Assembly: GCF_005869935.1 (NCBI RefSeq)
Contig: NZ_SZQF01000001.1
Location: 868,001 to 932,000, forward strand
Direction: 5' to 3'
DNA from: Winogradskyella algicola
GTDB taxonomy: Bacteria > Bacteroidota > Bacteroidia > Flavobacteriales > Flavobacteriaceae
DNA: 64,000 nucleotides
The translations under genes were made by a program, and so were the position numbers. Below, in pieces: positions 1 through 64,000 of the stretch. The notes beneath the pieces are model-generated. The model saw only the letters and a program-made list of their open reading frames with translations. It was not told where the DNA came from and ran no database searches. Every line of letters starts with the position of its first letter. The first letter of the stretch is position 1.

Positions 1-1
1 A

Positions 2-796
2 AAATCTGGTATGCATGGTTTGTGTTCTAGTCCTTATGAAGAAGGTCAGGAGCCTGGAGATCAACTAACGGAAAGCCAAATACGTCGCCGCCTAGAAATA
101 ATGAAACCATACACTAAGTGGATACGATCGTTCTCATGTACAGAAGGTAATGAGCTTATCCCTAAAATAGCAAAAGAAATGGGAATGAAGACTCTGGTTG
201 GCGCATGGCTTAGTGATGATGCTGAGATAAACAAAAACGAAATAGAGAGATTAATAAAGTTATGCAGAGAAAGAGTTGTTGATATTGCAGCAGTTGGTAA
301 CGAGGTAATGTATAGAGGAGATTTAACAGAAGAAGAATTGTTGAACAAAATTTACCATGTTAAGAATGCTTTAAAGGACACAGAAATTCCTATAGGTTAT
401 GTAGATGCCTATTACGAGTTTCAAGAAAGACCAGCTATCACAGATGCATGTGATATTATTCTTGCAAATTGCTATCCGTTTTGGGAAGGGTGTGATTTAG
501 ATTACTCTTTACTGTACATGAAAGATATGTACCAAAAAGCGCTGAGAGCAGGAAACGGTAAAAAAGTTATAATAACAGAGACAGGATGGCCTAGTGAAGG
601 TACAAATCTACAAGGTGCATTTCCATCTGAAGAAAATGCAATTAAGTATTTCATCAACACACAAAAATGGTCTAAAGAAGAAGGAATTGAAATATTTTAT
701 TTCTCATCCTTTGATGAATCTTGGAAAGTTGGAGGTGAAGGTGATGTTGGTGCTTTTTGGGGTATTTGGGACAAAAATGAAAAACTCAAGTACTAA
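2..796 (+). CDS. GH17-family beta-1,3-glucanase, 5'-truncated by the window edge
   Basis: Glycoside hydrolase family 17 enzyme, expected to cleave beta-1,3-glucans such as laminarin. The two catalytic glutamates are recognisable, counting from the Met at base 11: the acid/base in AAVGNEV (E98) and the nucleophile in ITETGWP (E190). The conserved ending with SSFDESWK and GAFWGIWD also fits GH17. The frame is open to the first base of the window, and no signal peptide is seen at the Met at base 11, so the true start is probably upstream. About 264 codons are visible, close to a full catalytic domain. It is followed by a secreted glycan-binding-like protein and a LacI regulator, as in polysaccharide utilisation loci. 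Family call is firm; exact substrate is inferred. Confidence 0.88.
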   Translation, partial: KSGMHGLCSSPYEEGQEPGDQLTESQIRRRLEIMKPYTKWIRSFSCTEGNELIPKIAKEMGMKTLVGAWLSDDAEINKNEIERLIKLCRERVVDIAAVGNEVMYRGDLTEEELLNKIYHVKNALKDTEIPIGYVDAYYEFQERPAITDACDIILANCYPFWEGCDLDYSLLYMKDMYQKALRAGNGKKVIITETGWPSEGTNLQGAFPSEENAIKYFINTQKWSKEEGIEIFYFSSFDESWKVGGEGDVGAFWGIWDKNEKLKY

Positions 797-1080
797 ATTT
801 TGTTTTGTAAACTTTGATTATTGGTAAAAGTATACACAACATTACCACTACAATTAGAAAAATATCATTGAGCAGAAATGGCTTGAGTAATATGTAAGCC
901 CAATAATTACGGTGATTTCAGGCGTGTAAGTATTTGTTTACTAAATCGTTTTCGTTGTATGATTTTTGTAAAGGTAAGATTTACAAATATTCAATTTTAA
1001 AACAATAATTTTAAAGAATTGGCAATTTAAATTGTTGAAAATTACTATAAACCAATAAATAATTAAAATAAATAACGATT
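797..1080. other. Intergenic region upstream of the secreted glycan-binding-like gene
   Basis: 284 bp without a convincing gene. It is AT-rich and holds an imperfect dyad-like stretch, AAATCGTTTTCGTTGT, at 943-958 that could be an operator for the LacI-type regulator encoded at 2677. No clear terminator hairpin follows the GH17 gene. The role is inferred only. Confidence 0.35.
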
Positions 1081-2598
1081 ATGAAAAAAATTACTTTACT
1101 AGTATTTCTATTGAGTAGTGCATTGACTTTTGGTCAATCGTTACCTGTAGATTTTGAAGATGGTACAACCGTACCACAATTCCAATTTGGTAATCTAGGA
1201 TTTGGTAATGTTGTAAATCCCGACCAATCCGGAATAAATACCTCTACACGAGTATTAGAAGTTAACAAACCAGACAGTGCAGATTGGTTTGCTGGTTTTG
1301 GTTTTGAGACACCAGGTTTGCCATTAATTAACTTAGCAAATGGTACTGCATTTACAATGAAAGTATGGGCACCAATTGCAGGTCAGAGTATTAGATTTCA
1401 AATACAAAACGGGTTAAATTCTGAGCCTACTTACAACAGAGATATCGTAATTAATACTGCTATGACATGGGTTGAAGTGACTTTTGACTTTTCTACACAA
1501 CCAGGTTTAACAGGTATGGAGCAGTATCCAGTGTTGGTAATCCAGCCAAATTATGATCCTTCATGTGAAGGAGCCGGATGTTCTACAGTTGGTACAGGTA
1601 ACGGTGGTATATGGTACATTGATGACATTGTCCAGGTTGGAGCACCAGCACCTACATGTACAGACGGTATTCAAAATGGTCAGGAGACTGGTGTTGATTG
1701 TGGTGGCCCTGATTGTCCTGCTTGCCCTCCGTCATGTACTGATGGCATCCAAAATGGAATGGAAACAGGTGTAGACTGTGGTGGTCCCGATTGTCCTGCT
1801 TGTCCAGCCCCAGATCCAACTGATGGCCCAAACAACAATGGTTCATCTGGAATAGATTTTTATATTTACAGTGAATTAAGCGGAAACCCAAATTCATCTG
1901 ATTTCACCAATTTTAATTTAGTAGACTTTGCTGGTAGTGTAACAATATCACAACCAGACTTAAATGGCGATACTGTAATTAGAGCTGATAATATTGATTT
2001 CTTTGGAAGCGGTTTTGGAGAAGCTTTTAATGCAACCGGAACGTACAGCTTTGTTCATTTAAATTATTATGCAACTTCATCGACGGCTTGGAATTTCTCA
2101 TTGGTAGATCAGTCTTTAAGTGCTACGATTTGTTGTGGTAACCCAGAAGAACCATTCTACAGATTTGGAGTTGATGAGCCTTTACAAACAGGACAATGGG
2201 TAAGCGTATTCATTCCTTTATCACACTACGCCAATTTCCCTGCATTAGTTAGCGGAACTTGGGATGGTACAGACCTTATCCAAACATTGGTAACTGGAAA
2301 TGGAACAGTATTTATAGATAATATCTTCTTTAGTACTACAAATACTTTAGGAAATGAGGAATTCGCAAATATTGAATTTAAAATATATCCAAACCCTACA
2401 AATGATAACTGGACTTTGGTTTCAAATAGTGTTGTTACTGAAGTTCACATACATGATATCTTAGGAAAAGAAGTTTTAACCGTAAATCCAAACGAAGCTG
2501 TTAGTTCTATTGATGCAACAAACCTTAATAAAGGGGTTTACTTTGCAACCATTACAACGGATGATGGTTCTAATACAGTCAAGTTGATCAAAAATTAA
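1081..2598 (+). CDS. T9SS-secreted putative glycan-binding protein with Cys-rich tandem repeat
   Basis: Secreted 505-residue protein with a type IX secretion sorting domain. A signal peptide (1-19, ending TFGQS) is followed by a beta-sandwich-like region (about 21-190). Next come two nearly identical Cys-rich repeats from about residue 193, each reading [20 protein letters not shown] then PACP. A second beta-rich region (about 255-420) precedes the C-terminal sorting domain, recognisable by YPNPTNDNW near 436 and by GKEVL, GVYFA and VKLIKN. No catalytic motif is visible, so a binding role is likelier than hydrolysis. Proteins of this layout occur in flavobacterial laminarin loci, and the GH17 gene immediately upstream supports that reading. 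The ligand is inferred. Confidence 0.72.
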
Positions 2599-2624
2599 TT
2601 ACGATTCTAATTAATAGAAAGAAG

Positions 2625-2653
2625 AAAGAGCGTATTTTTACAATACGCTCTTT
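2625..2653 (+). terminator. Rho-independent terminator after the secreted glycan-binding-like gene
   Basis: Perfect 12-bp stem (2625-2636 with 2642-2653) and a 5-nt loop TTTAC, followed by a T-rich stretch. It ends just before the LacI-type gene, so that gene probably has its own promoter or depends on read-through. Confidence 0.85.
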
Positions 2654-2676
2654 TTTATTTAACTAAAAGATAATCT

Positions 2677-3675
2677 ATGACTACACTAAAAGAATTAGCA
2701 AAACTCTTAAATATCTCAGTATCCACAGTTTCAAAAGCACTTAATGATAGCCATGAGATTAGTGAGAATACTAAAAGGCGTGTTAATGAGTTGGCCGATA
2801 AGCTCAATTATAAACCTAATCGCATAGCTCAACAATTAAAGAGTAATAAAACAAAAACTATAGGCGTAATTTTACCAACGGTTACAAACCCTTTTTTTGC
2901 TGAAGTGTTACATGGTATAGAGACAAACGCAACAAAAAACAAGTATGACATTATTGTGTGTTTGTCTGATGAATCATTATCAAAAGAGGAGCGTAGTTTA
3001 GAATTATTATCTAATGGCAGTGTGGATGGGTTTATTATTGCAGTTGCTAGAGAAAGTCAAGTTGAAGAGCAAACACAGCATATATCTAGAGCTATTCAGA
3101 ATAAAATACCAGTTTTGATGTTCGATAGGGTTGTTAATGAAATATCATGTGATAAAGTGGTGGTAGATGATTTTCAGTCTGTATATGAAGCGACTCAGTA
3201 TTTAATCCATGAAGAAAAAAGAAAACATATTTTATTGGTTAGTAATATTGAAGAACTTAGCGTAGGAAAGTTAAGAATAAAAGGGTATCAGAAAGCAATT
3301 GAGGAAGCCAATCTAAAATCTAAAATCTTAAAACTAAGTAAGGTTGATGATGTTGAAGAGTACATACATAAATGTCTTCACGATACTCCTGAGATAGATG
3401 CTATCGTGTCGATTGACCATATTACAGGGATTATAGCAATTAATATGGCTAAGAAAACAGGTAAGACAGTTCCTGAAGATTTATCTGTTATTGGTTTTGG
3501 TTACGAACATACACAGTTATTGTCTAGTCCAAAGATTTCAATAATACATCAAAAAGCTTATGAGATAGGTGAGATGTCTGTAAAATTACTAATTGATAAT
3601 TTAAAATCAGACAGTCACAAATTGAAGACTATAGTGGTGCCAAGTGAACTTAAACTCGGTGAGTCAACTAAATAA
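2677..3675 (+). CDS. LacI family transcriptional regulator
   Basis: DNA-binding regulator of 332 residues with the standard LacI/GalR layout. An N-terminal helix-turn-helix (LKELAKLLNISVSTVSKALN, residues 4-23) and hinge region (KPNRIAQQLKS) lead to a periplasmic-binding-protein-like ligand domain beginning at KTIGVILPTVTNPFF. The length is normal for the family. It sits downstream of GH17 and a secreted glycan-binding-like protein, so it probably senses a sugar or oligosaccharide and controls that locus. Effector and operator are not determinable here; the dyad at 943-958 is one candidate site. Confidence 0.92.
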   Translation: MTTLKELAKLLNISVSTVSKALNDSHEISENTKRRVNELADKLNYKPNRIAQQLKSNKTKTIGVILPTVTNPFFAEVLHGIETNATKNKYDIIVCLSDESLSKEERSLELLSNGSVDGFIIAVARESQVEEQTQHISRAIQNKIPVLMFDRVVNEISCDKVVVDDFQSVYEATQYLIHEEKRKHILLVSNIEELSVGKLRIKGYQKAIEEANLKSKILKLSKVDDVEEYIHKCLHDTPEIDAIVSIDHITGIIAINMAKKTGKTVPEDLSVIGFGYEHTQLLSSPKISIIHQKAYEIGEMSVKLLIDNLKSDSHKLKTIVVPSELKLGESTK

Positions 3676-3684
3676 TTACAAAAT

Positions 3685-3718
3685 AAAAAAGGCCTGAAAT
3701 ATGTATCAGACCTTTTTT
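3685..3718. terminator. Bidirectional terminator between convergent genes
   Basis: Stem arms 3685-3697 and 3706-3718 with one mismatch and an 8-nt loop, flanked by A-run and T-run. It lies between the LacI-type gene (plus) and the repeat lipoprotein gene (minus), so it can serve both. Confidence 0.8.
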
Positions 3719-3737
3719 ATTTTTTATAAGGATTTTC

Positions 3738-4106
3738 CTAGTTTCCTTTCATTTTGTCAGCTGCATCTTTACCAGCTTCCTTCACTTTATCTACTGCGTC
3801 ATTTGCAGCATCTTCAGCATCTTTAGCCATTTCTTCAGCACCATCTTTAACGCTATCTACAGCATCATTTGCAGCGTCCTTAGCGTCATCCATTGCGTCA
3901 CTTGCAGCATCAGCAGCATCGTCAGCAGCATCTTTAATGCTATCAACCGCATCATTTGCAGCGTCTTTAGCATCTTCCATAGCTTCATCTGCTTTATCAG
4001 CAGCGTTTTCAACCGCATCTTCTGTCTTTTCTTTAGTTTCTCTACAAGAGTTTAATGATAAGCCTAAAAATGCAACCAAGGCTAAACTTAATACAACTTT
4101 TTTCAT
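3738..4106 (-). CDS. Ala/Asp-rich repeat lipoprotein
   Basis: Small lipoprotein of 122 residues. The signal peptide MKKVVLSLALVAFLGLSLNSC ends in a lipobox with the acylated Cys at about residue 21. The mature part is a low-complexity repeat of units such as DAANDAVDSIKDAADDAAD, with Ala in a regular heptad/hendecad-like phase. This predicts a long amphipathic alpha-helix or coiled coil, like YtxH/apolipoprotein-like stress proteins. Function is unknown; an envelope or stress role is only a guess. The long open frame on the opposite strand (3754-4149) is an artefact of the repeat. Confidence 0.75.
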   Translation of the reverse strand: MKKVVLSLALVAFLGLSLNSCRETKEKTEDAVENAADKADEAMEDAKDAANDAVDSIKDAADDAADAASDAMDDAKDAANDAVDSVKDGAEEMAKDAEDAANDAVDKVKEAGKDAADKMKGN

Positions 4107-4200
4107 TTTAATAGTTTTAGTGTTAATTGTTGTTAATGCACTAATTTAACAAAATATGCGAAACTTTAACAAAATTTCAACATTTATTAATTGTGCGACC

Positions 4201-5442
4201 TTATGATATACGTATGTAATCGAGTATTTGGATGACTGCTCCTGTATTTTTTTTAACATACTTTTTATTAACCTGTCCTTGCTTCTCTCTTAGTGATGAA
4301 TTAGAGATTAAAGCATCTAATGTAGATTTAAATTCAGTTGAGTTTGAGACAGAAGTAACGCCATCAAGTTCAATAAGTGCTATAGCCTCAGGGAATTTAT
4401 TGTAGTTTTTACCGATTATAATTGGTGAGCCAAATACCGCAGGTTCTAAAATATTGTGTAAGCCAGTTGTGCCGGCTGCACCACCAACATATACAATGTC
4501 TGCATAACTATAAACTCTACTTAGATAACCAATGGTGTCTAAAATGAAAACATTATAACTTAATAGTTTTTTTTCGTTAGATAATTCAGAAAAACAAATC
4601 GATTTGCTCTTTATTTGAGATTTAAGGGATTCGATATATCCAGATTTTATATTGTGTGGAGCGATTACAACTTTAATGTCGTTAAAATCTAGTTGATTAA
4701 TATAGTCCATGTAAAGCTTGTCATCTTCAGGCCAAGTGCTACCAAAAACAATACATAAGTTATCTTGCTTAAATTTTTCAATAAAGTCTACGGAGTTGTC
4801 AATTTTTAATTGATTACTAACACGATCAAATCTTGTATCTCCAGATACTGAAACGTTTTTGTAGTTAATACGTTCTAGAAGGATTTTTGAATCCTCATTC
4901 TGAGTAAAAATATGGTTAAAAGCAAATAGAGCAGAGGTCATAAAATTACCATACCATTTAAAGAAAGCTTGGTTTTTTCTAAAGATTGCCGAAATAAGAA
5001 TAGCTCTATGATTTCTCTTTTTTAGTTCTAGTAAAAAGTTTGGCCAAATCTCATATTTTACAAAAATTGTATAATTAGGTTTTACAATATCTAAAAAACG
5101 TTTGGCATTTTTTTTAGTGTCTAAAGGCAAGTAAACAACAATATCAGCAATTTTTGAGTTCTTTCTTACTTCATAGCCAGAAGGTGAAAAAAATGAAAGC
5201 ACCACCTTAAAGTCTGGATGTTTTTTTACTAATTGTTCAAAAACAGGCAGACCTTGTTCGTATTCACCAAGAGAAGCACAGTGAAACCAAAATGTTTTAT
5301 CATTATCGGTTATAGAAGATTTTAAGTTTTTAAAAGTTTCTTTTCTGCCATCTACACCTTGCTTTAGTTTAGAGTTAAATAGGGCAAGAAGTTTTATGAC
5401 TAAACCTGCAAAATGAATTACTGTTGTATAGAGTAGTCTCAA
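4201..5442 (-). CDS. waaA: 3-deoxy-D-manno-octulosonic acid (Kdo) transferase
   Basis: GT30-family enzyme that transfers Kdo from CMP-Kdo to lipid A precursor, an inner-membrane step of LPS core synthesis. The 413 residues match family length. Visible features are the N-terminal membrane-proximal segment, the acceptor motif WFHCASLGEYEQ near residue 52, VKYEIWPNFL, SGDTRFDRV, and the C-terminal nucleotide-sugar domain with YVGGAAGTTGLHNILEPA and FGSPIIIGKNYNKFPEA. It is a single minus-strand gene divergent from the degT-galE operon, which also handles nucleotide-sugar metabolism. Confidence 0.95.
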   Translation of the reverse strand: MRLLYTTVIHFAGLVIKLLALFNSKLKQGVDGRKETFKNLKSSITDNDKTFWFHCASLGEYEQGLPVFEQLVKKHPDFKVVLSFFSPSGYEVRKNSKIADIVVYLPLDTKKNAKRFLDIVKPNYTIFVKYEIWPNFLLELKKRNHRAILISAIFRKNQAFFKWYGNFMTSALFAFNHIFTQNEDSKILLERINYKNVSVSGDTRFDRVSNQLKIDNSVDFIEKFKQDNLCIVFGSTWPEDDKLYMDYINQLDFNDIKVVIAPHNIKSGYIESLKSQIKSKSICFSELSNEKKLLSYNVFILDTIGYLSRVYSYADIVYVGGAAGTTGLHNILEPAVFGSPIIIGKNYNKFPEAIALIELDGVTSVSNSTEFKSTLDALISNSSLREKQGQVNKKYVKKNTGAVIQILDYIRIS

Positions 5443-5486
5443 TAATTTAGATTTGTGCTAAAATACATTTCTTTCAATTAATTGCA

Positions 5487-5517
5487 TTGGCTTAGCGGTT
5501 ACAATTTTGTATTTTCG
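5487..5517 (+). promoter_or_regulatory. Bacteroidota-type promoter for the degT-galE operon
   Basis: TTG (5487-5489), a 20-bp spacer and TATTTTCG (5510-5517) approximate the Bacteroidota -33/-7 signature TTG...TAnnTTTG. It lies 52 bp before the start codon of the aminotransferase gene. Confidence 0.5.
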
Positions 5518-5569
5518 CCTATAGCATTATTAAAAATGCATTTCAGAATTTATTATAATCCTTCACGGA

Positions 5570-6727
5570 ATGAGAAAAATACAAATGGTTGACCTTCAGA
5601 GTCAATATGCAAAAATAAAAAACGTTGTAGACCCTTCAATTCAAGAAATTTTAGAAAGTGCAGCATTCATAAATGGACCAAAGGTTCATCAATTTCAAGA
5701 GAACTTAGAAAACTATCTTGGTGTAAAACATGTTATTCCATGTGCCAACGGTACAGATGCATTACAGATTGCCATGATGGGTTTAGGTCTTAAACCAGGT
5801 GATGAAGTAATTACAGCAGATTTTACATTTGCAGCAACAGTTGAGGTTATTGCATTGTTGCAGTTAACACCTGTTTTGGTAGATGTAGATCCTGTAACTT
5901 TTAATATTGACGTAAATGCAATAGAGAAGGCAATTACACCAAAAACCAAAGCTATTGTGCCTGTACATTTGTTTGGTTTAGCCGCAGATATGGATGCTAT
6001 TATGGCTTTGGCAGAAAAGCATAATCTGTATGTTATTGAAGATAATGCACAAGGAATTGGTGCCAACTATACACATAAAGATGGTTCAAAAACCAAAACG
6101 GGAGCTATTGGTCATGTTGCGTCAACGTCTTTCTTTCCGTCTAAAAATTTAGGTTGCTATGGAGATGGTGGTGCTATTTTTACTAATGATGATGATTTAG
6201 CTCACACTATAAGAGGTATTGTAAACCATGGTATGTACAAGCGTTATCATCATGATGTGGTTGGTGTAAATTCTAGATTAGATTCTATACAAGCAGCAGT
6301 TTTAGATGCAAAATTACCACACTTAGATAGTTATAACGAAGCAAGACGAAATGCGGCAAGAAAGTACACTGAAGCATTTAAAGATCATCCTAAAATCACA
6401 ACACCATCAGGTAGAACAACTTGCGATGGTATTTGTGATACTTGCGATTGTCATGTGTTTCATCAATATACATTAAATCTAAAAGATGTAGATAGAGATG
6501 CTTTAGTTGCACATTTACAAGAGCATAATATACCTTGTGGAGTGTATTATCCAATTCCGCTTCACCTCCAGAAAGCTTACAAAGATGAACGTTACAAAGA
6601 AGACGATTTTGAAGTGACAAATCAGCTTGTTAAATCAGTGATTTCATTACCAATGCATACGGAATTGGATGACGAGCAAATTGAGTTTATCACAGCAACT
6701 GTTCTTAATTTTATAAACGAAAACTAA
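5570..6727 (+). CDS. DegT/DnrJ/EryC1/StrS family aminotransferase
   Basis: PLP-dependent sugar aminotransferase-type protein of 385 residues, normally acting on keto-sugar nucleotides for surface polysaccharides. The PLP lysine is K192 in FFPSKNLG, followed by GDGGAIFTND. The PLP-ring Asp is D158 in VIEDNAQG. The substrate-loop NHG motif is present at about 219-221. Unusual is a Cys/His cluster at residues 285-298 (CDGICDTCDCHVFH), not needed for PLP chemistry and possibly metal-binding. galE begins 3 bp after its stop, so the two are translated from one transcript. The precise substrate cannot be told. Confidence 0.9.
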   Translation: MRKIQMVDLQSQYAKIKNVVDPSIQEILESAAFINGPKVHQFQENLENYLGVKHVIPCANGTDALQIAMMGLGLKPGDEVITADFTFAATVEVIALLQLTPVLVDVDPVTFNIDVNAIEKAITPKTKAIVPVHLFGLAADMDAIMALAEKHNLYVIEDNAQGIGANYTHKDGSKTKTGAIGHVASTSFFPSKNLGCYGDGGAIFTNDDDLAHTIRGIVNHGMYKRYHHDVVGVNSRLDSIQAAVLDAKLPHLDSYNEARRNAARKYTEAFKDHPKITTPSGRTTCDGICDTCDCHVFHQYTLNLKDVDRDALVAHLQEHNIPCGVYYPIPLHLQKAYKDERYKEDDFEVTNQLVKSVISLPMHTELDDEQIEFITATVLNFINEN

Positions 6728-6730
6728 AGG

Positions 6731-7750
6731 ATGAAAGTATTAGTAACAGGTGGCTTAGGTTTTATAGGTTCTCATACAGTTGTTGAACTTCAAAATAAAG
6801 GTTTTGAGGTTATAATTATAGATAATTTAAGCAATTCTTCTATAGATGTTTTAGACGGTATTACTGCCATAACAGGTATAAAACCGCATTTTGAGAAAAT
6901 AGATCTTAAAGAAAAGATTGACGTTGTACAATTTTTTGAAAAACATAAAGATATCGTTGGTGTTATTCATTTCGCGGCTAGCAAAGCAGTTGGTGAGAGT
7001 GTAAAAGAGCCCTTAATGTATTACGAAAATAATATTGGGACACTTGTTTATATGTTGCAAGAAGTTTCAAAATTAGATAAGCAAAACTTTATTTTTAGTT
7101 CATCATGTACTGTTTACGGTCAGGCGGATGAACTACCTATTACTGAAAATGCGCCAATAAAACCTGCAGAATCTCCTTATGGTAATACAAAACAAATTGG
7201 CGAAGAAATCATCAGAGATACGTGTAAAATAAATGATAAACTAAATAGTATAGCTTTAAGATATTTTAATCCCATAGGTGCGCATCCATCTGCAGAGATT
7301 GGAGAATTACCAATTGGTGTGCCACAAAATTTAGTGCCATATATAACGCAAACAGGTATTGGTATGCGCGAGCAATTATCAGTTTTTGGTGGCGATTATG
7401 AAACACCAGATGGTACGTGTATTAGAGACTATATTCACGTCGTAGATTTAGCAAAAGCCCATGTTGTAGCTTTACAACGTTTGCTGGAAGAAAAAAATCT
7501 TTCAAATTACGAAGTCTTTAATCTAGGAACTGGAAAAGGAAGTTCCGTCTTAGAAGCGATTCAGTCTTTTGATAGGGTTTCAGGTAAAAGCTTAAAATAT
7601 CAAATTGTTGGTAGAAGAGAAGGAGATATTACAGCGGCTTATGCAGACACAACAAAGGCTAATGATGTTTTAGGTTGGAAAACAGAACTCACTTTAGATG
7701 ATGCTATGGCTTCAGCTTGGAAGTGGGAACAGAAAATAAGAAATACCTAA
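6731..7750 (+). CDS. galE: UDP-glucose 4-epimerase
   Basis: Short-chain dehydrogenase-type epimerase interconverting UDP-glucose and UDP-galactose. The 339 residues match GalE length. The NAD-binding motif GGLGFIGS is at 7-14, the catalytic Ser region SSSCTVYG at 123-130, and the YxxxK pair is Y150/K154 in SPYGNTK. The C-terminal half has the typical GTCIRDYIHVVDLAKAH. It lies in an operon with the DegT-type aminotransferase upstream (3-bp gap) and an amidohydrolase 11 bp downstream. Together these suggest nucleotide-sugar supply for polysaccharide or LPS. Confidence 0.95.
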   Translation: MKVLVTGGLGFIGSHTVVELQNKGFEVIIIDNLSNSSIDVLDGITAITGIKPHFEKIDLKEKIDVVQFFEKHKDIVGVIHFAASKAVGESVKEPLMYYENNIGTLVYMLQEVSKLDKQNFIFSSSCTVYGQADELPITENAPIKPAESPYGNTKQIGEEIIRDTCKINDKLNSIALRYFNPIGAHPSAEIGELPIGVPQNLVPYITQTGIGMREQLSVFGGDYETPDGTCIRDYIHVVDLAKAHVVALQRLLEEKNLSNYEVFNLGTGKGSSVLEAIQSFDRVSGKSLKYQIVGRREGDITAAYADTTKANDVLGWKTELTLDDAMASAWKWEQKIRNT

Positions 7751-7761
7751 AACCAACAACT

Positions 7762-9039
7762 ATGAAAACGCTACTCAGTATTTTAACATTTGTATTTGCA
7801 ACTGTTTTAACAGCGCAAAACACTTATCTGCATTGTGGAAAATTAATAGATACTGAGTCTGGTAAAGTACTTACTGAGCAAACAATTATAGTTTCAGGGA
7901 ATAAAATTGTTTCGGTTAATAAGGGTTATCTAAATCTAGAAAACACTGAAGATACTGTTGTAGATTTAAAATCTAAAACGGTGATGCCAGGCCTTATAGA
8001 TATGCATGTACATATTGAAAGTGAAACCAACCCTAAATCATATCTTGAAGGTTACACATTAAATGATGCAGATGTTGCTTTTAATTCTGTACAGTATGCA
8101 GAAGTTACTCTAATGAATGGCTTTACAACTGTGAGAGATTTAGGAGGTACAGGTGTTAATGTGTCTTTAAGAAATGCAATAAACACAGGAAAAGTAAAAG
8201 GACCGAGAATTTTTACAGCAGAAAAAGCTCTGGCTACCACTGGTGGTCATGCAGATCCAACAAATGGCGCAAGTAGAGATTTAATGGGTAATCCTGGCCC
8301 TAAAGAAGGGGTAGTCAATGGTGTTGACGATGCCAAAAAAGCAGTAAGGCAACGTTATAAAAACGGTGCAGACCTTATAAAAATAACAGCAACAGGAGGT
8401 GTGCTAAGTGTTGCAAAAAGCGGTCAGAATCCACAATTTACAGTTGAAGAAATAAAAGCCATCTGTGAAACAGCTAAAGATTACGGATTTCATGTGGCAG
8501 CCCATGCTCATGGTGATGAAGGTATGCAACGTGCCATTTTGGGTGGTGTAAAAACTATAGAGCACGGTACTCTTATGAGCTCTGAAACCATGGAGCTTAT
8601 GAAAAAGCATGATGTTTACTTAGTTCCGACCATTACAGCAGGTAAATTTGTATCTGATAAAGCTAAAATATCAGGCTATTATCCAGAAGTTGTTGTACCC
8701 AAAGCACTAAATATTGGTCCAAAAATTCAAGATATGTTTGGCCGAGCTTATAAAGCTGGTGTTGGTATTGCTTTTGGAACAGATGCTGCAGTTTTTTACC
8801 ATGGAGAAAACGGAAAGGAATTTGGTTATATGGTAGAAGCAGGAATGCCACCTATCGAAACCATTCAAAGTGGCACAATTACCAATGCAATGATTCTTAA
8901 AATGGAAGAACAGCTTGGTCAAATAAAAGCAGGGTTTTTAGCAGATATTATTGCTGTAAATGATGATCCTACAAAAAATATTTCTACAATGGAAAATGTT
9001 GTATTTGTAATGAAAGAAGGGGTTATTTACAAAAACTAG
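7762..9039 (+). CDS. Secreted metal-dependent amidohydrolase (prolidase/imidazolonepropionase-like)
   Basis: Amidohydrolase-superfamily enzyme of 425 residues. I chose the ATG at 7762 because it opens a signal peptide (MKTLLSILTFVFATVLTAQN); the upstream in-frame start at 7717 would overlap galE. Metal-site residues are visible: H82 and H84 in IDMHVHIE, a Lys in DLIKITATGG that may be carboxylated, His in VAAHAHGDEG and TIEHGTLM, and Asp in AFGTDAAVF. The family includes Xaa-Pro dipeptidases and related periplasmic hydrolases. The substrate is not predictable. It is probably co-transcribed with galE 11 bp upstream, although the functional link is unclear. Confidence 0.88.
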   Translation: MKTLLSILTFVFATVLTAQNTYLHCGKLIDTESGKVLTEQTIIVSGNKIVSVNKGYLNLENTEDTVVDLKSKTVMPGLIDMHVHIESETNPKSYLEGYTLNDADVAFNSVQYAEVTLMNGFTTVRDLGGTGVNVSLRNAINTGKVKGPRIFTAEKALATTGGHADPTNGASRDLMGNPGPKEGVVNGVDDAKKAVRQRYKNGADLIKITATGGVLSVAKSGQNPQFTVEEIKAICETAKDYGFHVAAHAHGDEGMQRAILGGVKTIEHGTLMSSETMELMKKHDVYLVPTITAGKFVSDKAKISGYYPEVVVPKALNIGPKIQDMFGRAYKAGVGIAFGTDAAVFYHGENGKEFGYMVEAGMPPIETIQSGTITNAMILKMEEQLGQIKAGFLADIIAVNDDPTKNISTMENVVFVMKEGVIYKN

Positions 9040-9229
9040 TCAAACGCACTTTATTTTTTAATTATTGATTTTTTAATGTTGTATAATATTAGTTAAGAAT
9101 GTATTAATGATTTTAATACTTGGTTTTCAATATGATAATCTAAAATAAGCTTAACTAGGATTTAACATTAATTTCTTGGGATTGCCTTTTAGTCTTTGTT
9201 GTTTTGTGTCTAATGATAATTGGATTATA

Positions 9230-9421
9230 ATGAAATTGATAAGCATAAAAAGAGAAACAAAACAAGAAGGAAGATTCTCTAAAAAAATGGGTGTACTGTC
9301 CACAAAAGTCACTTACATAAAAAAACAATTCTTAAGTATTCCTTACAAAACCCTTCATAAATACCGCGAAACTTACTACGGAGAGGTTAAAGATTGTGAA
9401 GACTGTCAATTAGCGCGATAG
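9230..9421 (+). CDS. Small conserved-looking protein with C-terminal CxxC
   Basis: 63-residue basic protein beginning MKLISIKRETKQEGRFSKK and ending in KDCEDCQLAR. I prefer the ATG at 9230; the upstream in-frame start at 9176 adds an unlikely hydrophobic-Cys stretch. No signal peptide or membrane segment is present. The CxxC near the end could bind a metal or take part in redox chemistry. It stands alone between the amidohydrolase and the AraC-type regulator, without an obvious terminator on either side. I do not recognise a function; the codon pattern looks coding, but the call rests on sequence character alone. Confidence 0.55.
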   Translation: MKLISIKRETKQEGRFSKKMGVLSTKVTYIKKQFLSIPYKTLHKYRETYYGEVKDCEDCQLAR

Positions 9422-9588
9422 TTAGTATTTTACATTTTTTTATTAATTTTTCATGTCTTAGGAAAGGTAAACTTTTATCGGATTTTACACTTTTTTTACC
9501 TATTTAAGAAATTTTTAAGAACTTATTACGACTGATAACTATAACTTTAAAAGTAACTACGAAGTTATAATCAACTAAATTCTAAAAA

Positions 9589-11109
9589 ATGGTTTTTCTA
9601 AGGCATATATTTCTATTGCTTGCCTTGCTCTTGTTTTCTTATAAGAGTTATGCCATCTCGTATGTTAATACAGATTCTAAAATCAATGTAGAATCACTTT
9701 CTAATAAAGGTCTCGATAGTATACTTCAAATCCAAAAAGAAAAGGATTCAATAGAGCGTACAGATTTAATCAAAATAAATGAAACGCTTCTGTCGAATAA
9801 CACTAACGACTCTATCGCAGTTACTAAGACTTTAGCAATATTATATTCTGAAAACAATAATGCAGATAAAGCTTCTAAGCACTTAAAAAAATACATTAAG
9901 GATACCCAAGATTTATCTATAATTAACGACCATGTGTTTTCGGATATCAAGGATACAGAATCTTACAGCCAATTAAATAAAGCTTACAAGCCTAATTTTA
10001 ATTTTTTAGCAGTAATACACGCATTAACTTTTATAGTAATCATACTTTTTGCTAAACGAAATTTAGATAAAACTTCAGTATGGTTAATTGGTTCTTTTAT
10101 TTTATTTCATTCTTTTTTTATGTTGCACGTTAGTTTGTTTGCATCTAATTACAACCTAATGTTCCCACATTCATTTTACATATCTACACCATTTTCCTTC
10201 TTATATGGACCTCTGCTTTATTTTTATTTTAAAAGGGTAGTGGAAAATTATAAAATATCTATAAAAGATTCAGTACACTTAATACCTACAGTATTACTAA
10301 TATTTTGGTTAATGCCTTACTATAGCTTAAGTGCTACAGAAAAATTCAACTTATTAATGGATAATACTGAATCTGTTAATCTAGGTAGAAAAGCATTAGT
10401 TGTAATTAAATCACTCTCATTAAGTCTTTATGCCATTGGAATATATTTTGTTTACAGAAATAAAAAGAAAAATGTTAGAGACCGTAATTCGGAAATAAAA
10501 AGCAGGGCCTTATGGGAACGAAGTATTATGATAATCTTTGTTTGTTATGCTTTTGCGTACTTGCTACATGGTGCTGTAGTTGTTAGATTAGTAGATTACA
10601 TGCCTTTTACGTATTTAAAATCTGTGTTTATGATTGCCATGATTTTTTATATGGCACTAATGTCTGGATTAAGACCAGAAATTATTATGAATGCTAATAT
10701 TAATGTTGTTGGAATAAATAAACTACCAATTAAATACGAAAAATCTAATCTTACAGAAAGTCTTTCAAATGAATTGAAAGATAAATTGGTTGAGTTATTA
10801 ACTCATCAAAAAGTATACAAAGACAATAGTATTAGCTTAGAATCACTTTCCGAGATGTTGGAAACTACTCGGCATAATGCATCACAGGTTATTAATGAAC
10901 ACTTTGATATGAGTTTTTACGACCTAATCAACCAATACAGAATACTAGAGGCTGTTGATATTTTCGATGAAGACAAAAAACAAAATCTAAATATTATAGA
11001 AGTAGCATATGAAGTGGGTTATAATAATAAAGTAACTTTCAATAAAGCCTTTAAGAAGCATATGAATCAAACACCTTCTACCTATATCAGATCACTAAGC
11101 TTAGCTTAA
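9589..11109 (+). CDS. Membrane-embedded AraC-family transcriptional regulator
   Basis: 506-residue one-component-type regulator. An N-terminal signal/anchor segment (1-22) is followed by a periplasmic region (about 23-135, helical, possibly TPR-like). About seven transmembrane helices span roughly residues 138-365, and a C-terminal cytoplasmic AraC helix-turn-helix domain occupies about 390-506 (SLESLSEMLETTRHNASQVI, then EVAYEVGYNNKVTFNKAFKK, with NQTPSTYIR). Such membrane AraC proteins commonly stand next to SusC/SusD genes in flavobacteria. Here SusC begins 456 bp downstream on the same strand, so it probably senses a periplasmic ligand and controls that locus. The ligand is unknown. Confidence 0.85.
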   Translation: MVFLRHIFLLLALLLFSYKSYAISYVNTDSKINVESLSNKGLDSILQIQKEKDSIERTDLIKINETLLSNNTNDSIAVTKTLAILYSENNNADKASKHLKKYIKDTQDLSIINDHVFSDIKDTESYSQLNKAYKPNFNFLAVIHALTFIVIILFAKRNLDKTSVWLIGSFILFHSFFMLHVSLFASNYNLMFPHSFYISTPFSFLYGPLLYFYFKRVVENYKISIKDSVHLIPTVLLIFWLMPYYSLSATEKFNLLMDNTESVNLGRKALVVIKSLSLSLYAIGIYFVYRNKKKNVRDRNSEIKSRALWERSIMIIFVCYAFAYLLHGAVVVRLVDYMPFTYLKSVFMIAMIFYMALMSGLRPEIIMNANINVVGINKLPIKYEKSNLTESLSNELKDKLVELLTHQKVYKDNSISLESLSEMLETTRHNASQVINEHFDMSFYDLINQYRILEAVDIFDEDKKQNLNIIEVAYEVGYNNKVTFNKAFKKHMNQTPSTYIRSLSLA

Positions 11110-11565
11110 AAATCTTCTTTCTTAACGTATCTAAATGCTTATTTTACTCTATGTTATTTACTTTTCTTTAATTACTTGTCATTCTTAAATCAGCACCCTG
11201 AAAAATGACATTTTTTTAAGATTAAGTTCTATTCTGTGACAATACTTTCCTTGTGCCTTACCTTCAACGAATAAAATCTATTCCAAAGCCTAGCAAATTT
11301 AGCTTTTTTAAAAGGTAAATGAGAAGTAATTATTTATCGGCATAGGTAAAGTCTTATAATTTTTACCTCAAATTTGATGTCTTGTTGGTTGTTTTACTTA
11401 CGCAATTGCAAAGGGAGGCAGTTGAAGCCTTACTTTTTATGAAATAACCATGTTAACTTTAATTTCATCAATCAAAGTAATTATTTTGAATTAGTCTTTA
11501 AAATTACTTCGCTGCCGACCTTTCTTATTGCAACAAACTGAGTGTATAATCTAAAATGAAATTTT
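11110..11565. other. Long intergenic region before SusC
   Basis: 456 bp with no credible coding sequence. It contains a weak terminator-like hairpin near the regulator end (11177-11217) and then AT-rich DNA leading to the SusC start. A small inverted repeat (AGGTAAA at 11344-11350 with TTTACCT at 11362-11368) is present. The rest is presumably promoter and operator sequence for SusC; no riboswitch or small-RNA pattern was recognised. Confidence 0.4.
11177..11217 (+). terminator. Possible terminator after the AraC-type regulator
   Basis: 7-bp stem TGTCATT/AATGACA (11177-11183 with 11204-11210) and a 20-nt loop, followed directly by seven T. The long loop makes it weaker than the other terminators in the window. 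Confidence 0.45.
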
Positions 11566-14500
11566 ATGAAAGTAAAAAATTATGCTTTGGTTCTGTTGTA
11601 TTTATTTTTTGGATCTCAAATGGTTTTAGCCCAAGAAAAAACAATCACCGGAACCGTCACAACTGAATCAGATGGAATGCCTTTGCCAGGCGCTAATGTG
11701 ATTGTAAAAAATACCTCTAGAGGAGTGCAATCAGATTTCGATGGTAAGTTTTCCATTCGTGCAACACAGGGAGATATTTTAGTAGTTTCTTATGTGGGAA
11801 TGGAAACTGCTGAAGTAATTGTTGGAGATGCCAATGTTTATGATGTTGCCTTAAAAGAAGGAAACGCTTTAGATGAAGTAGTTGTTGTAGCCTATGGTAC
11901 ACAGAAAAGAGAAGCTATTGTTGGTTCTGTAGCTGTTGTTAAATCTGAGGTTATAGAAAATCAACAAGTAACCTCACCATTACGAGCCTTGCAAGGAACA
12001 GTAGCTGGTATTAACTTGATTACTCCCGGAGGTCAACCTGGTAATAATCCTAATTTTGTTATTAGAGGTTTTGGTAGTTTTAATGGCGCTAATAGTCCGC
12101 TTATTGTTATAGATGGAGCACCTTTTACAGGTAATTTAAACACCATAAGTCAAGATCAGATAGAATCTATTTCCGTGTTAAAAGATGCATCTTCAGCTTC
12201 ACTTTACGGATCTAGAGCTGCAAATGGGGTAGTTTTAATTACTACTAAAAGAGGTAAGCGAAACACAAAAACAAATGTTAGAGTTAGGACCCAATATGGT
12301 ATTTCCAATCCTGCGGTTGGTATACATGATGTTGTAGGTTCTGAAGACTATTTAAGATTAATGTGGCAAGCGCTTAGAAACGATAATTTATATAACCAAG
12401 GGCAATTGCCTGCTGAAGCAGCAAGTAATGCCTCAAATGCTCTAATACCTACTTTAGGTTATAATCCTTATAGCGTTTCTAACCCAATTGGTACCGATGG
12501 AAATTTAGTAAGTGGAGCTAATCTGCTTTGGGAAACTGATTGGCAAGATGCTGTACTAAGAGAAGATGTGCCAAGAGTAAACCATAACATTAATATTTCT
12601 GGTGGTACAGAAAACACAAACTACTTTTTCTCAGTAGATTATTTAAGTGAGGATGGACCAGTGATTAAATCAGATTTTGAGAGAATTGCATCAAGAGTAG
12701 GGCTAGATACTCAGGTAAATGATTGGTTAAAACTCGGAATTACTAGTGGTTACTCCAGGTCGTATTCTAATAATCCAGATCAAACATCTGGTAGTACTAC
12801 ACAAGCCATATCTTGGATTTATAGTGTTAATGGTATCTATCCACTCTACGTTAGAGATGCAGATGGAAATCTTATTTTAGATGATAGTGGTAATAGAATA
12901 TACGATCTTGGTAATGGTAATGGAAGACCAGTTGGTCAGCCAGTAAACTTTAATAGACCAACAAATCAAGGTGAGAATATTTTAGCATCCATTCTATTAG
13001 GAACTGAGCAACGTATAAGAACTAACTTCTTAGGCTCCGCTTATGCTGAGGTGAATTTTCTTAAAAACTTCACATTTAGATCTACTTTAAACTATGAAAA
13101 CTTTGTTTTTGATAGTCACAGTTTTGATGACGATGAAATTGGTTCTGCATCAGCAGTAGGCGGTAGAGTAAGTAAGGCCAGAAATGTAACTACAGGTTTA
13201 AATGCTATCCAAGCGCTTAACTATAAGACCTCTATAGCTGATGTGCATAATATTTCTGTAGATGCTATTTATGAAGCTAATACTACAACTTCAGATACAT
13301 TTAGTGCTTCTGCTACAGGCTTTTTACCTGGTCAGGAAGAGTTGGGTAATGGTACTATAGCAGAAACGTTTGGTGGTTTTAGAACTGAAAGACGAATTGT
13401 AAGCATGTTAGGACGTTTAGCATACAATTATGATAATAGATATTTTATTGAAGGTTCTATAAGACAAGATAAATCTTCTCAGTTTAATACAGAATATAAC
13501 ACGGGTGAATTTTTCTCTGTAGGTGCCTCTTGGAATGTTACTAATGAAGCTTTTATGGAAAAAGCAGATTGGCTTAACAATCTTAAATTAAGAGCATCTT
13601 ATGGTGAATTAGGAAATATTAGTATTCCTGGTGGTTTCTTCCCTACAAGCTTTTTGTTTGGTGGTGCTAATTTTGGTGGTGTTGTCATTTCACCAGTAGA
13701 AGGTCAACCGTCTAATTTACCAGCAGGTACATTGCCAGATCCAGCATTACAATGGGAAACATCAACAAACCTTAACTTAGGTATGGACTTTACTATTTTT
13801 AATGGAGCACTTAGTGGTACTGTAGAGTACTTCAAAAGACGTAGTGAAGATTTAATTCAGGATATTACTGCAACACCTTCGCCGGGAGTTCCTGTGGTTA
13901 GAGCTAATGCAGGTATTATAGAAAACTCTGGATGGGAAGTAACTTTAAACAGTGATATCTTTAATAAGAAAGATTTTAGCTGGAGTGTAGGTGGTAATTT
14001 TTCAGTATTGAAGAATGAAATTATTCAAATTTCACCATTCACAGATCGTCAAGTTCAAGGTACTAAACTTTGGGCACCAGGAAACTCTTTATTCGAGTTT
14101 TATATTAGAGAATGGGCAGGCGTTAATCCTGCAAATGGAGATGCGCTTTGGTACCAAGATATAGTTGATACCGAAGGTAATGTTACTGGTAGAACGGTAA
14201 CTAATGATTATGACCAAGCAACACGTTACGAAACCGGAAAAGAATCTCTTCCTGATATCCAAGGTGGTTTCAACACAAGTTTAAGATATAAGCAATTTGA
14301 TCTTAGTGCGTTGTTCAATTTTAGCTTGGGAGCTTATCTGTTAGATACAGATTATTCTGGCTTAGTAAATAATTTTGATGCTATTGGTGCGTCAGCGCAT
14401 CCAGATAACTTTAATGCATGGTCACAACCAGGAGATATAACGGATTTTCCTAGGCTAACTACATCTAACAACAACTTCAATTCACAATCCACAAGATGGT

Positions 14501-14733
14501 TGTTCAAGAATGATTATTTACGTCTTAAGAGTATTACCGTTGGTTATAATTTACCACAAGATGCTTTAGAAGATATAGGGTTAACCTCAGTGAGAGTGTA
14601 TTTTCAGGGAGATAATTTATTAACATGGCAATCGCATGGTGGTATAGATCCAGAACAAGCTTTTAATGGGTTAACAGCAAACCGATCACCATTACAAAGA
14701 ACATTTACGTTTGGGACATTAATTCAATTTTAA
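11566..14733 (+). CDS. SusC/RagA-family TonB-linked outer membrane protein
   Basis: TonB-dependent outer-membrane transporter of 1055 residues that pairs with SusD to import oligosaccharides or peptides. It has a signal peptide (1-22), a carboxypeptidase-regulatory-like beta domain (about 25-110: ITGTVTTESDGMPLPGANV), and a plug domain with the SusC signature region (SPLIVIDGAPFTG, ISVLKDASSASLYGSRAANG). A 22-stranded barrel follows, ending in GGIDPEQAFNG and TFTFGTLIQF with terminal Phe. The SusD gene starts 7 bp after the stop. Substrate cannot be read from sequence; no glycoside hydrolase lies within this locus. Confidence 0.96.
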   Translation: MKVKNYALVLLYLFFGSQMVLAQEKTITGTVTTESDGMPLPGANVIVKNTSRGVQSDFDGKFSIRATQGDILVVSYVGMETAEVIVGDANVYDVALKEGNALDEVVVVAYGTQKREAIVGSVAVVKSEVIENQQVTSPLRALQGTVAGINLITPGGQPGNNPNFVIRGFGSFNGANSPLIVIDGAPFTGNLNTISQDQIESISVLKDASSASLYGSRAANGVVLITTKRGKRNTKTNVRVRTQYGISNPAVGIHDVVGSEDYLRLMWQALRNDNLYNQGQLPAEAASNASNALIPTLGYNPYSVSNPIGTDGNLVSGANLLWETDWQDAVLREDVPRVNHNINISGGTENTNYFFSVDYLSEDGPVIKSDFERIASRVGLDTQVNDWLKLGITSGYSRSYSNNPDQTSGSTTQAISWIYSVNGIYPLYVRDADGNLILDDSGNRIYDLGNGNGRPVGQPVNFNRPTNQGENILASILLGTEQRIRTNFLGSAYAEVNFLKNFTFRSTLNYENFVFDSHSFDDDEIGSASAVGGRVSKARNVTTGLNAIQALNYKTSIADVHNISVDAIYEANTTTSDTFSASATGFLPGQEELGNGTIAETFGGFRTERRIVSMLGRLAYNYDNRYFIEGSIRQDKSSQFNTEYNTGEFFSVGASWNVTNEAFMEKADWLNNLKLRASYGELGNISIPGGFFPTSFLFGGANFGGVVISPVEGQPSNLPAGTLPDPALQWETSTNLNLGMDFTIFNGALSGTVEYFKRRSEDLIQDITATPSPGVPVVRANAGIIENSGWEVTLNSDIFNKKDFSWSVGGNFSVLKNEIIQISPFTDRQVQGTKLWAPGNSLFEFYIREWAGVNPANGDALWYQDIVDTEGNVTGRTVTNDYDQATRYETGKESLPDIQGGFNTSLRYKQFDLSALFNFSLGAYLLDTDYSGLVNNFDAIGASAHPDNFNAWSQPGDITDFPRLTTSNNNFNSQSTRWLFKNDYLRLKSITVGYNLPQDALEDIGLTSVRVYFQGDNLLTWQSHGGIDPEQAFNGLTANRSPLQRTFTFGTLIQF

Positions 14734-14740
14734 AAATAGT

Positions 14741-16198
14741 ATGATGAAAAATAAAAATAATAAACTTAGAGTGCTATTGCCATTTATTGCTTTGGTCTTA
14801 GCTAGTATGATGTTGTCTTGTGAAAAAGATTATGTTGAAGAACCTTCGGACACTACAGGTGTTACAGATGAATTAATTTTCTCGTCTAGAGAGAATGCAC
14901 AGACTTTTGTTAATGGCATCTTAGCTAATTACAAAGGGCAATATAGAGGAAACCCTGATGAAGGAGGGTTGTACTCTATGTATTTTGCAAGGGCTGTAAA
15001 GGGAAATGATATTATTCAAGATTTTAGTTTTTATACATTTGACTATGGTCACGAAAATAGAGAACCTAACTTTAGACGAACTAATTTTACATGGGATTTC
15101 AATTACGAGAATATAAACTTTGCAAATACATTAATATTTGGTGTTAATAATAGTGATGGATTAAGTGAAGAGGAGAAGCGAGAATTTGTTGCAAAAGGTA
15201 AATTTTTTAGAGGGTTTCACTTATTTGAACTCGCTTTAGAGTTTGCTCCAAACTATAATAATGACAGAAGTTTAGAGAGAATTCCAATCTACACTACACC
15301 AACATCCTTAGAAACTGTAGGTGGTAATCCGCCTGCACCAATGAATGAGGTTTATGGTCAAATTATTCAAGATTTAGAAGATGCAGTAGCTGATTTACCG
15401 GATAACAGATTAGGTAAAAGCTTTATTAATAAAGCTGTTGCTCAAGCAGTTTTAGCGAGAGTATATGCTGTAACTCAAGATGATTGGCAGAGAGTTTCGG
15501 AGTTGGCTAGAAGCGCATATGGTGGTAATGCAAGCCAAGCAGTACAGTCATCAAATTGGGGATCAGGATTTAGTGACATGCAAGACCAAGAGTGGCTTTG
15601 GGCTATGTTTCAAAACGGATCTGACGAAACTAACTTTTTTTGGGGACATGCAGCACCTATGATGGATCATTTTACCTTAAGCTACAATGCATCATATATA
15701 GATCCTGAATTTGCAGCAGAATTTTCATCAACAGATGTTAGAAATACCTTTGTTGATCTTTATGGAGTATCTGCTACGACACCATGGAGAGAATTTGTGT
15801 CTACAAAGTATGCCTTTACTTTTGCATCTGATATACCAATTATAAGAAAGTCTGAAATGGTACTTTTTGATGCTGAAGCCCAGTATCACTTAGGTAATAT
15901 TCCAGAAGCTAGGAATCTTCTGTTTGCACTGCAGTCTGCAAGAGATCCTAATGCTACAATAACCACCAATTCTGGTCAGGCGCTATTAAATGAGATTTTG
16001 TTAGAACGAAAAAAAGAATTTTATGGTGAGTTTGGTCCGCAGTGGTTTGATGCAAAGCGTTACAATCTTCCAATAACTAGAAATGATATTCACAGAATAT
16101 CTATAGATGTGCCAGCAGATAGTAATTTGTTCTTCTTGAAAATCCCAGAAGATGAGATGGATTTAAACGAGAATTATGCAGGCTTCAATAATATTTAA
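14741..16198 (+). CDS. SusD/RagB-family nutrient-binding outer membrane lipoprotein
   Basis: Surface lipoprotein of 485 residues that caps the SusC barrel and binds substrate. The signal peptide ends in a lipobox (ASMMLSC, Cys about residue 27). TPR-like helices typical of SusD are visible (AVADLPDNRLGKSFINKAVA, AQAVLARVYAV), as is the RagB C-terminal section with ILLERKKEFYGEFGPQWFDA. A second ATG three bases downstream is an equally possible start. Located 7 bp after SusC, with an accessory lipoprotein 17 bp downstream, so the three form one operon. Confidence 0.95.
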   Translation: MMKNKNNKLRVLLPFIALVLASMMLSCEKDYVEEPSDTTGVTDELIFSSRENAQTFVNGILANYKGQYRGNPDEGGLYSMYFARAVKGNDIIQDFSFYTFDYGHENREPNFRRTNFTWDFNYENINFANTLIFGVNNSDGLSEEEKREFVAKGKFFRGFHLFELALEFAPNYNNDRSLERIPIYTTPTSLETVGGNPPAPMNEVYGQIIQDLEDAVADLPDNRLGKSFINKAVAQAVLARVYAVTQDDWQRVSELARSAYGGNASQAVQSSNWGSGFSDMQDQEWLWAMFQNGSDETNFFWGHAAPMMDHFTLSYNASYIDPEFAAEFSSTDVRNTFVDLYGVSATTPWREFVSTKYAFTFASDIPIIRKSEMVLFDAEAQYHLGNIPEARNLLFALQSARDPNATITTNSGQALLNEILLERKKEFYGEFGPQWFDAKRYNLPITRNDIHRISIDVPADSNLFFLKIPEDEMDLNENYAGFNNI

Positions 16199-16215
16199 TT
16201 TAAAAAAGATATAAC

Positions 16216-16980
16216 ATGAAAAAAATTTTATATACAGCTTTGGTTTTGTGTATCTTCATTTTTGTTGCTTGTGATAACGAAATTGATGCTGATGCAACAA
16301 GCGCTTCAGATTATGAATTTATAAGTTTTCAAGATGATGTTCTAAGTTTTGAGTTAAACCAAAGCGGAACTTCAGCTAGAACGATAACGGTTTACAATTC
16401 AAGAAAATCATCTTCTGATAAGATCTATAATTTAGAGGTTTTACCCATAGAATTTAATGATGGGCAAGGTACAACCATAAGCTCAGATTTTTATTTTGTG
16501 CCGAGTTCTGTTACAATTCCTGCTAATGCTTCCTCAGCTCAATTCGATGTTTCCATTACTGATAATGGTTTTGGTAGTGGTGATAGATTGGTGTTGGGAT
16601 TTGCAGATGATAATACGGCCTTAAATCCACATCCTTTGCGTATGGATATTATTATTGTTTGCCCTGTAAATGAGCTCATTTTAGATATCACTTTTGATAA
16701 CTATGCCGAAGAAACAAGTTGGGAGTTGTATTCAGATGTAAGTACTAATCCTACACTAATAGCATCGGGTAGTGGTTATGATGACCTAGATGATCAATCT
16801 ATACAAGAACGTCTTTGTATAGATAATGGTGATTTTGGTTTTGTAATTTACGATGCTTATTCAGACGGTATATGCTGTAGTTTCGGTCAGGGAAGTTATT
16901 CATTAACTGTAAATGGTGAGATTATACACCAAGGTGGATCATTTGGTGCTAATGAGGTAACAACGTTTTCATTACCCTAA
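16216..16980 (+). CDS. SusCD-associated lipoprotein with C-terminal beta domain
   Basis: 254-residue lipoprotein (lipobox FIFVACDN, Cys about 19). The first half resembles Calx-beta or DUF1735-like Ig-type domains found in SusCD accessory lipoproteins. The second half (about 155-254) matches a recurrent secreted Bacteroidota module with the pattern DNYAEETSWEL, then YDAYSDGICCSFGQGSYSL, including paired Cys. It probably sits on the cell surface as a third binding component of the SusC/SusD complex. It is the last gene of the operon and is followed by a strong terminator. The ligand is unknown. Confidence 0.75.
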   Translation: MKKILYTALVLCIFIFVACDNEIDADATSASDYEFISFQDDVLSFELNQSGTSARTITVYNSRKSSSDKIYNLEVLPIEFNDGQGTTISSDFYFVPSSVTIPANASSAQFDVSITDNGFGSGDRLVLGFADDNTALNPHPLRMDIIIVCPVNELILDITFDNYAEETSWELYSDVSTNPTLIASGSGYDDLDDQSIQERLCIDNGDFGFVIYDAYSDGICCSFGQGSYSLTVNGEIIHQGGSFGANEVTTFSLP

Positions 16981-17010
16981 GTAATTGAGTTTATAATACT
17001 AACTAAATCA

Positions 17011-17041
17011 AAAAAGACCCTTCATAAGAAAGGGTCTTTTT
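17011..17041. terminator. Bidirectional terminator between the Sus-type operon and lspA
   Basis: Perfect 12-bp stem, 17011-17022 with 17030-17041, and a 7-nt loop, with A-run and T-run at the two ends. It separates two convergent operons and can end both. Confidence 0.9.
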
Positions 17042-17061
17042 GTTTTAATCTACAATCAAAG

Positions 17062-17562
17062 TTATGATTTGGTTTTGGGGATATTCTTTTTACTATTAAA
17101 AACACCACTGAAAAGTAACATTATCATACCTGTAGTTACAGAAATATCTGCAAAGTTAAAAATACCGGTTTTAAAAACACCACCTAAGTCTATAAAAAAG
17201 AAGTCGGTGACTTTGCCAAATACAATTCTATCAAAGACATTGGCAATACCACCACCAATAATGCAACAAAAAGCAATAAGGCTTAAGCGATCTAATTCCT
17301 TTGTTTTAATAATGTAGTAAATAACATATCCTAAAACTATAGTTGGTAATATTAATAAAAAGATAGTTCTTAAAGTGGGATTCATATCACTACCCATACC
17401 AAGAAAAGCACCCTTGTTATATACATTGGTAAGGATAAATTTATCACCAATTAATTCTATGACTTCTCTAAGTTCAATATTAGCCCTAACATAGACTTTT
17501 GAGATTTGGTCTATAGCAATATTAAAAGCTATGAGGAGCACAATAAAAATGTTTCTATTCAA
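17062..17562 (-). CDS. lspA: Lipoprotein signal peptidase (signal peptidase II)
   Basis: Inner-membrane aspartyl protease that removes prolipoprotein signal peptides. 166 residues, four hydrophobic segments. The two catalytic aspartates are visible: D111 in GGGIANVFDRI and D139 in NFADISV. Upstream residues FNIAIDQISKVYV match the conserved N-terminal block. It lies 11 bp after fabD on the minus strand and probably shares its transcript. The window encodes many lipoproteins that would be its clients. Confidence 0.96.
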   Translation of the reverse strand: MNRNIFIVLLIAFNIAIDQISKVYVRANIELREVIELIGDKFILTNVYNKGAFLGMGSDMNPTLRTIFLLILPTIVLGYVIYYIIKTKELDRLSLIAFCCIIGGGIANVFDRIVFGKVTDFFFIDLGGVFKTGIFNFADISVTTGMIMLLFSGVFNSKKNIPKTKS

Positions 17563-17573
17563 AACAGAAGATG

Positions 17574-18467
17574 TTAAGCGTTAGTTTCAAAAGTAGCAGA
17601 AGATGTCTCGGCTTCTCTGTTAATTTTCTTTACCAATCCTTGTAAAACTTTACCAGGACCAACTTCTGTAAAGTGCGTAGCACCATCTGCTATCATTTGT
17701 TGTACAGATTGTGTCCAAAGTACAGGTGCAGTTAATTGAGAGATTAAATTAGCTTTTATTTCATTTTCATCTGTTATGGCAGAAGCAGTTACATTTTGAT
17801 AAATTGGGCAATTAGGTCTGCTAAAGGTTGTGTTTTCTATAGCTGCAGCTAATTCTTCACGAGCAGGTTCCATCATTGGTGAATGGAATGCACCACCAAC
17901 AGGCAATACTAATGCACGTCTTGCGCCTTCTTCTTTAAGAGCTTCACAAGCTTTATTTACAGCTTCAACTTCACCAGAAATAACTAATTGACCAGGACAA
18001 TTATAATTAGCAGCTACAACAACACCTTCTGTCATTGCGCATATTTTCTCAACCACATCATCATCTAGACCTAAAACTGCTGCCATTGTGCTTGGTTGTA
18101 TTTCACATGCTTTTTGCATCGCTTGAGCACGTTGAGAGACCAGTTTTAAACCATCCTCAAAAGTTAAAGCACCTGCAGCTACTAATGCAGAGAACTCTCC
18201 AAGTGAGTGACCTGCGACCATATCTGGTTTAAAGTTATCTCCTAAAGTTTTTGCTAAAATTACAGAGTGTAAAAATATAGCGGGTTGTGTAACCTTGGTT
18301 TGTTTTAGATCTTCAGCAGAACCTTCAAACATAATGTCAGTAATAGAGAAACCAAGGATATCATTTGCTTTTTCAAAAAGCTCTTGTGCTAAAGGTGAGT
18401 TTTCATAAAGGTCTAATCCCATTCCTGAAAACTGAGCACCTTGACCTGGAAATACGTATGCATTCAT
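17574..18467 (-). CDS. fabD: Malonyl-CoA:ACP transacylase
   Basis: Loads malonyl groups on acyl carrier protein for type II fatty acid synthesis in the cytoplasm. 297 residues with the N-terminal FPGQGAQFSGMG, the nucleophile S88 in GHSLGE, the catalytic His in GGAFHSPMM (about residue 194) and the C-terminal EVGPGKVLQGLVKKI. It lies between the dihydrofolate reductase fusion gene (35-bp gap upstream) and lspA (11-bp gap downstream), all on the minus strand. Confidence 0.96.
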   Translation of the reverse strand: MNAYVFPGQGAQFSGMGLDLYENSPLAQELFEKANDILGFSITDIMFEGSAEDLKQTKVTQPAIFLHSVILAKTLGDNFKPDMVAGHSLGEFSALVAAGALTFEDGLKLVSQRAQAMQKACEIQPSTMAAVLGLDDDVVEKICAMTEGVVVAANYNCPGQLVISGEVEAVNKACEALKEEGARRALVLPVGGAFHSPMMEPAREELAAAIENTTFSRPNCPIYQNVTASAITDENEIKANLISQLTAPVLWTQSVQQMIADGATHFTEVGPGKVLQGLVKKINREAETSSATFETNA

Positions 18468-18502
18468 GTGACTAATTTTTAGTGCTGCAAAAATAGGAAT
18501 AT

Positions 18503-19435
18503 TTATTGTCTCTCATAAGTAATAAAAGAAAATGCATAGTTATGGTCCTTATCAGCATCATGAGTTTCTCTGCTAATTTCTTTCCAGATTTTAGAATCTA
18601 CTTCTGGGAAATAGGTGTCTGCACCATCAAACGTTGCGTGTACACGAGTTAGTTCTAGTTTATCAGCTATGTTTATGGATTGTTTGTAGATTTCACCTCC
18701 ACCTATAATAAAGGGTTGATTGTCTTTTCTTGCTGCGTCAAGAGCATCTTCAAGATTATTTACAATAATGACTCCTTCAGGTGCTTTGTAGTTGTTTTGT
18801 CTTGTGATAACAATGTGTGTACGGTTTGGCAGTGGTTTTGGGAAACTTTCAAAAGTTTTGCGTCCCATAATGATATGGTGACCAGAGGTCAGTTTTTTAA
18901 ATCGTTTTAAGTCGTTACTAAGATGCCAAATTAGGTCGTTGTTTTTGCCTATTGCATTGTCCTCACCAGCAGCTACAATGATGGTTAACTCATTGGAGTT
19001 TTTTTTTTCTTCAGGTTTAGTTTCTGGATGCGTTTCATTATAGGCTTGTGATTGCGCAATTTTACGCTCTTCTTTTAGAAAGCCCTCTTTTAACTTATCA
19101 ATACGGTTTTGCTGTTGGCTCACAAGCTTGTCTAATTGTTGTTTTTCCCAATCCTTGCCCATAAACTTATTGGTGATAAAAACATTTACAAAGTGATATA
19201 CAAATAAGAACAACCAAATAAGTATGGCATATACAAACCAATTAATACCAGCTATAGTAAAATCTTTACCAATACCAAGAACTGTATTTGCTAGAATTAA
19301 GAAAACGGCACCAATAAGAAATACAACAAAATGGATGTATAAACGCTTTTTTTGTCTTATACGTTTTTGTGCGTATTCAATGAGTTCTAATTGGTCTTTA
19401 TCTATTGTTGAAACTTGTTTTTTCTTTCCAAACAT
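18503..19435 (-). CDS. folA: 2TM domain fused to dihydrofolate reductase
   Basis: 310-residue fusion. The N-terminal part (about 20-90) is a 2TM domain: two hydrophobic helices, HFVVFLIGAVFLILAN and WFVYAILIWLFLFVYHFVNV, with basic flanks. A charged linker (about 95-145) leads to a complete dihydrofolate reductase from TIIVAAGEDNAIGKNNDLIW, with GRKTFESFPKPLPNRTHIV and FIIGGGEIYKQ. DHFR reduces dihydrofolate to tetrahydrofolate, complementing thyA 1.5 kb away. I chose the ATG at 19435; the longer frame would need a TTG start at 19489. The fusion implies a membrane-tethered DHFR. The frame is continuous, with no sign of a frameshift at the junction. Confidence 0.9.
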   Translation of the reverse strand: MFGKKKQVSTIDKDQLELIEYAQKRIRQKKRLYIHFVVFLIGAVFLILANTVLGIGKDFTIAGINWFVYAILIWLFLFVYHFVNVFITNKFMGKDWEKQQLDKLVSQQQNRIDKLKEGFLKEERKIAQSQAYNETHPETKPEEKKNSNELTIIVAAGEDNAIGKNNDLIWHLSNDLKRFKKLTSGHHIIMGRKTFESFPKPLPNRTHIVITRQNNYKAPEGVIIVNNLEDALDAARKDNQPFIIGGGEIYKQSINIADKLELTRVHATFDGADTYFPEVDSKIWKEISRETHDADKDHNYAFSFITYERQ

Positions 19436-19721
19436 AAGTCTAAAATTATCCGATAAAGATACTTCTTTTTCACTAAAACGATATCGCAATCACTATGGAA
19501 TTTATTTATGCCGTGTTCGCAAACGATATCGTTGATTATCAGGTGGTAAGGGGTGTTTTTTTTATTATTGATATTACAGATTTTGCCATAAATAATTATA
19601 GAGTTTATCAAAAAGTAAAGGCTATTTTATTAAATTGATAATTCTTTCATTTAAAGTGAGTTAAACCGTTCCCTCTGGTTTTTTCTTTTATATTTTTGAG
19701 GCATTATTTAAAACTATAATT
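19436..19721. promoter_or_regulatory. Divergent intergenic region with AACGATATCG palindromes
   Basis: 286 bp between the divergent DHFR-fusion and glycogen-binding-like genes. It holds a perfect 12-bp palindrome AACGATATCGTT at 19522-19533 and a related AACGATATCGCA at 19477-19488, their starts 45 bp apart. This is consistent with a dimeric repressor such as a LacI-type protein. A 47-codon frame at 19495-19638 crosses the palindrome and is probably not a gene. A -7-like TATTTTTG lies at 19691-19698. Confidence 0.5.
19691..19698 (+). promoter_or_regulatory. -7 promoter element for the glycogen-binding-like gene
   Basis: TATTTTTG is an exact match to the Bacteroidota -7 consensus TAnnTTTG, 24 bp before the ATG at 19722. 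No clear TTG is visible at the expected -33 position. Confidence 0.45.
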
Positions 19722-20018
19722 ATGGCAATTAAAAAGCAGTATTTAAAAAGTAAGCCAGTTTGTAAGGTAACATTTTCTGTTCCTGCAGAGGAGGCAAAAA
19801 GTGTAGCAGTTGTTGGAAGCTTTAACGAGTGGAATACTGAAGCTACAGAATTAAAGAAATTAAAGAACGGTACATTTAAGGGTACTGTAGATTTAGAGAG
19901 TGATAACTCTTATGAGTTTAGATACGTTGTAGACGGTAATTACGTTAATGATGAGCAAGCAGATGCATATGCTTGGAATGACTATGCAGGTGCTGAGAAT
20001 GGCGTATTAAATTTATAA
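19722..20018 (+). CDS. Isoamylase early-set (AMPK/CBM48-like) domain protein
   Basis: 98-residue single-domain protein made of an E-set beta-sandwich like the glycogen-binding domain of AMPK and branching enzymes. The signature is SVAVVGSFNEWN (about 27-38) followed by GTFKGTVDLESDNSYEFRYVVDG. No signal peptide is present, so it is cytoplasmic. It may bind glycogen or a similar glucan or serve as a regulatory partner; no catalytic domain is attached. It stands alone and has its own strong terminator. Confidence 0.85.
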   Translation: MAIKKQYLKSKPVCKVTFSVPAEEAKSVAVVGSFNEWNTEATELKKLKNGTFKGTVDLESDNSYEFRYVVDGNYVNDEQADAYAWNDYAGAENGVLNL

Positions 20019-20042
20019 TATTCCTTTATAAATTAGTGTATT

Positions 20043-20077
20043 AAAAAGGTGTTTCTTTCTACAAGAAACGCCTTTTT
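20043..20077. terminator. Bidirectional terminator
   Basis: 15-bp stem, 20043-20057 with 20063-20077 (one G-T pair), and loop TCTAC, with A-run and T-run on the two sides. It separates the glycogen-binding-like gene from the convergent TonB-C gene. Confidence 0.88.
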
Positions 20078-20083
20078 ATGTTA

Positions 20084-20923
20084 TTAATCAGGTACTGCAA
20101 AAACTATTGGAATTGAAAAGGGAACCACTACAGGCTCACCTCTTTGATAACCCGGTTTTGTTAATTTCGGTATTTTCCTGATAACCCTTATGGCTTCTTT
20201 TTCTATACCAGGATGTGGTCCTCTGGCTTGTATATCTTTTACTCGTCCTTTTTTATCTATTTTAAAGAGCACATAGATACGTTGTATACCAGGATCTAAC
20301 CTATACTTTTTTGCTAGTTTAACTTTAAAGTTTTTTGATATAACGGCTCTCACTTTATCGCTCATACATTTTTTTAAATCCTCATTGCTCAAGCTTTCAT
20401 CACATCCCTTATAAATTGGAACTTTCTCTATGATATCAAAAGGGACCTCGTCTGGTGTGTAACCTAAAATTGGGACAATAGTGTCTTTAGCTTTGTCTAG
20501 ATAAAAACCAAATAAATTTCTTGCGCTTTGGGCTACACCATTGTTATATCTGTCTAATACAGGTTTAACAACAGGGATACTGTCTAATAAATACCTTAAA
20601 CCTTCAACTCTGTTGCTTGCTGGGTTCGAAATCCTAGAATAATGTTTAACAACCTTCCCTTGTTCATCATACAGTATATTAGCGCTAACGGTTACGGTGT
20701 CCTTTTTAGCTTCTAGGAAGATGGAATCCTTTAATGATTTTCTGTTAATGTGTTTCGCTAAAAACTCATGAAAAGAAATCTCATAGCAATGCTCTAAATC
20801 TTTAGAGTCTTCACAGCCCTCATAAGCAACAAATGATCTTTTAAAAAGATTTGGTTGAGGCTTTTGAGCGCTACAAAAATTTATTGAGATAAACAGAAAA
20901 ATAAATAGCTTAATATATTTCAT
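20084..20923 (-). CDS. Secreted protein with TonB C-terminal domain
   Basis: 279-residue exported protein (signal peptide MKYIKLFIFLFISINFCSA). The C-terminal part (about 175-279) matches the TonB-C family: PIYKGCDESLSNEDLKKCMS, then RIYVLFKIDKKGRVKDIQAR, GPHPGIEKEAIRVIRKIP, and a VPFSIPIVF end. It lacks the N-terminal transmembrane anchor and Pro-rich spanning region of a true energising TonB, so it is probably a periplasmic TonB-like protein of unknown function. A weaker related copy of the GC...LEHC pattern at residues 35-50 suggests an internal repeat. It starts 8 bp after thyA and is co-transcribed with it. Confidence 0.8.
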   Translation of the reverse strand: MKYIKLFIFLFISINFCSAQKPQPNLFKRSFVAYEGCEDSKDLEHCYEISFHEFLAKHINRKSLKDSIFLEAKKDTVTVSANILYDEQGKVVKHYSRISNPASNRVEGLRYLLDSIPVVKPVLDRYNNGVAQSARNLFGFYLDKAKDTIVPILGYTPDEVPFDIIEKVPIYKGCDESLSNEDLKKCMSDKVRAVISKNFKVKLAKKYRLDPGIQRIYVLFKIDKKGRVKDIQARGPHPGIEKEAIRVIRKIPKLTKPGYQRGEPVVVPFSIPIVFAVPD

Positions 20924-20931
20924 GCTAATAT

Positions 20932-21756
20932 TTATACAGCAACAACACCTTTAATATGTGGGTGTGGGTTATAATCAACAAGCGTGAAATCTTCAAATTT
21001 AAAATCGAAAATATCATTTACCTCAGGATTAAGAATCATTTTCGGTAAAGGTCTTATGTCTCTAGAGAGCTGTAATTCTAATTGCTCTAAATGGTTGTTA
21101 TATATGTGTGCATCACCAAAAGTATGAATAAATTCACCTGGTTGGTAACCACAAACTTGTGCCATCATCAGAGTAAATAATGCATAAGAAGCAATGTTGA
21201 AAGGAACACCTAAAAAGATATCTGCGCTGCGTTGATAGAGTTGACATGATAATTTACCATCCGCAACATAAAACTGAAAAAATGCATGGCAAGGAGGTAA
21301 AGCGGCTTTACCATTAGCTACATTCTCTGAGAAAGACTTAGAAGTGTCTGGTAATACAGAAGGGTTCCAAGCGGAAACCAACATTCTTCTACTGTTAGGA
21401 TTGTTCTTAAGCGTTTCTATGACTTCCTTAATTTGATCTATTTCTTCACTCGCCCAATTGCGCCATTGGTGACCATAAACAGGACCTAAATCTCCATTTT
21501 CGTCCGCCCATTCGTTCCAGATTCTAACACCATTTTCGGTTAGATAGTTAATGTTAGTATCTCCTTTAAGAAACCAAAGTAACTCATAAATGATAGACTT
21601 AAGATGTAGCTTTTTTGTTGTTACCATAGGGAAACCTTCACTCAGGTCAAAACGCATTTGGTAGCCAAATACACTTTTGGTACCTGTGCCTGTTCTATCT
21701 CCTTTTTCGTTTCCGTTTTCTAATACGTGCTTTACTAAGTCGTGATATTGTTTCAT
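20932..21756 (-). CDS. thyA: Thymidylate synthase
   Basis: Converts dUMP to dTMP using methylene-tetrahydrofolate. 274 residues with R21 ([13 protein letters not shown]), the catalytic nucleophile C156 in [33 protein letters not shown], and HIYNNHLEQ. It produces dihydrofolate that the nearby 2TM-DHFR fusion would recycle. The TonB-C gene begins 8 bp downstream. Confidence 0.97.
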
Positions 21757-21795
21757 AAGCCCATCTTCCGTCTTCCCAAAGGGAAGAAACTTTCA
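21757..21795. repeat. Dispersed intergenic repeat (AAGCCCATC type)
   Basis: Palindromic stretch with CTTCCC/GGGAAG arms directly abutting the thyA start. Its sequence (AAGCCCATC..., CTTCCCAAAGGGAAG) is related to the reverse complement of the element at 61799-61833. This suggests copies of one short dispersed repeat family; its function is unknown. Confidence 0.5.
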
Positions 21796-21900
21796 TTTAT
21801 AGTTAAAATAATTGGAAGCTAATGTAATTAAAATGAAAATTATAGACTTTGAATATCCATAAGCAGATATTAAAAGTTATTAACGAGTTTTAAGTATTTT

Positions 21901-21931
21901 ATGTTTTCCCCTTTTGGTGAATTAAAGGGGC
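21901..21931. repeat. Hairpin-forming intergenic element
   Basis: CCCCTTT (21908-21914) and AAAGGGG (21924-21930) form an inverted repeat just downstream of the nucleoside transporter stop. On the transporter's strand the hairpin is followed by A rather than T residues, so it is not a standard terminator for that gene. It looks more like a REP-type dispersed element. Confidence 0.4.
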
Positions 21932-21932
21932 T

Positions 21933-23651
21933 TTACCCTATAATCATTCCTGCAATAGTCGCAGAAATTAGTGAAGCAATTGTACCACCAATCAATGCTT
22001 TCATCCCGAATTTAGATAATTGTTTTCTTTGTCCTGGCGCAAGTGAACCAATACCTCCGATTTGTATGCCTATTGATGCAAAATTGGCAAATCCACAAAG
22101 CATATAAGTAGCCATGATAATAGACTTTTCATAATTAAGATGGGTTACGTTTGTAACATCTTTTAAATCGGCTAGTTGTATGTAACCAACAAATTCGCTT
22201 GCTGCAAGTTTGATGCCTAAAAGTTGACCCATCATCATCATATCTTCTTTTGCTACACCTATTAACCACATTAAAGGTGCAAATACAGTTCCCAATATAG
22301 CTTCGAGAGAAAATGATTGATAAGGTGTATTGGCTGCCATCCATGTGTTGAGATTGGTAACGTCTCCGACCCAGCCTAGAATACCGTTAATCATAGCAAT
22401 AAAAGCAACAAATACTAATAACATAGCACCAACATTAACAGCTAGTTTTAAACCTTCAGTAGTTCCGTTAGCAATAGCGTCTAGTATGTTAGCACCAATT
22501 TTTTCTTGAGATACAGCTACATCTGTATTGATGTCTTCAGTTTGTGGAAACAATATTTTTGAAATAACAATAGCACCAGGAGCAGCCATTACAGAAGCTG
22601 CCAATAAATGCTTCGCATATACTAGTCGTAACTCTGGGTCATCACCACCTAAAAATCCGATATAAGCTGCCAACACAGCACCAGCAACCATTGCCATACC
22701 ACCAATCATAACAAGTAGTATTTCGGACTTATTCATTTTTTCTAAATAAGCCTTAATCAGGAGTGGTGCTTCGGTTTGACCTAAGAAAATATTTCCGGCT
22801 ACACTAAGGCTTTCTGCTCCCGAAATTCTGAGGAGTTTAGTTAACAACCATCCAAAAGCTTTTACAACTTTTTGAATAATACCCAAGTAAAACAGTACAG
22901 ATGTTAATGCCGAAAAGAATAATATTGTTGGTAATACCTGAAATGCGAAAATGAAACCAAATGTATCCATATCCACAACTAGTCCATCGAATAAAAACTC
23001 GCTTCCTGCTCTTGTAAAGTCTAGTACGCTTACAAATAAACTGCCAACCCATTCAAAAGCAATTTTTACAAAACCAACCTTAAGTACACCAATGGCAATG
23101 AGTAATTGAAAAGCTAAACCAATTCCTACGGTTTTCCAGTTTATAGCTTTACGGTTACTGCTAAATAGAAAAGCAATAAATATTAAGGTAAACATACCTA
23201 AAATCCCTCTCCATAAACTACCAAAAGAAAAACCTTCACTTAGAATAATTATATCTGTGCTTTCTGCTTGTTCGTTAGAAACTATAGTTTCAATTTTATT
23301 AGGTGTTTTGAATTTGTAGGTAACTCCTTTTTCAGTAAAAACTAATGTTGAGTCTGTTAACTCATTGATTTTATAACGTCTTATAGTGTCGTTTGGCTGA
23401 TTATAATAAAAAACTAAAAGGTTGTTCTGATAAATGTAATCACCTGAAGCTATGAGGTTGTCTTTATCTTCTAAATAATAATGAAACTCACCATTGCTAA
23501 ATGATATGGAATCCTTTTCAGATATTGAAAATAGTTTAGACCCTGAAACATCTTCAATTATATCAAATTGCCATGTTTTTTCTAGCTCTTGTGCTGTTAT
23601 TGATGAAATTCCAATAAGTGTAGCAATAAGGGCTCTGAAAAAAAGTTTCAT
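21933..23651 (-). CDS. CNT-family nucleoside transporter with N-terminal extracytoplasmic domain
   Basis: Concentrative nucleoside transporter (NupC type) driven by Na+ or H+. 572 residues. The C-terminal 420 residues hold the transporter core: LSVAGNIFLGQTEAPLLIKA, GGMAMVAGAVLAAYIGFLG, LMWLIGVAKEDM, and CGFANFASIGIQIGGIGSLA. The first 130 residues are unusual: a signal peptide (1-20) and a beta-rich domain (about 21-125) like a lipocalin-type copper-resistance or DUF fold, followed by the first membrane helix. The extra domain presumably faces the periplasm. It follows the bifunctional-nuclease gene by 14 bp in a minus-strand operon. Salvage of nucleosides fits the nearby thyA. Confidence 0.9.
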   Translation of the reverse strand: MKLFFRALIATLIGISSITAQELEKTWQFDIIEDVSGSKLFSISEKDSISFSNGEFHYYLEDKDNLIASGDYIYQNNLLVFYYNQPNDTIRRYKINELTDSTLVFTEKGVTYKFKTPNKIETIVSNEQAESTDIIILSEGFSFGSLWRGILGMFTLIFIAFLFSSNRKAINWKTVGIGLAFQLLIAIGVLKVGFVKIAFEWVGSLFVSVLDFTRAGSEFLFDGLVVDMDTFGFIFAFQVLPTILFFSALTSVLFYLGIIQKVVKAFGWLLTKLLRISGAESLSVAGNIFLGQTEAPLLIKAYLEKMNKSEILLVMIGGMAMVAGAVLAAYIGFLGGDDPELRLVYAKHLLAASVMAAPGAIVISKILFPQTEDINTDVAVSQEKIGANILDAIANGTTEGLKLAVNVGAMLLVFVAFIAMINGILGWVGDVTNLNTWMAANTPYQSFSLEAILGTVFAPLMWLIGVAKEDMMMMGQLLGIKLAASEFVGYIQLADLKDVTNVTHLNYEKSIIMATYMLCGFANFASIGIQIGGIGSLAPGQRKQLSKFGMKALIGGTIASLISATIAGMIIG

Positions 23652-23665
23652 ATAAAGGGTATTAG

Positions 23666-24280
23666 TTAGCGCTTAGAAATTTCGTCTCTTATTTTTGCTG
23701 CTTTTTCGTAGTCTTCGTTATTTACAGCTTCCTCTAAAAGGCTATTTAATTCTTCTAAGGATTTATCCTTATAACCTTCTTGTTCGGCAACTGCACTTTC
23801 AATTTCTTCAGCAATGAGATCATCTACAAGTATACTATCCTGTTCTTCATCCTCTTTTTTAGGACTAACTTTAAGGTAGATACCTGCTTTGTCTAAGATA
23901 TTTTTGTATGTGAATATTGGCGCCTGAAAGCGTAATGCCAGAGCAATTGCATCACTGGTTCTGGCGTCTATGATTTCTTCGATTTTGTCACGCTCACAAA
24001 TTAGACTAGAGTAGAAGACACCGTCAACTAACTTGTGGATAATAACTTGCTTTACAACAATATCAAATCTGTCAGCAAAATTTTTGAATAAATCATGAGT
24101 TAAAGGTCTTGGCGGGCGAATCTCTTTTTCTAATGCTATGGCAATAGATTGTGCTTCAAAAGCACCAATTACGATTGGAAGTTTTCTGTCTCCATCAACT
24201 TCATTAAGTATTAAGGCATACGCGCCGTTTTGGGTTTGGCTGTAGGAAATACCTTTTATATTTAAACGTACTAAACTCAT
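23666..24280 (-). CDS. Bifunctional nuclease family protein (DUF151) with UVR motif
   Basis: 204-residue cytoplasmic protein. The DUF151/BFN domain (about 1-135) shows LPIVIGAFEAQSIAIALE and ARTSDAIALALRFQAPIF. A C-terminal UVR motif follows (LEELNSLLEEAVNNEDYEKA, then AKIRDEI). Members of the family in plants and bacteria have been linked to nuclease activity, but the bacterial role is poorly defined. It lies 150 bp after etfA and 14 bp before the nucleoside transporter. Confidence 0.88.
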   Translation of the reverse strand: MSLVRLNIKGISYSQTQNGAYALILNEVDGDRKLPIVIGAFEAQSIAIALEKEIRPPRPLTHDLFKNFADRFDIVVKQVIIHKLVDGVFYSSLICERDKIEEIIDARTSDAIALALRFQAPIFTYKNILDKAGIYLKVSPKKEDEEQDSILVDDLIAEEIESAVAEQEGYKDKSLEELNSLLEEAVNNEDYEKAAKIRDEISKR

Positions 24281-24299
24281 GAATTATAAAACACAAAGA

Positions 24300-24405
24300 A
24301 CTGTTTAAATTTGGACTTTACCAACTGCAAAATGCAGAATTGGATATTTTTCTAAATACTTTCGATAAAACGTAAAGCAATTAAGAAAATCGAAATTTAA
24401 ACAGT
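24300..24405. repeat. Long inverted repeat between etfA and the nuclease gene
   Basis: Perfect 13-bp arms ACTGTTTAAATTT (24300-24312) and AAATTTAAACAGT (24393-24405) enclose 80 bp, including an inner hairpin around CTGC/GCAG (24325-24337). The element fills the gap between two minus-strand genes and could be a structured RNA or a small dispersed element. Confidence 0.5.
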
Positions 24406-24430
24406 CCTTTAATATTACAAGGTACTAAAA

Positions 24431-25393
24431 TTATGCGTTTTGTGCTTTAAAAGCTTTTAGTTTTTCAATTAAAGCTGGTACAACTTCAAAAGCATCACCA
24501 ACAACACCATAATCAGCAGCTTTAAAGAATGGAGCTTCAGGATCAGTGTTTACTACAACTTTAACTTTAGAAGCATTAATACCTGCTAAATGCTGAATTG
24601 CACCAGAGATGCCAATTGCGATGTATAAATTAGAAGCTACAGGCTTACCTGTTTGTCCTACGTGCTCACCGTGAGGCCTCCAACCAAGGTCAGATACAGG
24701 TTTAGAGCACGCTGTAGCAGCACCTAGAACATCCGCTAACTCCTCAATCATTCCCCAATTTTCTGGACCTTTTAATCCTCTACCACCAGACACAACAACT
24801 TCGGCATCAGCAATACTTACTTTATCTGTTGCTTTATCAACAGATTCTACATTAACACCAGAGTCTGGTATAGATGGTGAGAAATCCTCAACAGAAGCGC
24901 TTCCGCTTGCTTCAACAACTCCAAAAGAATTGTTAGATAAACCAACAATTTTAACGTCTGTGTTTATTTCTGTATTAGCAAAAGCTTTATTAGTAAAAGC
25001 TGTGCGTTTCACTGTAAAAGGTGAAGTGCTCGATGGAGCCTCAACCACATTAGAAACATAGCCTGCATCTAATCCAACAGCTAGCAAAGGTGCTAAATAT
25101 TTACTGTCTGCACTAGAACTTAAAACAACAACTTTTGCACTTTCGTTTTTGGCAGCTTGCTCTATTACAGCAGCATGTTTTTTTGCGTTAAAGTTATTTA
25201 AACTATCGTCTTTTACAGATAATACTTTAGAAGCTCCGTAAGCTCCTAAACTCTCGTTATCATCTGCATTAATGGCAACAGCAGTTACTGTTGTGCCCAT
25301 TTGGTCTGCAACAGCTTTTGCGTATGATACGACTTCTAAAGCTGCTTTTTTAAATTTTCCGTTTTCTGACTCTGTATATACTAAAACTGACAT
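24431..25393 (-). CDS. etfA: Electron transfer flavoprotein alpha subunit
   Basis: FAD-carrying subunit of ETF, which passes electrons from acyl-CoA dehydrogenases to the respiratory chain. 320 residues. The FAD-binding C-terminal half shows SGGRGLKGPENWGMIEELA, GWRPHGEHVGQTGKPV, and IGISGAIQHLAGI. Transcribed after etfB with an 84-bp gap that contains an inverted repeat. Confidence 0.96.
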   Translation of the reverse strand: MSVLVYTESENGKFKKAALEVVSYAKAVADQMGTTVTAVAINADDNESLGAYGASKVLSVKDDSLNNFNAKKHAAVIEQAAKNESAKVVVLSSSADSKYLAPLLAVGLDAGYVSNVVEAPSSTSPFTVKRTAFTNKAFANTEINTDVKIVGLSNNSFGVVEASGSASVEDFSPSIPDSGVNVESVDKATDKVSIADAEVVVSGGRGLKGPENWGMIEELADVLGAATACSKPVSDLGWRPHGEHVGQTGKPVASNLYIAIGISGAIQHLAGINASKVKVVVNTDPEAPFFKAADYGVVGDAFEVVPALIEKLKAFKAQNA

Positions 25394-25408
25394 AATGTTT
25401 TAAATTTT

Positions 25409-25467
25409 AAAATTTCAAACAGCAAATTCCAATTTTAAGTTTTTCGGAATTTAGAGTTTGAGATTTG
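25409..25467. repeat. Imperfect inverted repeat between etfB and etfA
   Basis: Arms around 25409-25430 and 25446-25467, including exact AAATTCC/GGAATTT, form a stem of about 20 bp with a 15-nt loop in the transcript just before etfA. It may affect mRNA stability or subunit ratio; it resembles AAATTCC-type intergenic repeats I associate with flavobacteria. Confidence 0.4.
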
Positions 25468-25477
25468 GATTTTGTTG

Positions 25478-26224
25478 TTAAATGACTTTAGCTTCGTTAT
25501 GAAGTAAATTAACTAATTCATCAATATTATCTGCATCTACTAATTTAACTGCTCCCTTAGGTGCTGGTTTTTCAAAATTCGCGGTTGAAGTTTCTGAAGT
25601 AGCATCTACTGGTTCAACTACATTTAATGGCTTTTTACGAGCCATCATAATACCTCTCATATTAGGTATGCGAAGATCACTTTCTTCTACAATACCTTTC
25701 TGTCCTGCAACAACTAGCGGTAATGATGTATTCACAGTTTCTTTACCACCATCAATTTCTCTTACTGCCTTAGCGTTTGTGCCATCAATTTCTAATCCTA
25801 TACAGTTAGTAACAAAGTTAGCATCTGTCATTGCAGCAAGCATACCAGGAACCATTCCGCCATTGTAATCAATAGATTCTCTTCCAGCTATTACTAAATC
25901 ATAACCACCATCTTTGACAACTTTTGCTAATTGTTTTGCAACAGCAAATCCGTCTGTAGCTTCGGTGTTAACCCTAATAGCTGTATCTGCACCTATAGCT
26001 AAGGCCTTTCTTAATGTAGGTTCTGTTTCTGCACCACCAACATTTACAACATCTACACTGGCACCTTGCTTTTCTTTAAACCACATTGCTCTGGTTAAAC
26101 CAAACTCGTCATTAGGGTTAATTACAAACTGAACACCATTAGTATCAAACTTTGTATCTCCATCTGTAAAATTAATTTTGGAAGTTGTATCAGGTACATG
26201 GCTAATACATACTAAAATCTTCAT
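25478..26224 (-). CDS. etfB: Electron transfer flavoprotein beta subunit
   Basis: AMP-binding subunit of ETF. 248 residues with the N-terminal KILVCISHVPDT, the family block VIAGRESIDYNGGMVPGMLA, and LPLVVAGQKGIVEESDLRIP with NMRGIMMARKKPL. First gene of the minus-strand etfB-etfA-nuclease-transporter run, divergent from pdhB. Confidence 0.96.
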   Translation of the reverse strand: MKILVCISHVPDTTSKINFTDGDTKFDTNGVQFVINPNDEFGLTRAMWFKEKQGASVDVVNVGGAETEPTLRKALAIGADTAIRVNTEATDGFAVAKQLAKVVKDGGYDLVIAGRESIDYNGGMVPGMLAAMTDANFVTNCIGLEIDGTNAKAVREIDGGKETVNTSLPLVVAGQKGIVEESDLRIPNMRGIMMARKKPLNVVEPVDATSETSTANFEKPAPKGAVKLVDADNIDELVNLLHNEAKVI

Positions 26225-26435
26225 ACTTATATATTATTTAAGTTTACATTAATTTGTGTGAAATTCTACTAAAACGATTTCGTTAACTGTTTGTAAAACT
26301 TCAAAAAATTGCGATTACGAAGGTAAAAATTTTATTTCGAATATTTACTATGCGTGCATAATAAATTTTAAAGAAATTTGATTTACTTAGTTTTTCATTT
26401 ATTGCTATTTTTGCTATTCGTTTAAAAACAGAATA
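26225..26435. promoter_or_regulatory. Divergent etfB/pdhB promoter region
   Basis: 211 bp. It contains the near-palindrome AACGATTTCGTT at 26273-26284, related to the AACGATATCGTT sites at 19477-19533, and an exact -7 element TATTTTTG at 26406-26413 facing pdhB. The shared dyad hints at a common regulator. Confidence 0.45.
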
Positions 26436-27413
26436 ATGAAGACAATTCAATTTAGAGAAGCTATTGCTGAAGCCATGAGCGAAGAAATGCGCAGAGATGA
26501 GAGCATTTATCTTATGGGTGAAGAGGTTGCAGAATATAATGGTGCCTACAAAGCATCAAAAGGCATGTTAGATGAGTTTGGACCTAAGCGTGTTATAGAT
26601 ACACCAATTGCAGAGCTTGGTTTTGCAGGTATAGCAATAGGTTCTACAATGACTGGCAATCGTCCAATTGTGGAGTATATGACATTTAACTTCTCTTTAG
26701 TTGGTATTGATCAAATTATAAATAACGCAGCAAAAATTAGACAAATGTCTGGCGGACAGTTTAAATGTCCGATTGTGTTTAGAGGACCAACGGCATCTGC
26801 AGGCCAGCTAGCAGCAACACACTCACAAGCCTTTGAAAGTTGGTTTGCTAATACACCAGGTCTTAAAGTAGTAGTCCCATCAAATCCTTATGACGCTAAA
26901 GGGCTTTTAAAATCAGCAATAAGGGATGACGATCCTGTTATTTTTATGGAAAGTGAACAAATGTATGGCGATAAAGGAGAAGTGCCAGAAGGTGAATACA
27001 CTATTCCATTAGGTGTAGCAGATATTAAAAGAGAAGGTACGGATGTAACTATAGTATCTTTTGGTAAAATAATAAAAGAAGCCTATAAAGCCGCTGATCA
27101 ACTTGACAAAGAAGGGATTTCTTGTGAAATTATTGACCTGAGAACAGTACGTCCTATGGATAGAAAAGCTATTGTTGACTCGGTGAAGAAAACGAATCGT
27201 CTTGTAGTGTTAGAAGAAGCTTGGCCTTTTGGTAATGTAGCTACAGAAATTACATACTTAGTACAATCTGAAGCATTTGATTATCTAGATGCACCAGTTG
27301 TAAAAATTAATACGGCAGATACACCTGCACCATATTCACCAGTACTTTTAGAAGAGTGGTTGCCTAATAGCGACGACGTTGTAAAAGCGGTGAAAAAAGT
27401 AATGTATAAGTAA
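26436..27413 (+). CDS. pdhB: Pyruvate dehydrogenase E1 component, beta subunit
   Basis: Beta subunit of the thiamine-dependent E1 of a 2-oxo acid dehydrogenase complex, most like pyruvate dehydrogenase. 325 residues with the N-terminal block QFREAIAEAMSEEMRRDE, MGEEVAEYNGAYKASKG, the FRGPTASAGQLAATHSQAFE region, and the C-terminal transketolase domain (LRTVRPMD, LEEAWPFGNVATEI). The alpha subunit gene is not adjacent, so the complex is encoded at separate loci. A branched-chain complex subunit cannot be fully excluded but fits less well. Confidence 0.92.
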   Translation: MKTIQFREAIAEAMSEEMRRDESIYLMGEEVAEYNGAYKASKGMLDEFGPKRVIDTPIAELGFAGIAIGSTMTGNRPIVEYMTFNFSLVGIDQIINNAAKIRQMSGGQFKCPIVFRGPTASAGQLAATHSQAFESWFANTPGLKVVVPSNPYDAKGLLKSAIRDDDPVIFMESEQMYGDKGEVPEGEYTIPLGVADIKREGTDVTIVSFGKIIKEAYKAADQLDKEGISCEIIDLRTVRPMDRKAIVDSVKKTNRLVVLEEAWPFGNVATEITYLVQSEAFDYLDAPVVKINTADTPAPYSPVLLEEWLPNSDDVVKAVKKVMYK

Positions 27414-27502
27414 ATAAACCGCAGTTTTCTGCGTTAAATAAACTTCATTAATAACCAAAAACTAATTTTAGCATGGTTGTTGATGAAGTTTATTGTTTCA
27501 AT

Positions 27503-30013
27503 ATGAAGTTAAAACTATTCTTTGCCCTCTTTATTGTTTTCTTAGCCTCTGCTTTTGCCCAAACAAAAGTTAGTGGTTATGTTTTTGATGTAAACGATGA
27601 GCCAATTCCTTTTGCAAATGTGGTTTTTAAGGGATCAACAGAGGGTACCATTACCAACGAAGACGGACGGTTTTATCTAGAGTCAGACGAAACATGGGAA
27701 GCTTTACTGGTGTCGTTTGTTGGTTATGAGGTTTTAGAATATCCACTCCCAAAAAAAATAAATTACAACCTTAGATTTGTGCTTAAGGAAGAGGCCGAGT
27801 CTTTAAAAGAAGTGGTTATAGTTAGTGGCAAACAATCAAAAAAAGCCTCTGAAAATCCTGCAATTCGTATTCTGCAGAAAATTTGGGAACGTAAACGGCA
27901 AAATGGTCTTAGCCAGTTTAACCAATATGAGTACGACCAATACGAGAAAGTTGAATTTGATCTTAACACCATAGATAGTGCACTTATTAAAAGTAAACTA
28001 TTTAAAGGTATGGAATTTGTTTTTGAAGAGGTTGATACATCTTCAGTAACAGGTAAAACCTATCTGCCAATTTTTTTAAATGAATCTGTAAAGAAAGTTT
28101 ATGGTGATAATTTGCGCAACGAAAAACGTGAAGATTTAGTAGGGAACAAAAACTCTGGCTTTAGTAACAATCAGGTGATTATCGATTTTATTGATGATTT
28201 ATATTCAGACTATAATATCTACGATAATTATTTAAAGTTTTTCGATAAGAGTTTTGTAAGTCCTTTGAGTCGTACAGGGATTCAAACGTATAACTACGTA
28301 CTATCAGATAGTGCACTTATAGATAACAAGTGGTGTTATAATATCATTTACTATCCAAGACGGAAAAATGAATTGACTTTTAAAGGAGATTTTTGGGTTA
28401 ACGATTCTACTTATGCCATAAAGGAAATTAATCTTCAAGCATCTAAAAGCGCAAACATTAACTGGGTAAAGGAAATTTATATAGAACAAGAATTTGAAGT
28501 GCTTAATGATTCAGTTTTTCTTATAAAACGTGATTATTTTTTATCGGACTTTGCCTTAAATAAGAAGGAAAAATCCCGTGGAGTTTATGGTAAACGTACT
28601 ACGTTGTACGACAACTATAAGTTTAACCAACCTAAGGATGAAAAATTCTATGATAAGGTCGTTTATAACTATGACGAAGATGTCTATAACAGAGAAGATG
28701 ATTTCTGGGAAAAGAATAGACTAGAAGCCTTAAACAAAGACGAAAAAGGTGTTTACAAAATGTTAGACACTTTAAAAACAGTCAAGAAGTTTAAAAGGCT
28801 ATATAATTTGGGAAGTATACTTGCCTCAGGTTATATAGAATTTCCAAGTATTAATTTCGATTATGGTCCAATTTTTTCAACATTCGGATTTAATGAGGTT
28901 GAAGGCTTACGTCTCAGAACTGGTGGACGTACTTATTTTGGTCCAAACGATTTGTGGAGGCTAGAGGGTTTTTTGGCTTATGGCTTTAGAGACGATAAGT
29001 TTAAATACGGAATTTCAGGTAAATGGCTTTTAGATAAACGGAGTCGTCTCACTATCTTTGGTGGTAATAGAAGAGATGTTGAACAGATAGGAGCAAGTCT
29101 TACGAGTTCTACCGACGTTTTAGGTAGAAGTTTAGCTTCTAGTGCTGTTTTTACGGCTGGAGCTAATGACAAATTAACCAATATTAATTTAACCAATTTA
29201 GGATTTTCAATTGAGCCTTCGCGGAATTTTGAAGTTCGTTTAGATGGAAGCTTTAGAACTTTAAGGTCAGCATCGCCAACATTTAGTTTAGATTATAATG
29301 ATCCTGAATCTTCAACAGGGATTTCATCAGAAATCAAACAATTTGAAAGTAGATTAGCATTATCCTATTTCCCTAAGCGTGAAATGACAGGTTTTGGAGT
29401 AGAGCGAAAGGAGAAAAATGATGATTTCGCCAGACTTTTTGCACAAATTACACGTGGAGATCGAGATTGGTTTGACAGTGATTTTGATTATACCAAAGTG
29501 CAATTCTCTTACATACAGCCATGGCAAGTTGGCGGATTTGGTCGTTTGGTAACGTCAATTGAAGCTGGTAAAACTTTCGGTGAAGTGCCTTTAGGGTTGC
29601 TAAGTGTTGTGCCAGGTAATCAAACATATTTTTCAATTTATAATACATTCTCTCAACTCGACTTTTATGAGTTTGTAACAGATACGTATACTTCTGTTCA
29701 TTTAGAGCACAATTTTAATGGTCGTTTATTTTCACGTATACCATTCTTAAAAAAGTATAACCTTAGAGCTATTGTTGGGCTTCGAGGTGTTTGGGGAGAG
29801 TTATCCGATGAAAACATTGCATTAAGCACAACAGGGAATCCTGTGGAGTTTCCACTTGTGGCACCAAATACGCGTATGTATTATGAATATAGTGTGGGTG
29901 TAGCCAACATTTTCAAAATTTTAAGGATAGACTTCAATTTTAGAGGTAATTATTTAGATAATCCAGATGCCAGACGCTTTGGTATAACAGGTAGTTTTGG
30001 ATTCTATTTTTAA
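27503..30013 (+). CDS. DUF5686 outer-membrane protein with carboxypeptidase-like regulatory domain
   Basis: 836-residue outer-membrane protein. I chose the ATG at 27503 because it opens a signal peptide (MKLKLFFALFIVFLASAFAQ); the upstream in-frame start at 27473 adds ten polar residues. A CarboxypepD_reg-like beta domain (about 21-105: VSGYVFDVNDEPIPFANVVF) is followed by the DUF5686 region and a long C-terminal beta-barrel rich in alternating aromatic residues, ending GITGSFGFYF. Function is unknown; the architecture suggests a surface barrel not energised in the usual TonB way. It follows pdhB by about 90 bp. Confidence 0.85.
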   Translation: MKLKLFFALFIVFLASAFAQTKVSGYVFDVNDEPIPFANVVFKGSTEGTITNEDGRFYLESDETWEALLVSFVGYEVLEYPLPKKINYNLRFVLKEEAESLKEVVIVSGKQSKKASENPAIRILQKIWERKRQNGLSQFNQYEYDQYEKVEFDLNTIDSALIKSKLFKGMEFVFEEVDTSSVTGKTYLPIFLNESVKKVYGDNLRNEKREDLVGNKNSGFSNNQVIIDFIDDLYSDYNIYDNYLKFFDKSFVSPLSRTGIQTYNYVLSDSALIDNKWCYNIIYYPRRKNELTFKGDFWVNDSTYAIKEINLQASKSANINWVKEIYIEQEFEVLNDSVFLIKRDYFLSDFALNKKEKSRGVYGKRTTLYDNYKFNQPKDEKFYDKVVYNYDEDVYNREDDFWEKNRLEALNKDEKGVYKMLDTLKTVKKFKRLYNLGSILASGYIEFPSINFDYGPIFSTFGFNEVEGLRLRTGGRTYFGPNDLWRLEGFLAYGFRDDKFKYGISGKWLLDKRSRLTIFGGNRRDVEQIGASLTSSTDVLGRSLASSAVFTAGANDKLTNINLTNLGFSIEPSRNFEVRLDGSFRTLRSASPTFSLDYNDPESSTGISSEIKQFESRLALSYFPKREMTGFGVERKEKNDDFARLFAQITRGDRDWFDSDFDYTKVQFSYIQPWQVGGFGRLVTSIEAGKTFGEVPLGLLSVVPGNQTYFSIYNTFSQLDFYEFVTDTYTSVHLEHNFNGRLFSRIPFLKKYNLRAIVGLRGVWGELSDENIALSTTGNPVEFPLVAPNTRMYYEYSVGVANIFKILRIDFNFRGNYLDNPDARRFGITGSFGFYF

Positions 30014-30127
30014 AATACTGACCAAAATCATTTTATAGGAATAATCTGACTGTAATCATTTTCTAATTATGCTTGACCTTATATATTTAGAGTATTAAAA
30101 TGTTATTAATCTTTAAATATATACGGT

Positions 30128-30991
30128 ATGAAAACACTAGTAAAATTTTTAGCAATGTTGCTATTTGTTACAGCTTTTGTGGCATGTAGTGATGACGATG
30201 ATAATCCACCAGTTATTATAAATGATATCATGGTGGTTCACAATTCAAACACTGGGATATTCTCAGCAATAAATGTTAATGACGGAAGTTTAACTTCACT
30301 TGGCTCTTTTTCGTATAACGGTGAAGTATTAGAAGGTCTGAGAGATATAGTTTATAATCCAGATAATAATACCATTTATGCAAGTTCTCGATCCAATTCA
30401 AATAATGGAGCTATTTTTTCTATAGATCCTTCAACACTAGAAGCGACGATGCTTAACGATAATTTAGACGATGATTGGTATGCTATACCAGGTTTAGAAC
30501 TGTTTAATAATCAATTAATTGGTACCGTGTATTGGGATGATTATGATAATTCGCAAGCAAATGAAGGTTTAATTTGGTTAAATCAAGATGGTTCTTTTAA
30601 TAATTTTGAACCTCTATTATGGCAAGGAAACGATTTAGATTTATATGAAGGAATGGGAATTGAGTACACCAGCAATGGTACTGAGCTATTGATAACCAGA
30701 TACGATGAGGTTATAGTTTCTAATTTAAATGGTGAGGTTATGGAAATAATCGAGTTGGATGAAGTAAACTTTCCTAATGATGAATATTTAGATGGAATAA
30801 GAACACTAGAAACAAGTGAATATGGTGTAATTTATGGTATTGATAGATACAATCATTTTGGTCGTATAGATTTAACTGTTGGTTCACCAGTAGGGACTTT
30901 TACATACATTACTACTTTAACTCCACAAGATGACAAATACGTAGCATTATCTTTAATACCAGAAAATATTTTTGATCAAATACCTCAGTAA
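30128..30991 (+). CDS. Putative beta-propeller-like lipoprotein
   Basis: 287-residue lipoprotein (signal peptide MKTLVKFLAMLLFVTAFVAC, then an Asp-rich start SDDDD). The mature sequence has repeated short blocks such as DIVYNPDNNTIYAS, LEGLRD and TIYASSRSN, reminiscent of a beta-propeller of the YncE/SMP-30 type. No catalytic motif was recognised. It is a single gene ended by a strong terminator. Function unknown. Confidence 0.72.
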   Translation: MKTLVKFLAMLLFVTAFVACSDDDDNPPVIINDIMVVHNSNTGIFSAINVNDGSLTSLGSFSYNGEVLEGLRDIVYNPDNNTIYASSRSNSNNGAIFSIDPSTLEATMLNDNLDDDWYAIPGLELFNNQLIGTVYWDDYDNSQANEGLIWLNQDGSFNNFEPLLWQGNDLDLYEGMGIEYTSNGTELLITRYDEVIVSNLNGEVMEIIELDEVNFPNDEYLDGIRTLETSEYGVIYGIDRYNHFGRIDLTVGSPVGTFTYITTLTPQDDKYVALSLIPENIFDQIPQ

Positions 30992-31000
30992 TTTGGTATT

Positions 31001-31034
31001 AAAAAAAGGAAGTCAAAAAGTACTTCCTTTTTTT
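31001..31034 (+). terminator. Terminator after the propeller-like lipoprotein
   Basis: 13-bp perfect stem AAAAAAAGGAAGT/ACTTCCTTTTTTT (31001-31013 with 31022-31034), an 8-nt loop and further T residues. Confidence 0.9.
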
Positions 31035-31093
31035 TTATCTCTATTCCATAGGTATTAATAATTTTCTAAGTAGGTCTAGTTAGGACGAAGTTA

Positions 31094-31101
31094 TATATTT
31101 G
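31094..31101 (+). promoter_or_regulatory. -7 element for ppa
   Basis: TATATTTG matches TAnnTTTG exactly and lies 15-21 bp before the two candidate start codons of the pyrophosphatase gene. Confidence 0.5.
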
Positions 31102-31115
31102 CACCTAATAAGTAT

Positions 31116-31649
31116 ATGATAATGACAAAAGAACAACAATTAACCTTTGACGTTTTAATAGAAATTCCAAAAGGAAGCCGTAATAAGTATGAATATGATT
31201 TTGAGTTGAAGAAAATCCGTTTCGATAGGATGCTGTTTTCATCAATGATGTATCCTGGTGATTATGGATTTGTTCCAAAGACATTAGCTTTGGATGGTGA
31301 CCCTTTAGACGTACTGGTCTTAGGTCATGAGCCAACATTTCCAATGTGTGTAATGGAGGTGAAACCTATTGGTGTGTTTCATATGGCTGACGAAAAAGGT
31401 CCTGACGAAAAAGTGGTTTGTGTTCCTGTATCAGATCCAATTTGGAGTTTAAAGGAAGATATAAGCGATCTTAACCCTCATCGATTAGATGAGATAACAC
31501 ATTTTTTTCAAGTTTATAAGGACTTAGAAAAGAAAAAAGTTGACGTAGGTGGTTGGGGAGATGCAGAAGAAGCTCGAGATATTGTAAAAAAATGTATTGA
31601 GCGTTATAATGACAGCCATCATAAATCTAACGGAGATTTTACGATATAG
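31116..31649 (+). CDS. ppa: Inorganic pyrophosphatase (family I)
   Basis: Soluble cytoplasmic enzyme hydrolysing pyrophosphate. 177 residues (or 175 from the second ATG at 31122). Conserved blocks are IEIPKGSRNKYEYD, MMYPGDYGFVPKT, the metal-binding DGDPLDVLVLG and the later KVVCVPVSDP. The membrane pyrophosphatase gene follows 120 bp downstream, separated by a terminator and its own -7 element, so the two forms are neighbours but probably separately transcribed. Confidence 0.95.
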   Translation: MIMTKEQQLTFDVLIEIPKGSRNKYEYDFELKKIRFDRMLFSSMMYPGDYGFVPKTLALDGDPLDVLVLGHEPTFPMCVMEVKPIGVFHMADEKGPDEKVVCVPVSDPIWSLKEDISDLNPHRLDEITHFFQVYKDLEKKKVDVGGWGDAEEARDIVKKCIERYNDSHHKSNGDFTI

Positions 31650-31672
31650 TTAAATCTTGGCTTTAAATGTAT

Positions 31673-31703
31673 AAACCCTTTTACATTGACAGTAAAAGGG
31701 TTT
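31673..31703 (+). terminator. Terminator after ppa
   Basis: 12-bp stem AAACCCTTTTAC/GTAAAAGGGTTT (31673-31684 with 31692-31703) and a 7-nt loop, followed by TTTC. Confidence 0.85.
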
Positions 31704-31723
31704 TTCTATTAACATTAATTTAC

Positions 31724-31731
31724 TACTTTTG
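31724..31731 (+). promoter_or_regulatory. -7 element for the membrane pyrophosphatase gene
   Basis: TACTTTTG matches the consensus TAnnTTTG exactly, 39 bp before the start codon. Confidence 0.5.
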
Positions 31732-31769
31732 CCCAGTTTTGAAAGCGAATAACTAATCTCAATAAATAT

Positions 31770-34169
31770 ATGGAATCAAATATGATTTTTGTACCAATGG
31801 CACTAGCAATCGTAGGATTGCTTTTTATGTTTGTGAAAATGTCATGGGTAAAAAAGCAAAATGCAGGAAATGAAAAAATGCAAAACATATCAAAAGCAAT
31901 TAAAGAAGGTGCTCTTGCCTTTTTAGGAGCTGAGTATCGTTTATTGCTGGTATTTGTAATTATAGCATCAGCTGCACTATTCGGAATATCCCAGGTTGTA
32001 GATACAACAAGCGTAATGATTATTCCTGCTTTTATTATAGGTGCTGTTTTTTCTGCACTGGCAGGTAATGTAGGTATGCGTATTGCTACAGAAGCAAATG
32101 CACGTACTGCAGAAGCAGCAAAAACAAGTTTGCCACATGCTTTAAAAGTATCTTTTGGTGGTGGTACAGTAATGGGACTTGGTGTAGCTGGTCTAGCAGT
32201 TTTAGGTTTAAGTTTATTATTCTTTATCTTCTTAGGTCAATTCATGACTGAAGGTGGAAATTTCTATAACGAAATGACAGTTGTTTTAGAAACCTTAGCA
32301 GGTTTCTCTTTAGGTGCTGAATCAATTGCATTATTTGCTAGAGTTGGTGGAGGTATCTACACCAAAGCAGCAGATGTAGGTGCTGACTTAGTAGGTAAGG
32401 TCGAAGCTGGTATCCCAGAAGATGATCCTCGTAACCCAGCGACTATAGCAGATAACGTTGGAGATAATGTTGGTGACGTTGCTGGTATGGGAGCAGATTT
32501 ATTTGGTTCTTATGTTGCAACAGTATTAGCAGCAATGGTATTAGGAAACTATGTAATTAAAGATATGTCTGCGACAACTCAGTTTACAGATGCATTTAAT
32601 AACATGGGACCAATCTTACTACCTTTAGTAATAGCTGGTGTTGGTATATTAGCTTCAATCATAGGAACATTCTTAGTGAGAATTTCTTCAAACGATGCTA
32701 AAGAAGCTCAGGTTCAAAGAGCCCTAGATATGGGTAATTGGGTATCGATAGGAATTACTGCTGTTGCAAGTTGGTTCTTAATCCGTTGGATGCTTCCAAT
32801 GACTATGGAAATGAAATTTTTCGGTGAGGGAGTAAAAATGATTCCTTCTCGTCACGTATTCTATGCAGCAATGATTGGATTGGCTGTTGGCGCTTTAATC
32901 TCTATGGTTACAGCATATTATACATCTTTAGGTAAAAAACCAGTTTTAGATATTGTTAAAAATAGTTCTACAGGTGCTGCAACGAATATTATCGCAGGTT
33001 TAGCTGTAGGTATGAAATCTACATTCTTATCTGTAATCTTATTTGCAGCTGCAATTTATGGGTCTTATGCCTTGGCAGGATTTTATGGTGTAGCTTTAGC
33101 TGCTTCTGCTATGATGGCTACAACAGCAATGCAGTTAGCTATTGATGCTTTTGGACCTATTGCAGATAATGCAGGTGGAGTTGCTGAGATGAGCGAGTTA
33201 GAACCTCACGTTCGTGAGCGTACAGATATTTTAGATTCTGTTGGTAATACAACAGCTGCTGTAGGTAAAGGTTTTGCTATTGCTTCTGCTGCCTTAACAG
33301 CTTTAGCACTGTTTGCTGCTTATGTTACGTTTACAGGTATTGATGGTATTAATATTTTCAAGGCTGATGTGTTAGCAATGTTGTTTGTTGGTGGAATGAT
33401 TCCGGTAATCTTCTCTGCTTTGGCAATGCAATCTGTAGGTAAAGCTGCAATGGAAATGGTACAAGAGGTACGTCGCCAGTTTAAAGAAATTCCTGGTATT
33501 ATGGAAGGAACTGGGACACCAGAATATGCGAAGTGTGTAGATATTTCTACAAAAGCAGCATTAAGAGAAATGTTATTGCCAGGTCTTATCACTATAATAA
33601 CTCCAGTAATCATTGGTTTAGTTTTTGGTGCAGAACCATTAGGTGGTTACATGGCAGGTGTTTGTGTAAGTGGTGTAATGTGGGCAATCTTTCAAAACAA
33701 CGCAGGAGGAGCTTGGGATAACGCTAAAAAGTCTTTTGAAGCAGGTGTAGAAATTAATGGGGAAATGACTTACAAAGGTTCTGATGCTCATAAGGCTGCT
33801 GTAACTGGTGATACTGTTGGTGATCCTTTTAAGGATACTTCTGGACCTTCTATGAACATTTTAATTAAATTAACGTGTTTAGTAGGTTTAGTAATTGCTC
33901 CAATTTTAGGAGGACATACTTCTGAAAAAGGTTTGGTTAATAACGAAGATGAAGTTTCTATAGAAATGACAATTGAATCTAAAGACATGGCTAAAGCTAC
34001 AGTAAACTATTCTACTATTAAAAACGGTGAAAAGGTTTCTGAAGTTATAATTTTTGAAGGCACTGAAGCTGAAGTAAAAAAAGAACTAGATGCTTTTGAA
34101 GCAAGTGTAAAAAGTAAAGCTGATAATGTCGAAAAAGTAATAGAAAACATTAACATAACTAAAGAGTAA
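31770..34169 (+). CDS. hppA: K+-dependent membrane-bound proton-pumping pyrophosphatase
   Basis: Multi-pass inner-membrane pump coupling pyrophosphate hydrolysis to ion export. 799 residues. The pyrophosphate-binding blocks [20 protein letters not shown] and [20 protein letters not shown] are intact. [17 protein letters not shown] carries the Ala typical of K+-dependent enzymes instead of Lys. The semi-conserved gate Glu expected at 246 (GADLFE) is Gly here, while residue 184, Ser in many Na+ pumps, is Glu (GFSLGAES). I recall this swap in Flavobacterium-type H+-pumps. About 70 soluble residues follow the last helix (after GGHTSEKG), an unusual charged tail. Ion choice is inferred. Confidence 0.93.
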
Positions 34170-34191
34170 ACTTTAGTTAAAATTCATTTTG

Positions 34192-34215
34192 AAAAGCACC
34201 TCTTGAGGTGCTTTT
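34192..34215 (+). terminator. Terminator after hppA
   Basis: 11-bp perfect stem AAAAGCACCTC/GAGGTGCTTTT with a 2-nt TT loop as counted (34192-34202 with 34205-34215), followed by T-rich DNA. In the folded RNA the innermost pair would open to give a 4-nt loop. Confidence 0.88.
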
Positions 34216-34298
34216 TGTTTTACGATATAGTAACCTCTATCTAACAAGCTGAGATTAATTGAATAGTAATTTTACTTAAATTAAATTAATCCAGCTTT

Positions 34299-37200
34299 AT
34301 GAAAAAAAATACCCTCTCAAAAATCAAGGGTTTTACCCTTATTTTGTTTTTAGTTTCTAGTGCAGTTTCGGTTGCACAGAATTTCGAATTACAGCTATTA
34401 CATTATTCAGATGTTGACGGTAATGAGGAAAGTGCCCTTGATGCCGTAGATGAGTTCTCGGCACTTATCAACTACTTTCAAAACGATCCTAACTATGGCA
34501 GTAATACACTAACTGTTACCTCTGGAGACCTCATTATACCAGGACCGCGTTTTTATGCTGCAGAAAACACAACTGTTCGCTCACTATCTGGTAGCAATGA
34601 GCCTGGTCATTTAGACATTGCTTTTGCCAATGCTTTTGGTGTAGATGCATCTGCCTTCGGAAATCACGAATTCGATCAAGGCCCTGGAGAACTTTTTGAT
34701 GCTGCGTTTAGTAGCGAGTCCTCCAATGGAGTAACCTTTCCAGGATCTACTTTTCCCTGGTTGGCATCCAATATTGATTTTTCTGCAGATGGAGATTTTT
34801 CTGGTGTTATAGGTGCCGATGGTGAAAATATTTCCAATCTTAGTAGTCAAGTGGCCAAATATGCCCTAGCAACTGTAAATGGAGAGACTATCGGTATTGT
34901 AGGTGCAGTCGTGCCTAGCTTTCCAGATATTACCTCGCTTGGTAGTTTAACTATATCACCCATGCCAGGCTCAAGTGTAGCACAATTAGCTGCGGAGATT
35001 CAAATTAGTGTGGATGCACTTGAAGCTCTTGGAGTAAACAAAATTATTCTTTTAGCACATATGCAGTCCATAAGTATTGAAAAGCAATTAGCTACACTTT
35101 TAGATGGAGTAGATGTTATTGTGGCTGGTGGCTCTAACACACGTATGGGTGATAGCAACGATACTTTATTTAGTAATACTTTAGTTACGGACAACGCATT
35201 TAGCGAGCCTTATCCGTTTCAAACTAGTGATGCATCAGGTAATCCTGTTTTGGTTGTCAATGTTGACGGAGATTATAAATATTTAGGACGACTCGTTGTT
35301 GAATTTGATATTAATGGAGTAATAGATATCACCGCACTAGATAATACACTAAATGGTGCTTACCCAGCTAACGAGTCCTTCATAAATGCAATAGGTGCAA
35401 CCCCAAATTCTACGGTTGTTGCACTAAGAGATGCGGTACAAGGCGTCATCAGTGCGCAGTACAATAATATTGTTGGATATTCTAGCGTATATCTCGATGG
35501 CAGACGATCTCAAGTAAGAACGCAAGAAACTAATTTAGGTAATCTTACTGCAGATGCTAATTTGTGGTATGCCAACCTGCTTAATCCCTTAACCGATGCT
35601 CCTGTAGATGTTTCACTCAAAAATGGTGGTGGCTTAAGAACCGAAATCGGTTCTGCTCTGCTTCCTGCAGGTTCTAATGATCCTAATGATATTGTTTTTT
35701 CACCTCCAGCTAACAATGGCGTTTCCGAAGGCCACCTGAGAGCGACACTTCGTTTTGATAATGGACTTGTAAGATTAACTTTAACAGCAGATGAACTTGT
35801 TGATATAATTGAGCATGGTCTAGCTCAAGTGGCTCCAGGTGCTACGCCAGGACGTTTTCCGCAAGTTGGTGGTATGAGCTTTGTTTACAATCCTAACCAG
35901 CCCGCTGGTAACAGGCTAGTGAGTTTGGTGGTTGATAGAGGAGATACTAACCCAATGAACGATGTTGTTGTCGTCGAAAACGGAATAAACGTTGCACCAA
36001 CAGGAACAACTTTTAATATGGTGACCTTAAACTTTTTGGCTAATGGCGGCGACAGCTATCCATTTGCTGCTTTGAGTGCGCCAAACAGAATCAACTACTA
36101 CAGCGGTACTGGTTTTGGTGAAACTGTAGATTTTCCAGATGCAGACTTAGCCAACGATCCAGGTTTCAACGGTACGTTTAGTTATACGGGTAGCGAGCAA
36201 GATGCTGTTGCAGAGTTTATGTCCACCTTTCACCCAGATAATACTTCTGCATACGACCTCGCGGAGACAAGTGCGGATCTCGATACTAGGATTGTCATTG
36301 CACAGCCAAATTTAGAGGTTACAGAAATTTTTTCAGGACAATCAGGAACCGATTTAACCGAAGACTGGTTCGAGATTCACAACACAGGCAGTGCGGCTTG
36401 GGTATCTGGTACTGATTCTGATTTATTCTATGACGATGAGTCTGCCGATGCCACGACTGCAGATTTAATTCAAGGCATTAGCGATATTCAGCCTGGTGAG
36501 CGTGTAATTATATTAATCACAGATAATGCCGCAGGTGAAGTAGCTAATTTTTCGACAGTTTGGTCAGAAGTTGTAGACCTAACAGGTATTGAAATAGGTT
36601 TCACTGATGGTTCTGGCCTAGGTGGTGGTGGAGATGCTGTTACACTTTGGCTTGGTGATCCGTTAACAACATCACCTATTACTATCGCGTCTTACCCAGA
36701 TACTTCTGCAAACGATGGGCAATCATATGACTTAGAGCTGGCAGCTTTTAGTATAGTAGGAAATGCGAGCAACGCAACTGTTACACAGGCTTTAGGCGGA
36801 AGCGCTAATGATGTTCCAAATATTGCTTCTCCAGGAAATGTACTACCTACCGATCCTGTCTTTACAATCACTGAAATATTTCCAGGTCAAGAAGGTGATG
36901 ACCTCACAGCAGACTGGTTCGAAATTAGAAATGATGGTGCAGTAGCATGGACATCAGGCGTTAATGATGATTTATTTTATGATGACGAATCGGCAGATGC
37001 TACGACAGCAGACCTTATTCAAGGGATTTCTAGTATTCCTGCTGGTGGCTACGCTATTGTGTTGGTTACAGACAATGCAGGAGGTGAAGTCAGTACGTTT
37101 ATAAACATTTGGAGTGAAGTCTTGGATTTATTTGGTGTTGCTATTGGTTTTACTGATGGTGCTGGCCTTGGCGGAGGAGGTGATGCTGTAAATATTTGGT

Positions 37201-39497
37201 CTGGTGATCCCACGCTTTCAGTACCATTGGCTACAGCGTCTTATCCAGATACTTCTGCCAATGACGGACAATCTTATGATGTAGAATTGGCTGCTTTTAG
37301 TACCATCGGTAATGCCAATAACGCTGTAGCAACTAATGCGCTTGGCGGTGATTTAATGGATACGCCAAATATTGGCTCTCCAGGTAATGCTTTAGCTACT
37401 GGCACACCAGTAGAATTAGAGTTTTCTGAAGTGTTTGCCTCAGTGGCAGAAAATGCTGGTAACATCGTTATTACCGTTTCTATTTCTGAAGCACCTGCAA
37501 CTGATGTTACTGTTGAAGTAGCTCTTATGGCTGGTGGGACTGCTACAGAAGGTACAGACTTTAATTTATCTGCTCCACAAACCTTAACATTTCCAATGGG
37601 AATTACAGACGACCAAACCGTTACCATTCCTATAATAGATAATACAGATGATGGTAGCGATCTTTATTTTGTGCTAGGTCTTCAGAACCCTACAGATGCC
37701 TCTTTAGGAAGTGAATCGCTATTTTCGGTCTATATTCTAGACGATGATACTGTAGTACCTGCTGAAGATACCACTGCTTTAGATGCTAATTACCTAGCTA
37801 GCTACACCGTTGATCCAACTGGAACAGCCGAAATTACGGCTTATGATCCAGCTTCTCAGCGTTTATTTGTAACCAACGACTCTAGTATAGAGGTCTTGGA
37901 TTTTTCTGATCCAAGTAATATTACTGCTATAAGTTCAATTAGTCTTCCTCCAAATACAGATGGTGTTCAAAGTGTTGCTGTAAGCAATGGTATTCTGGCC
38001 GCTGCTGTGGCTGCTGATCCTGCCACTGATCCAGGATTTGTAATATTTTCAGATATTGATGGGAACAACTCGGTTACTGTGACTGTTGGAAGTTTGCCTG
38101 ATATGATCACCTTCACACCAGATGGTACTAAATTGTTATCAGCAAACGAAGGTGAACCAAATGATGATTATTCGATAGATCCAGAAGGCAGTATTTCTGT
38201 TATAGACGTTACTGGTGGTTTGGCAGGTATTAATCAAAGTGCAGTGACAAATATAAATTTCAATGCTTTCGATTCTCAGTTGGCAAACCTGTTGGCGAAT
38301 GATGTAAGAATATTTGGGCCTGGCGCAACAGTATCTCAGGATTTAGAGCCAGAATACATCACGGTTTCAGACGATAACATGATGGCGTATGTTGCGCTCC
38401 AGGAAAACAATGCAATGGCGACAGTAGATTTGAACACAAACACTGTTGTTAGTGTTACTTCATTCGGATTGAAAGACCACAGCTTGGTAGTAAATTCTTT
38501 AGATACTAGCGATGAAACCGATTTTATCTTTAATGCCTCTTGGCCAATTTTCGGTATGTACATGCCAGATGCAATAGATTACTTCAATGTTGGCGGTACA
38601 GGTTATATCATTACGGCTAATGAAGGTGATGCTAGGGAGTATGCTACTTATGAAGAGGAGCGTAAACTTGATGATAGCGATTATACTTTAGATGCTGCTG
38701 TTTTTAGCAATTCAGCCATTTTAGCTTTAGAAACTAATCTTGGTGATATCAATATTTCCAATGCTTCGGGTAACACAGATGGTGATGCTGAGTTTGAGGA
38801 AATTCATGTCTATGGTGGTCGTTCTTTTAGTATATTCAACGCGAGTACTGGAGCTATTGTTTCTGATAGCGGTAATGATTTTGAGGTCATCACTGCAGCG
38901 CATCCAACATATGGTGCTATTTTCAACGCGAGTAATAGTAACAACGGTTTCAAAAACCGAAGCGACAATAAAGGCCCTGAGCCAGAAGGCGTCATTGTTG
39001 AGGAAATCAACGGTAGTTACTATGCGTTTGTATTGTTGGAGCGAATAGGTGGTGTTATGATATATGATGTCACAATCCCGTCAGCACCCGTTTTTATCCA
39101 GTATCTTAATAGCAGAGATGCTATCGCTGGTGGTCAAGAAGGCGGTGACTTAGGCCCAGAAGGTATTGTTTTTGTGAATGAAAATGACAGCCCAACAGGT
39201 ACGGCTCTTATTGTTGTCTCTAATGAAGTAAGTGCTACACTTTCTATTTATTCTTTGGATAATGTAACTTTAGGTTTGGAAGAATACAACCACAATAACA
39301 ACTTTAGTATGTTCCCTAATCCTACAAACACAAGAGTTAATTTCAGTAAAGTTGATGATTATAAACTTTATGACTTTTCTGGTCGTTTGGTTAAACAGGT
39401 TAAAAACTCTTCATCCGTAACTGTTGAAGATTTAGCATCAGGAATATATATGATTAATAATTCAAAAGGATTATCTAAAAAACTAATAGTGAAATAA
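34299..39497 (+). CDS. Giant T9SS-secreted 5'-nucleotidase-like / choice-of-anchor I protein
   Basis: 1732-residue secreted protein. Order: signal peptide (1-26); metallophosphoesterase-type domain (about 30-300) with TSGDLIIPG, AFGNHEFDQG, ILLAHMQS and VIVAGGSNTRM; 5'-nucleotidase C-terminal domain (about 390-600, SLKNGGGLRTEIG); two tandem lamin-tail-like domains (about 672-854 and 855-1038); a Calx-beta domain (about 1043-1155); a choice-of-anchor I/esterase-like propeller (about 1165-1650, with NEGEPNDDYSIDPEGSISVI and ANEGDAREY); and a T9SS sorting domain (SMFPNPTNTRVNFS, ending KKLIVK). Likely an extracellular phosphohydrolase for phosphorus scavenging. The SDVDG and GGSNT variants of the metal motifs look typical of this subfamily rather than inactivating. 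Confidence 0.88.
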   Translation: MKKNTLSKIKGFTLILFLVSSAVSVAQNFELQLLHYSDVDGNEESALDAVDEFSALINYFQNDPNYGSNTLTVTSGDLIIPGPRFYAAENTTVRSLSGSNEPGHLDIAFANAFGVDASAFGNHEFDQGPGELFDAAFSSESSNGVTFPGSTFPWLASNIDFSADGDFSGVIGADGENISNLSSQVAKYALATVNGETIGIVGAVVPSFPDITSLGSLTISPMPGSSVAQLAAEIQISVDALEALGVNKIILLAHMQSISIEKQLATLLDGVDVIVAGGSNTRMGDSNDTLFSNTLVTDNAFSEPYPFQTSDASGNPVLVVNVDGDYKYLGRLVVEFDINGVIDITALDNTLNGAYPANESFINAIGATPNSTVVALRDAVQGVISAQYNNIVGYSSVYLDGRRSQVRTQETNLGNLTADANLWYANLLNPLTDAPVDVSLKNGGGLRTEIGSALLPAGSNDPNDIVFSPPANNGVSEGHLRATLRFDNGLVRLTLTADELVDIIEHGLAQVAPGATPGRFPQVGGMSFVYNPNQPAGNRLVSLVVDRGDTNPMNDVVVVENGINVAPTGTTFNMVTLNFLANGGDSYPFAALSAPNRINYYSGTGFGETVDFPDADLANDPGFNGTFSYTGSEQDAVAEFMSTFHPDNTSAYDLAETSADLDTRIVIAQPNLEVTEIFSGQSGTDLTEDWFEIHNTGSAAWVSGTDSDLFYDDESADATTADLIQGISDIQPGERVIILITDNAAGEVANFSTVWSEVVDLTGIEIGFTDGSGLGGGGDAVTLWLGDPLTTSPITIASYPDTSANDGQSYDLELAAFSIVGNASNATVTQALGGSANDVPNIASPGNVLPTDPVFTITEIFPGQEGDDLTADWFEIRNDGAVAWTSGVNDDLFYDDESADATTADLIQGISSIPAGGYAIVLVTDNAGGEVSTFINIWSEVLDLFGVAIGFTDGAGLGGGGDAVNIWSGDPTLSVPLATASYPDTSANDGQSYDVELAAFSTIGNANNAVATNALGGDLMDTPNIGSPGNALATGTPVELEFSEVFASVAENAGNIVITVSISEAPATDVTVEVALMAGGTATEGTDFNLSAPQTLTFPMGITDDQTVTIPIIDNTDDGSDLYFVLGLQNPTDASLGSESLFSVYILDDDTVVPAEDTTALDANYLASYTVDPTGTAEITAYDPASQRLFVTNDSSIEVLDFSDPSNITAISSISLPPNTDGVQSVAVSNGILAAAVAADPATDPGFVIFSDIDGNNSVTVTVGSLPDMITFTPDGTKLLSANEGEPNDDYSIDPEGSISVIDVTGGLAGINQSAVTNINFNAFDSQLANLLANDVRIFGPGATVSQDLEPEYITVSDDNMMAYVALQENNAMATVDLNTNTVVSVTSFGLKDHSLVVNSLDTSDETDFIFNASWPIFGMYMPDAIDYFNVGGTGYIITANEGDAREYATYEEERKLDDSDYTLDAAVFSNSAILALETNLGDINISNASGNTDGDAEFEEIHVYGGRSFSIFNASTGAIVSDSGNDFEVITAAHPTYGAIFNASNSNNGFKNRSDNKGPEPEGVIVEEINGSYYAFVLLERIGGVMIYDVTIPSAPVFIQYLNSRDAIAGGQEGGDLGPEGIVFVNENDSPTGTALIVVSNEVSATLSIYSLDNVTLGLEEYNHNNNFSMFPNPTNTRVNFSKVDDYKLYDFSGRLVKQVKNSSSVTVEDLASGIYMINNSKGLSKKLIVK
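36312..37409 (+). repeat. Tandem 549-bp duplication inside the 5'-nucleotidase-like gene
   Basis: Two units starting at 36312 and 36861 (549 bp, 183 codons each) encode near-identical lamin-tail-like domains. They share DLFYDDESADATTADLIQGI and SYPDTSANDGQSYD. DNA divergence is visible at many third positions, so the duplication is not recent. Confidence 0.8.
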
Positions 39498-39516
39498 AAG
39501 ATAAATTTATAAACCG

Positions 39517-39540
39517 AAGCCTCATCAATTGATGAGGCTT
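39517..39540. terminator. Terminator after the 5'-nucleotidase-like gene
   Basis: Perfect palindrome with AAGCCTCATC arms (39517-39526 with 39531-39540), followed by a run of T. Strong rho-independent signal. Confidence 0.88.
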
Positions 39541-39569
39541 TTTTTATTTTTACGTATTAAGATTAATAG

Positions 39570-40568
39570 ATGTTTACAAAAGATCCACTACAGATAATTG
39601 CATTTCAAGGCTATGGTACTGATACGCATTTCTATGCACGTGGTAGAGCTTTAGAAGATGAGTCTATTGATCTAGAAAATCAAAATACTTGGCACCTTAT
39701 CGTTAATACTTGGAAACGTTTTGAAACAGATGAAATTAAAAACGTAGAGGTAAGTATTAAATTATCTAACGGAATAACTCTTAAAGGGGAAACGGATAGA
39801 GATGGCTATTATAAGATCGAAGCAAACCTGACTGATCTATCAAAACTAACCAATGATGAGGATTGGCTTTCGTTTGAGCTTTCCTACAGCGATGAAAATA
39901 TTAAAAGGAAAATACAAAACGATAACAGGTTTCCTGGTGAAATATTAATTCCTTCAATCATAGCGCAGTTTGGTGTTGCTAGCGATATAGATGATACTAT
40001 TTTACATACTGGTGTAGTTAGTACTTTAAAATGGAAAGTTATTTATAACTCAGTATTTAAACACGCGAAAAATCGAATTCCTCTAGAAGGTGCCGCAGAT
40101 TTTTATCACAAATTACATAGAGGTGCATCTGGTAAAAATACTAATCCAATATTTTATGTGAGCCATAGTCCATGGAATTTATATCGCTATTTGGAATTGT
40201 TTTTGAGACAGCACAACTTTCCAAAAGGGCCAATTCTATTAAGAAATTTTAGTAATCTACTACGAAAACAACCCCAAAATCAAAAACCACAAAAGCAAAG
40301 AGAAATCCTAAATTTATTAAATACTTATCCAAGTTTGCCTTTTATTTTAATTGGAGATAGTGGTGAACACGATCCTGATATTTATATGGAAATAGCAGAA
40401 GAATTTCCTGAAAGAATTTTAGCTATTTACCTAAGAAGTGTAAAGCATAAAAAGAAAATGCTTAGAGTAAAAGCTCTTTTTGAGAATTATAAAACCACCA
40501 AAGTTTTATTGGTAGAAAGTAGTGCTCAAGCCATTGAACATGCCAGAGAAAACGGTTTTATAGCTTAA
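39570..40568 (+). CDS. App1-family phosphatase (DUF2183)
   Basis: 332-residue protein of the App1/DUF2183 family, whose yeast member is a phosphatidate phosphatase. The HAD-like motif DxDxT is D139/D141/T143 in ASDIDDTILHTG. Further blocks are FYVSHSPWNLYRYLELFLRQ and FILIGDSGEHDPDIY. No signal peptide is visible, so it is cytoplasmic or membrane-peripheral. Its stop codon overlaps the stop of the convergent deoxynucleoside kinase gene by 4 bp. Substrate in bacteria is uncertain. Confidence 0.88.
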   Translation: MFTKDPLQIIAFQGYGTDTHFYARGRALEDESIDLENQNTWHLIVNTWKRFETDEIKNVEVSIKLSNGITLKGETDRDGYYKIEANLTDLSKLTNDEDWLSFELSYSDENIKRKIQNDNRFPGEILIPSIIAQFGVASDIDDTILHTGVVSTLKWKVIYNSVFKHAKNRIPLEGAADFYHKLHRGASGKNTNPIFYVSHSPWNLYRYLELFLRQHNFPKGPILLRNFSNLLRKQPQNQKPQKQREILNLLNTYPSLPFILIGDSGEHDPDIYMEIAEEFPERILAIYLRSVKHKKKMLRVKALFENYKTTKVLLVESSAQAIEHARENGFIA

Positions 40569-41179
40569 AATAAACCGTTAATTTCTGCATCAATTTTATT
40601 GATGATGCCTCCTAAATCTTCAGGATTGGCAACAAAATCTAGATTGTCTACATCTATAATTAATAAGTTACCCTTATCGTATTTTGAAATCCATGCTTCG
40701 TAACGTTCATTTAGTCGGCTTAGGTAGTCTATACTAATAGTGTTTTCATAATCACGACCACGTTTATGGATTTGCGCCACCAAATTAGGAATAGAACTTC
40801 TTAAATAGATCAATAAGTCTGGCCCTTTCACAAAAGATTCCATCAATTCAAATAGAGAAGAATAATTCTCAAAATCGCGATTGGTCATTAAACCCATGGC
40901 ATGTAGGTTAGGAGCAAAAATATGAGCATCTTCATAGATGGTTCTATCTTGAATAATGTCTTTGCCACTATTTTGAATCTGGTTTATTTGACGAAATCTA
41001 CTATTAAGAAAATACACTTGTAAATTGAAACTCCAACGCTCCATTTGGTTGTAAAAATCGTCTAAGTAAGGGTTGTCAACAACGTCCTCTAATTGAGCTT
41101 CCCATTTATAATGTTTTGCTAACATTTTAGTCAACGTCGTCTTTCCGGCTCCTATATTTCCAGCAATGGCAAAATGCAT
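40565..41179 (-). CDS. Deoxynucleoside kinase
   Basis: Phosphorylates deoxynucleosides in the salvage pathway. 204 residues with the P-loop GNIGAGKTTLTKML (7-20), the substrate-binding EDVVDNPYLDDFY, the DRS-like motif in QDRTIYEDAHIFA, and the lid region KRGRDYENTISIDYLSRLNE. It lies 3 bp after a propeller-like secreted protein gene on the minus strand. Substrate base preference (dA/dG versus dC/dT) cannot be assigned. It fits with the CNT nucleoside transporter elsewhere in the window. Confidence 0.92.
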   Translation of the reverse strand: MHFAIAGNIGAGKTTLTKMLAKHYKWEAQLEDVVDNPYLDDFYNQMERWSFNLQVYFLNSRFRQINQIQNSGKDIIQDRTIYEDAHIFAPNLHAMGLMTNRDFENYSSLFELMESFVKGPDLLIYLRSSIPNLVAQIHKRGRDYENTISIDYLSRLNERYEAWISKYDKGNLLIIDVDNLDFVANPEDLGGIINKIDAEINGLF

Positions 41180-41182
41180 AAT

Positions 41183-41965
41183 TTATTGTAGTTTAAGTTG
41201 GTACTGACGTAGAGTTTCGTCGTGGTAAATATACAAGGTTTCATTGGTTACCAAAAACTGACTTATTAACAAATTTGGATGTTCAATCGGTTTTATTTCA
41301 TCACTGTTTTTTGATAATAAAAAGAGATTATTTTCTTTTCTTAGAACTAAATGTGCTTTACTAAACGCTAAACTTGTGTAGCCATTATTTGGGTGTTTTG
41401 CTATTAAACTTCCAAAATAATTATAGATATAAAGATATTTTTCGGTGAGCATGTAACAATTGTTATAGTCACTTTTTAAATCCAAAACTTCAGATTGTAC
41501 TGGAACCGTTTTTTGTTTGATTTTATTGGTTTTATAATCGTATAATTCTAGTTGTTGTAAATCCTGATTAAAAATCCAAAGCGTATTATCGTAGCCTGTA
41601 GAAACAAAGCTGACATTCTTATAATTTTGAAGTGTGTTGAAGTCTACTTTAAAGATTTCAGCTAAACGATTATCTAATATCACAACTGTATTAAAATCCT
41701 TGTAAAATAAATTAATCTTTAATGGATTAAAAGTATTAGCTGTTGTGATTTCGCCTAGTTGAAAATTGGCATACGTAATTGTAGTGTCCTTTGTTTTTTT
41801 GTTAAAAGTATTGTCGTTAGAAGCGTAATATAAAGTACTGAAAGTGTCTATCCCAAAAACAGATTTGACCTTGATTTTGGTTGAATCTTTAATCTGCATC
41901 TGTACTTTATCTTGGGCGCAGAGCGTAAGACTGAATAGAAAAAGAAAATAAATTAAATGCTTCAT
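41183..41965 (-). CDS. Secreted beta-propeller-like protein of unknown function
   Basis: 260 residues with a signal peptide (MKHLIYFLFLFSLTLCAQ). The mature part has repeated short beta blocks (LYDYKTNKIKQ, YIYNYFGSLIAKHP, SFVSTGYDNTLWIFNQ) consistent with a WD40/YncE-like propeller. No catalytic motif or sorting domain is visible. The deoxynucleoside kinase gene begins only 3 bp downstream, so the two are translated together, though no functional link is evident. I do not recognise a named family. Confidence 0.7.
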   Translation of the reverse strand: MKHLIYFLFLFSLTLCAQDKVQMQIKDSTKIKVKSVFGIDTFSTLYYASNDNTFNKKTKDTTITYANFQLGEITTANTFNPLKINLFYKDFNTVVILDNRLAEIFKVDFNTLQNYKNVSFVSTGYDNTLWIFNQDLQQLELYDYKTNKIKQKTVPVQSEVLDLKSDYNNCYMLTEKYLYIYNYFGSLIAKHPNNGYTSLAFSKAHLVLRKENNLFLLSKNSDEIKPIEHPNLLISQFLVTNETLYIYHDETLRQYQLKLQ

Positions 41966-42101
41966 ATAAGATAGAAAAATACAAAAATTGCACCAATGAT
42001 TGTATTATTCTGAACTACTTTCAGAATCTTTTTAAATTAGATGGTTTAAGAATTAATAGAGATGCTGAAATTTATTCGGTAAGAGAAAAAAGTATAAGGT
42101 C

Positions 42102-42785
42102 TTAATCAGTAAGTTTATAACCAAATCCGCGAACATTTATAATTTGCAAGTTCTCGTCTTTTTTGAGTTTTTTTCGGAGCTTGGTGATAAAAACATCCAT
42201 ACTTCTGGCAGAGAAAAAATCATCTGTTCCCCAAAGCTTATTTAAAATAAGTGAACGGTCTAAAACTTTGTTTTTGTTTTTTATAAGATGAAATAATAAA
42301 TGCGCTTCTCTATGTGTAAGTTGTATAGCTTCATCGTTTTCAAAGTAAAGTTGTTGTTTCGGGAAATCAAAGGTGTATTTGCCAATGATTAAATTTTCGG
42401 AAGTTTTTTGAACTTTAGTGCGATTAAGAAGATTGTGAATTCTTACGATAAGCTCTTCCATGCTAAAAGGTTTCTTTAGATAGTCATTTCCTCCAATAGA
42501 AAATCCCTCTACGACATCTGCTGTTTGTGATTTTGCAGTCAGGAAAATAATAGGAATAGCATCGTCAATGGCTCTGATGTCTTTAGCCAAAGTAAAGCCA
42601 TCCTTTTTTGGCATCATAACATCGAGAACTAAAATTTCTGGATGCTCTGACTGATATTTTTCAAAGGCTTTTTCACCATTATCGCAAAGTAGCACTTCAA
42701 AATCTCTGGTTTCTAGACTTTCCTTTATAATTTGCCCTAACGCAGCTTCATCTTCGGCAAGAAGTAGTTTTATTTTTTCAGCCAT
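42102..42785 (-). CDS. OmpR/PhoB-type response regulator
   Basis: 227-residue DNA-binding response regulator. The receiver domain has acidic pocket residues in LLAEDE, phosphoacceptor D55 (ILVLDVMMPK), Thr in IIFLTAKS, and Lys in YLKKPFS. The C-terminal winged helix (about 130-227) has LTHREAHLLFHLIKNKNKV and VFITKLRKKLKK. The gene overlaps the histidine kinase gene by 8 bp. Such regulators bind direct repeats with 10-11 bp period, which matches the GTTAAC array 1.5 kb upstream in the divergent promoter. Confidence 0.95.
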   Translation of the reverse strand: MAEKIKLLLAEDEAALGQIIKESLETRDFEVLLCDNGEKAFEKYQSEHPEILVLDVMMPKKDGFTLAKDIRAIDDAIPIIFLTAKSQTADVVEGFSIGGNDYLKKPFSMEELIVRIHNLLNRTKVQKTSENLIIGKYTFDFPKQQLYFENDEAIQLTHREAHLLFHLIKNKNKVLDRSLILNKLWGTDDFFSARSMDVFITKLRKKLKKDENLQIINVRGFGYKLTD

Positions 42786-44277
42786 TTGGTACTGTAATTT
42801 TAAAGGTTGTTAGATCTTTACTTAAGTTTATATCAATGCTTCCACCATGTTTTTCAATGATAGATTTGGTGTAGTATAACCCAATGCCAAACCCTTTAAC
42901 ATCGTGCGTATTACCTTTAGGTATACGATAGAATTTTTCAAAAATACGTTCTTTATTAGCTTTAGATAAGGTGTTGCCATTGTCTGAAAATAAAATTTCG
43001 AAACTTTTTTCCTTCGGAATTAAATCCACAGAAATAATGTTACCTCCATATTTAACAGCATTATCTAGAATATTATTTAGAGCATTTTCAAAATGAAACA
43101 CATCAATAGTTGCTTCTAGGTGTTCAACCTTAAGACTTGTGTTAAATTCTTTATCAGGAAACTGAATTTTATAACGTTTGGTTAGGTCGTAGAGAAGTGT
43201 TACAATATCTATCGATTCTTTGTTGAGTTCTAATTTGTTACTGTCTAATGTGGCAGTTTCTAATAATTTTTCAACCATAAGATTCAGCTTTTCTAATTGC
43301 TGAGAAGACATGTTTACATAGTTTTTGGTTTTTTCTTTGTCTTCAATAGCATTAAAGTTGCTAATACTTTCCAAAGCTACTCCTATAGTAGCAATAGGTG
43401 TTTTAAACTCGTGAGTAATATTGCTTATCAGGTCGTTCTTTACTTCAGCTAATTGTTTTTGGTGTTTTATAATTTTTAGAAGATAAAAAAGACTACTTAT
43501 TACAGCAGCAATTAATAATGCCGAAATAAGAATACCTACCAAACTTCTTTTTAAGACTAGTTTAGTTTCATTAGTAAAACTAATATCTAGTTGACTTCCT
43601 TTTGGTAAAAAAGTAGATTTAGATGAGGTGTAAAGCTTGTTTTTAAAATTAGTTATTGAGTCTTTGCTTTTCTCTTTTTTAAAATGTAAATCATAATCTA
43701 TGTATAGCTTCTTTCTCAGAAATTCTTGTTTAACCAAGCTGTCTAATTCAAGAAGATTCAAGCTATCATTGTTTATAGATATAACGATTTTTTTGGTCAG
43801 AATTTCAAATTCTGAAATATCTTTAATGTTTTTATCCTTCTTAATACTGTCTAACTTCTTTTTAAAATCTTCTGCTTTAGATGGTTTTATCTGCTCATCT
43901 ATAACTTTAGACATAGAGTCTGCCTTAGTGCCTGTTAGTACAGTTACACCTTCAATGTCATTAATATCAATCTGGTCTAGTTGTTTAAATCCAAAAGAGT
44001 CTTTATCGATATTTTTTAAAAATGTTTCAATATCTCCTCCCTCTTTTAAAGGGTTTTTTTGTTTTTCGCCCTCTAGGAAAATTCCAACTGTAGAGCGTTC
44101 TGCAATAGCTGCATAATAGTCATCCACAGCCTTGTCTAAACTTATCTGAACCTCATTAATAAGCTGTTGCTTATTAGATTGGTAGTTTTTGTAATTCCAA
44201 AAAATCTGTATCCCAATTGTAACTGTTATTACTGCTACAATGGTGTACAAAATCCATTTATATCTTTTATCGTTCAT
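42778..44277 (-). CDS. Membrane sensor histidine kinase
   Basis: 499-residue kinase of a two-component system. TM1 is about residues 10-27, a large periplasmic sensor region spans about 30-243, and TM2 is about 246-268. The phosphoaccepting H289 lies in SNITHEFKTPIATIG. The ATPase domain has NILDNAVKYGG, FSDNGNTL, FYRIPKGNTHDVKGFGIGLY and KHGGSID. The periplasmic domain is rich in Lys/Asp and matches no family I recognise. First gene of the operon; divergent from the small secreted protein and GLPGLI genes, which are likely targets. Confidence 0.94.
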   Translation of the reverse strand: MNDKRYKWILYTIVAVITVTIGIQIFWNYKNYQSNKQQLINEVQISLDKAVDDYYAAIAERSTVGIFLEGEKQKNPLKEGGDIETFLKNIDKDSFGFKQLDQIDINDIEGVTVLTGTKADSMSKVIDEQIKPSKAEDFKKKLDSIKKDKNIKDISEFEILTKKIVISINNDSLNLLELDSLVKQEFLRKKLYIDYDLHFKKEKSKDSITNFKNKLYTSSKSTFLPKGSQLDISFTNETKLVLKRSLVGILISALLIAAVISSLFYLLKIIKHQKQLAEVKNDLISNITHEFKTPIATIGVALESISNFNAIEDKEKTKNYVNMSSQQLEKLNLMVEKLLETATLDSNKLELNKESIDIVTLLYDLTKRYKIQFPDKEFNTSLKVEHLEATIDVFHFENALNNILDNAVKYGGNIISVDLIPKEKSFEILFSDNGNTLSKANKERIFEKFYRIPKGNTHDVKGFGIGLYYTKSIIEKHGGSIDINLSKDLTTFKITVPNG

Positions 44278-44317
44278 ACTTCAAAAGTAAATGTAAAAAA
44301 CTAGTTAGCATTAATCG

Positions 44318-44343
44318 GTTAACACACGTTAACACTAGTTAAC
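44318..44343. promoter_or_regulatory. Three GTTAAC boxes at exact 10-bp spacing
   Basis: GTTAAC occurs at 44318-44323, 44328-44333 and 44338-44343 in the divergent region between the histidine kinase and the small secreted protein genes. Ten-bp phased direct repeats suit tandem binding of an OmpR/PhoB-type response regulator, plausibly the one encoded next door. A -7-like GATATTTG (44365-44372) follows toward the plus-strand genes. Confidence 0.65.
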
Positions 44344-44403
44344 TCAAATAACAAAACTAAGTCTAGATATTTGTGGTGTATTAATCAATTAAAAACAACA
44401 GTT

Positions 44404-44772
44404 ATGTTTAAAAATGTATTAACGTGCTTAGCATTAGTATTAGTAACATTAGGATTTAGTCAGAATCCACAAAACGAAAAGATCGGCAATTTATCACAAA
44501 CAAAAATTACTAATTTAGAAGTAGTCGTTACAGTAGATTCTGCAAAAGACATTGAAAAAACTTTTAAAGTAGAAGACATTAAAGAAATTTTGAACGCGTC
44601 TGATCCTAATGAAGAAATTTCATTTAGCCTGGTTTGTAATAGAACTAAAATGTCCAACGGAAAAAAAGCTACAATGACCTATAAAATTGAAGGTAATTCT
44701 AACGAACCAGAAGAATTTTTATCTTTAGTTTCAAAACTAAGATCATCAGCAATTAAATATTACAATAATTAA
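44404..44772 (+). CDS. Small secreted protein at the head of the GLPGLI operon
   Basis: 122 residues from the ATG at 44404, which opens a signal peptide (MFKNVLTCLALVLVTLGFSQ). An upstream TTG at 44371 is less likely. The mature protein has alternating beta/alpha character (ITNLEVVVTVDSAKDIEKTF, VEDIKEIL) and one Cys; no family is recognised. Only 11 bp separate it from the first GLPGLI gene, so it belongs to that operon and probably works with those proteins in the periplasm. Confidence 0.75.
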   Translation: MFKNVLTCLALVLVTLGFSQNPQNEKIGNLSQTKITNLEVVVTVDSAKDIEKTFKVEDIKEILNASDPNEEISFSLVCNRTKMSNGKKATMTYKIEGNSNEPEEFLSLVSKLRSSAIKYYNN

Positions 44773-44783
44773 ATCAATCAAAA

Positions 44784-45626
44784 ATGACCACAATCATTAG
44801 AGTTGTAGTTTTGGCGTTAACGGCTGTTTTTACGGCTGTTAATGCACAAGACTTTCAAGGTGTTGCAACATACAAGACGCAGCGACAAGTAGATATTAAG
44901 CTAGACAGTACAAAGATGAATGATGAAATGCATCAGAAAATGATAGCTATGATGAAGAAGCAATTTCAAAAGACATTCACACTTAGTTTCAATAAAGAAG
45001 AATCTGTCTACAAGCAAGAAGAAGCGTTAGACAAACCAAATGTTGGTTCTGGGTTTAATATTCAAATTATGGGAACAGGAGGTTCAGATATTTTATATAA
45101 GAATACCAAAAATCAGCGTTTTGTTGATCAAAAAGACACTTTTGGAAAAATCTTTTTAGTTAAAGATAGTATAGAGGGTATTGAATGGAAACTAGGTTCT
45201 GAAACTAAGTATATTGGAGAATACCAATGTTACAAGGCAACATACACTAAGATGGTAGAAAAACCAAGAGTAGTTTTTAATAGTGAAAATGAAGAAGAGG
45301 GAGAGAAAGAACCTGAAATGGAAGAACGAACAGTTACAGCTTGGTATACACCTCAAATACCAGTTAACAACGGTCCAGATAATTACCAGGGGCTTCCTGG
45401 TCTAATTTTAGAAGTCCATGACGGTAAATTAACCATAGTGTGCAGTAAAATTGTACTAAATCCAAAAGATAAAATTGATATTAAAGAACCTGAGAAAGGT
45501 AAGGTGGTCAATCAAAAGAAGTACGAAGAAATCATGGATAAAAAAGCCAAAGAAATGATGGAGAGGTTTAGGCCAAGAAAGGGAAGAGATAATGGGGAGA
45601 GTATCGAAATTAGGATAGGTGGCTAA
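44784..45626 (+). CDS. GLPGLI family protein, copy 1
   Basis: 280-residue exported protein (signal peptide to about VNAQ, residue 22). It carries the family hallmark YQGLPGLILEV, followed by the conserved CSKIVLNPKD block, and upstream WKLGSETKYIGEYQCYKATY. The function of this Bacteroidota family is unknown. It shares the layout DFQG...FNKEES...GLPGLI...Arg-rich tail with the next two genes, so the three are paralogues by tandem duplication. A probable periplasmic or surface role beside the beta-barrel receptor is inferred from context. Confidence 0.9.
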   Translation: MTTIIRVVVLALTAVFTAVNAQDFQGVATYKTQRQVDIKLDSTKMNDEMHQKMIAMMKKQFQKTFTLSFNKEESVYKQEEALDKPNVGSGFNIQIMGTGGSDILYKNTKNQRFVDQKDTFGKIFLVKDSIEGIEWKLGSETKYIGEYQCYKATYTKMVEKPRVVFNSENEEEGEKEPEMEERTVTAWYTPQIPVNNGPDNYQGLPGLILEVHDGKLTIVCSKIVLNPKDKIDIKEPEKGKVVNQKKYEEIMDKKAKEMMERFRPRKGRDNGESIEIRIGG

Positions 45627-45714
45627 ATACTTGTCAATGTTAATTTTATGGTAAAGCGACATATTTTGTTTGATTAAATAATATATTCGTTAAACAAAAT
45701 TTAAAATCGATATC

Positions 45715-46608
45715 ATGAAATCACTATTCTTTAAAACAGGTTTTGTTCTTTTGGCACTCATTTTTTTTGGAAAATTAGCAAAAAATGAAAGAGGCATAAC
45801 TCACAATAATCCCAATGATGATTTTCAAGGACAAGCATTTTACATATCTAAATCTAAGATGGAACTCGGAAGATGGGGAGATAGATTAAGTGAAGCTCAG
45901 AAAAAGCAAGTGGCTGCTAGGTTAAAAAACAGATTAGAAAAAGAGTATATTTTAACCTTCAATAAAGAAGAAGCTCTGTTTTACGAAGATGAAAAGCTAG
46001 ATGCAATGTCCGGAGCAACAGATTCTTGGGGTAAAAACTTTTCACCAGGTAGACAATACAAAAATGTAAAAACCAATACGCAAATTCAAAATCAAGAATT
46101 CTATGGCAAGCAATTTTTGGTTAAAGATGAGTTGCTGAGCATTAATTGGATACTAGGTAAGGAAACCAAACAAATCGGAAATTACACTTGTTTTAAGGCC
46201 ACTGCATCTATTCCAACTAGTGAGTTGACTTGGTACGATTTTTCTTGGAGTAGATTAAGGACTAATAACGTTGAAGCCGAAAAGAAAACCGACTCAATAA
46301 GCACTAAAGTATCAGCAGTAGAAGAGGAAGAAGATATTCCAATGACAGAAGTTGAAGCTTGGTATTCACCACAAGTTCCTGTGGGTCACGGACCATTAGA
46401 ATATTGGGGACTGCCAGGTCTAATTCTCGAGGTTAATGCAGGTAGTACAACATTATTATGCACTAAAATAGTACTAAATCCAAAAGAAAAACTAGAGATT
46501 GAAGCACCAGATAAAGGTAAAGAAATCACTAAACAAGACTACCAGAGTACTATTGTAAATAAGATGAAGGAGTTTAGAAATAATCGTATGGGTAGACGAA
46601 GAGGATAA
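45715..46608 (+). CDS. GLPGLI family protein, copy 2
   Basis: 297 residues with hydrophobic N-terminus (SLFFKTGFVLLALIFFGKLA). Hallmark YWGLPGLILEV, then CTKIVLNPKEK. It is more like copy 3 than copy 1 (shared YISKSKMELGRWGDR/YMSKTTMDLDQWGGR, KEYILTFNKEEA and WILGKETKQIGNYTCFKAT). The tail is short and basic (NNRMGRRRG). The signal peptide lacks an obvious cleavage site, so it might stay membrane-anchored. Function unknown. Confidence 0.9.
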   Translation: MKSLFFKTGFVLLALIFFGKLAKNERGITHNNPNDDFQGQAFYISKSKMELGRWGDRLSEAQKKQVAARLKNRLEKEYILTFNKEEALFYEDEKLDAMSGATDSWGKNFSPGRQYKNVKTNTQIQNQEFYGKQFLVKDELLSINWILGKETKQIGNYTCFKATASIPTSELTWYDFSWSRLRTNNVEAEKKTDSISTKVSAVEEEEDIPMTEVEAWYSPQVPVGHGPLEYWGLPGLILEVNAGSTTLLCTKIVLNPKEKLEIEAPDKGKEITKQDYQSTIVNKMKEFRNNRMGRRRG

Positions 46609-46612
46609 ATTA

Positions 46613-46712
46613 TTAACACAAGTTTAACGCAATTAAAACAAACAAAAAGCATCTAAAAAGGTCTAAGTGTAAACTTAGTACGATATTTTTATAGTTGTTA
46701 ACCACGATTAAA
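46613..46712 (+). promoter_or_regulatory. TTAAC repeat arrays before GLPGLI copy 3
   Basis: TTAAC at 46613 and 46624 with TTAAA at 46633 (11- and 9-bp steps), then TTAAC at 46698 and TTAAA at 46708 (10-bp step). The period and core resemble the GTTAAC array at 44318-44343, suggesting a second site for the same response regulator inside the cluster. Confidence 0.45.
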
Positions 46713-46720
46713 CTTAGAGA

Positions 46721-47614
46721 ATGAAAAGATTATTTAAAAACTTAGTAGCATTAATTTTATTAAGCTTCTTCACGACAGCCTTTGCTCAGCAAGACTTTCA
46801 GGGTAAGGCATATTATATGTCTAAAACCACAATGGATTTAGATCAATGGGGAGGACGAGAAATGACACCAGAACAAAAGAAACGCATAGAAGAGCGAATG
46901 AAAAGTTTTCTTGAGAAAGAATACATTTTAACTTTTAATAAACAGGAGTCTATATACAAAGAAGATGAAAAGCTAGAAGCGCCTGGCTCAGGAAGAGGAT
47001 GGGGAAGTTTTTCAAGTAGTTTTACAGGTGGCCCAAAATATAAAAATGTAAAATCTAAAGAATTACTACAAGATCAAGAATTCTTTGGAAAACAGTTTTT
47101 AATCAAAGATGAATTAAAGTCTTTAGAATGGACAATGGGTACAGAGACAAAACAAATAGGTCAGTATACATGTTTTAAAGCTACAGCTGTAAAAACTGTA
47201 GATGAATTTGATTGGAGAAGTATGAGACGTAGAAGAGATGGGGATAATGACAAGAAAGAAGGTGAAAAGAAGAATGACTCTATTAAAAAAGACGATGACC
47301 CAATGAGTGAAATTGAGGTTCCAAAAACCATTGAAGTGGTAGCATGGTATACACCACAAGTGCCAATTAATCAAGGGCCTGATGATTATTGGGGCTTACC
47401 AGGTTTAATCTTAGAAATTAATGCTGATAGAACTACGATACTATGTACCAAGATAGTTATGAATCCTGAAGAAAAAGAGGAAATAGAAAAACCTAATAAA
47501 GGAGAAGAAGTAACTAAAGCCGAATATAACGACATCATCACCAAAAAAATGCAAGAAATGCGCGAAATGTATGGTGGAAGAAGAGGTGGTCGTGGTGGTC
47601 GCGGTAGAAATTAA
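46721..47614 (+). CDS. GLPGLI family protein, copy 3
   Basis: 297 residues with a clear signal peptide (ending TAFAQ). Hallmark YWGLPGLILEI, followed by CTKIVMNPEEKEEIEKP. A variable acidic/basic insert (about 175-200, DGDNDKKEGEKKNDSIKKDD) distinguishes it from copy 1. The C-terminus is a striking Arg/Gly tail (GGRRGGRGGRGRN). The TonB-type barrel gene starts 20 bp downstream, so these two are translated together. Function unknown. Confidence 0.92.
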   Translation: MKRLFKNLVALILLSFFTTAFAQQDFQGKAYYMSKTTMDLDQWGGREMTPEQKKRIEERMKSFLEKEYILTFNKQESIYKEDEKLEAPGSGRGWGSFSSSFTGGPKYKNVKSKELLQDQEFFGKQFLIKDELKSLEWTMGTETKQIGQYTCFKATAVKTVDEFDWRSMRRRRDGDNDKKEGEKKNDSIKKDDDPMSEIEVPKTIEVVAWYTPQVPINQGPDDYWGLPGLILEINADRTTILCTKIVMNPEEKEEIEKPNKGEEVTKAEYNDIITKKMQEMREMYGGRRGGRGGRGRN

Positions 47615-47634
47615 TAAACACTAACAACCGATTT

Positions 47635-50415
47635 ATGAAACAATTTTTTATGCTACTATTTCTAGTAGCAGCAAGTAGTTCTTTTGCTCAAATTAAAATG
47701 CAGGGTATCGTAAAAGATAGTATAGGCGAGCCTTTAGAATTAGCAAATGTAATAGCCATAAACCAAGAAACTAATGGTTTAGAATCTTATGCTGTTACTA
47801 ATGATAAAGGAAAATATGTATTATCATTAGGTAAAAATGGTAAATATAAACTTCAGGTAAGCTACATTGGCTTAAAATCATACGAAGAAATTGTAACAAC
47901 AGCAGAAGTTGACATTACAAAAGACTTTACTTTAATGCCAGATAATTCTCTGGATGCAGTAGAGTTAACCTACGAAATGCCTGTAACAGTAAAAGGAGAT
48001 ACAATTGTTTATAATGCAGATTCCTTTAAAAATGGAAGTGAACGCAAGCTCGAAGATGTTTTGGAAAAATTACCAGGAGTAGAGATTAACGACGATGGCC
48101 AAATTGAGGTAGAAGGTAAAACCGTAAGTAAGCTTATGGTAAACGGAAAAGATTTCTTTGATGGTGATACCAAATTGGCAACTAAAAATATCCCTTCAAA
48201 TGCTGTAGATAAAGTTCAGGTACTTCGTAATTATGCCGAAGTAGGTCAGTTAAGAGGTGTGCAAAATAATCAAGATAACGTAGCTATAAATATTAAGCTC
48301 AAAGAAGGAAAAGAGAACTTTTGGTTTGGTGATATTACAGCAGGAGCAGGTACAGCACCTTCACCAAATGATGAGTTGTATTTGGTACAGCCAAAGTTAT
48401 TCTATTACAGTCCTAAATACAGTATCAACCTTATTGGTGATATGAATAACATAGGTGAGGTAGCATTAACCAATAGAGACCTCAGAGGATTTGGTGGTGG
48501 ATTTAGATTGCCTAGCAGAACAAGTGGTACAAGTATTAATTTGGGAGACAACGGACTTGGTGGATTAACCAGTATAGCCAATGCACAAGAAGTGGTGACA
48601 AAATTAGCATCTGCTAACTTTAGTTACTCCCCAAATAAAGCGTTAGACTTAAGCGGATTCTTAATTTATAATAGTAGTCGTTTAAGAACACGCGAAGAAA
48701 GCTTCATCGATTATATTGAAGTAGAAGATGATCCATCTACACCAATAGATGAATCTACAAGTATTCCGCCAGATGAAGCAACTGAATCTACAGGTAGAGA
48801 AGCAACAAATCAGTTTATTGCTAAATTAAGTGCATCTTACAAACCAAACGTAAATAATCAATTAGACTATGATGTATTAGCGCGCACATCAGATGATGAA
48901 GAACGTCAGAACTTATTTTCATCTGTGGTTGGTAATACCAATCAAGTAGATCAAGTGAATCCTTACAGTATTAATCAGAATTTAAATTACTATTACACAC
49001 TAAACGAAAATAACATCTTTGCATTTGAAGCACAGCACTTAATTAAAGATGAAGACCCATTTTACAATGCTTTATTAGGTAATGATCCAACTAATAATGA
49101 CAATCCTGATAATGATGCTTTTGATGATACAGCAGATGGTTTAGGTTTAAATTTAGATCAGTTTAATTATAATATAAACCAAGAAAGACGTGTAAAAAGT
49201 AACCAGTTAGATGCCAAGTTAGATTACTACAACATTTTGAATTCAAAAAGTAATATCAACCTAACTTTAGGTACCATATTCAGTAATCAAAAATTTAATT
49301 CTAATATTTTTCAGTTCTTAGATGATGGTACGCGCCTAGACCCAACACCAACTATAACAAATGAAGGCGAGATGCTTTCTGCAGAAAATAACAATGTAGA
49401 ATATCGCTTTAGCGATGTGTATTTAGGTGTACATTACAGATTTAAGACAGGGAAATTCACCTTTACACCAGGTGTGTCCTTCCATGCCTATAGCAACCAG
49501 AACACTCAAAACGGAGATACATTCAAAGATAATTTCTTTAATGTATTGCCAGATTTTGAAGCGCGTATTCAGTTTAAAAAGAGTGAAGCATTACAGTTTA
49601 ACTACAACATGACGAATACCTTCACAGACATCACCAACATAGCTGAAGGTTTAGTGCTTAATAACTTCAACAGTATACAATTTGGTAATCCAGAATTACA
49701 GAATGCTTTATCTCATAACTTTAGATTGTTTTACAGCAGTTTTAACTTGTTTAATTATACCAACGTATTTGCAGGTGCTAACTATAGTAAAAACGAAGAT
49801 CAAATTCGTTCTTTAACTAATTTTGAAAGCGTTATTAGAACGAGTACATTTTTTAATTCGCAGTTTGCCGATGAGAGTGCTTCCGTTTTTGGTAGGGTAG
49901 AACGTACTTTTGGTAAAATTAGAGCACGTATGGGAGCTAATTTTAATTACAGCAAGCTAAACCAGTTTATTCAAGGAAGACAATCACTTAATGAGAGTTT
50001 TACACAATCTTACTCACCAGAATTAAGAACAAACTTTAGGGAAGCTCCAAATGTAAGATTACGTTACAGATATACAGAACGAAATAATGATCAAGGTAAT
50101 AATACGACCAAGTTCATAACTAGAGCACCATCAATAGAGTTTGATGCGTACATTTGGGATGCACTTACATTTGTAACCGAGTTTACCTACAACGAGCAAG
50201 AGAGTGCAGGACAGACAGAAGTATTTAAAACTTGGGATGCATCTTTACGATACAGAAAACATAGAGATGCCAAATGGGAATACTCGCTTAGAGCGTCTAA
50301 TATTTTGGATATCGATTCAAACATAAATAACAGCGCGTCAAATATATTTGTTGAAAATGAAACAATATTTGTCCAGCCACGTTTTATAACCTTTAGGTTA
50401 ACTTATACTTTATAA
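47635..50415 (+). CDS. TonB-receptor-like outer membrane beta-barrel protein
   Basis: 926-residue outer-membrane protein of the OMP beta-barrel family related to TonB-dependent receptors. Signal peptide (1-19), CarboxypepD_reg-like domain (about 20-100, MQGIVKDSIGEPLELANVIA), plug-like domain (VLEKLPGVEINDDGQIEVEG, then SKLMVNGKDFFDGD), and a long barrel ending PRFITFRLTYTL. It is the last gene of the GLPGLI cluster and is followed by a strong terminator. The pairing suggests the GLPGLI proteins and the barrel act on the same substrate, which is unknown. Confidence 0.9.
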   Translation: MKQFFMLLFLVAASSSFAQIKMQGIVKDSIGEPLELANVIAINQETNGLESYAVTNDKGKYVLSLGKNGKYKLQVSYIGLKSYEEIVTTAEVDITKDFTLMPDNSLDAVELTYEMPVTVKGDTIVYNADSFKNGSERKLEDVLEKLPGVEINDDGQIEVEGKTVSKLMVNGKDFFDGDTKLATKNIPSNAVDKVQVLRNYAEVGQLRGVQNNQDNVAINIKLKEGKENFWFGDITAGAGTAPSPNDELYLVQPKLFYYSPKYSINLIGDMNNIGEVALTNRDLRGFGGGFRLPSRTSGTSINLGDNGLGGLTSIANAQEVVTKLASANFSYSPNKALDLSGFLIYNSSRLRTREESFIDYIEVEDDPSTPIDESTSIPPDEATESTGREATNQFIAKLSASYKPNVNNQLDYDVLARTSDDEERQNLFSSVVGNTNQVDQVNPYSINQNLNYYYTLNENNIFAFEAQHLIKDEDPFYNALLGNDPTNNDNPDNDAFDDTADGLGLNLDQFNYNINQERRVKSNQLDAKLDYYNILNSKSNINLTLGTIFSNQKFNSNIFQFLDDGTRLDPTPTITNEGEMLSAENNNVEYRFSDVYLGVHYRFKTGKFTFTPGVSFHAYSNQNTQNGDTFKDNFFNVLPDFEARIQFKKSEALQFNYNMTNTFTDITNIAEGLVLNNFNSIQFGNPELQNALSHNFRLFYSSFNLFNYTNVFAGANYSKNEDQIRSLTNFESVIRTSTFFNSQFADESASVFGRVERTFGKIRARMGANFNYSKLNQFIQGRQSLNESFTQSYSPELRTNFREAPNVRLRYRYTERNNDQGNNTTKFITRAPSIEFDAYIWDALTFVTEFTYNEQESAGQTEVFKTWDASLRYRKHRDAKWEYSLRASNILDIDSNINNSASNIFVENETIFVQPRFITFRLTYTL

Positions 50416-50417
50416 TT

Positions 50418-50453
50418 AAAAAACAGCGATATTATTTTGTATCGCTGTTTTTT
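50418..50453. terminator. Bidirectional terminator after the GLPGLI/receptor operon
   Basis: 14-bp perfect stem AAAAAACAGCGATA/TATCGCTGTTTTTT (50418-50431 with 50440-50453). It also lies just beyond the stop of the convergent small secreted protein gene. Confidence 0.9.
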
Positions 50454-50463
50454 TTATATCCTA

Positions 50464-50730
50464 TCATAAGCCATAAAGACATGCTTTAAGATTTGATTTG
50501 GCTTCCATGACTTCCAGTGTAAACCATGCTTCTGCTAAAATTCCACCAACGCCACTATCATACATTGAATAATAGACAAATTCTGCAAACATATAGTGAT
50601 TTGCATAGTCATCATAGCACGGATTAGGTGCTTCCATACTTGTATTCTTTTCAAGATTGATGGTTTTTGATGTTGAAGATAATGTTAAGCTAAAGCATAT
50701 TAACATTACCATTGATACTAGTTTCTTCAT
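50464..50730 (-). CDS. Small secreted protein of unknown function
   Basis: 88 residues with a signal peptide (MKKLVSMVMLICFSLTLSST). The mature part of about 68 residues is rich in aromatic and acidic residues and carries two Cys (NPCYDDYANHYM and KACLYGL), possibly disulfide-bonded. No family recognised. It faces the GLPGLI operon, sharing its terminator, and could be a secreted or processed peptide; that is speculation. Confidence 0.6.
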   Translation of the reverse strand: MKKLVSMVMLICFSLTLSSTSKTINLEKNTSMEAPNPCYDDYANHYMFAEFVYYSMYDSGVGGILAEAWFTLEVMEAKSNLKACLYGL

Positions 50731-50912
50731 AAGATTTATTTTTATTCTTTAAATCTATGAAACATTTACTATAAATTTTTATTTAACTTTTTTATGTAAT
50801 ATATAAATAATAGTTATAATAGAGGATTTTGACTTAAACGGAATTTCTTACGTGATAAGGAAAAAGTTGTTAATAAAGGTTTTTTTCGAAGATATCTAAA
50901 CTCATTAATTAA
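50731..50912. other. AT-rich intergenic DNA
   Basis: Promoter region of the small secreted protein gene (minus strand) followed by AT-rich DNA with stops in all frames. No gene or structure was recognised before the receptor remnant that begins at 50913. Confidence 0.4.
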
Positions 50913-51014
50913 GATTCTAACATTAGCAATGGTGCAGGTACTATTTCAGTCTTTAGTTCTGAAACATTTATACAACCTCGATTTATTACCTTAAGGTTGA
51001 CGTACACCTTATAA
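50913..51014 (+). pseudogene. C-terminal remnant of a second TonB-receptor-like gene
   Basis: 33 codons plus stop read DSNISNGAGTISVFSSETF then IQPRFITLRLTYTL. This aligns with the last 33 residues of the 47635-50415 receptor (DSNINNSASNIFVENETIF, VQPRFITFRLTYTL), about 20 identities. A TAA lies immediately upstream in frame, and no other receptor sequence precedes it, so the rest of the gene has been deleted. A terminator hairpin follows at 51022-51070, as in the intact gene. Confidence 0.8.
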
Positions 51015-51021
51015 CATTAAA

Positions 51022-51070
51022 AAAAGCCTTCTCTTTGATCACTGAGCTTGTCGAATTGGAGAAGGCTTTT
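51022..51070 (+). terminator. Terminator behind the receptor remnant, with repeat in its loop
   Basis: 12-bp perfect stem AAAAGCCTTCTC/GAGAAGGCTTTT (51022-51033 with 51059-51070) followed by ATTTTA. The 25-nt loop contains TTGATCACTGAGC, a sequence shared with the dispersed repeat at 60541-60592. Confidence 0.75.
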
Positions 51071-51182
51071 ATTTTAATAAGTGCTAATGCATAGTACTCG
51101 TTATGTACTGAAGCAGAATTGTTAAAAAAAGACTTCTAATTTAAAATCAATAAAGTGTTGCGTAGAAACTTAGTTTATTTTG

Positions 51183-51620
51183 CTAATTTGAGGCGGTAGA
51201 CAGATTGTGGTTGTGCTCGCAAAACCAAAAGAGGCAAGTGGTACCTTCTTTTTTAAGAGTAATATCTATGTTCTTGTCTTTGGTATTTGGATTTAGGTTT
51301 AAGATGACATTTTTGTAACCTTTGCGCTGAGCTTCTATTGGCAAAAAATTGTCGTGAGCAGTTGCTTTTTTTATTTCAAAATTACCTTGAGCATCCGTTT
51401 GCACGGATTGGTTTCCAATAGTTACGGTAACACTGTCTAGAGGCTCATTATTGTCATTGACGATTGAGCCCTTAAAGTTAACCTCAATAGGTTTTCCCAA
51501 GTATTCGGTTAATGTATTTGTGTTATTAATTTGCTCTTTTAATTTATCTTCAGAACTATTAGATGATATAAAAAAGATACAAATAAGAAATACAAATACT
51601 TTTAATGCAGTTGATTTCAT
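51183..51620 (-). CDS. Short carboxypeptidase-regulatory-domain protein, paralogue of the next gene
   Basis: 145 residues: hydrophobic N-terminus, then a CarboxypepD_reg-like beta domain (FKGSIVNDNNEPLDSVTVTI, GNQSVQTDAQGNFEIKKATA). Residues 35-125 align with the N-terminal domain of the 606-residue lipoprotein encoded at 51764-53584 (EYFGNDISRDFIGSVIDKNH), but the long downstream part is missing. The lipobox Cys of the larger protein is also not conserved here. It may be a truncated or decaying copy, or a short stand-alone version. The end CLFWFCEHNH vaguely resembles the SHFSFWNCD motif of the larger protein. Confidence 0.65.
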   Translation of the reverse strand: MKSTALKVFVFLICIFFISSNSSEDKLKEQINNTNTLTEYLGKPIEVNFKGSIVNDNNEPLDSVTVTIGNQSVQTDAQGNFEIKKATAHDNFLPIEAQRKGYKNVILNLNPNTKDKNIDITLKKEGTTCLFWFCEHNHNLSTASN

Positions 51621-51693
51621 GTAATGATTGATGATGTTTTATATATCGAAGATACAAGAAGTGTAAAAGGGTTGCGTTAAAATTCTTATAAAT

Positions 51694-51733
51694 AAAAACG
51701 CTCAAATCTTAAAATTCTGATTTGAGCGTTTTT
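51694..51733. terminator. Terminator after the 606-residue lipoprotein gene
   Basis: 15-bp perfect stem AAAAACGCTCAAATC/GATTTGAGCGTTTTT (51694-51708 with 51719-51733); serves the minus-strand gene ending at 51764. Confidence 0.88.
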
Positions 51734-51763
51734 TATTGTTATGTAATAATGATAATTAGATAA

Positions 51764-53584
51764 TTAGTTGTCTCTTAAAACATGAACCACTCCGTTTATG
51801 GTGTGTGCGTTACCATCCCAATCCTCATATGAGCCGCTGAAGTTGATGTCGATGTACTCTCCAACATTGCCTAAAGCGGTTAAATTATAGGAAATATCAT
51901 TGTTTTCATCAGCAACACTTAAGCATTCACCAATAAAAAAGCCTGTATCACCTACTGTGCCATTAAAGGAGTAATTATCATAAGTACCTAAATAATCAGG
52001 CTCATTAAGCGCACCATACATGTAAAAACAATTTCCTTGATCGTTACTAGATGCAAAAATATCTATTGTAGGTCCAGGATAATTAGGGCTTTCTGCATAG
52101 AAATTAGCAGAAATATTTTCAAAAATAATGGTACTCTCTCCATCATCAATCGTATATTCTATAAACTCAGTGACTGCATTACATGCAGATATAGTTCCTA
52201 TGTCTGTTAAAGGTGTTGTAAATGTATAACTTATACTATCGGTAACTTGTAAGTTAACGTAGTCACTAGCTTCAACAGCAAAAGTGTTATTGTCATCACA
52301 TCGTAAAAGATTAATTTCAAATTCTCCATTACTCACAGCATCTATAAAGGTTTGGTTTCCGTAACTTAATTGTACATAACCATTCGTTACAGCATTACCA
52401 TCACAGGTATTAAATGTTCCAACGACCGTTTCTTGAATAACATCTGGATTGTCTGGGACTATAACCACAGTATTAGCGTCTTCCGTAAAAGGTCCAACAG
52501 TTTCTGTGTGTAATGCAGTATCACCACAAACATCATAGCTGTAAACGTTTAGTTCTAAGCTTTCATTGCTAGGTACATAACCACAAACCTCACCATTTTC
52601 ATTAGTATAGCCATAGGTAGTCCCAAATGTTGCACTTGTAATAGATACTTGCATGTTGGCTAAAGGAACATTGTTGTTATCTGTTGTGGTAACACAAAGT
52701 GTAATAGCTTCCGCAGGAATATCACAGTTCCAAAAGCTAAAATGCGAAACGGTACCAACATACATATTGCCCTGCAAAGTTGCTTGTCCTTCTTCTTTCC
52801 AATAACCATTTGTCTCATCAAAATACCAAAGCGAAATTGTGCTTGGTGCAATGCTCATTAAACTGGCATCTACAGGAACTTTGATTTCAGAGGTTGAACC
52901 TTCAGCTAAATTTAAATCTTCTCCACCAGAACCTCTGAGTTCCACAGCTAGCATACCCAAAGTTTGAAGCATACGCTCAGCACCATTTTCATTTTCAGCA
53001 TACAACATTCCTGGCATTTGTAAAGGCATATCGTCATCGGCAGGATCTAAATGATGTAAAATTACATCCACAGAACCATCATAAGTTGAGCCGTCTTCTT
53101 TGATGAAGTTTCCATCAAAACTTACAGAGCTTCCATCGGTTGCTGTAACAGTTCCAGAAGTACCACTTGTTACAGAGCCAGCAACTGTAGCTTCTAGCAT
53201 CATAATGGTAACTTTATTTGTTCCGTTGGAAGGTACAACGCTACGTGAAGCGTGAATGTATCCAGTTTTTTCGGCTTTTATATAACCAAAACGTTGTTTA
53301 ACCGTAGCTCCGTTAATCATAAAAACACCATTGCTGTCCGTTGTTGCGGTTTCGCTACCGATAGTAATGGTTGCTCCTTCAATAGGATTATGGTTTTTGT
53401 CGATGACTGATCCTATGAAGTCTCGAGAAATGTCATTTCCGAAATATTCAGAAAAGGTATCTGGAATATTTTCTTGTGGATCGTTGTTGTCTATGCCATC
53501 ATCATCGTTTTGACAGGATGTTATTGCAAGTAATGAGAATAAAAGGATTAAAATAAGATTTGGGAAGTTTTTAATACTTTTCAT
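51764..53584 (-). CDS. Large surface lipoprotein with carboxypeptidase-regulatory-like domain
   Basis: 606 residues; lipobox LAITSCQN (Cys about 24) followed by an acidic stretch (QNDDDGIDNNDP), a signature of surface-exported flavobacterial lipoproteins. A CarboxypepD_reg-like domain (about 50-130) is followed by a central region ending in VGTVSHFSFWNCD, a motif recurrent in large Bacteroidota lipoproteins. A second beta domain (LCVTTTDNNNVPLANMQVSI) and a C-terminal region without recognised family complete it. No enzymatic motif; probably structural or adhesive. Its N-terminal domain is duplicated in the 51183-51620 gene downstream. Confidence 0.78.
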   Translation of the reverse strand: MKSIKNFPNLILILLFSLLAITSCQNDDDGIDNNDPQENIPDTFSEYFGNDISRDFIGSVIDKNHNPIEGATITIGSETATTDSNGVFMINGATVKQRFGYIKAEKTGYIHASRSVVPSNGTNKVTIMMLEATVAGSVTSGTSGTVTATDGSSVSFDGNFIKEDGSTYDGSVDVILHHLDPADDDMPLQMPGMLYAENENGAERMLQTLGMLAVELRGSGGEDLNLAEGSTSEIKVPVDASLMSIAPSTISLWYFDETNGYWKEEGQATLQGNMYVGTVSHFSFWNCDIPAEAITLCVTTTDNNNVPLANMQVSITSATFGTTYGYTNENGEVCGYVPSNESLELNVYSYDVCGDTALHTETVGPFTEDANTVVIVPDNPDVIQETVVGTFNTCDGNAVTNGYVQLSYGNQTFIDAVSNGEFEINLLRCDDNNTFAVEASDYVNLQVTDSISYTFTTPLTDIGTISACNAVTEFIEYTIDDGESTIIFENISANFYAESPNYPGPTIDIFASSNDQGNCFYMYGALNEPDYLGTYDNYSFNGTVGDTGFFIGECLSVADENNDISYNLTALGNVGEYIDINFSGSYEDWDGNAHTINGVVHVLRDN

Positions 53585-53677
53585 AATGAATTGATTTAGT
53601 TAAAAGTTTACCAATTGAATGGTCTTGTAGTTATAGAACAATCCTAGTTTAAAAATTCCTACCTTATTGTTATAAAC

Positions 53678-53713
53678 AAAAAACTCTGACTAAGTTAATA
53701 ATCAGAGTTTTTT
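53678..53713. terminator. Terminator after metK
   Basis: 12-bp perfect stem AAAAAACTCTGA/TCAGAGTTTTTT (53678-53689 with 53702-53713). It lies downstream of the metK stop on the minus strand. Confidence 0.85.
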
Positions 53714-53734
53714 TAATATTATGAGTGACAATAA

Positions 53735-54988
53735 TTACAAGCCAAAAGCTTCTTTTACTTTGTCTACATAGTCTAATTTTTCCCATGTAAATAGCTCTAC
53801 TTCCAAAGTTTTTGGTTCTCCATTTGGTTGTTGAAAGGTTTTAGTAACTACTTCGTTATGCCTTCCCATATGTCCATAAGCTGCGGTTTCGCTGTACATA
53901 GGTTGACGTAGTTTTAAACGTTCTTCAATAGCTGCTGGTCGCATATCAAAAATTTCTGAAACTTTTTTAGCAATTTCTCCATCTGTAAGATTGAATGGAC
54001 AAGTGCCGTAAGTGTCAATAAAAATCCCCATTGGTTCTACAACACCAATAGCATAAGACACTTGTACTAATACTTCTTCACAAACACCTGCAGCAACTAA
54101 GTTTTTTGCAATATGTCTTGTTGCATAGGCGGCACTGCGGTCTACCTTACTAGGGTCTTTTCCAGAAAATGCTCCACCACCATGTGCACCTTTTCCGCCA
54201 TAAGTATCAACAATTATTTTTCTACCAGTTAAACCTGTATCTCCATGAGGTCCACCTATTACAAATTTTCCTGTTGGATTGATGTGATATTTAATGTCAT
54301 TAGTAAATAGTGGTTTAATATGGTCTGGTACTTTTGCAACAACACGTGGCATTAAAATCTCAACAATATCTTTTCTGATTTTTGCCAACATTGCTTCATC
54401 GGTATCAAAGTTATCGTGCTGTGTAGAGATAACAATGGCATCGATACGCTGTGGTGTATTATCGTCATTATATTCTATAGTTACCTGACTTTTAGAATCT
54501 GGTCTTAAGTAGGTTATGTCTTTATTTTCACGACGAAGTGCAGCTAATTCTTTAAGTATCAGATGAGAAATGTCTAATGCGAGAGGCATATAGTTATTAG
54601 TCTCATTGGTGGCATAGCCAAACATCATACCTTGGTCGCCAGCACCTTGTTCTTCTTTACTTGCTCTGTCTACGCCTCTGTTAATGTCTTCAGATTGCTC
54701 GTGTATTGCAGAAATTACTCCACAAGAGTTACCGTCAAACATATACTCACCTTTGGTGTATCCGATTTTGTTTATGGTGTCTCTTGCTATTTGTTGTACA
54801 TCGAGATAGGTGTTAGATTTTACTTCACCAGCAAGAACAACTTGTCCTGTTGTTACTAAAGTTTCACAAGCTACTTTAGACTCTGGGTCAAAAGCTAAAA
54901 AATTATCAATCAATGCATCACTAATTTGATCTGCAATTTTATCTGGATGGCCTTCTGAGACACTTTCAGAAGTAAATAAATATGGCAT
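53735..54988 (-). CDS. metK: S-adenosylmethionine synthetase
   Basis: Makes S-adenosylmethionine from methionine and ATP. 417 residues with the N-terminal [20 protein letters not shown], the signature [12 protein letters not shown], and [20 protein letters not shown]. It is divergent from the metY-metX-hom operon. A SAM-II-like riboswitch candidate lies 72-122 nt upstream of its start, suggesting feedback by its own product. Confidence 0.97.
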
Positions 54989-55060
54989 AAATCCTATATT
55001 TTTTGGTTTGTTGTTTTAAAATTGTAAGATTGCTTGGTCGCTAGAGAAGTCTAAAACTAA

Positions 55061-55110
55061 CTGCTTTAGCATTTTTTAATGAGGTTGCAATCAGACAAAT
55101 TTTTCCTCTT
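55061..55110 (-). ncRNA. SAM-II-like riboswitch candidate upstream of metK
   Basis: On the minus strand, AAGAGG, then AAAAATTTGTCTGATTGCAA, then CCTCATTAAAAAATGCTAAA and GCAG. P1 would be GAGG (plus 55105-55108) with CCTC (plus 55081-55084). The 20-nt loop contains ATTTGTC...ATTGCA, and downstream comes ATTAAA then TGCTAAAG. This order matches my memory of the SAM-II (metA) H-type pseudoknot: a loop with AUUU..C..AUUGCA and a tail AGCUAAA. Its 50-nt size is also right. Location 5' of metK fits a SAM sensor. Not verified by a covariance model. Confidence 0.68.
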
Positions 55111-55365
55111 TATAAATCTTGGCAAAAATAAAGATTTTAATTAAGATAGAAAGACTCCAAATGATAATGAATTCATAAATTCTTAACGGTTTAATTTTTT
55201 ATTTACTGATCAATGGTGGGTGTAAGTGTTTGTTTTTAAGATTCTTATGTTTGGTGTTTGTGTTTTGGGTTTTGTTAAATATTTAAAAAATATCAGAAAT
55301 AATTTTGAATTTAAATTTTTGTATCGCAATATTTGTGCTCACAAAGTTCAAAACACTTACTGAAA

Positions 55366-55488
55366 TGTTATCAAGAAAGGTGGAGGGAATAGACCCTGTG
55401 AAGCCTTAGCAACCCTTAGACTTACTAAGAAGGTGCTAAATTCTACTTGAACACGCAAATCATTTCTTGCAGGTTCGGATAGATAACT
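55366..55488 (+). ncRNA. SAM-I (S-box) riboswitch controlling the methionine operon
   Basis: Classic S-box core: TTATCAAGAAAGGTGGAGGG (55368-55387), then ACCCTGTGAAGCCTTAGCAA (55393-55412), then AAGGTGCTAAATTCTAC (55430-55446) and the closing P1 GATAAC (55482-55487) pairing with GTTATC (55367-55372). SAM binding would lower expression of metY, metX and hom downstream. The element lies about 290 bp before the metY start codon. Confidence 0.93.
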
Positions 55489-55493
55489 CAAGA

Positions 55494-55525
55494 CCAATTA
55501 CTCATCTGTAATCGGCATTTTCTTT
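55494..55525 (+). terminator. Probable expression-platform hairpin of the SAM-I riboswitch
   Basis: CCAATTAC (55494-55501) with GTAATCGG (55508-55515), one mismatch, followed by the T-rich CATTTTCTTT. It starts 6 nt after P1. It is a modest hairpin that could act as an intrinsic terminator; the exact antiterminator pairing is not clear. Confidence 0.5.
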
Positions 55526-55775
55526 ATAACATTTTTCTATTAAGTACGCTTCAACAAAATGAAGCTTATTTGGCTTTTGGTTTAATCGTGCTATTTGTAG
55601 AATTGGATTGATGATAGGAAACAGATAGATTTTTTGATTAGACGAGAAATAAAAATTTAGCATAGCCTTAGTTATGGTCAATTTTTATTTTGAAGTATTA
55701 GTGAAAAAGAAGCTTTTTACTCCATTAATCTCGTTCTGCAAATGGCACTCATTATTAACTCAAAAACTTAGAAAA

Positions 55776-57068
55776 ATGAGTACACAAAAATTTGCAACAA
55801 AAGCGTTGCACGCAGGGCATGATGTAACAAACAATGGAGGAACAAGAGCAGTTCCAATTTATCAATCTACAGCTTATGTCTTTAATGACTCTGACCATGC
55901 TGCCAATTTATTCGCATTGGCAGAAACAGGCAACATTTATACCCGAATCAACAACCCAACAAACGATGTTTTAGAGCAACGTCTAGCAGCTTTAGAGGGA
56001 GGTATTGCAGCAGTAGTTACAGCATCTGGTACTTCTGCTATAGCAACATCATTACTTACACTTTTAAAGGCTGGAGATCACGTTGTAGCATCAAGCAGTT
56101 TGTATGGCGGAACCTATAATTTGCTGAGTGTAACATTGCCAAGACATGGTATCACTACGACTTTTGTAGATCCATCAAATCCAGAAAACTTTAAAAATGC
56201 TGCTCAAGAAAATACCAGAGCATTCTTTATAGAATCTCTCGGAAATCCGAAGTTAGATGTTTTAGATATCGAAGCAATTTCAAAAAAAGCGAAAGGATTT
56301 AAAGTACCATTAATTGTAGATAATACGGTAGCAACACCTTATTTGTTAAATCCAATAAAATATGGAGCTAACATCGTTATTCACTCGTTAACAAAGTACA
56401 TTAATGGCAATGGTACGGCACTTGGAGGTGTAATTATAGATGCAGGTACTTTTGATTGGACAAATGGAAAATTCCCAGAATTTACAGAGCCTTCACCTGG
56501 TTATCATGGTTTGGTGTATAGCGAAGCTTTAGAGGCAGCAGCATTTATTGCAAAAGTGAGAATTGAGGGGTTGAGAGATTATGGTGGAGCATTAAGTCCG
56601 TTTAATGCATTTCAAATCATTCAAGGTTTAGAGACCTTAGAATTACGAATAAAAAAACATAGCGAAAACGCACTGGAACTTGCCAAATGGCTAGAAGAGC
56701 AACCAGAAGTTTCATGGGTAAATTATCCTGGTTTAGAAACCAGTAAATACAAAGTTTTGGCAAAAAAATACTTGCCAAAAGGACAAAGTGGTATCGTAAC
56801 TTTTGGAGTTGATGGTGGCTATGACGCTGCAAAAATTATAGCTGATAAAACGAAGTTATTTTCGTTATTAGCCAATATTGGCGATACAAAATCTTTAATC
56901 ATTCATCCTGCAAGCACAACGCATCAGCAATTAAGCGATGAGGCGCAAGAAAGCACAGGAGTTACAAAAGACCTTATAAGGTTATCTGTTGGTATTGAGA
57001 ATGTTGAAGATCTAAAAGCCGATTTAAAAGAGGCATTTCAATTAATAACAAAGCCTCAATTGGCTTAA
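55776..57068 (+). CDS. metY: O-acetylhomoserine sulfhydrylase
   Basis: PLP enzyme that makes homocysteine (or methionine precursor) from O-acetylhomoserine and sulfide. I chose the ATG at 55776 (MSTQKFATKALHAGHD): this gives 430 residues, the usual family length; the in-frame start at 55674 adds 34 unlikely residues. The PLP Lys lies in VIHSLTKYINGNG. Other blocks are YQSTAYVFNDSDHAANLF, YTRINNPTNDVLEQRLAALE and GYHGLVYSEALE. First gene of the SAM-I-controlled operon. Confidence 0.94.
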   Translation: MSTQKFATKALHAGHDVTNNGGTRAVPIYQSTAYVFNDSDHAANLFALAETGNIYTRINNPTNDVLEQRLAALEGGIAAVVTASGTSAIATSLLTLLKAGDHVVASSSLYGGTYNLLSVTLPRHGITTTFVDPSNPENFKNAAQENTRAFFIESLGNPKLDVLDIEAISKKAKGFKVPLIVDNTVATPYLLNPIKYGANIVIHSLTKYINGNGTALGGVIIDAGTFDWTNGKFPEFTEPSPGYHGLVYSEALEAAAFIAKVRIEGLRDYGGALSPFNAFQIIQGLETLELRIKKHSENALELAKWLEEQPEVSWVNYPGLETSKYKVLAKKYLPKGQSGIVTFGVDGGYDAAKIIADKTKLFSLLANIGDTKSLIIHPASTTHQQLSDEAQESTGVTKDLIRLSVGIENVEDLKADLKEAFQLITKPQLA

Positions 57069-57163
57069 TCTCTTTTTGTATTAGTGTTGTTTAATTAAGC
57101 TGGGCGACTAGACTATCGTTCAGCTTAATTTGAAAATTTTTAGAGAAGAAAAAAATTACAATT

Positions 57164-58180
57164 ATGAGTGTACTTAAATTTATTGAGATAGATCATTTTG
57201 AGTTGTGTAGTGGCAGAAACATTAGCCTTAGATTGTCGTATCAAGTATTCGGAAAACCATTAGGAAACAACCCAATAGTATTAGTAAATCATGCTTTAAC
57301 AGGGAATTCTCAAGTAACAGGAAAAAATGGCTGGTGGAATGATATTGTTGGTAAAGGTAAGGTTATAGATACGGACGTCTATACGGTTTTAGCGTTTAAT
57401 GTACCAGGTAATGGGTTTGGCGGATTAGAAGAATCTTTTTTAGAATATTATAAAGAATTTACAGCAAGAGATGTGGCTCGTATTCTTTCTGAAGGACTAA
57501 ATCGTTTAAAGATTAATGTTTTATACGCTATCGTTGGCGCATCTGTTGGTGGCGGTATTACTTGGGAGTTGGCAGCATTGCGACCAAATTTGGCAGAATA
57601 TGTAATTCCAATAGCTACAGACTGGAAATCTACCGACTGGGTAATTGGTAATTGTTTTATTCAAGATGAAATATTAAACCACTCGTCTCAACCACTTTTT
57701 GATGCCAGATTGCATGCCATGACGTTTTACAGAACGCCAGAATCTTTTGCTTCAAAATTTAAAAGAGAAAAACAACGAAAAGATGCTTTTAAAATTGAAA
57801 CCTGGTTGGCGCATCATGGAGAAAAACTAGAAGGAAGATTTGAATTGTCAGCTTACAAAATGATGAATCAAATTTTAAAAATTATCGATATTACACAAGG
57901 CAGAGCCTCGTTTACCGAAGTAGCAAAAAGCATTGCTTCTCACATTCATATTATAACAATTAATTCAGATTTATTATTTAAATCAGACGAAAACTGGAAC
58001 ACGTTTGTAGAGCTAAAATCAGTAAAAGAAAACGTTAGTATTGGTGAACTAAAATCTAATGATGGTCACGATGCTTTTTTAATAGAGTATCAGCAGCTCA
58101 TTAAGCTATTGAAACCAGTTTTTAATTTAAAATTACAAGAACATGACAACCATACATCTAGCTATATTCGGAATTGGTAA
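57164..58180 (+). CDS. metX: Homoserine O-acetyltransferase-like alpha/beta hydrolase
   Basis: Activates homoserine by acylation, supplying the substrate of the upstream sulfhydrylase. 338 residues, slightly short for MetX. The nucleophile is S127 in IVGASVGGG, with D269 (INSDLLF) and H302 (NDGHDAFL) completing the triad. NHALTGNSQVTG supplies the oxyanion region. Its last 38 bp overlap the start of hom, implying coupled translation. Acyl donor (acetyl or succinyl) is inferred from family and from the O-acetylhomoserine-type partner. Confidence 0.92.
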   Translation: MSVLKFIEIDHFELCSGRNISLRLSYQVFGKPLGNNPIVLVNHALTGNSQVTGKNGWWNDIVGKGKVIDTDVYTVLAFNVPGNGFGGLEESFLEYYKEFTARDVARILSEGLNRLKINVLYAIVGASVGGGITWELAALRPNLAEYVIPIATDWKSTDWVIGNCFIQDEILNHSSQPLFDARLHAMTFYRTPESFASKFKREKQRKDAFKIETWLAHHGEKLEGRFELSAYKMMNQILKIIDITQGRASFTEVAKSIASHIHIITINSDLLFKSDENWNTFVELKSVKENVSIGELKSNDGHDAFLIEYQQLIKLLKPVFNLKLQEHDNHTSSYIRNW

Positions 58181-59237
58181 TGTAGGCTCTACGTTAATCA
58201 ATCAAATTCAACAGCAAAAACGAAAAATCTATAAGCATCAGGATTTAGATATTCAAATACCTGTAATTGCAAATTCAGCCTTGGCATTTTTTGCTAATGA
58301 TACTTTAGGCGAATGGGAGGTGGATTTTGAAAAAGTTTCAGAGCCTTATAACATTAAAGATATAATCAATCATTTTAAGGCTTTAGGAGTAGAACATGCT
58401 ATCGCAATTGATGCTACAGCAAGTGCTGGTTTTGTTGAGAATTATACCTCACTCATAGAGAACGGTTTTCATATCATTGCTGCAAACAAGATTGCTAATA
58501 CTCTAGATTATAATTTTTATAAAGACTTACGAAAAGTATTAAATCAGAACAATAAAAAATTTTTATACGAGACTAATGTTTGCGCTGGATTACCAATTGT
58601 AGAGACTGTTAGAAATCTGCATCAATCAGGCGAAGAAATCCGCAAAATAAAAGGTGTGTTTTCAGGATCGTTGAGTTATATTTTTAATACCTTTTCTCAG
58701 CAAACAAAACCATTTCATGAGGTTTTAGATAATGCGGTAAAATTAGGGTTAACAGAACCAGATCCACGAGACGATTTATCTGGTAAAGACGTGGCAAGAA
58801 AACTCTTGATTTTAGCAAGAGAATTGGACTTAAAAGTAGAACTTAGTAGTATAAGCATAACCTCTTTGGTGCCTAAAAAGCTAAATGGATCTACAACTTT
58901 AAGTGAGTTTAAAGAACGTGCTTTTGAGTTAGATGACAGTATAAAAACAAGTACGGTAAAACAAAATAAAGACACTGTTTTACGGTACATTGGCGAACTA
59001 GATGTGCTAAAAAACACCTTAGAAGTGAAGCTTGTTTCTGTGCCTAAGGCTTCAACTTTAGGACAGTTAAAAGGTACCGATAACCTTATTGAAATTTATA
59101 CAGAATCGTATAATGAGCAACCATTAGTAATTCAAGGCGCAGGTGCAGGTAAGGCGGTAACCGCAAGAGGTGTGCTTTCGGATATTCTTAAACTTTGTGC
59201 GCATTTACAAAAGGTTAATGTACACAGTTTTAATTAA
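58143..59237 (+). CDS. hom: Homoserine dehydrogenase
   Basis: Reduces aspartate semialdehyde to homoserine, feeding metX. 364 residues, like the dehydrogenase half of bifunctional ThrA, without a kinase part. The nucleotide-binding FGIGNVGSTL is at 9-18; other blocks are AANKIANTL, ETNVCAGLPIVETVRNL and EPDPRDDLSGKDVARKLLIL. No ACT domain is present, consistent with control by the riboswitch. Third gene of the metY-metX-hom operon. Confidence 0.94.
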   Translation: MTTIHLAIFGIGNVGSTLINQIQQQKRKIYKHQDLDIQIPVIANSALAFFANDTLGEWEVDFEKVSEPYNIKDIINHFKALGVEHAIAIDATASAGFVENYTSLIENGFHIIAANKIANTLDYNFYKDLRKVLNQNNKKFLYETNVCAGLPIVETVRNLHQSGEEIRKIKGVFSGSLSYIFNTFSQQTKPFHEVLDNAVKLGLTEPDPRDDLSGKDVARKLLILARELDLKVELSSISITSLVPKKLNGSTTLSEFKERAFELDDSIKTSTVKQNKDTVLRYIGELDVLKNTLEVKLVSVPKASTLGQLKGTDNLIEIYTESYNEQPLVIQGAGAGKAVTARGVLSDILKLCAHLQKVNVHSFN

Positions 59238-59317
59238 TGTTTTATTAACCATTTATTGCGCTATTGCTAAGATTTAAAATATAGATATTACAGAAATTTG
59301 CAGCAAAACCAAATCGC

Positions 59318-59407
59318 ATGAAAAAGTATAAATTAGAATTCGGTTTTGCACTAAAGTTAATGGTAATAACAGTATTATCTTTAGTAGCAACGCTATTTTT
59401 AAATTAA
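59318..59407 (+). CDS. Possible 29-residue membrane microprotein
   Basis: ATG at 59318 opens a 29-codon frame: MKKYKLEFGFALKLMVITVL then SLVATLFLN. It has a basic N-terminus and one hydrophobic helix, the pattern of small membrane proteins. It lies between hom and the acyloxyacyl hydrolase, before the promoter of the latter. No recognisable family; could be chance. Confidence 0.35.
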   Translation: MKKYKLEFGFALKLMVITVLSLVATLFLN

Positions 59408-59416
59408 ATATTCTGT

Positions 59417-59424
59417 TACTTTTG
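59417..59424 (+). promoter_or_regulatory. -7 element for the acyloxyacyl hydrolase gene
   Basis: TACTTTTG is an exact match to TAnnTTTG, 18 bp before the ATG at 59442. Confidence 0.5.
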
Positions 59425-59441
59425 CCAGTAATCATTGATTT

Positions 59442-60536
59442 ATGAAATACTGGCTAACAGCTATAGTTATAATGTTTAAATTCTTATTGTTTGCTCAAAA
59501 TAATGAGAATTCAAATTCTTACCTAGATATAAACTATTTTGCTGGGAATATAGCTCTTCACAATAACGATATCCTTCATTTAATTCAAGGGCATCCAGAA
59601 GGTGTAATTCTCAGTTGGAATAAGAAAACGTTTGGTGAAGAAGCTTGGCAACAACGGTTTAATTATCCAGACTATGGTGCGTCTTTCATTTATCAAAACT
59701 TAAAGAATGATGTGCTTGGTGAAAATTTTGGCCTCTATGCGCACTATAATTTCTACTTTTTTAAGCGTAACCTAATGTTTAGAATTGGGCAGGGTATTGC
59801 CTATACCACAAATCCTTACGATAAGGTAGAAAATCATAAAAACATTGCTTTCGGGACGCATTTACTGAGTTCTACTTACGTAATGCTCAATTATAAAAAA
59901 GAGCGTTTGTTTAATAGGCTTGGTTTGCAAACAGGTTTGTCTTTAATTCATTATTCTAATGCCAATGTAAAAGCTCCAAACACCAGCGTTAATTCTATGG
60001 CTTTTAATTTAGGATTAACCTACAATTTAGATGAAGAAGATTCAGAATACATAGATAATTTACCGGATGAGAAGTTTACCGAACGCATTAAGTATAATAT
60101 AGCTTTTAGAAGTGGTATTAATCAGAGCGACGTTATAGGAAGTGGGCAATTTCCATTTTATATAGTTTCAGCTTATGCAGACAAACGTTTGAGTCATGTT
60201 AGTGCAATTCAGTTTGGTGCAGATGTGTTTTTTTCTAACTTTTTAAAAGAGTTGATTTATTATCAATCCGTTTCTTTTCCTGAGTTAGATGTTACTGGTG
60301 ATGAAGATTATAAACGTGTTGGCTTATTTGTAGGTCATGAGTTGTTTATCAATAAGATGTCGATAGAGTCGCAGATAGGCTATTATGTATATTATCCGTT
60401 TGATTTTGAAGGCAGAACCTATTTAAGAGTTGGGCTAAAACGCTATTTTGGAAATAAATTCTTTGGAGCTATAACCTTAAAATCTCATGGTGCTAAAGCA
60501 GAAGCCGTTGAATTTGGAATTGGAGTAAGATTATAA
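59442..60536 (+). CDS. Acyloxyacyl hydrolase / PagL-like lipid A deacylase
   Basis: 364-residue outer-membrane protein that probably removes an acyl chain from lipid A. A signal-like N-terminus (to about LLFAQ, residue 18) precedes a beta-barrel. The motif LIHYSNANVKAPNTS resembles the PagL catalytic His-Ser region (HxSN...PN), though this protein is about twice the length of PagL. Terminal Leu after GIGVRL fits a barrel end. The deacylase activity is inferred. Confidence 0.82.
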   Translation: MKYWLTAIVIMFKFLLFAQNNENSNSYLDINYFAGNIALHNNDILHLIQGHPEGVILSWNKKTFGEEAWQQRFNYPDYGASFIYQNLKNDVLGENFGLYAHYNFYFFKRNLMFRIGQGIAYTTNPYDKVENHKNIAFGTHLLSSTYVMLNYKKERLFNRLGLQTGLSLIHYSNANVKAPNTSVNSMAFNLGLTYNLDEEDSEYIDNLPDEKFTERIKYNIAFRSGINQSDVIGSGQFPFYIVSAYADKRLSHVSAIQFGADVFFSNFLKELIYYQSVSFPELDVTGDEDYKRVGLFVGHELFINKMSIESQIGYYVYYPFDFEGRTYLRVGLKRYFGNKFFGAITLKSHGAKAEAVEFGIGVRL

Positions 60537-60540
60537 ATTT

Positions 60541-60592
60541 GTCATTCCTGAGTTGATCACTGAGCGAAGTCGAAGTGAGGTAAGGAATCTAT
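60541..60592. repeat. Dispersed repeat with GATCACTGAGCGAAGTCGAAG core
   Basis: GTTGATCACTGAGCGAAGTC followed by GAAGTG (60552-60577), bounded by the inverted outer arms ATTCCT (60544-60549) and AGGAAT (60584-60589). The same TTGATCACTGAGC core occurs in the terminator loop at 51034-51058. I associate this motif with repeats scattered through flavobacterial genomes. Confidence 0.6.
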
Positions 60593-60599
60593 TTTAGAT

Positions 60600-61343
60600 A
60601 TGAAGAAAATAATTTATTTATTGGTTTTTCTTGTTTTTGCTTGCAATAGCGAAGACGCTAATGATTGCTTTCAAACATCAGGTTCAATCATTCAGCAAGA
60701 AGTTGATGTTGTAGATTTTGAAAGAATTTTAGTTAATAGAGGTATAGAATTAATCATTACCGAAGCGCCAGAATATAAAGTTACTATTGAAACTGGTGAG
60801 AACTTAATCAATGATGTGAAGGTTGAGGTTTTTGGAGATAGATTAGTGCTCACAGATGATAATACTTGTAATTATGTAAGAGACTATGGTATTACAAAAA
60901 TTTACGTTGAAGCACCAAATCTTACAGAAATAAGAACATCGTCGCAATATGAAATTTCATCCAATGGAGTGTTAACCTATCCAAGTTTAAGGTTATTCTC
61001 AGAAGATTTTAATGAAGCAACAGATTTTACAGTTGGTGATTTTAGATTGTCTATAAATTCAGAAAACTTACGTATTACTTCAAATAATATTTCATCATTT
61101 TATATTGATGGCGCAGTAGATAACCTGTTCGTTGGTTTTTTCTCAGGTTCTGGACGTTTTGAAGGTGAAAATTTAGTTGCTCAAAATGTAGAAGTAAACC
61201 ATAGAGGTAGTAATGATATGGTTGTAAATCCACAAGCATCACTCACGGGAATTTTAAGAGGAACAGGCGATCTTATTTCTGTAAATGAACCACCAATTGT
61301 AGAGGTAGAGCGTGTTTATACTGGTCAGTTGTTTTTTGATTAG
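60600..61343 (+). CDS. Head-GIN domain lipoprotein (DUF2807)
   Basis: 247-residue lipoprotein (lipobox LVFACNS, Cys about 15). The mature part matches the head-GIN/DUF2807 beta-helix family: VDFERILVNRGIELIITEAP, KVEVFGDRLVLTDDN, and repeated Asn/Ser-rich beta blocks up to GILRGTGDLISVNEP. These proteins are cell-envelope located; function unknown. It lies after the repeat at 60541 and 9 bp before another lipoprotein gene. Confidence 0.88.
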   Translation: MKKIIYLLVFLVFACNSEDANDCFQTSGSIIQQEVDVVDFERILVNRGIELIITEAPEYKVTIETGENLINDVKVEVFGDRLVLTDDNTCNYVRDYGITKIYVEAPNLTEIRTSSQYEISSNGVLTYPSLRLFSEDFNEATDFTVGDFRLSINSENLRITSNNISSFYIDGAVDNLFVGFFSGSGRFEGENLVAQNVEVNHRGSNDMVVNPQASLTGILRGTGDLISVNEPPIVEVERVYTGQLFFD

Positions 61344-61352
61344 ATTTAATTA

Positions 61353-61784
61353 TTGATTATGAGATATAAGTACTTTGGTGGATTAATCCTTATTTTAATA
61401 ATTTTCAGCTGTGATTCTGATAAGAATATTATTGGAAACTATTACATCTGTGAAGAAGATCAATATTTAGAAGTTTATTTCTATTTCAAGAAGGATTCAA
61501 TGAGAATTGCAGCAGATAATTCTTGGGTAAGATTATCCGAATGGAGAAAAATTAAAATCCAAAATGACACTCTTCATTTTGAAACATTTGGAGAGTGGAG
61601 AGACTCTTCAAAAGCATTAATAATACAAAATGGTATTAATAAAATCCTATTTTATTATTTTGAAAGTAGTAAAGATACTATGAGTTTAGTGCCAGTTTTA
61701 GAAAATCTTAACTTTGAAAACTCAGAAGAGTTTTGGGTGGGTTTTCGTAAGAGACAAAAATCATCGAAATGTAAAATGGAATAG
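61353..61784 (+). CDS. Small lipoprotein of unknown function
   Basis: 143 residues; signal peptide MIMRYKYFGGLILILIIFSC with the Cys as lipid anchor. The mature part has alternating beta strands rich in aromatic residues (YYICEEDQYLEVYFYFKKDS); one might call it a lipocalin-like fold, but no family is recognised. It starts 9 bp after the head-GIN gene and is probably co-transcribed. Confidence 0.65.
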   Translation: MIMRYKYFGGLILILIIFSCDSDKNIIGNYYICEEDQYLEVYFYFKKDSMRIAADNSWVRLSEWRKIKIQNDTLHFETFGEWRDSSKALIIQNGINKILFYYFESSKDTMSLVPVLENLNFENSEEFWVGFRKRQKSSKCKME

Positions 61785-61798
61785 TTTAAATATGACGA

Positions 61799-61833
61799 AT
61801 TCCTTCCTTCTGGGAAGGTTAGGATGGGCTTTT
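61799..61833. repeat. Dispersed intergenic repeat (reverse of AAGCCCATC type)
   Basis: CCTTCC/GGAAGG arms around 61802-61817 followed by TTAGGATGGGCTTTT. Its reverse complement resembles the element at 21757-21795. It directly abuts the gldA stop codon. Confidence 0.5.
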
Positions 61834-61834
61834 A

Positions 61835-62728
61835 TCAACTCGTCAATTCCCTAAACAAACTTTCTAGACTTGCGTTTTTTTGATTGAGTTGAAGAATCTT
61901 TAATTCGTTATCGTGGGCAAAATCAAAAACATGAGAGCGCATATCTTCTTTGGTTGAAAATGTGATTTCGTAAACAAAACCATAAGTATTCTTAACAGAA
62001 GCAACTTTAGGTAAGCGTAACAGAAATGTATCCTCAACACGATAATCAAACTCTACAATAATTACTTGTTCTTGGCCTTCTCTGAGGTCTTTGAGGTATT
62101 TGTCTGCAACAACTTCCCCTTTGTTAATAATTATAACACGATCGCACATGGCCTCAACCTCTTGCATGATGTGCGTAGATAAAAACACGGTTTTTTCTTT
62201 ACCAATATCCTTAATAAGGTTTCTTATGTCTACTAATTGATTTGGGTCTAAGCCTGTAGTTGGTTCATCTAAAATTAAGACATCGGGATTGTGCAGTAGC
62301 GCGTTAGCCAGACCAACACGTTGTCTGTAACCTTTGGAGAGTTGGCCTATCTTTTTATGTGCTTCTGGTGTTAATCCAGTAAGTTCAATGACCTCATTAA
62401 TTCTAGATTTTGGAGCGCCATACACATTGGCATTAAAGTTCAAATATTCTTTTACATAAAGATCTGTGTAAAGCGGATTATGTTCTGGTAAATAGCCTAC
62501 ACTTTTCTGAACGTTCTTCTTGTCCTTAGTAACATCAAATCCGTTGACGCTTGCATCGCCTTCAGAAGCTTCAATATAGGTTGTTAGAATCTTCATCATT
62601 GTGGATTTTCCGGCGCCATTTGGTCCTAAAAAACCAACAACTTCTGCATCCTTTACTTTAAAAGAAACGTTATTTAATGCTTTTTGATCTTTATATAGTT
62701 TTGAAATATTATGGACTTCAATAGACAT
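61835..62728 (-). CDS. gldA: Gliding-motility-associated ABC transporter ATPase
   Basis: 297-residue ABC ATPase closely fitting GldA, needed for gliding with GldF and GldG in Flavobacterium. Walker A GPNGAGKST, signature LSKGYRQRVGLANAL, Walker B DVLILDEPTTGLDP, and switch His in FLSTHIMQEVEAM. The C-terminal extension (about 215-297) is typical. gldF and gldG are not in this window. Together with the T9SS-sorted proteins, this points to a gliding or T9SS-bearing organism. Confidence 0.88.
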   Translation of the reverse strand: MSIEVHNISKLYKDQKALNNVSFKVKDAEVVGFLGPNGAGKSTMMKILTTYIEASEGDASVNGFDVTKDKKNVQKSVGYLPEHNPLYTDLYVKEYLNFNANVYGAPKSRINEVIELTGLTPEAHKKIGQLSKGYRQRVGLANALLHNPDVLILDEPTTGLDPNQLVDIRNLIKDIGKEKTVFLSTHIMQEVEAMCDRVIIINKGEVVADKYLKDLREGQEQVIIVEFDYRVEDTFLLRLPKVASVKNTYGFVYEITFSTKEDMRSHVFDFAHDNELKILQLNQKNASLESLFRELTS

Positions 62729-62877
62729 AATTCAGAATATTTGAATTTATTTTTTCCTGCTCTCACAAGCGCTGACAGGTACATTTTTTAGTAACAAACT
62801 AATCGATCTATCGATGGTGTATAGTCAACTTTTATGGGATTAAAGTTAATGATTTTCGGTTAGTCACAAATAATAAA

Positions 62878-62917
62878 AATTAAGGCGGATTCGAATACAT
62901 CCAAACCCACCTTAATT
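62878..62917 (-). terminator. Terminator of the T9SS protein gene
   Basis: Arms AATTAAGG (62878-62885) and CCTTAATT (62910-62917) with a 24-nt loop. On the minus strand the stem is followed by TTTTTATTATT. Located 34 bp past the stop of the 62951-63682 gene. Confidence 0.65.
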
Positions 62918-62950
62918 GTAATTGTTTAATGCTAGCAAACGTTAATTTGT

Positions 62951-63682
62951 TTATGCTTTTATAAATTTTGTTGTTTTACCGTTATCGAACGTTAAAAAGT
63001 ATATTCCACTCTTTAAATTTTGAATATCTATGCTATGGTCACTAGATATAGTTGCACTCATAATTTTAACACCCAGATTATTGAATATGCTATAACTTTT
63101 TATATCTAATGCTTCTTTAATATAAATAAAGTCAGAGGATGGTATAGGATATATGGTTGTATTTTCATCATTGAAATCATTAATACTTAATGTGGATGTT
63201 GTAAAGACAATGTCATCTAGACCAAATGAATCGTCACCTATGCTGCTGGTTATTGTAAAAGAAGTTACATTGGTCCAATTTAGAGTTACGGTAGATCCCA
63301 TGCCATATGTGAGGTCTTGGTTAACACTAGAGTTGCTGCCGCCTGATGGAGTAAAAGTATAGGTGCGAGTTCCAGAAAATGTATATGGAGCCAGTGCGTA
63401 CACCGAAGTTATATCAACTGGAGAGCTAAAAGAAACTGTGGCTGATTCACCAGAATCGGTTTGGTAGGTATACACCACATTTCCAGATGAGCCTGCAAAG
63501 CCATTACCATTAATAAGTTTTGAGTCATCAGAAGAGTAGGATGAGGTAAATGTTGCAGTGATACCTGAGACAGTTTGGCTTATTCCGTTACCAGTATCAG
63601 TAGCGCTTTCCCAATCGAAAGTTTGAGAAAAAGATATAATGCTAAATAGTAAAAAATAATAAGTAGGGTAGATTTTTTTCAT
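62951..63682 (-). CDS. T9SS-secreted protein with choice-of-anchor-like domain
   Basis: 243 residues: signal peptide (1-19, ISFSQ), a beta-sandwich domain (about 20-165) with ATVSFSSPVDITSVYALAPY and DDSFGLDDIVF typical of PEP-CTERM/anchor-type domains, and a C-terminal sorting domain (TIYPIPSSDFIYIKE ... GIYFLTFDNGKTTKFIKA). No enzymatic motif. Presumably a cell-surface or secreted structural protein; function unknown. Confidence 0.82.
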   Translation of the reverse strand: MKKIYPTYYFLLFSIISFSQTFDWESATDTGNGISQTVSGITATFTSSYSSDDSKLINGNGFAGSSGNVVYTYQTDSGESATVSFSSPVDITSVYALAPYTFSGTRTYTFTPSGGSNSSVNQDLTYGMGSTVTLNWTNVTSFTITSSIGDDSFGLDDIVFTTSTLSINDFNDENTTIYPIPSSDFIYIKEALDIKSYSIFNNLGVKIMSATISSDHSIDIQNLKSGIYFLTFDNGKTTKFIKA

Positions 63683-63837
63683 TTTTTAAATAATTTAATT
63701 GATAGTATTTGGGGCTTGCTAACATGCCTTTAAATTTTAAAAGGCAGGCAAAAATAATCAATATCTAATTCCACACATAGATTATTACAAAATCTTTAAA
63801 ATTTTATTAATGGCTCAAAAAAGAGTTCTCAACAATT

Positions 63838-63866
63838 TTGATTTGTGAAAATATTATTTACTTTAG
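63838..63866 (+). promoter_or_regulatory. Promoter of the aromatic leader transcript
   Basis: TTG (63838-63840), an 18-bp spacer and TACTTTAG (63859-63866, seven of eight to the TAnnTTTG consensus). It ends 12 bp before the leader-peptide ATG, implying a very short 5' untranslated region. Confidence 0.5.
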
Positions 63867-63878
63867 CCTTATCGAATT

Positions 63879-63947
63879 ATGACAAATACATCTAGAGCAT
63901 ATTATAACTGGTTTTATTTCTTTTTTAACGAAAGAAACGAGGCTTAG
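63879..63947 (+). CDS. Aromatic-rich leader peptide (attenuator)
   Basis: 22-codon frame: MTNTSRAYYNWFYFFFNERN then EA and TAG. Residues 8-16 hold eight aromatic residues out of nine (Y, Y, W, F, Y, F, F, F), encoded TAT TAT AAC TGG TTT TAT TTC TTT TTT. Such a run is a hallmark of leader peptides that sense charged tRNA-Phe/Tyr/Trp. The 3' end (CGAGGCTT, 63938-63945) can pair with the left arm of the downstream terminator. The regulated gene would lie beyond the window's right edge. Confidence 0.72.
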   Translation: MTNTSRAYYNWFYFFFNERNEA

Positions 63948-64000
63948 TATATTTTAGTGAATAAAATATAAGTTTAAAAAAGTCTCGAATTATTCGAGAC
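63948..64000 (+). terminator. Attenuator hairpins, cut by the window edge
   Basis: A weak stem TATATTTTA/TAAAATATA (63948-63956 with 63962-63970) precedes the stronger GTCTCGAA/TTCGAGAC hairpin (63982-63989 with 63993-64000), 5'-flanked by six A. AAGTCTCG (63980-63987) can alternatively pair with CGAGGCTT of the leader (63938-63945, one G-U). The T-run expected after the terminator lies outside the window. Confidence 0.65.

Follow-up and report, generated by a model that had tools for sequence, protein, structure and literature searches.

The right-hand end of the window (the whole 64,000-nucleotide stretch of Winogradskyella algicola DNA analyzed here) carries a very short reading frame crowded with aromatic codons and, behind it, a strong hairpin that runs over the window edge. 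Does this arrangement form a regulatory leader and, if so, which genes does it serve and which amino acids does it sense? The initial annotation read it as phe/trp-type attenuation. That reading is supported by the leader, the structures, their conservation, the geometry and the downstream genes, and we conclude that the locus is very probably a ribosome-mediated transcription attenuator of an aromatic amino acid operon. The conclusion was reached from sequence and comparison, drawing on the leader, the terminator, an alternative pairing, covariation, geometry and gene content. The attenuator is best read as a sensor of Phe and Tyr, and usually also of Trp.

In the proposed mechanism, scarcity of charged Phe-, Tyr- (and Trp-) tRNA would stall the leader-translating ribosome in the aromatic run, the downstream codons CGAGGCTT would be left free to pair with the left arm of the terminator, and RNA polymerase would proceed into the operon. 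With charged tRNAs available, the ribosome would reach the leader stop codon and cover CGAGGCTT, the terminator would fold, and transcription would stop before pheA. Stalling in the aromatic run and termination that responds to aromatic amino acids are both predicted from the sequence.

Leader peptide gene and alternative structures at the locus

The leader peptide gene occupies positions 63879-63947 of the forward strand (22 codons, MTNTSRAYYNWFYFFFNERNEA), where a 22-codon frame with eight aromatics in nine positions had been annotated. Its residues 8-16, encoded at 63900-63926 (+), comprise four Phe, three Tyr and one Trp, and the frame is presumably translated. The promoter annotated upstream corresponds to a promoter-like element at 63836-63866 (+), read directly as TTTTG (63836-63840), an 18-nt spacer and TACTTTAG (63859-63866), which we take to be of Bacteroidota type. 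A similar -7 motif lies 5' of the leader in 117 of 125 relatives, compared with 331 of 2500 mononucleotide-shuffled upstreams.

Three further regions of the forward strand make up the putative switch, and we number them as in classical attenuators. Region 2 (63938-63945, CGAGGCTT), the 5' strand of the antiterminator, pairs in the fold with AAGTCTCG (63980-63987) through 8 bp that include one G-U, at the places where this complementarity had been noted; the pairing is also examined below for covariation in 125 relatives. Region 3 (63977-63989), the left arm of the terminator, is common to both structures. Region 4, the right arm, extends from 63993 to 64000 and on to 64005 past the window edge and is followed by CTTTTTC (together L002 994-1013). 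The hairpin seen at the edge is real and longer than is visible in the window, with 13 bp over 63977-64005 (L002 978-1006), -14.8 kcal/mol and a z score of -4.8. Beyond the window end it closes and continues into TTTTTCTTTTT, so that the T-run sought after position 64000 is found right behind it.

An A+T-rich hairpin (63948-63970, +) is folded between regions 2 and 3, nested in the antiterminator. Hairpins of at least 5 bp occur there in 119 of 125 relatives and in 1046 of 1250 shuffled spacers, and the real spacers fold about 1.8 kcal/mol more stably on average. As this is only weakly above the shuffled spacers, the inner hairpin is not claimed as a conserved element.

Conservation of the leader and covariation of the structures

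The family set consisted of 149 genomes, one per genus, of which 130 contain a prephenate dehydratase gene, and all 130 upstream regions were read. A leader ORF with at least five aromatics in nine residues lies within 500 nt upstream of pheA in 125 of them (at least seven in nine in 117 leaders, six in 7, five in 1), which bears out the conservation of aromatic codons that the initial annotation had proposed to check. Two of the other five have a leader visible by eye: in G048 the upstream region is cut by a contig end, and in G013 (L026) the leader stands at 646 nt, behind repeats. No leader was seen in G023, G035 (379 nt available) and G128, i.e. in 3 of the 130 family genomes. A second set of 80 named loci, which overlaps the family genomes in part (some records are identical), has at least six aromatics in nine within 450 nt in 77; contig ends truncate L079 and L083, and in L113 (Gelidibacter) the leader is at 539 nt. 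In both L026 and L113, repeats between the terminator and pheA displace an intact-looking attenuator to these distances of 646 and 539 nt.

Chance occurrence was assessed with 128 of the 130 upstreams, the two shorter than 400 nt being left out. A level of at least seven aromatics in nine was reached by 117 of the 128 real sequences, by 1 of their 128 reverse complements and by 13 of 1280 dinucleotide-shuffled versions. The cut at five in nine does not discriminate (125 of 128, 20 of 128 and 330 of 1280, respectively), and because shuffles reach it so often the strength of the result lies in the seven-in-nine class and in the structures.

Codon changes in the leader cores were compared across 100 near-neighbor pairs with 217 differing codons. 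Synonymous changes make up 47% (16% expected from random single changes), aromatic-to-aromatic changes 29% (6% expected) and aromatic-to-other changes 11% (64% expected), the last observed figure being somewhat lowered by the choice of cores as aromatic-rich. Judged by these changes, the selected property of the leader codons is that of being aromatic. The N-terminus and the length of the leader vary among relatives, and the distance from the leader start to the T-run is 116-150 nt in the 125 relatives.

All 125 relatives have a T-run behind a hairpin that contains three or more G-C pairs. Applied to 1000 dinucleotide-shuffled stretches, the same rule gave any match in 108 and reached the lowest real score in 7. 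In alignment A1, 96.1% of terminator cells are paired (90.2% after shuffling) and two-sided changes are seen for 8 of the 9 pairs; none of 500 shuffles equalled the alignment on any of five measures. The mutually exclusive antiterminator that uses the left arm of the terminator is likewise found, although some measures are weaker. Its cells are paired at 82.3% against 77.3% shuffled, a level that 0 of 500 shuffles attained, and slid registers give at most 46.6%. Its clearest pair, column 79:154, is AU in 68, GC in 50, GU in 4 and unpaired in 3 of the 125 relatives, and in several lineages region 2 and both arms change jointly (e.g. GGGACT/GTCCCG and CCGGGTT/AACCCGG). On the weaker side, two of its eight pairs (columns 83 and 84) hold in about half of the genomes, the count of pairs with two-sided changes is matched by 46 of 500 shuffles and the pair-type count by 7 of 500, and a slide of -2 yields more two-sided cells than the true register (91 vs 79), though with just 46.6% of cells paired. 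The covariation that the initial annotation had suggested looking for in the two stems is therefore clear for the terminator and also present, less cleanly, for the antiterminator.

Scores for pairing between the leader tail and the arm averaged 17.5 for own tails, 16.8 for tails swapped within the same terminator class and 11.4 for shuffled tails; a score of at least 13 was reached by 122 of 125 own tails, half of the swaps from other classes and 22% of shuffled tails. Since swapped tails score nearly as well as own tails, much of the match between regions 2 and 3 reflects conservation rather than covariation.

The two structures also differ in their use of wobble. Where the left arm has U, the partner in the terminator (columns 154:174) is split almost evenly between G and A (35 vs 37), and the partner in the antiterminator (columns 79:154) is A in 68 and G in 4. 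By these counts, the terminator tolerates wobble at left-arm position 154 and the antiterminator avoids it.

The same hairpin might act partly or mainly on translation, blocking ribosome loading at pheA when formed, with the leader controlling translation instead. We regard this as improbable but the best of the alternatives. In its favor, a simple start rule places pheA no more than 12 nt from the right arm in 37 of 125 relatives (13 of these starts are ATT and doubtful). The invariable T-run after the hairpin argues for termination, however, as does a pheA start more than 40 nt away in 33 of 125 relatives; here pheA is listed as starting at L002 1122, with 115 nt separating it from the hairpin.

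Spread outside the family could be estimated only roughly, as subsets were examined: the gene counts in the wider sets were 172 of 198 and 43 of 148 genomes, and the genomes with loci or fetched stretches were read. Among other families of the class and order, at least seven aromatics in nine occur within 700-800 nt in 22 of 34 examined genomes with prephenate dehydratase (all 22 among the 32 genomes that belong to the class but not the order, none among the 2 of the same order). The 22 leader-bearing genomes belong to eight other families; 21 have a hairpin and T-run by the same rule, with one, L296, low-scoring, and 21 have a tail-to-arm pairing of at least 13, L300 having none under the loop limit used. 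In the phylum outside the class, at least six aromatics in nine were found in 0 of 33 examined genomes. Within the present genome, model R1 scored 88.3 bits on its own site and at most 39.6 bits on 15 weak matches, one of which is the opposite strand of that site. Nine of the weak matches that were fetched as possible further copies (L266-L274) look like plain terminators, with no ORF of at least six aromatics in nine within 120 nt of the locus centre.

Ribosome geometry and folding

If translation controls the switch, region 2 should lie where a stalled ribosome would free it and a terminating one would cover it, the logic that the initial annotation set out. Region 2 starts 9-12 nt past the last aromatic codon in 109 of 125 relatives, compared with 282 of 2500 shuffled tails. 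The ribosome was assumed to cover 16 nt on the 5' side and 12 nt on the 3' side of the first base in the A-site codon. With the last aromatic codon in the A site, it would then leave 5 nt or more of region 2 uncovered in 123 of 125 relatives (all of it in 93), and at the stop codon it would leave fewer than 4 nt uncovered in 121 of 125 (none in 104). The geometry thus agrees with the annotated logic, under that assumption.

Folding of the exposed RNA before the right arm exists gave the 2:3 pairing in 124 of 125 relatives in the stalled state and in 0 of 125 in the stop state, in which the full terminator then formed in 125 of 125; these counts are partly circular because region 2 was picked as the best pairing, and independent checks on it are the scores of shuffled tails (11.4 vs 17.5) and their positions. 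The antiterminator and terminator are close in mean energy (-13.6 and -13.9), with the terminator stronger in 60 of 125. At equilibrium, with the stalled ribosome masked and the full terminator present, the 2:3 pairing was kept in just 14 of 125 folds, and therefore the switch would have to be kinetic. Classical attenuators likewise switch kinetically. With no ribosome, 2:3 formed before the right arm in 83 of 125 folds, and in 124 of 125 the full-length RNA folded into the terminator.

Pairing of region 2 with the upstream leader (1:2) was not above shuffles (9.2 vs 9.7). A different pairing was seen at 63917-63937 of the window and in relatives, where Phe codons can pair with purine-rich codons just 5' of region 2; it scored 15.2, compared with 12.6 for shuffled and 13.7 for swapped partners, and is possibly a pause hairpin.

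The short ORF might instead encode a functional small protein, the hairpin merely terminating its transcript. The strong codon-level constraint would fit this as well, but it is a very unlikely explanation, given the free exchange of Phe and Tyr, the variable N-terminus and length, the covariation of the tail with the terminator arm, and a stop codon that moves around region 2 (4 leaders end before it and 107 just after). Equally unlikely is that the attenuator is a relic in this strain. That view draws on an insertion between the terminator and pheA, about 110 nt extra in comparison with Winogradskyella marincola, and on a TTG start in place of ATG; set against it are an identical leader peptide and an intact terminator stem in the same comparison, in which the prephenate dehydratases are 88% identical.

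The insertion itself (L002 1013-1121, about 110 bases past the window end) is absent in W. marincola, which also has ATG at the pheA start where TTG is found here. Within it is a GAGCGNAGTCGAAGTG repeat, of which the genome contains 20 exact copies, 8 in forward and 12 in reverse orientation.

Downstream operon, amino acids sensed and known systems

The prediction that a gene of aromatic biosynthesis would follow to the right proved correct, as the next four genes form a pheA-led operon encoding a prephenate dehydratase (PF00800, 188 bits), a class I/II aminotransferase, a prephenate dehydrogenase and a DAHP synthase-chorismate mutase fusion. The domains PDT, PDH_N, PDH_C, DAHP_synth_1, CM_2 and Aminotran_1_2 are all above Pfam cut-offs. 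With NCBIfam, the prephenate dehydrogenase alone passes a curated cut-off; the other best matches agree in kind below theirs, and those of the aminotransferase do not fix one substrate.

The DAHP synthase of the operon is the sole one detected in this genome: the second PF00793 match is a KDO8P synthase by NCBIfam, and PF01474 has zero matches here or in any of the 149 genomes. As the operon holds the sole detected entry enzyme of the pathway, its control would have to take account of each of the three end products, and a Trp codon in the leader would fit that need. The trp branch has its own leader in the same genome, an RF01692 site (64.1 bits, leader MKTITNHTWWWNFANARS) before a trpE-like gene that is below the NCBIfam cut-off. 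The 125 leaders together contain 664 Phe, 442 Tyr and 86 Trp codons, with Phe and Tyr in all and Trp in 85, so that Trp sensing is not general, 40 leaders being without it. A logic of Phe, Tyr and usually Trp suits an operon with the only DAHP synthase detected.

Of 60 genomes searched for tyrA, 48 have the gene, and in 47 of these it sits no more than 3 kb downstream of pheA. The remaining one, G023, belongs to the three family genomes without a seen leader; of the other two, G035 with its 379-nt upstream has tyrA adjacent and G128 was outside the tyrA search. The one case of G023 is suggestive of a leader that tracks the operon.

The E. coli pheA (pheL) and trp attenuators resemble this locus in having a leader ORF whose codons specify the pathway product, competing 2:3 and 3:4 hairpins, a T-run and biosynthetic genes behind it. 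They differ in that the codons here are for Phe, Tyr and usually Trp, not for one amino acid, and that no clear 1:2 pairing is found here. The E. coli ilv and thr leaders likewise place codons for multiple products of a common pathway in a single leader, but for other amino acids and other operons.

Rfam offers no family that matches the locus at gathering score. On the coding strand, Phe_leader (RF01859) reached 25.3 of the 55 bits required, and rimP, AbsR25 and Phe_leader matches, all below cut-offs and on the hairpin-plus-T stretch, were rejected as evidence of Rfam membership. RF01692 did not match the pheA locus even with E values up to 1, nor the loci of 17 relatives at gathering score. 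Control of the terminator by a leader that binds a metabolite, tRNA or protein (riboswitch, T-box or TRAP-like) is the least credible alternative. In its favor is a terminator upstream of an amino-acid operon; against it are the lack of any Rfam match at gathering score, here or in the 17 relatives' loci, and the span of 116-150 nt from leader start to T-run. Alignment A1 and model R1 define a candidate RNA family that no Rfam 15 model matched at gathering score in these loci.

Returning to the attenuator, the initial annotation had called such control little described in this phylum, which has to be qualified. The Bacteroid-trp RNA (RF01692) is a known Bacteroidetes motif (Weinberg 2010, PMC2864571) with one example in this genome, different though in codons, arms and operon, and short ORFs resembling leader peptides are mentioned for Bacteroides 5' UTRs (PMC7366714). 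A 2021 transcriptome study of F. psychrophilum (PMC9723704) reports strong indications that amino-acid operons are attenuated through leader peptides, and also a structured element 5' of pheA that is common to other Flavobacteriaceae genera and lacks an Rfam match; the section on it presents neither a leader sequence for pheA nor an alternative pairing or an analysis of codons. Attenuation of this class is textbook knowledge, and because that study already reports the pheA element and attenuation, this attenuator has been reported in part before. A literature search joining leader peptide, pheA, Bacteroid and attenuator found no paper. New here are the leader code, the alternative pairing with its covariation, the geometry, the link to a sole DAHP synthase and the wider spread.

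Ribosome-mediated attenuation works only with a ribosome close behind RNA polymerase. As the attenuator needs such a ribosome and spans many genera, its constrained and covarying form is indirect evidence for transcription-translation coupling in the class, and it offers a ready reporter for probing that coupling.

A broader proposal, which we put forward tentatively and consider less probable than its negation, is that of a pan-aromatic attenuator, old in the class Bacteroidia, which would gate the cell's only DAHP synthase without a 1:2 protector and would work from a short 5' UTR without Shine-Dalgarno initiation. With no protector hairpin, its default in the absence of leader translation would be read-through; the E. 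coli trp leader has the opposite default. On this point the ribosome-free folds give a mixed picture, with early 2:3 pairing in 83 of 125 but the terminator in 124 of 125 at full length. If true, it would mean that transcription and translation are tightly coupled in class Bacteroidia. The ribosomes of the class do not recognize Shine-Dalgarno sequences (PMC9976891, PMC6847099).

Elsewhere in the window, two riboswitch classes stand back to back. A SAM-II riboswitch (55056-55114, -; 69.2 bits) precedes a putative metK (53735-54988, -), and a SAM/S-box riboswitch (55365-55489, +; 75 bits) precedes putative methionine-synthesis genes (55674-59237, +), the gene names having been assigned by reading the proteins.
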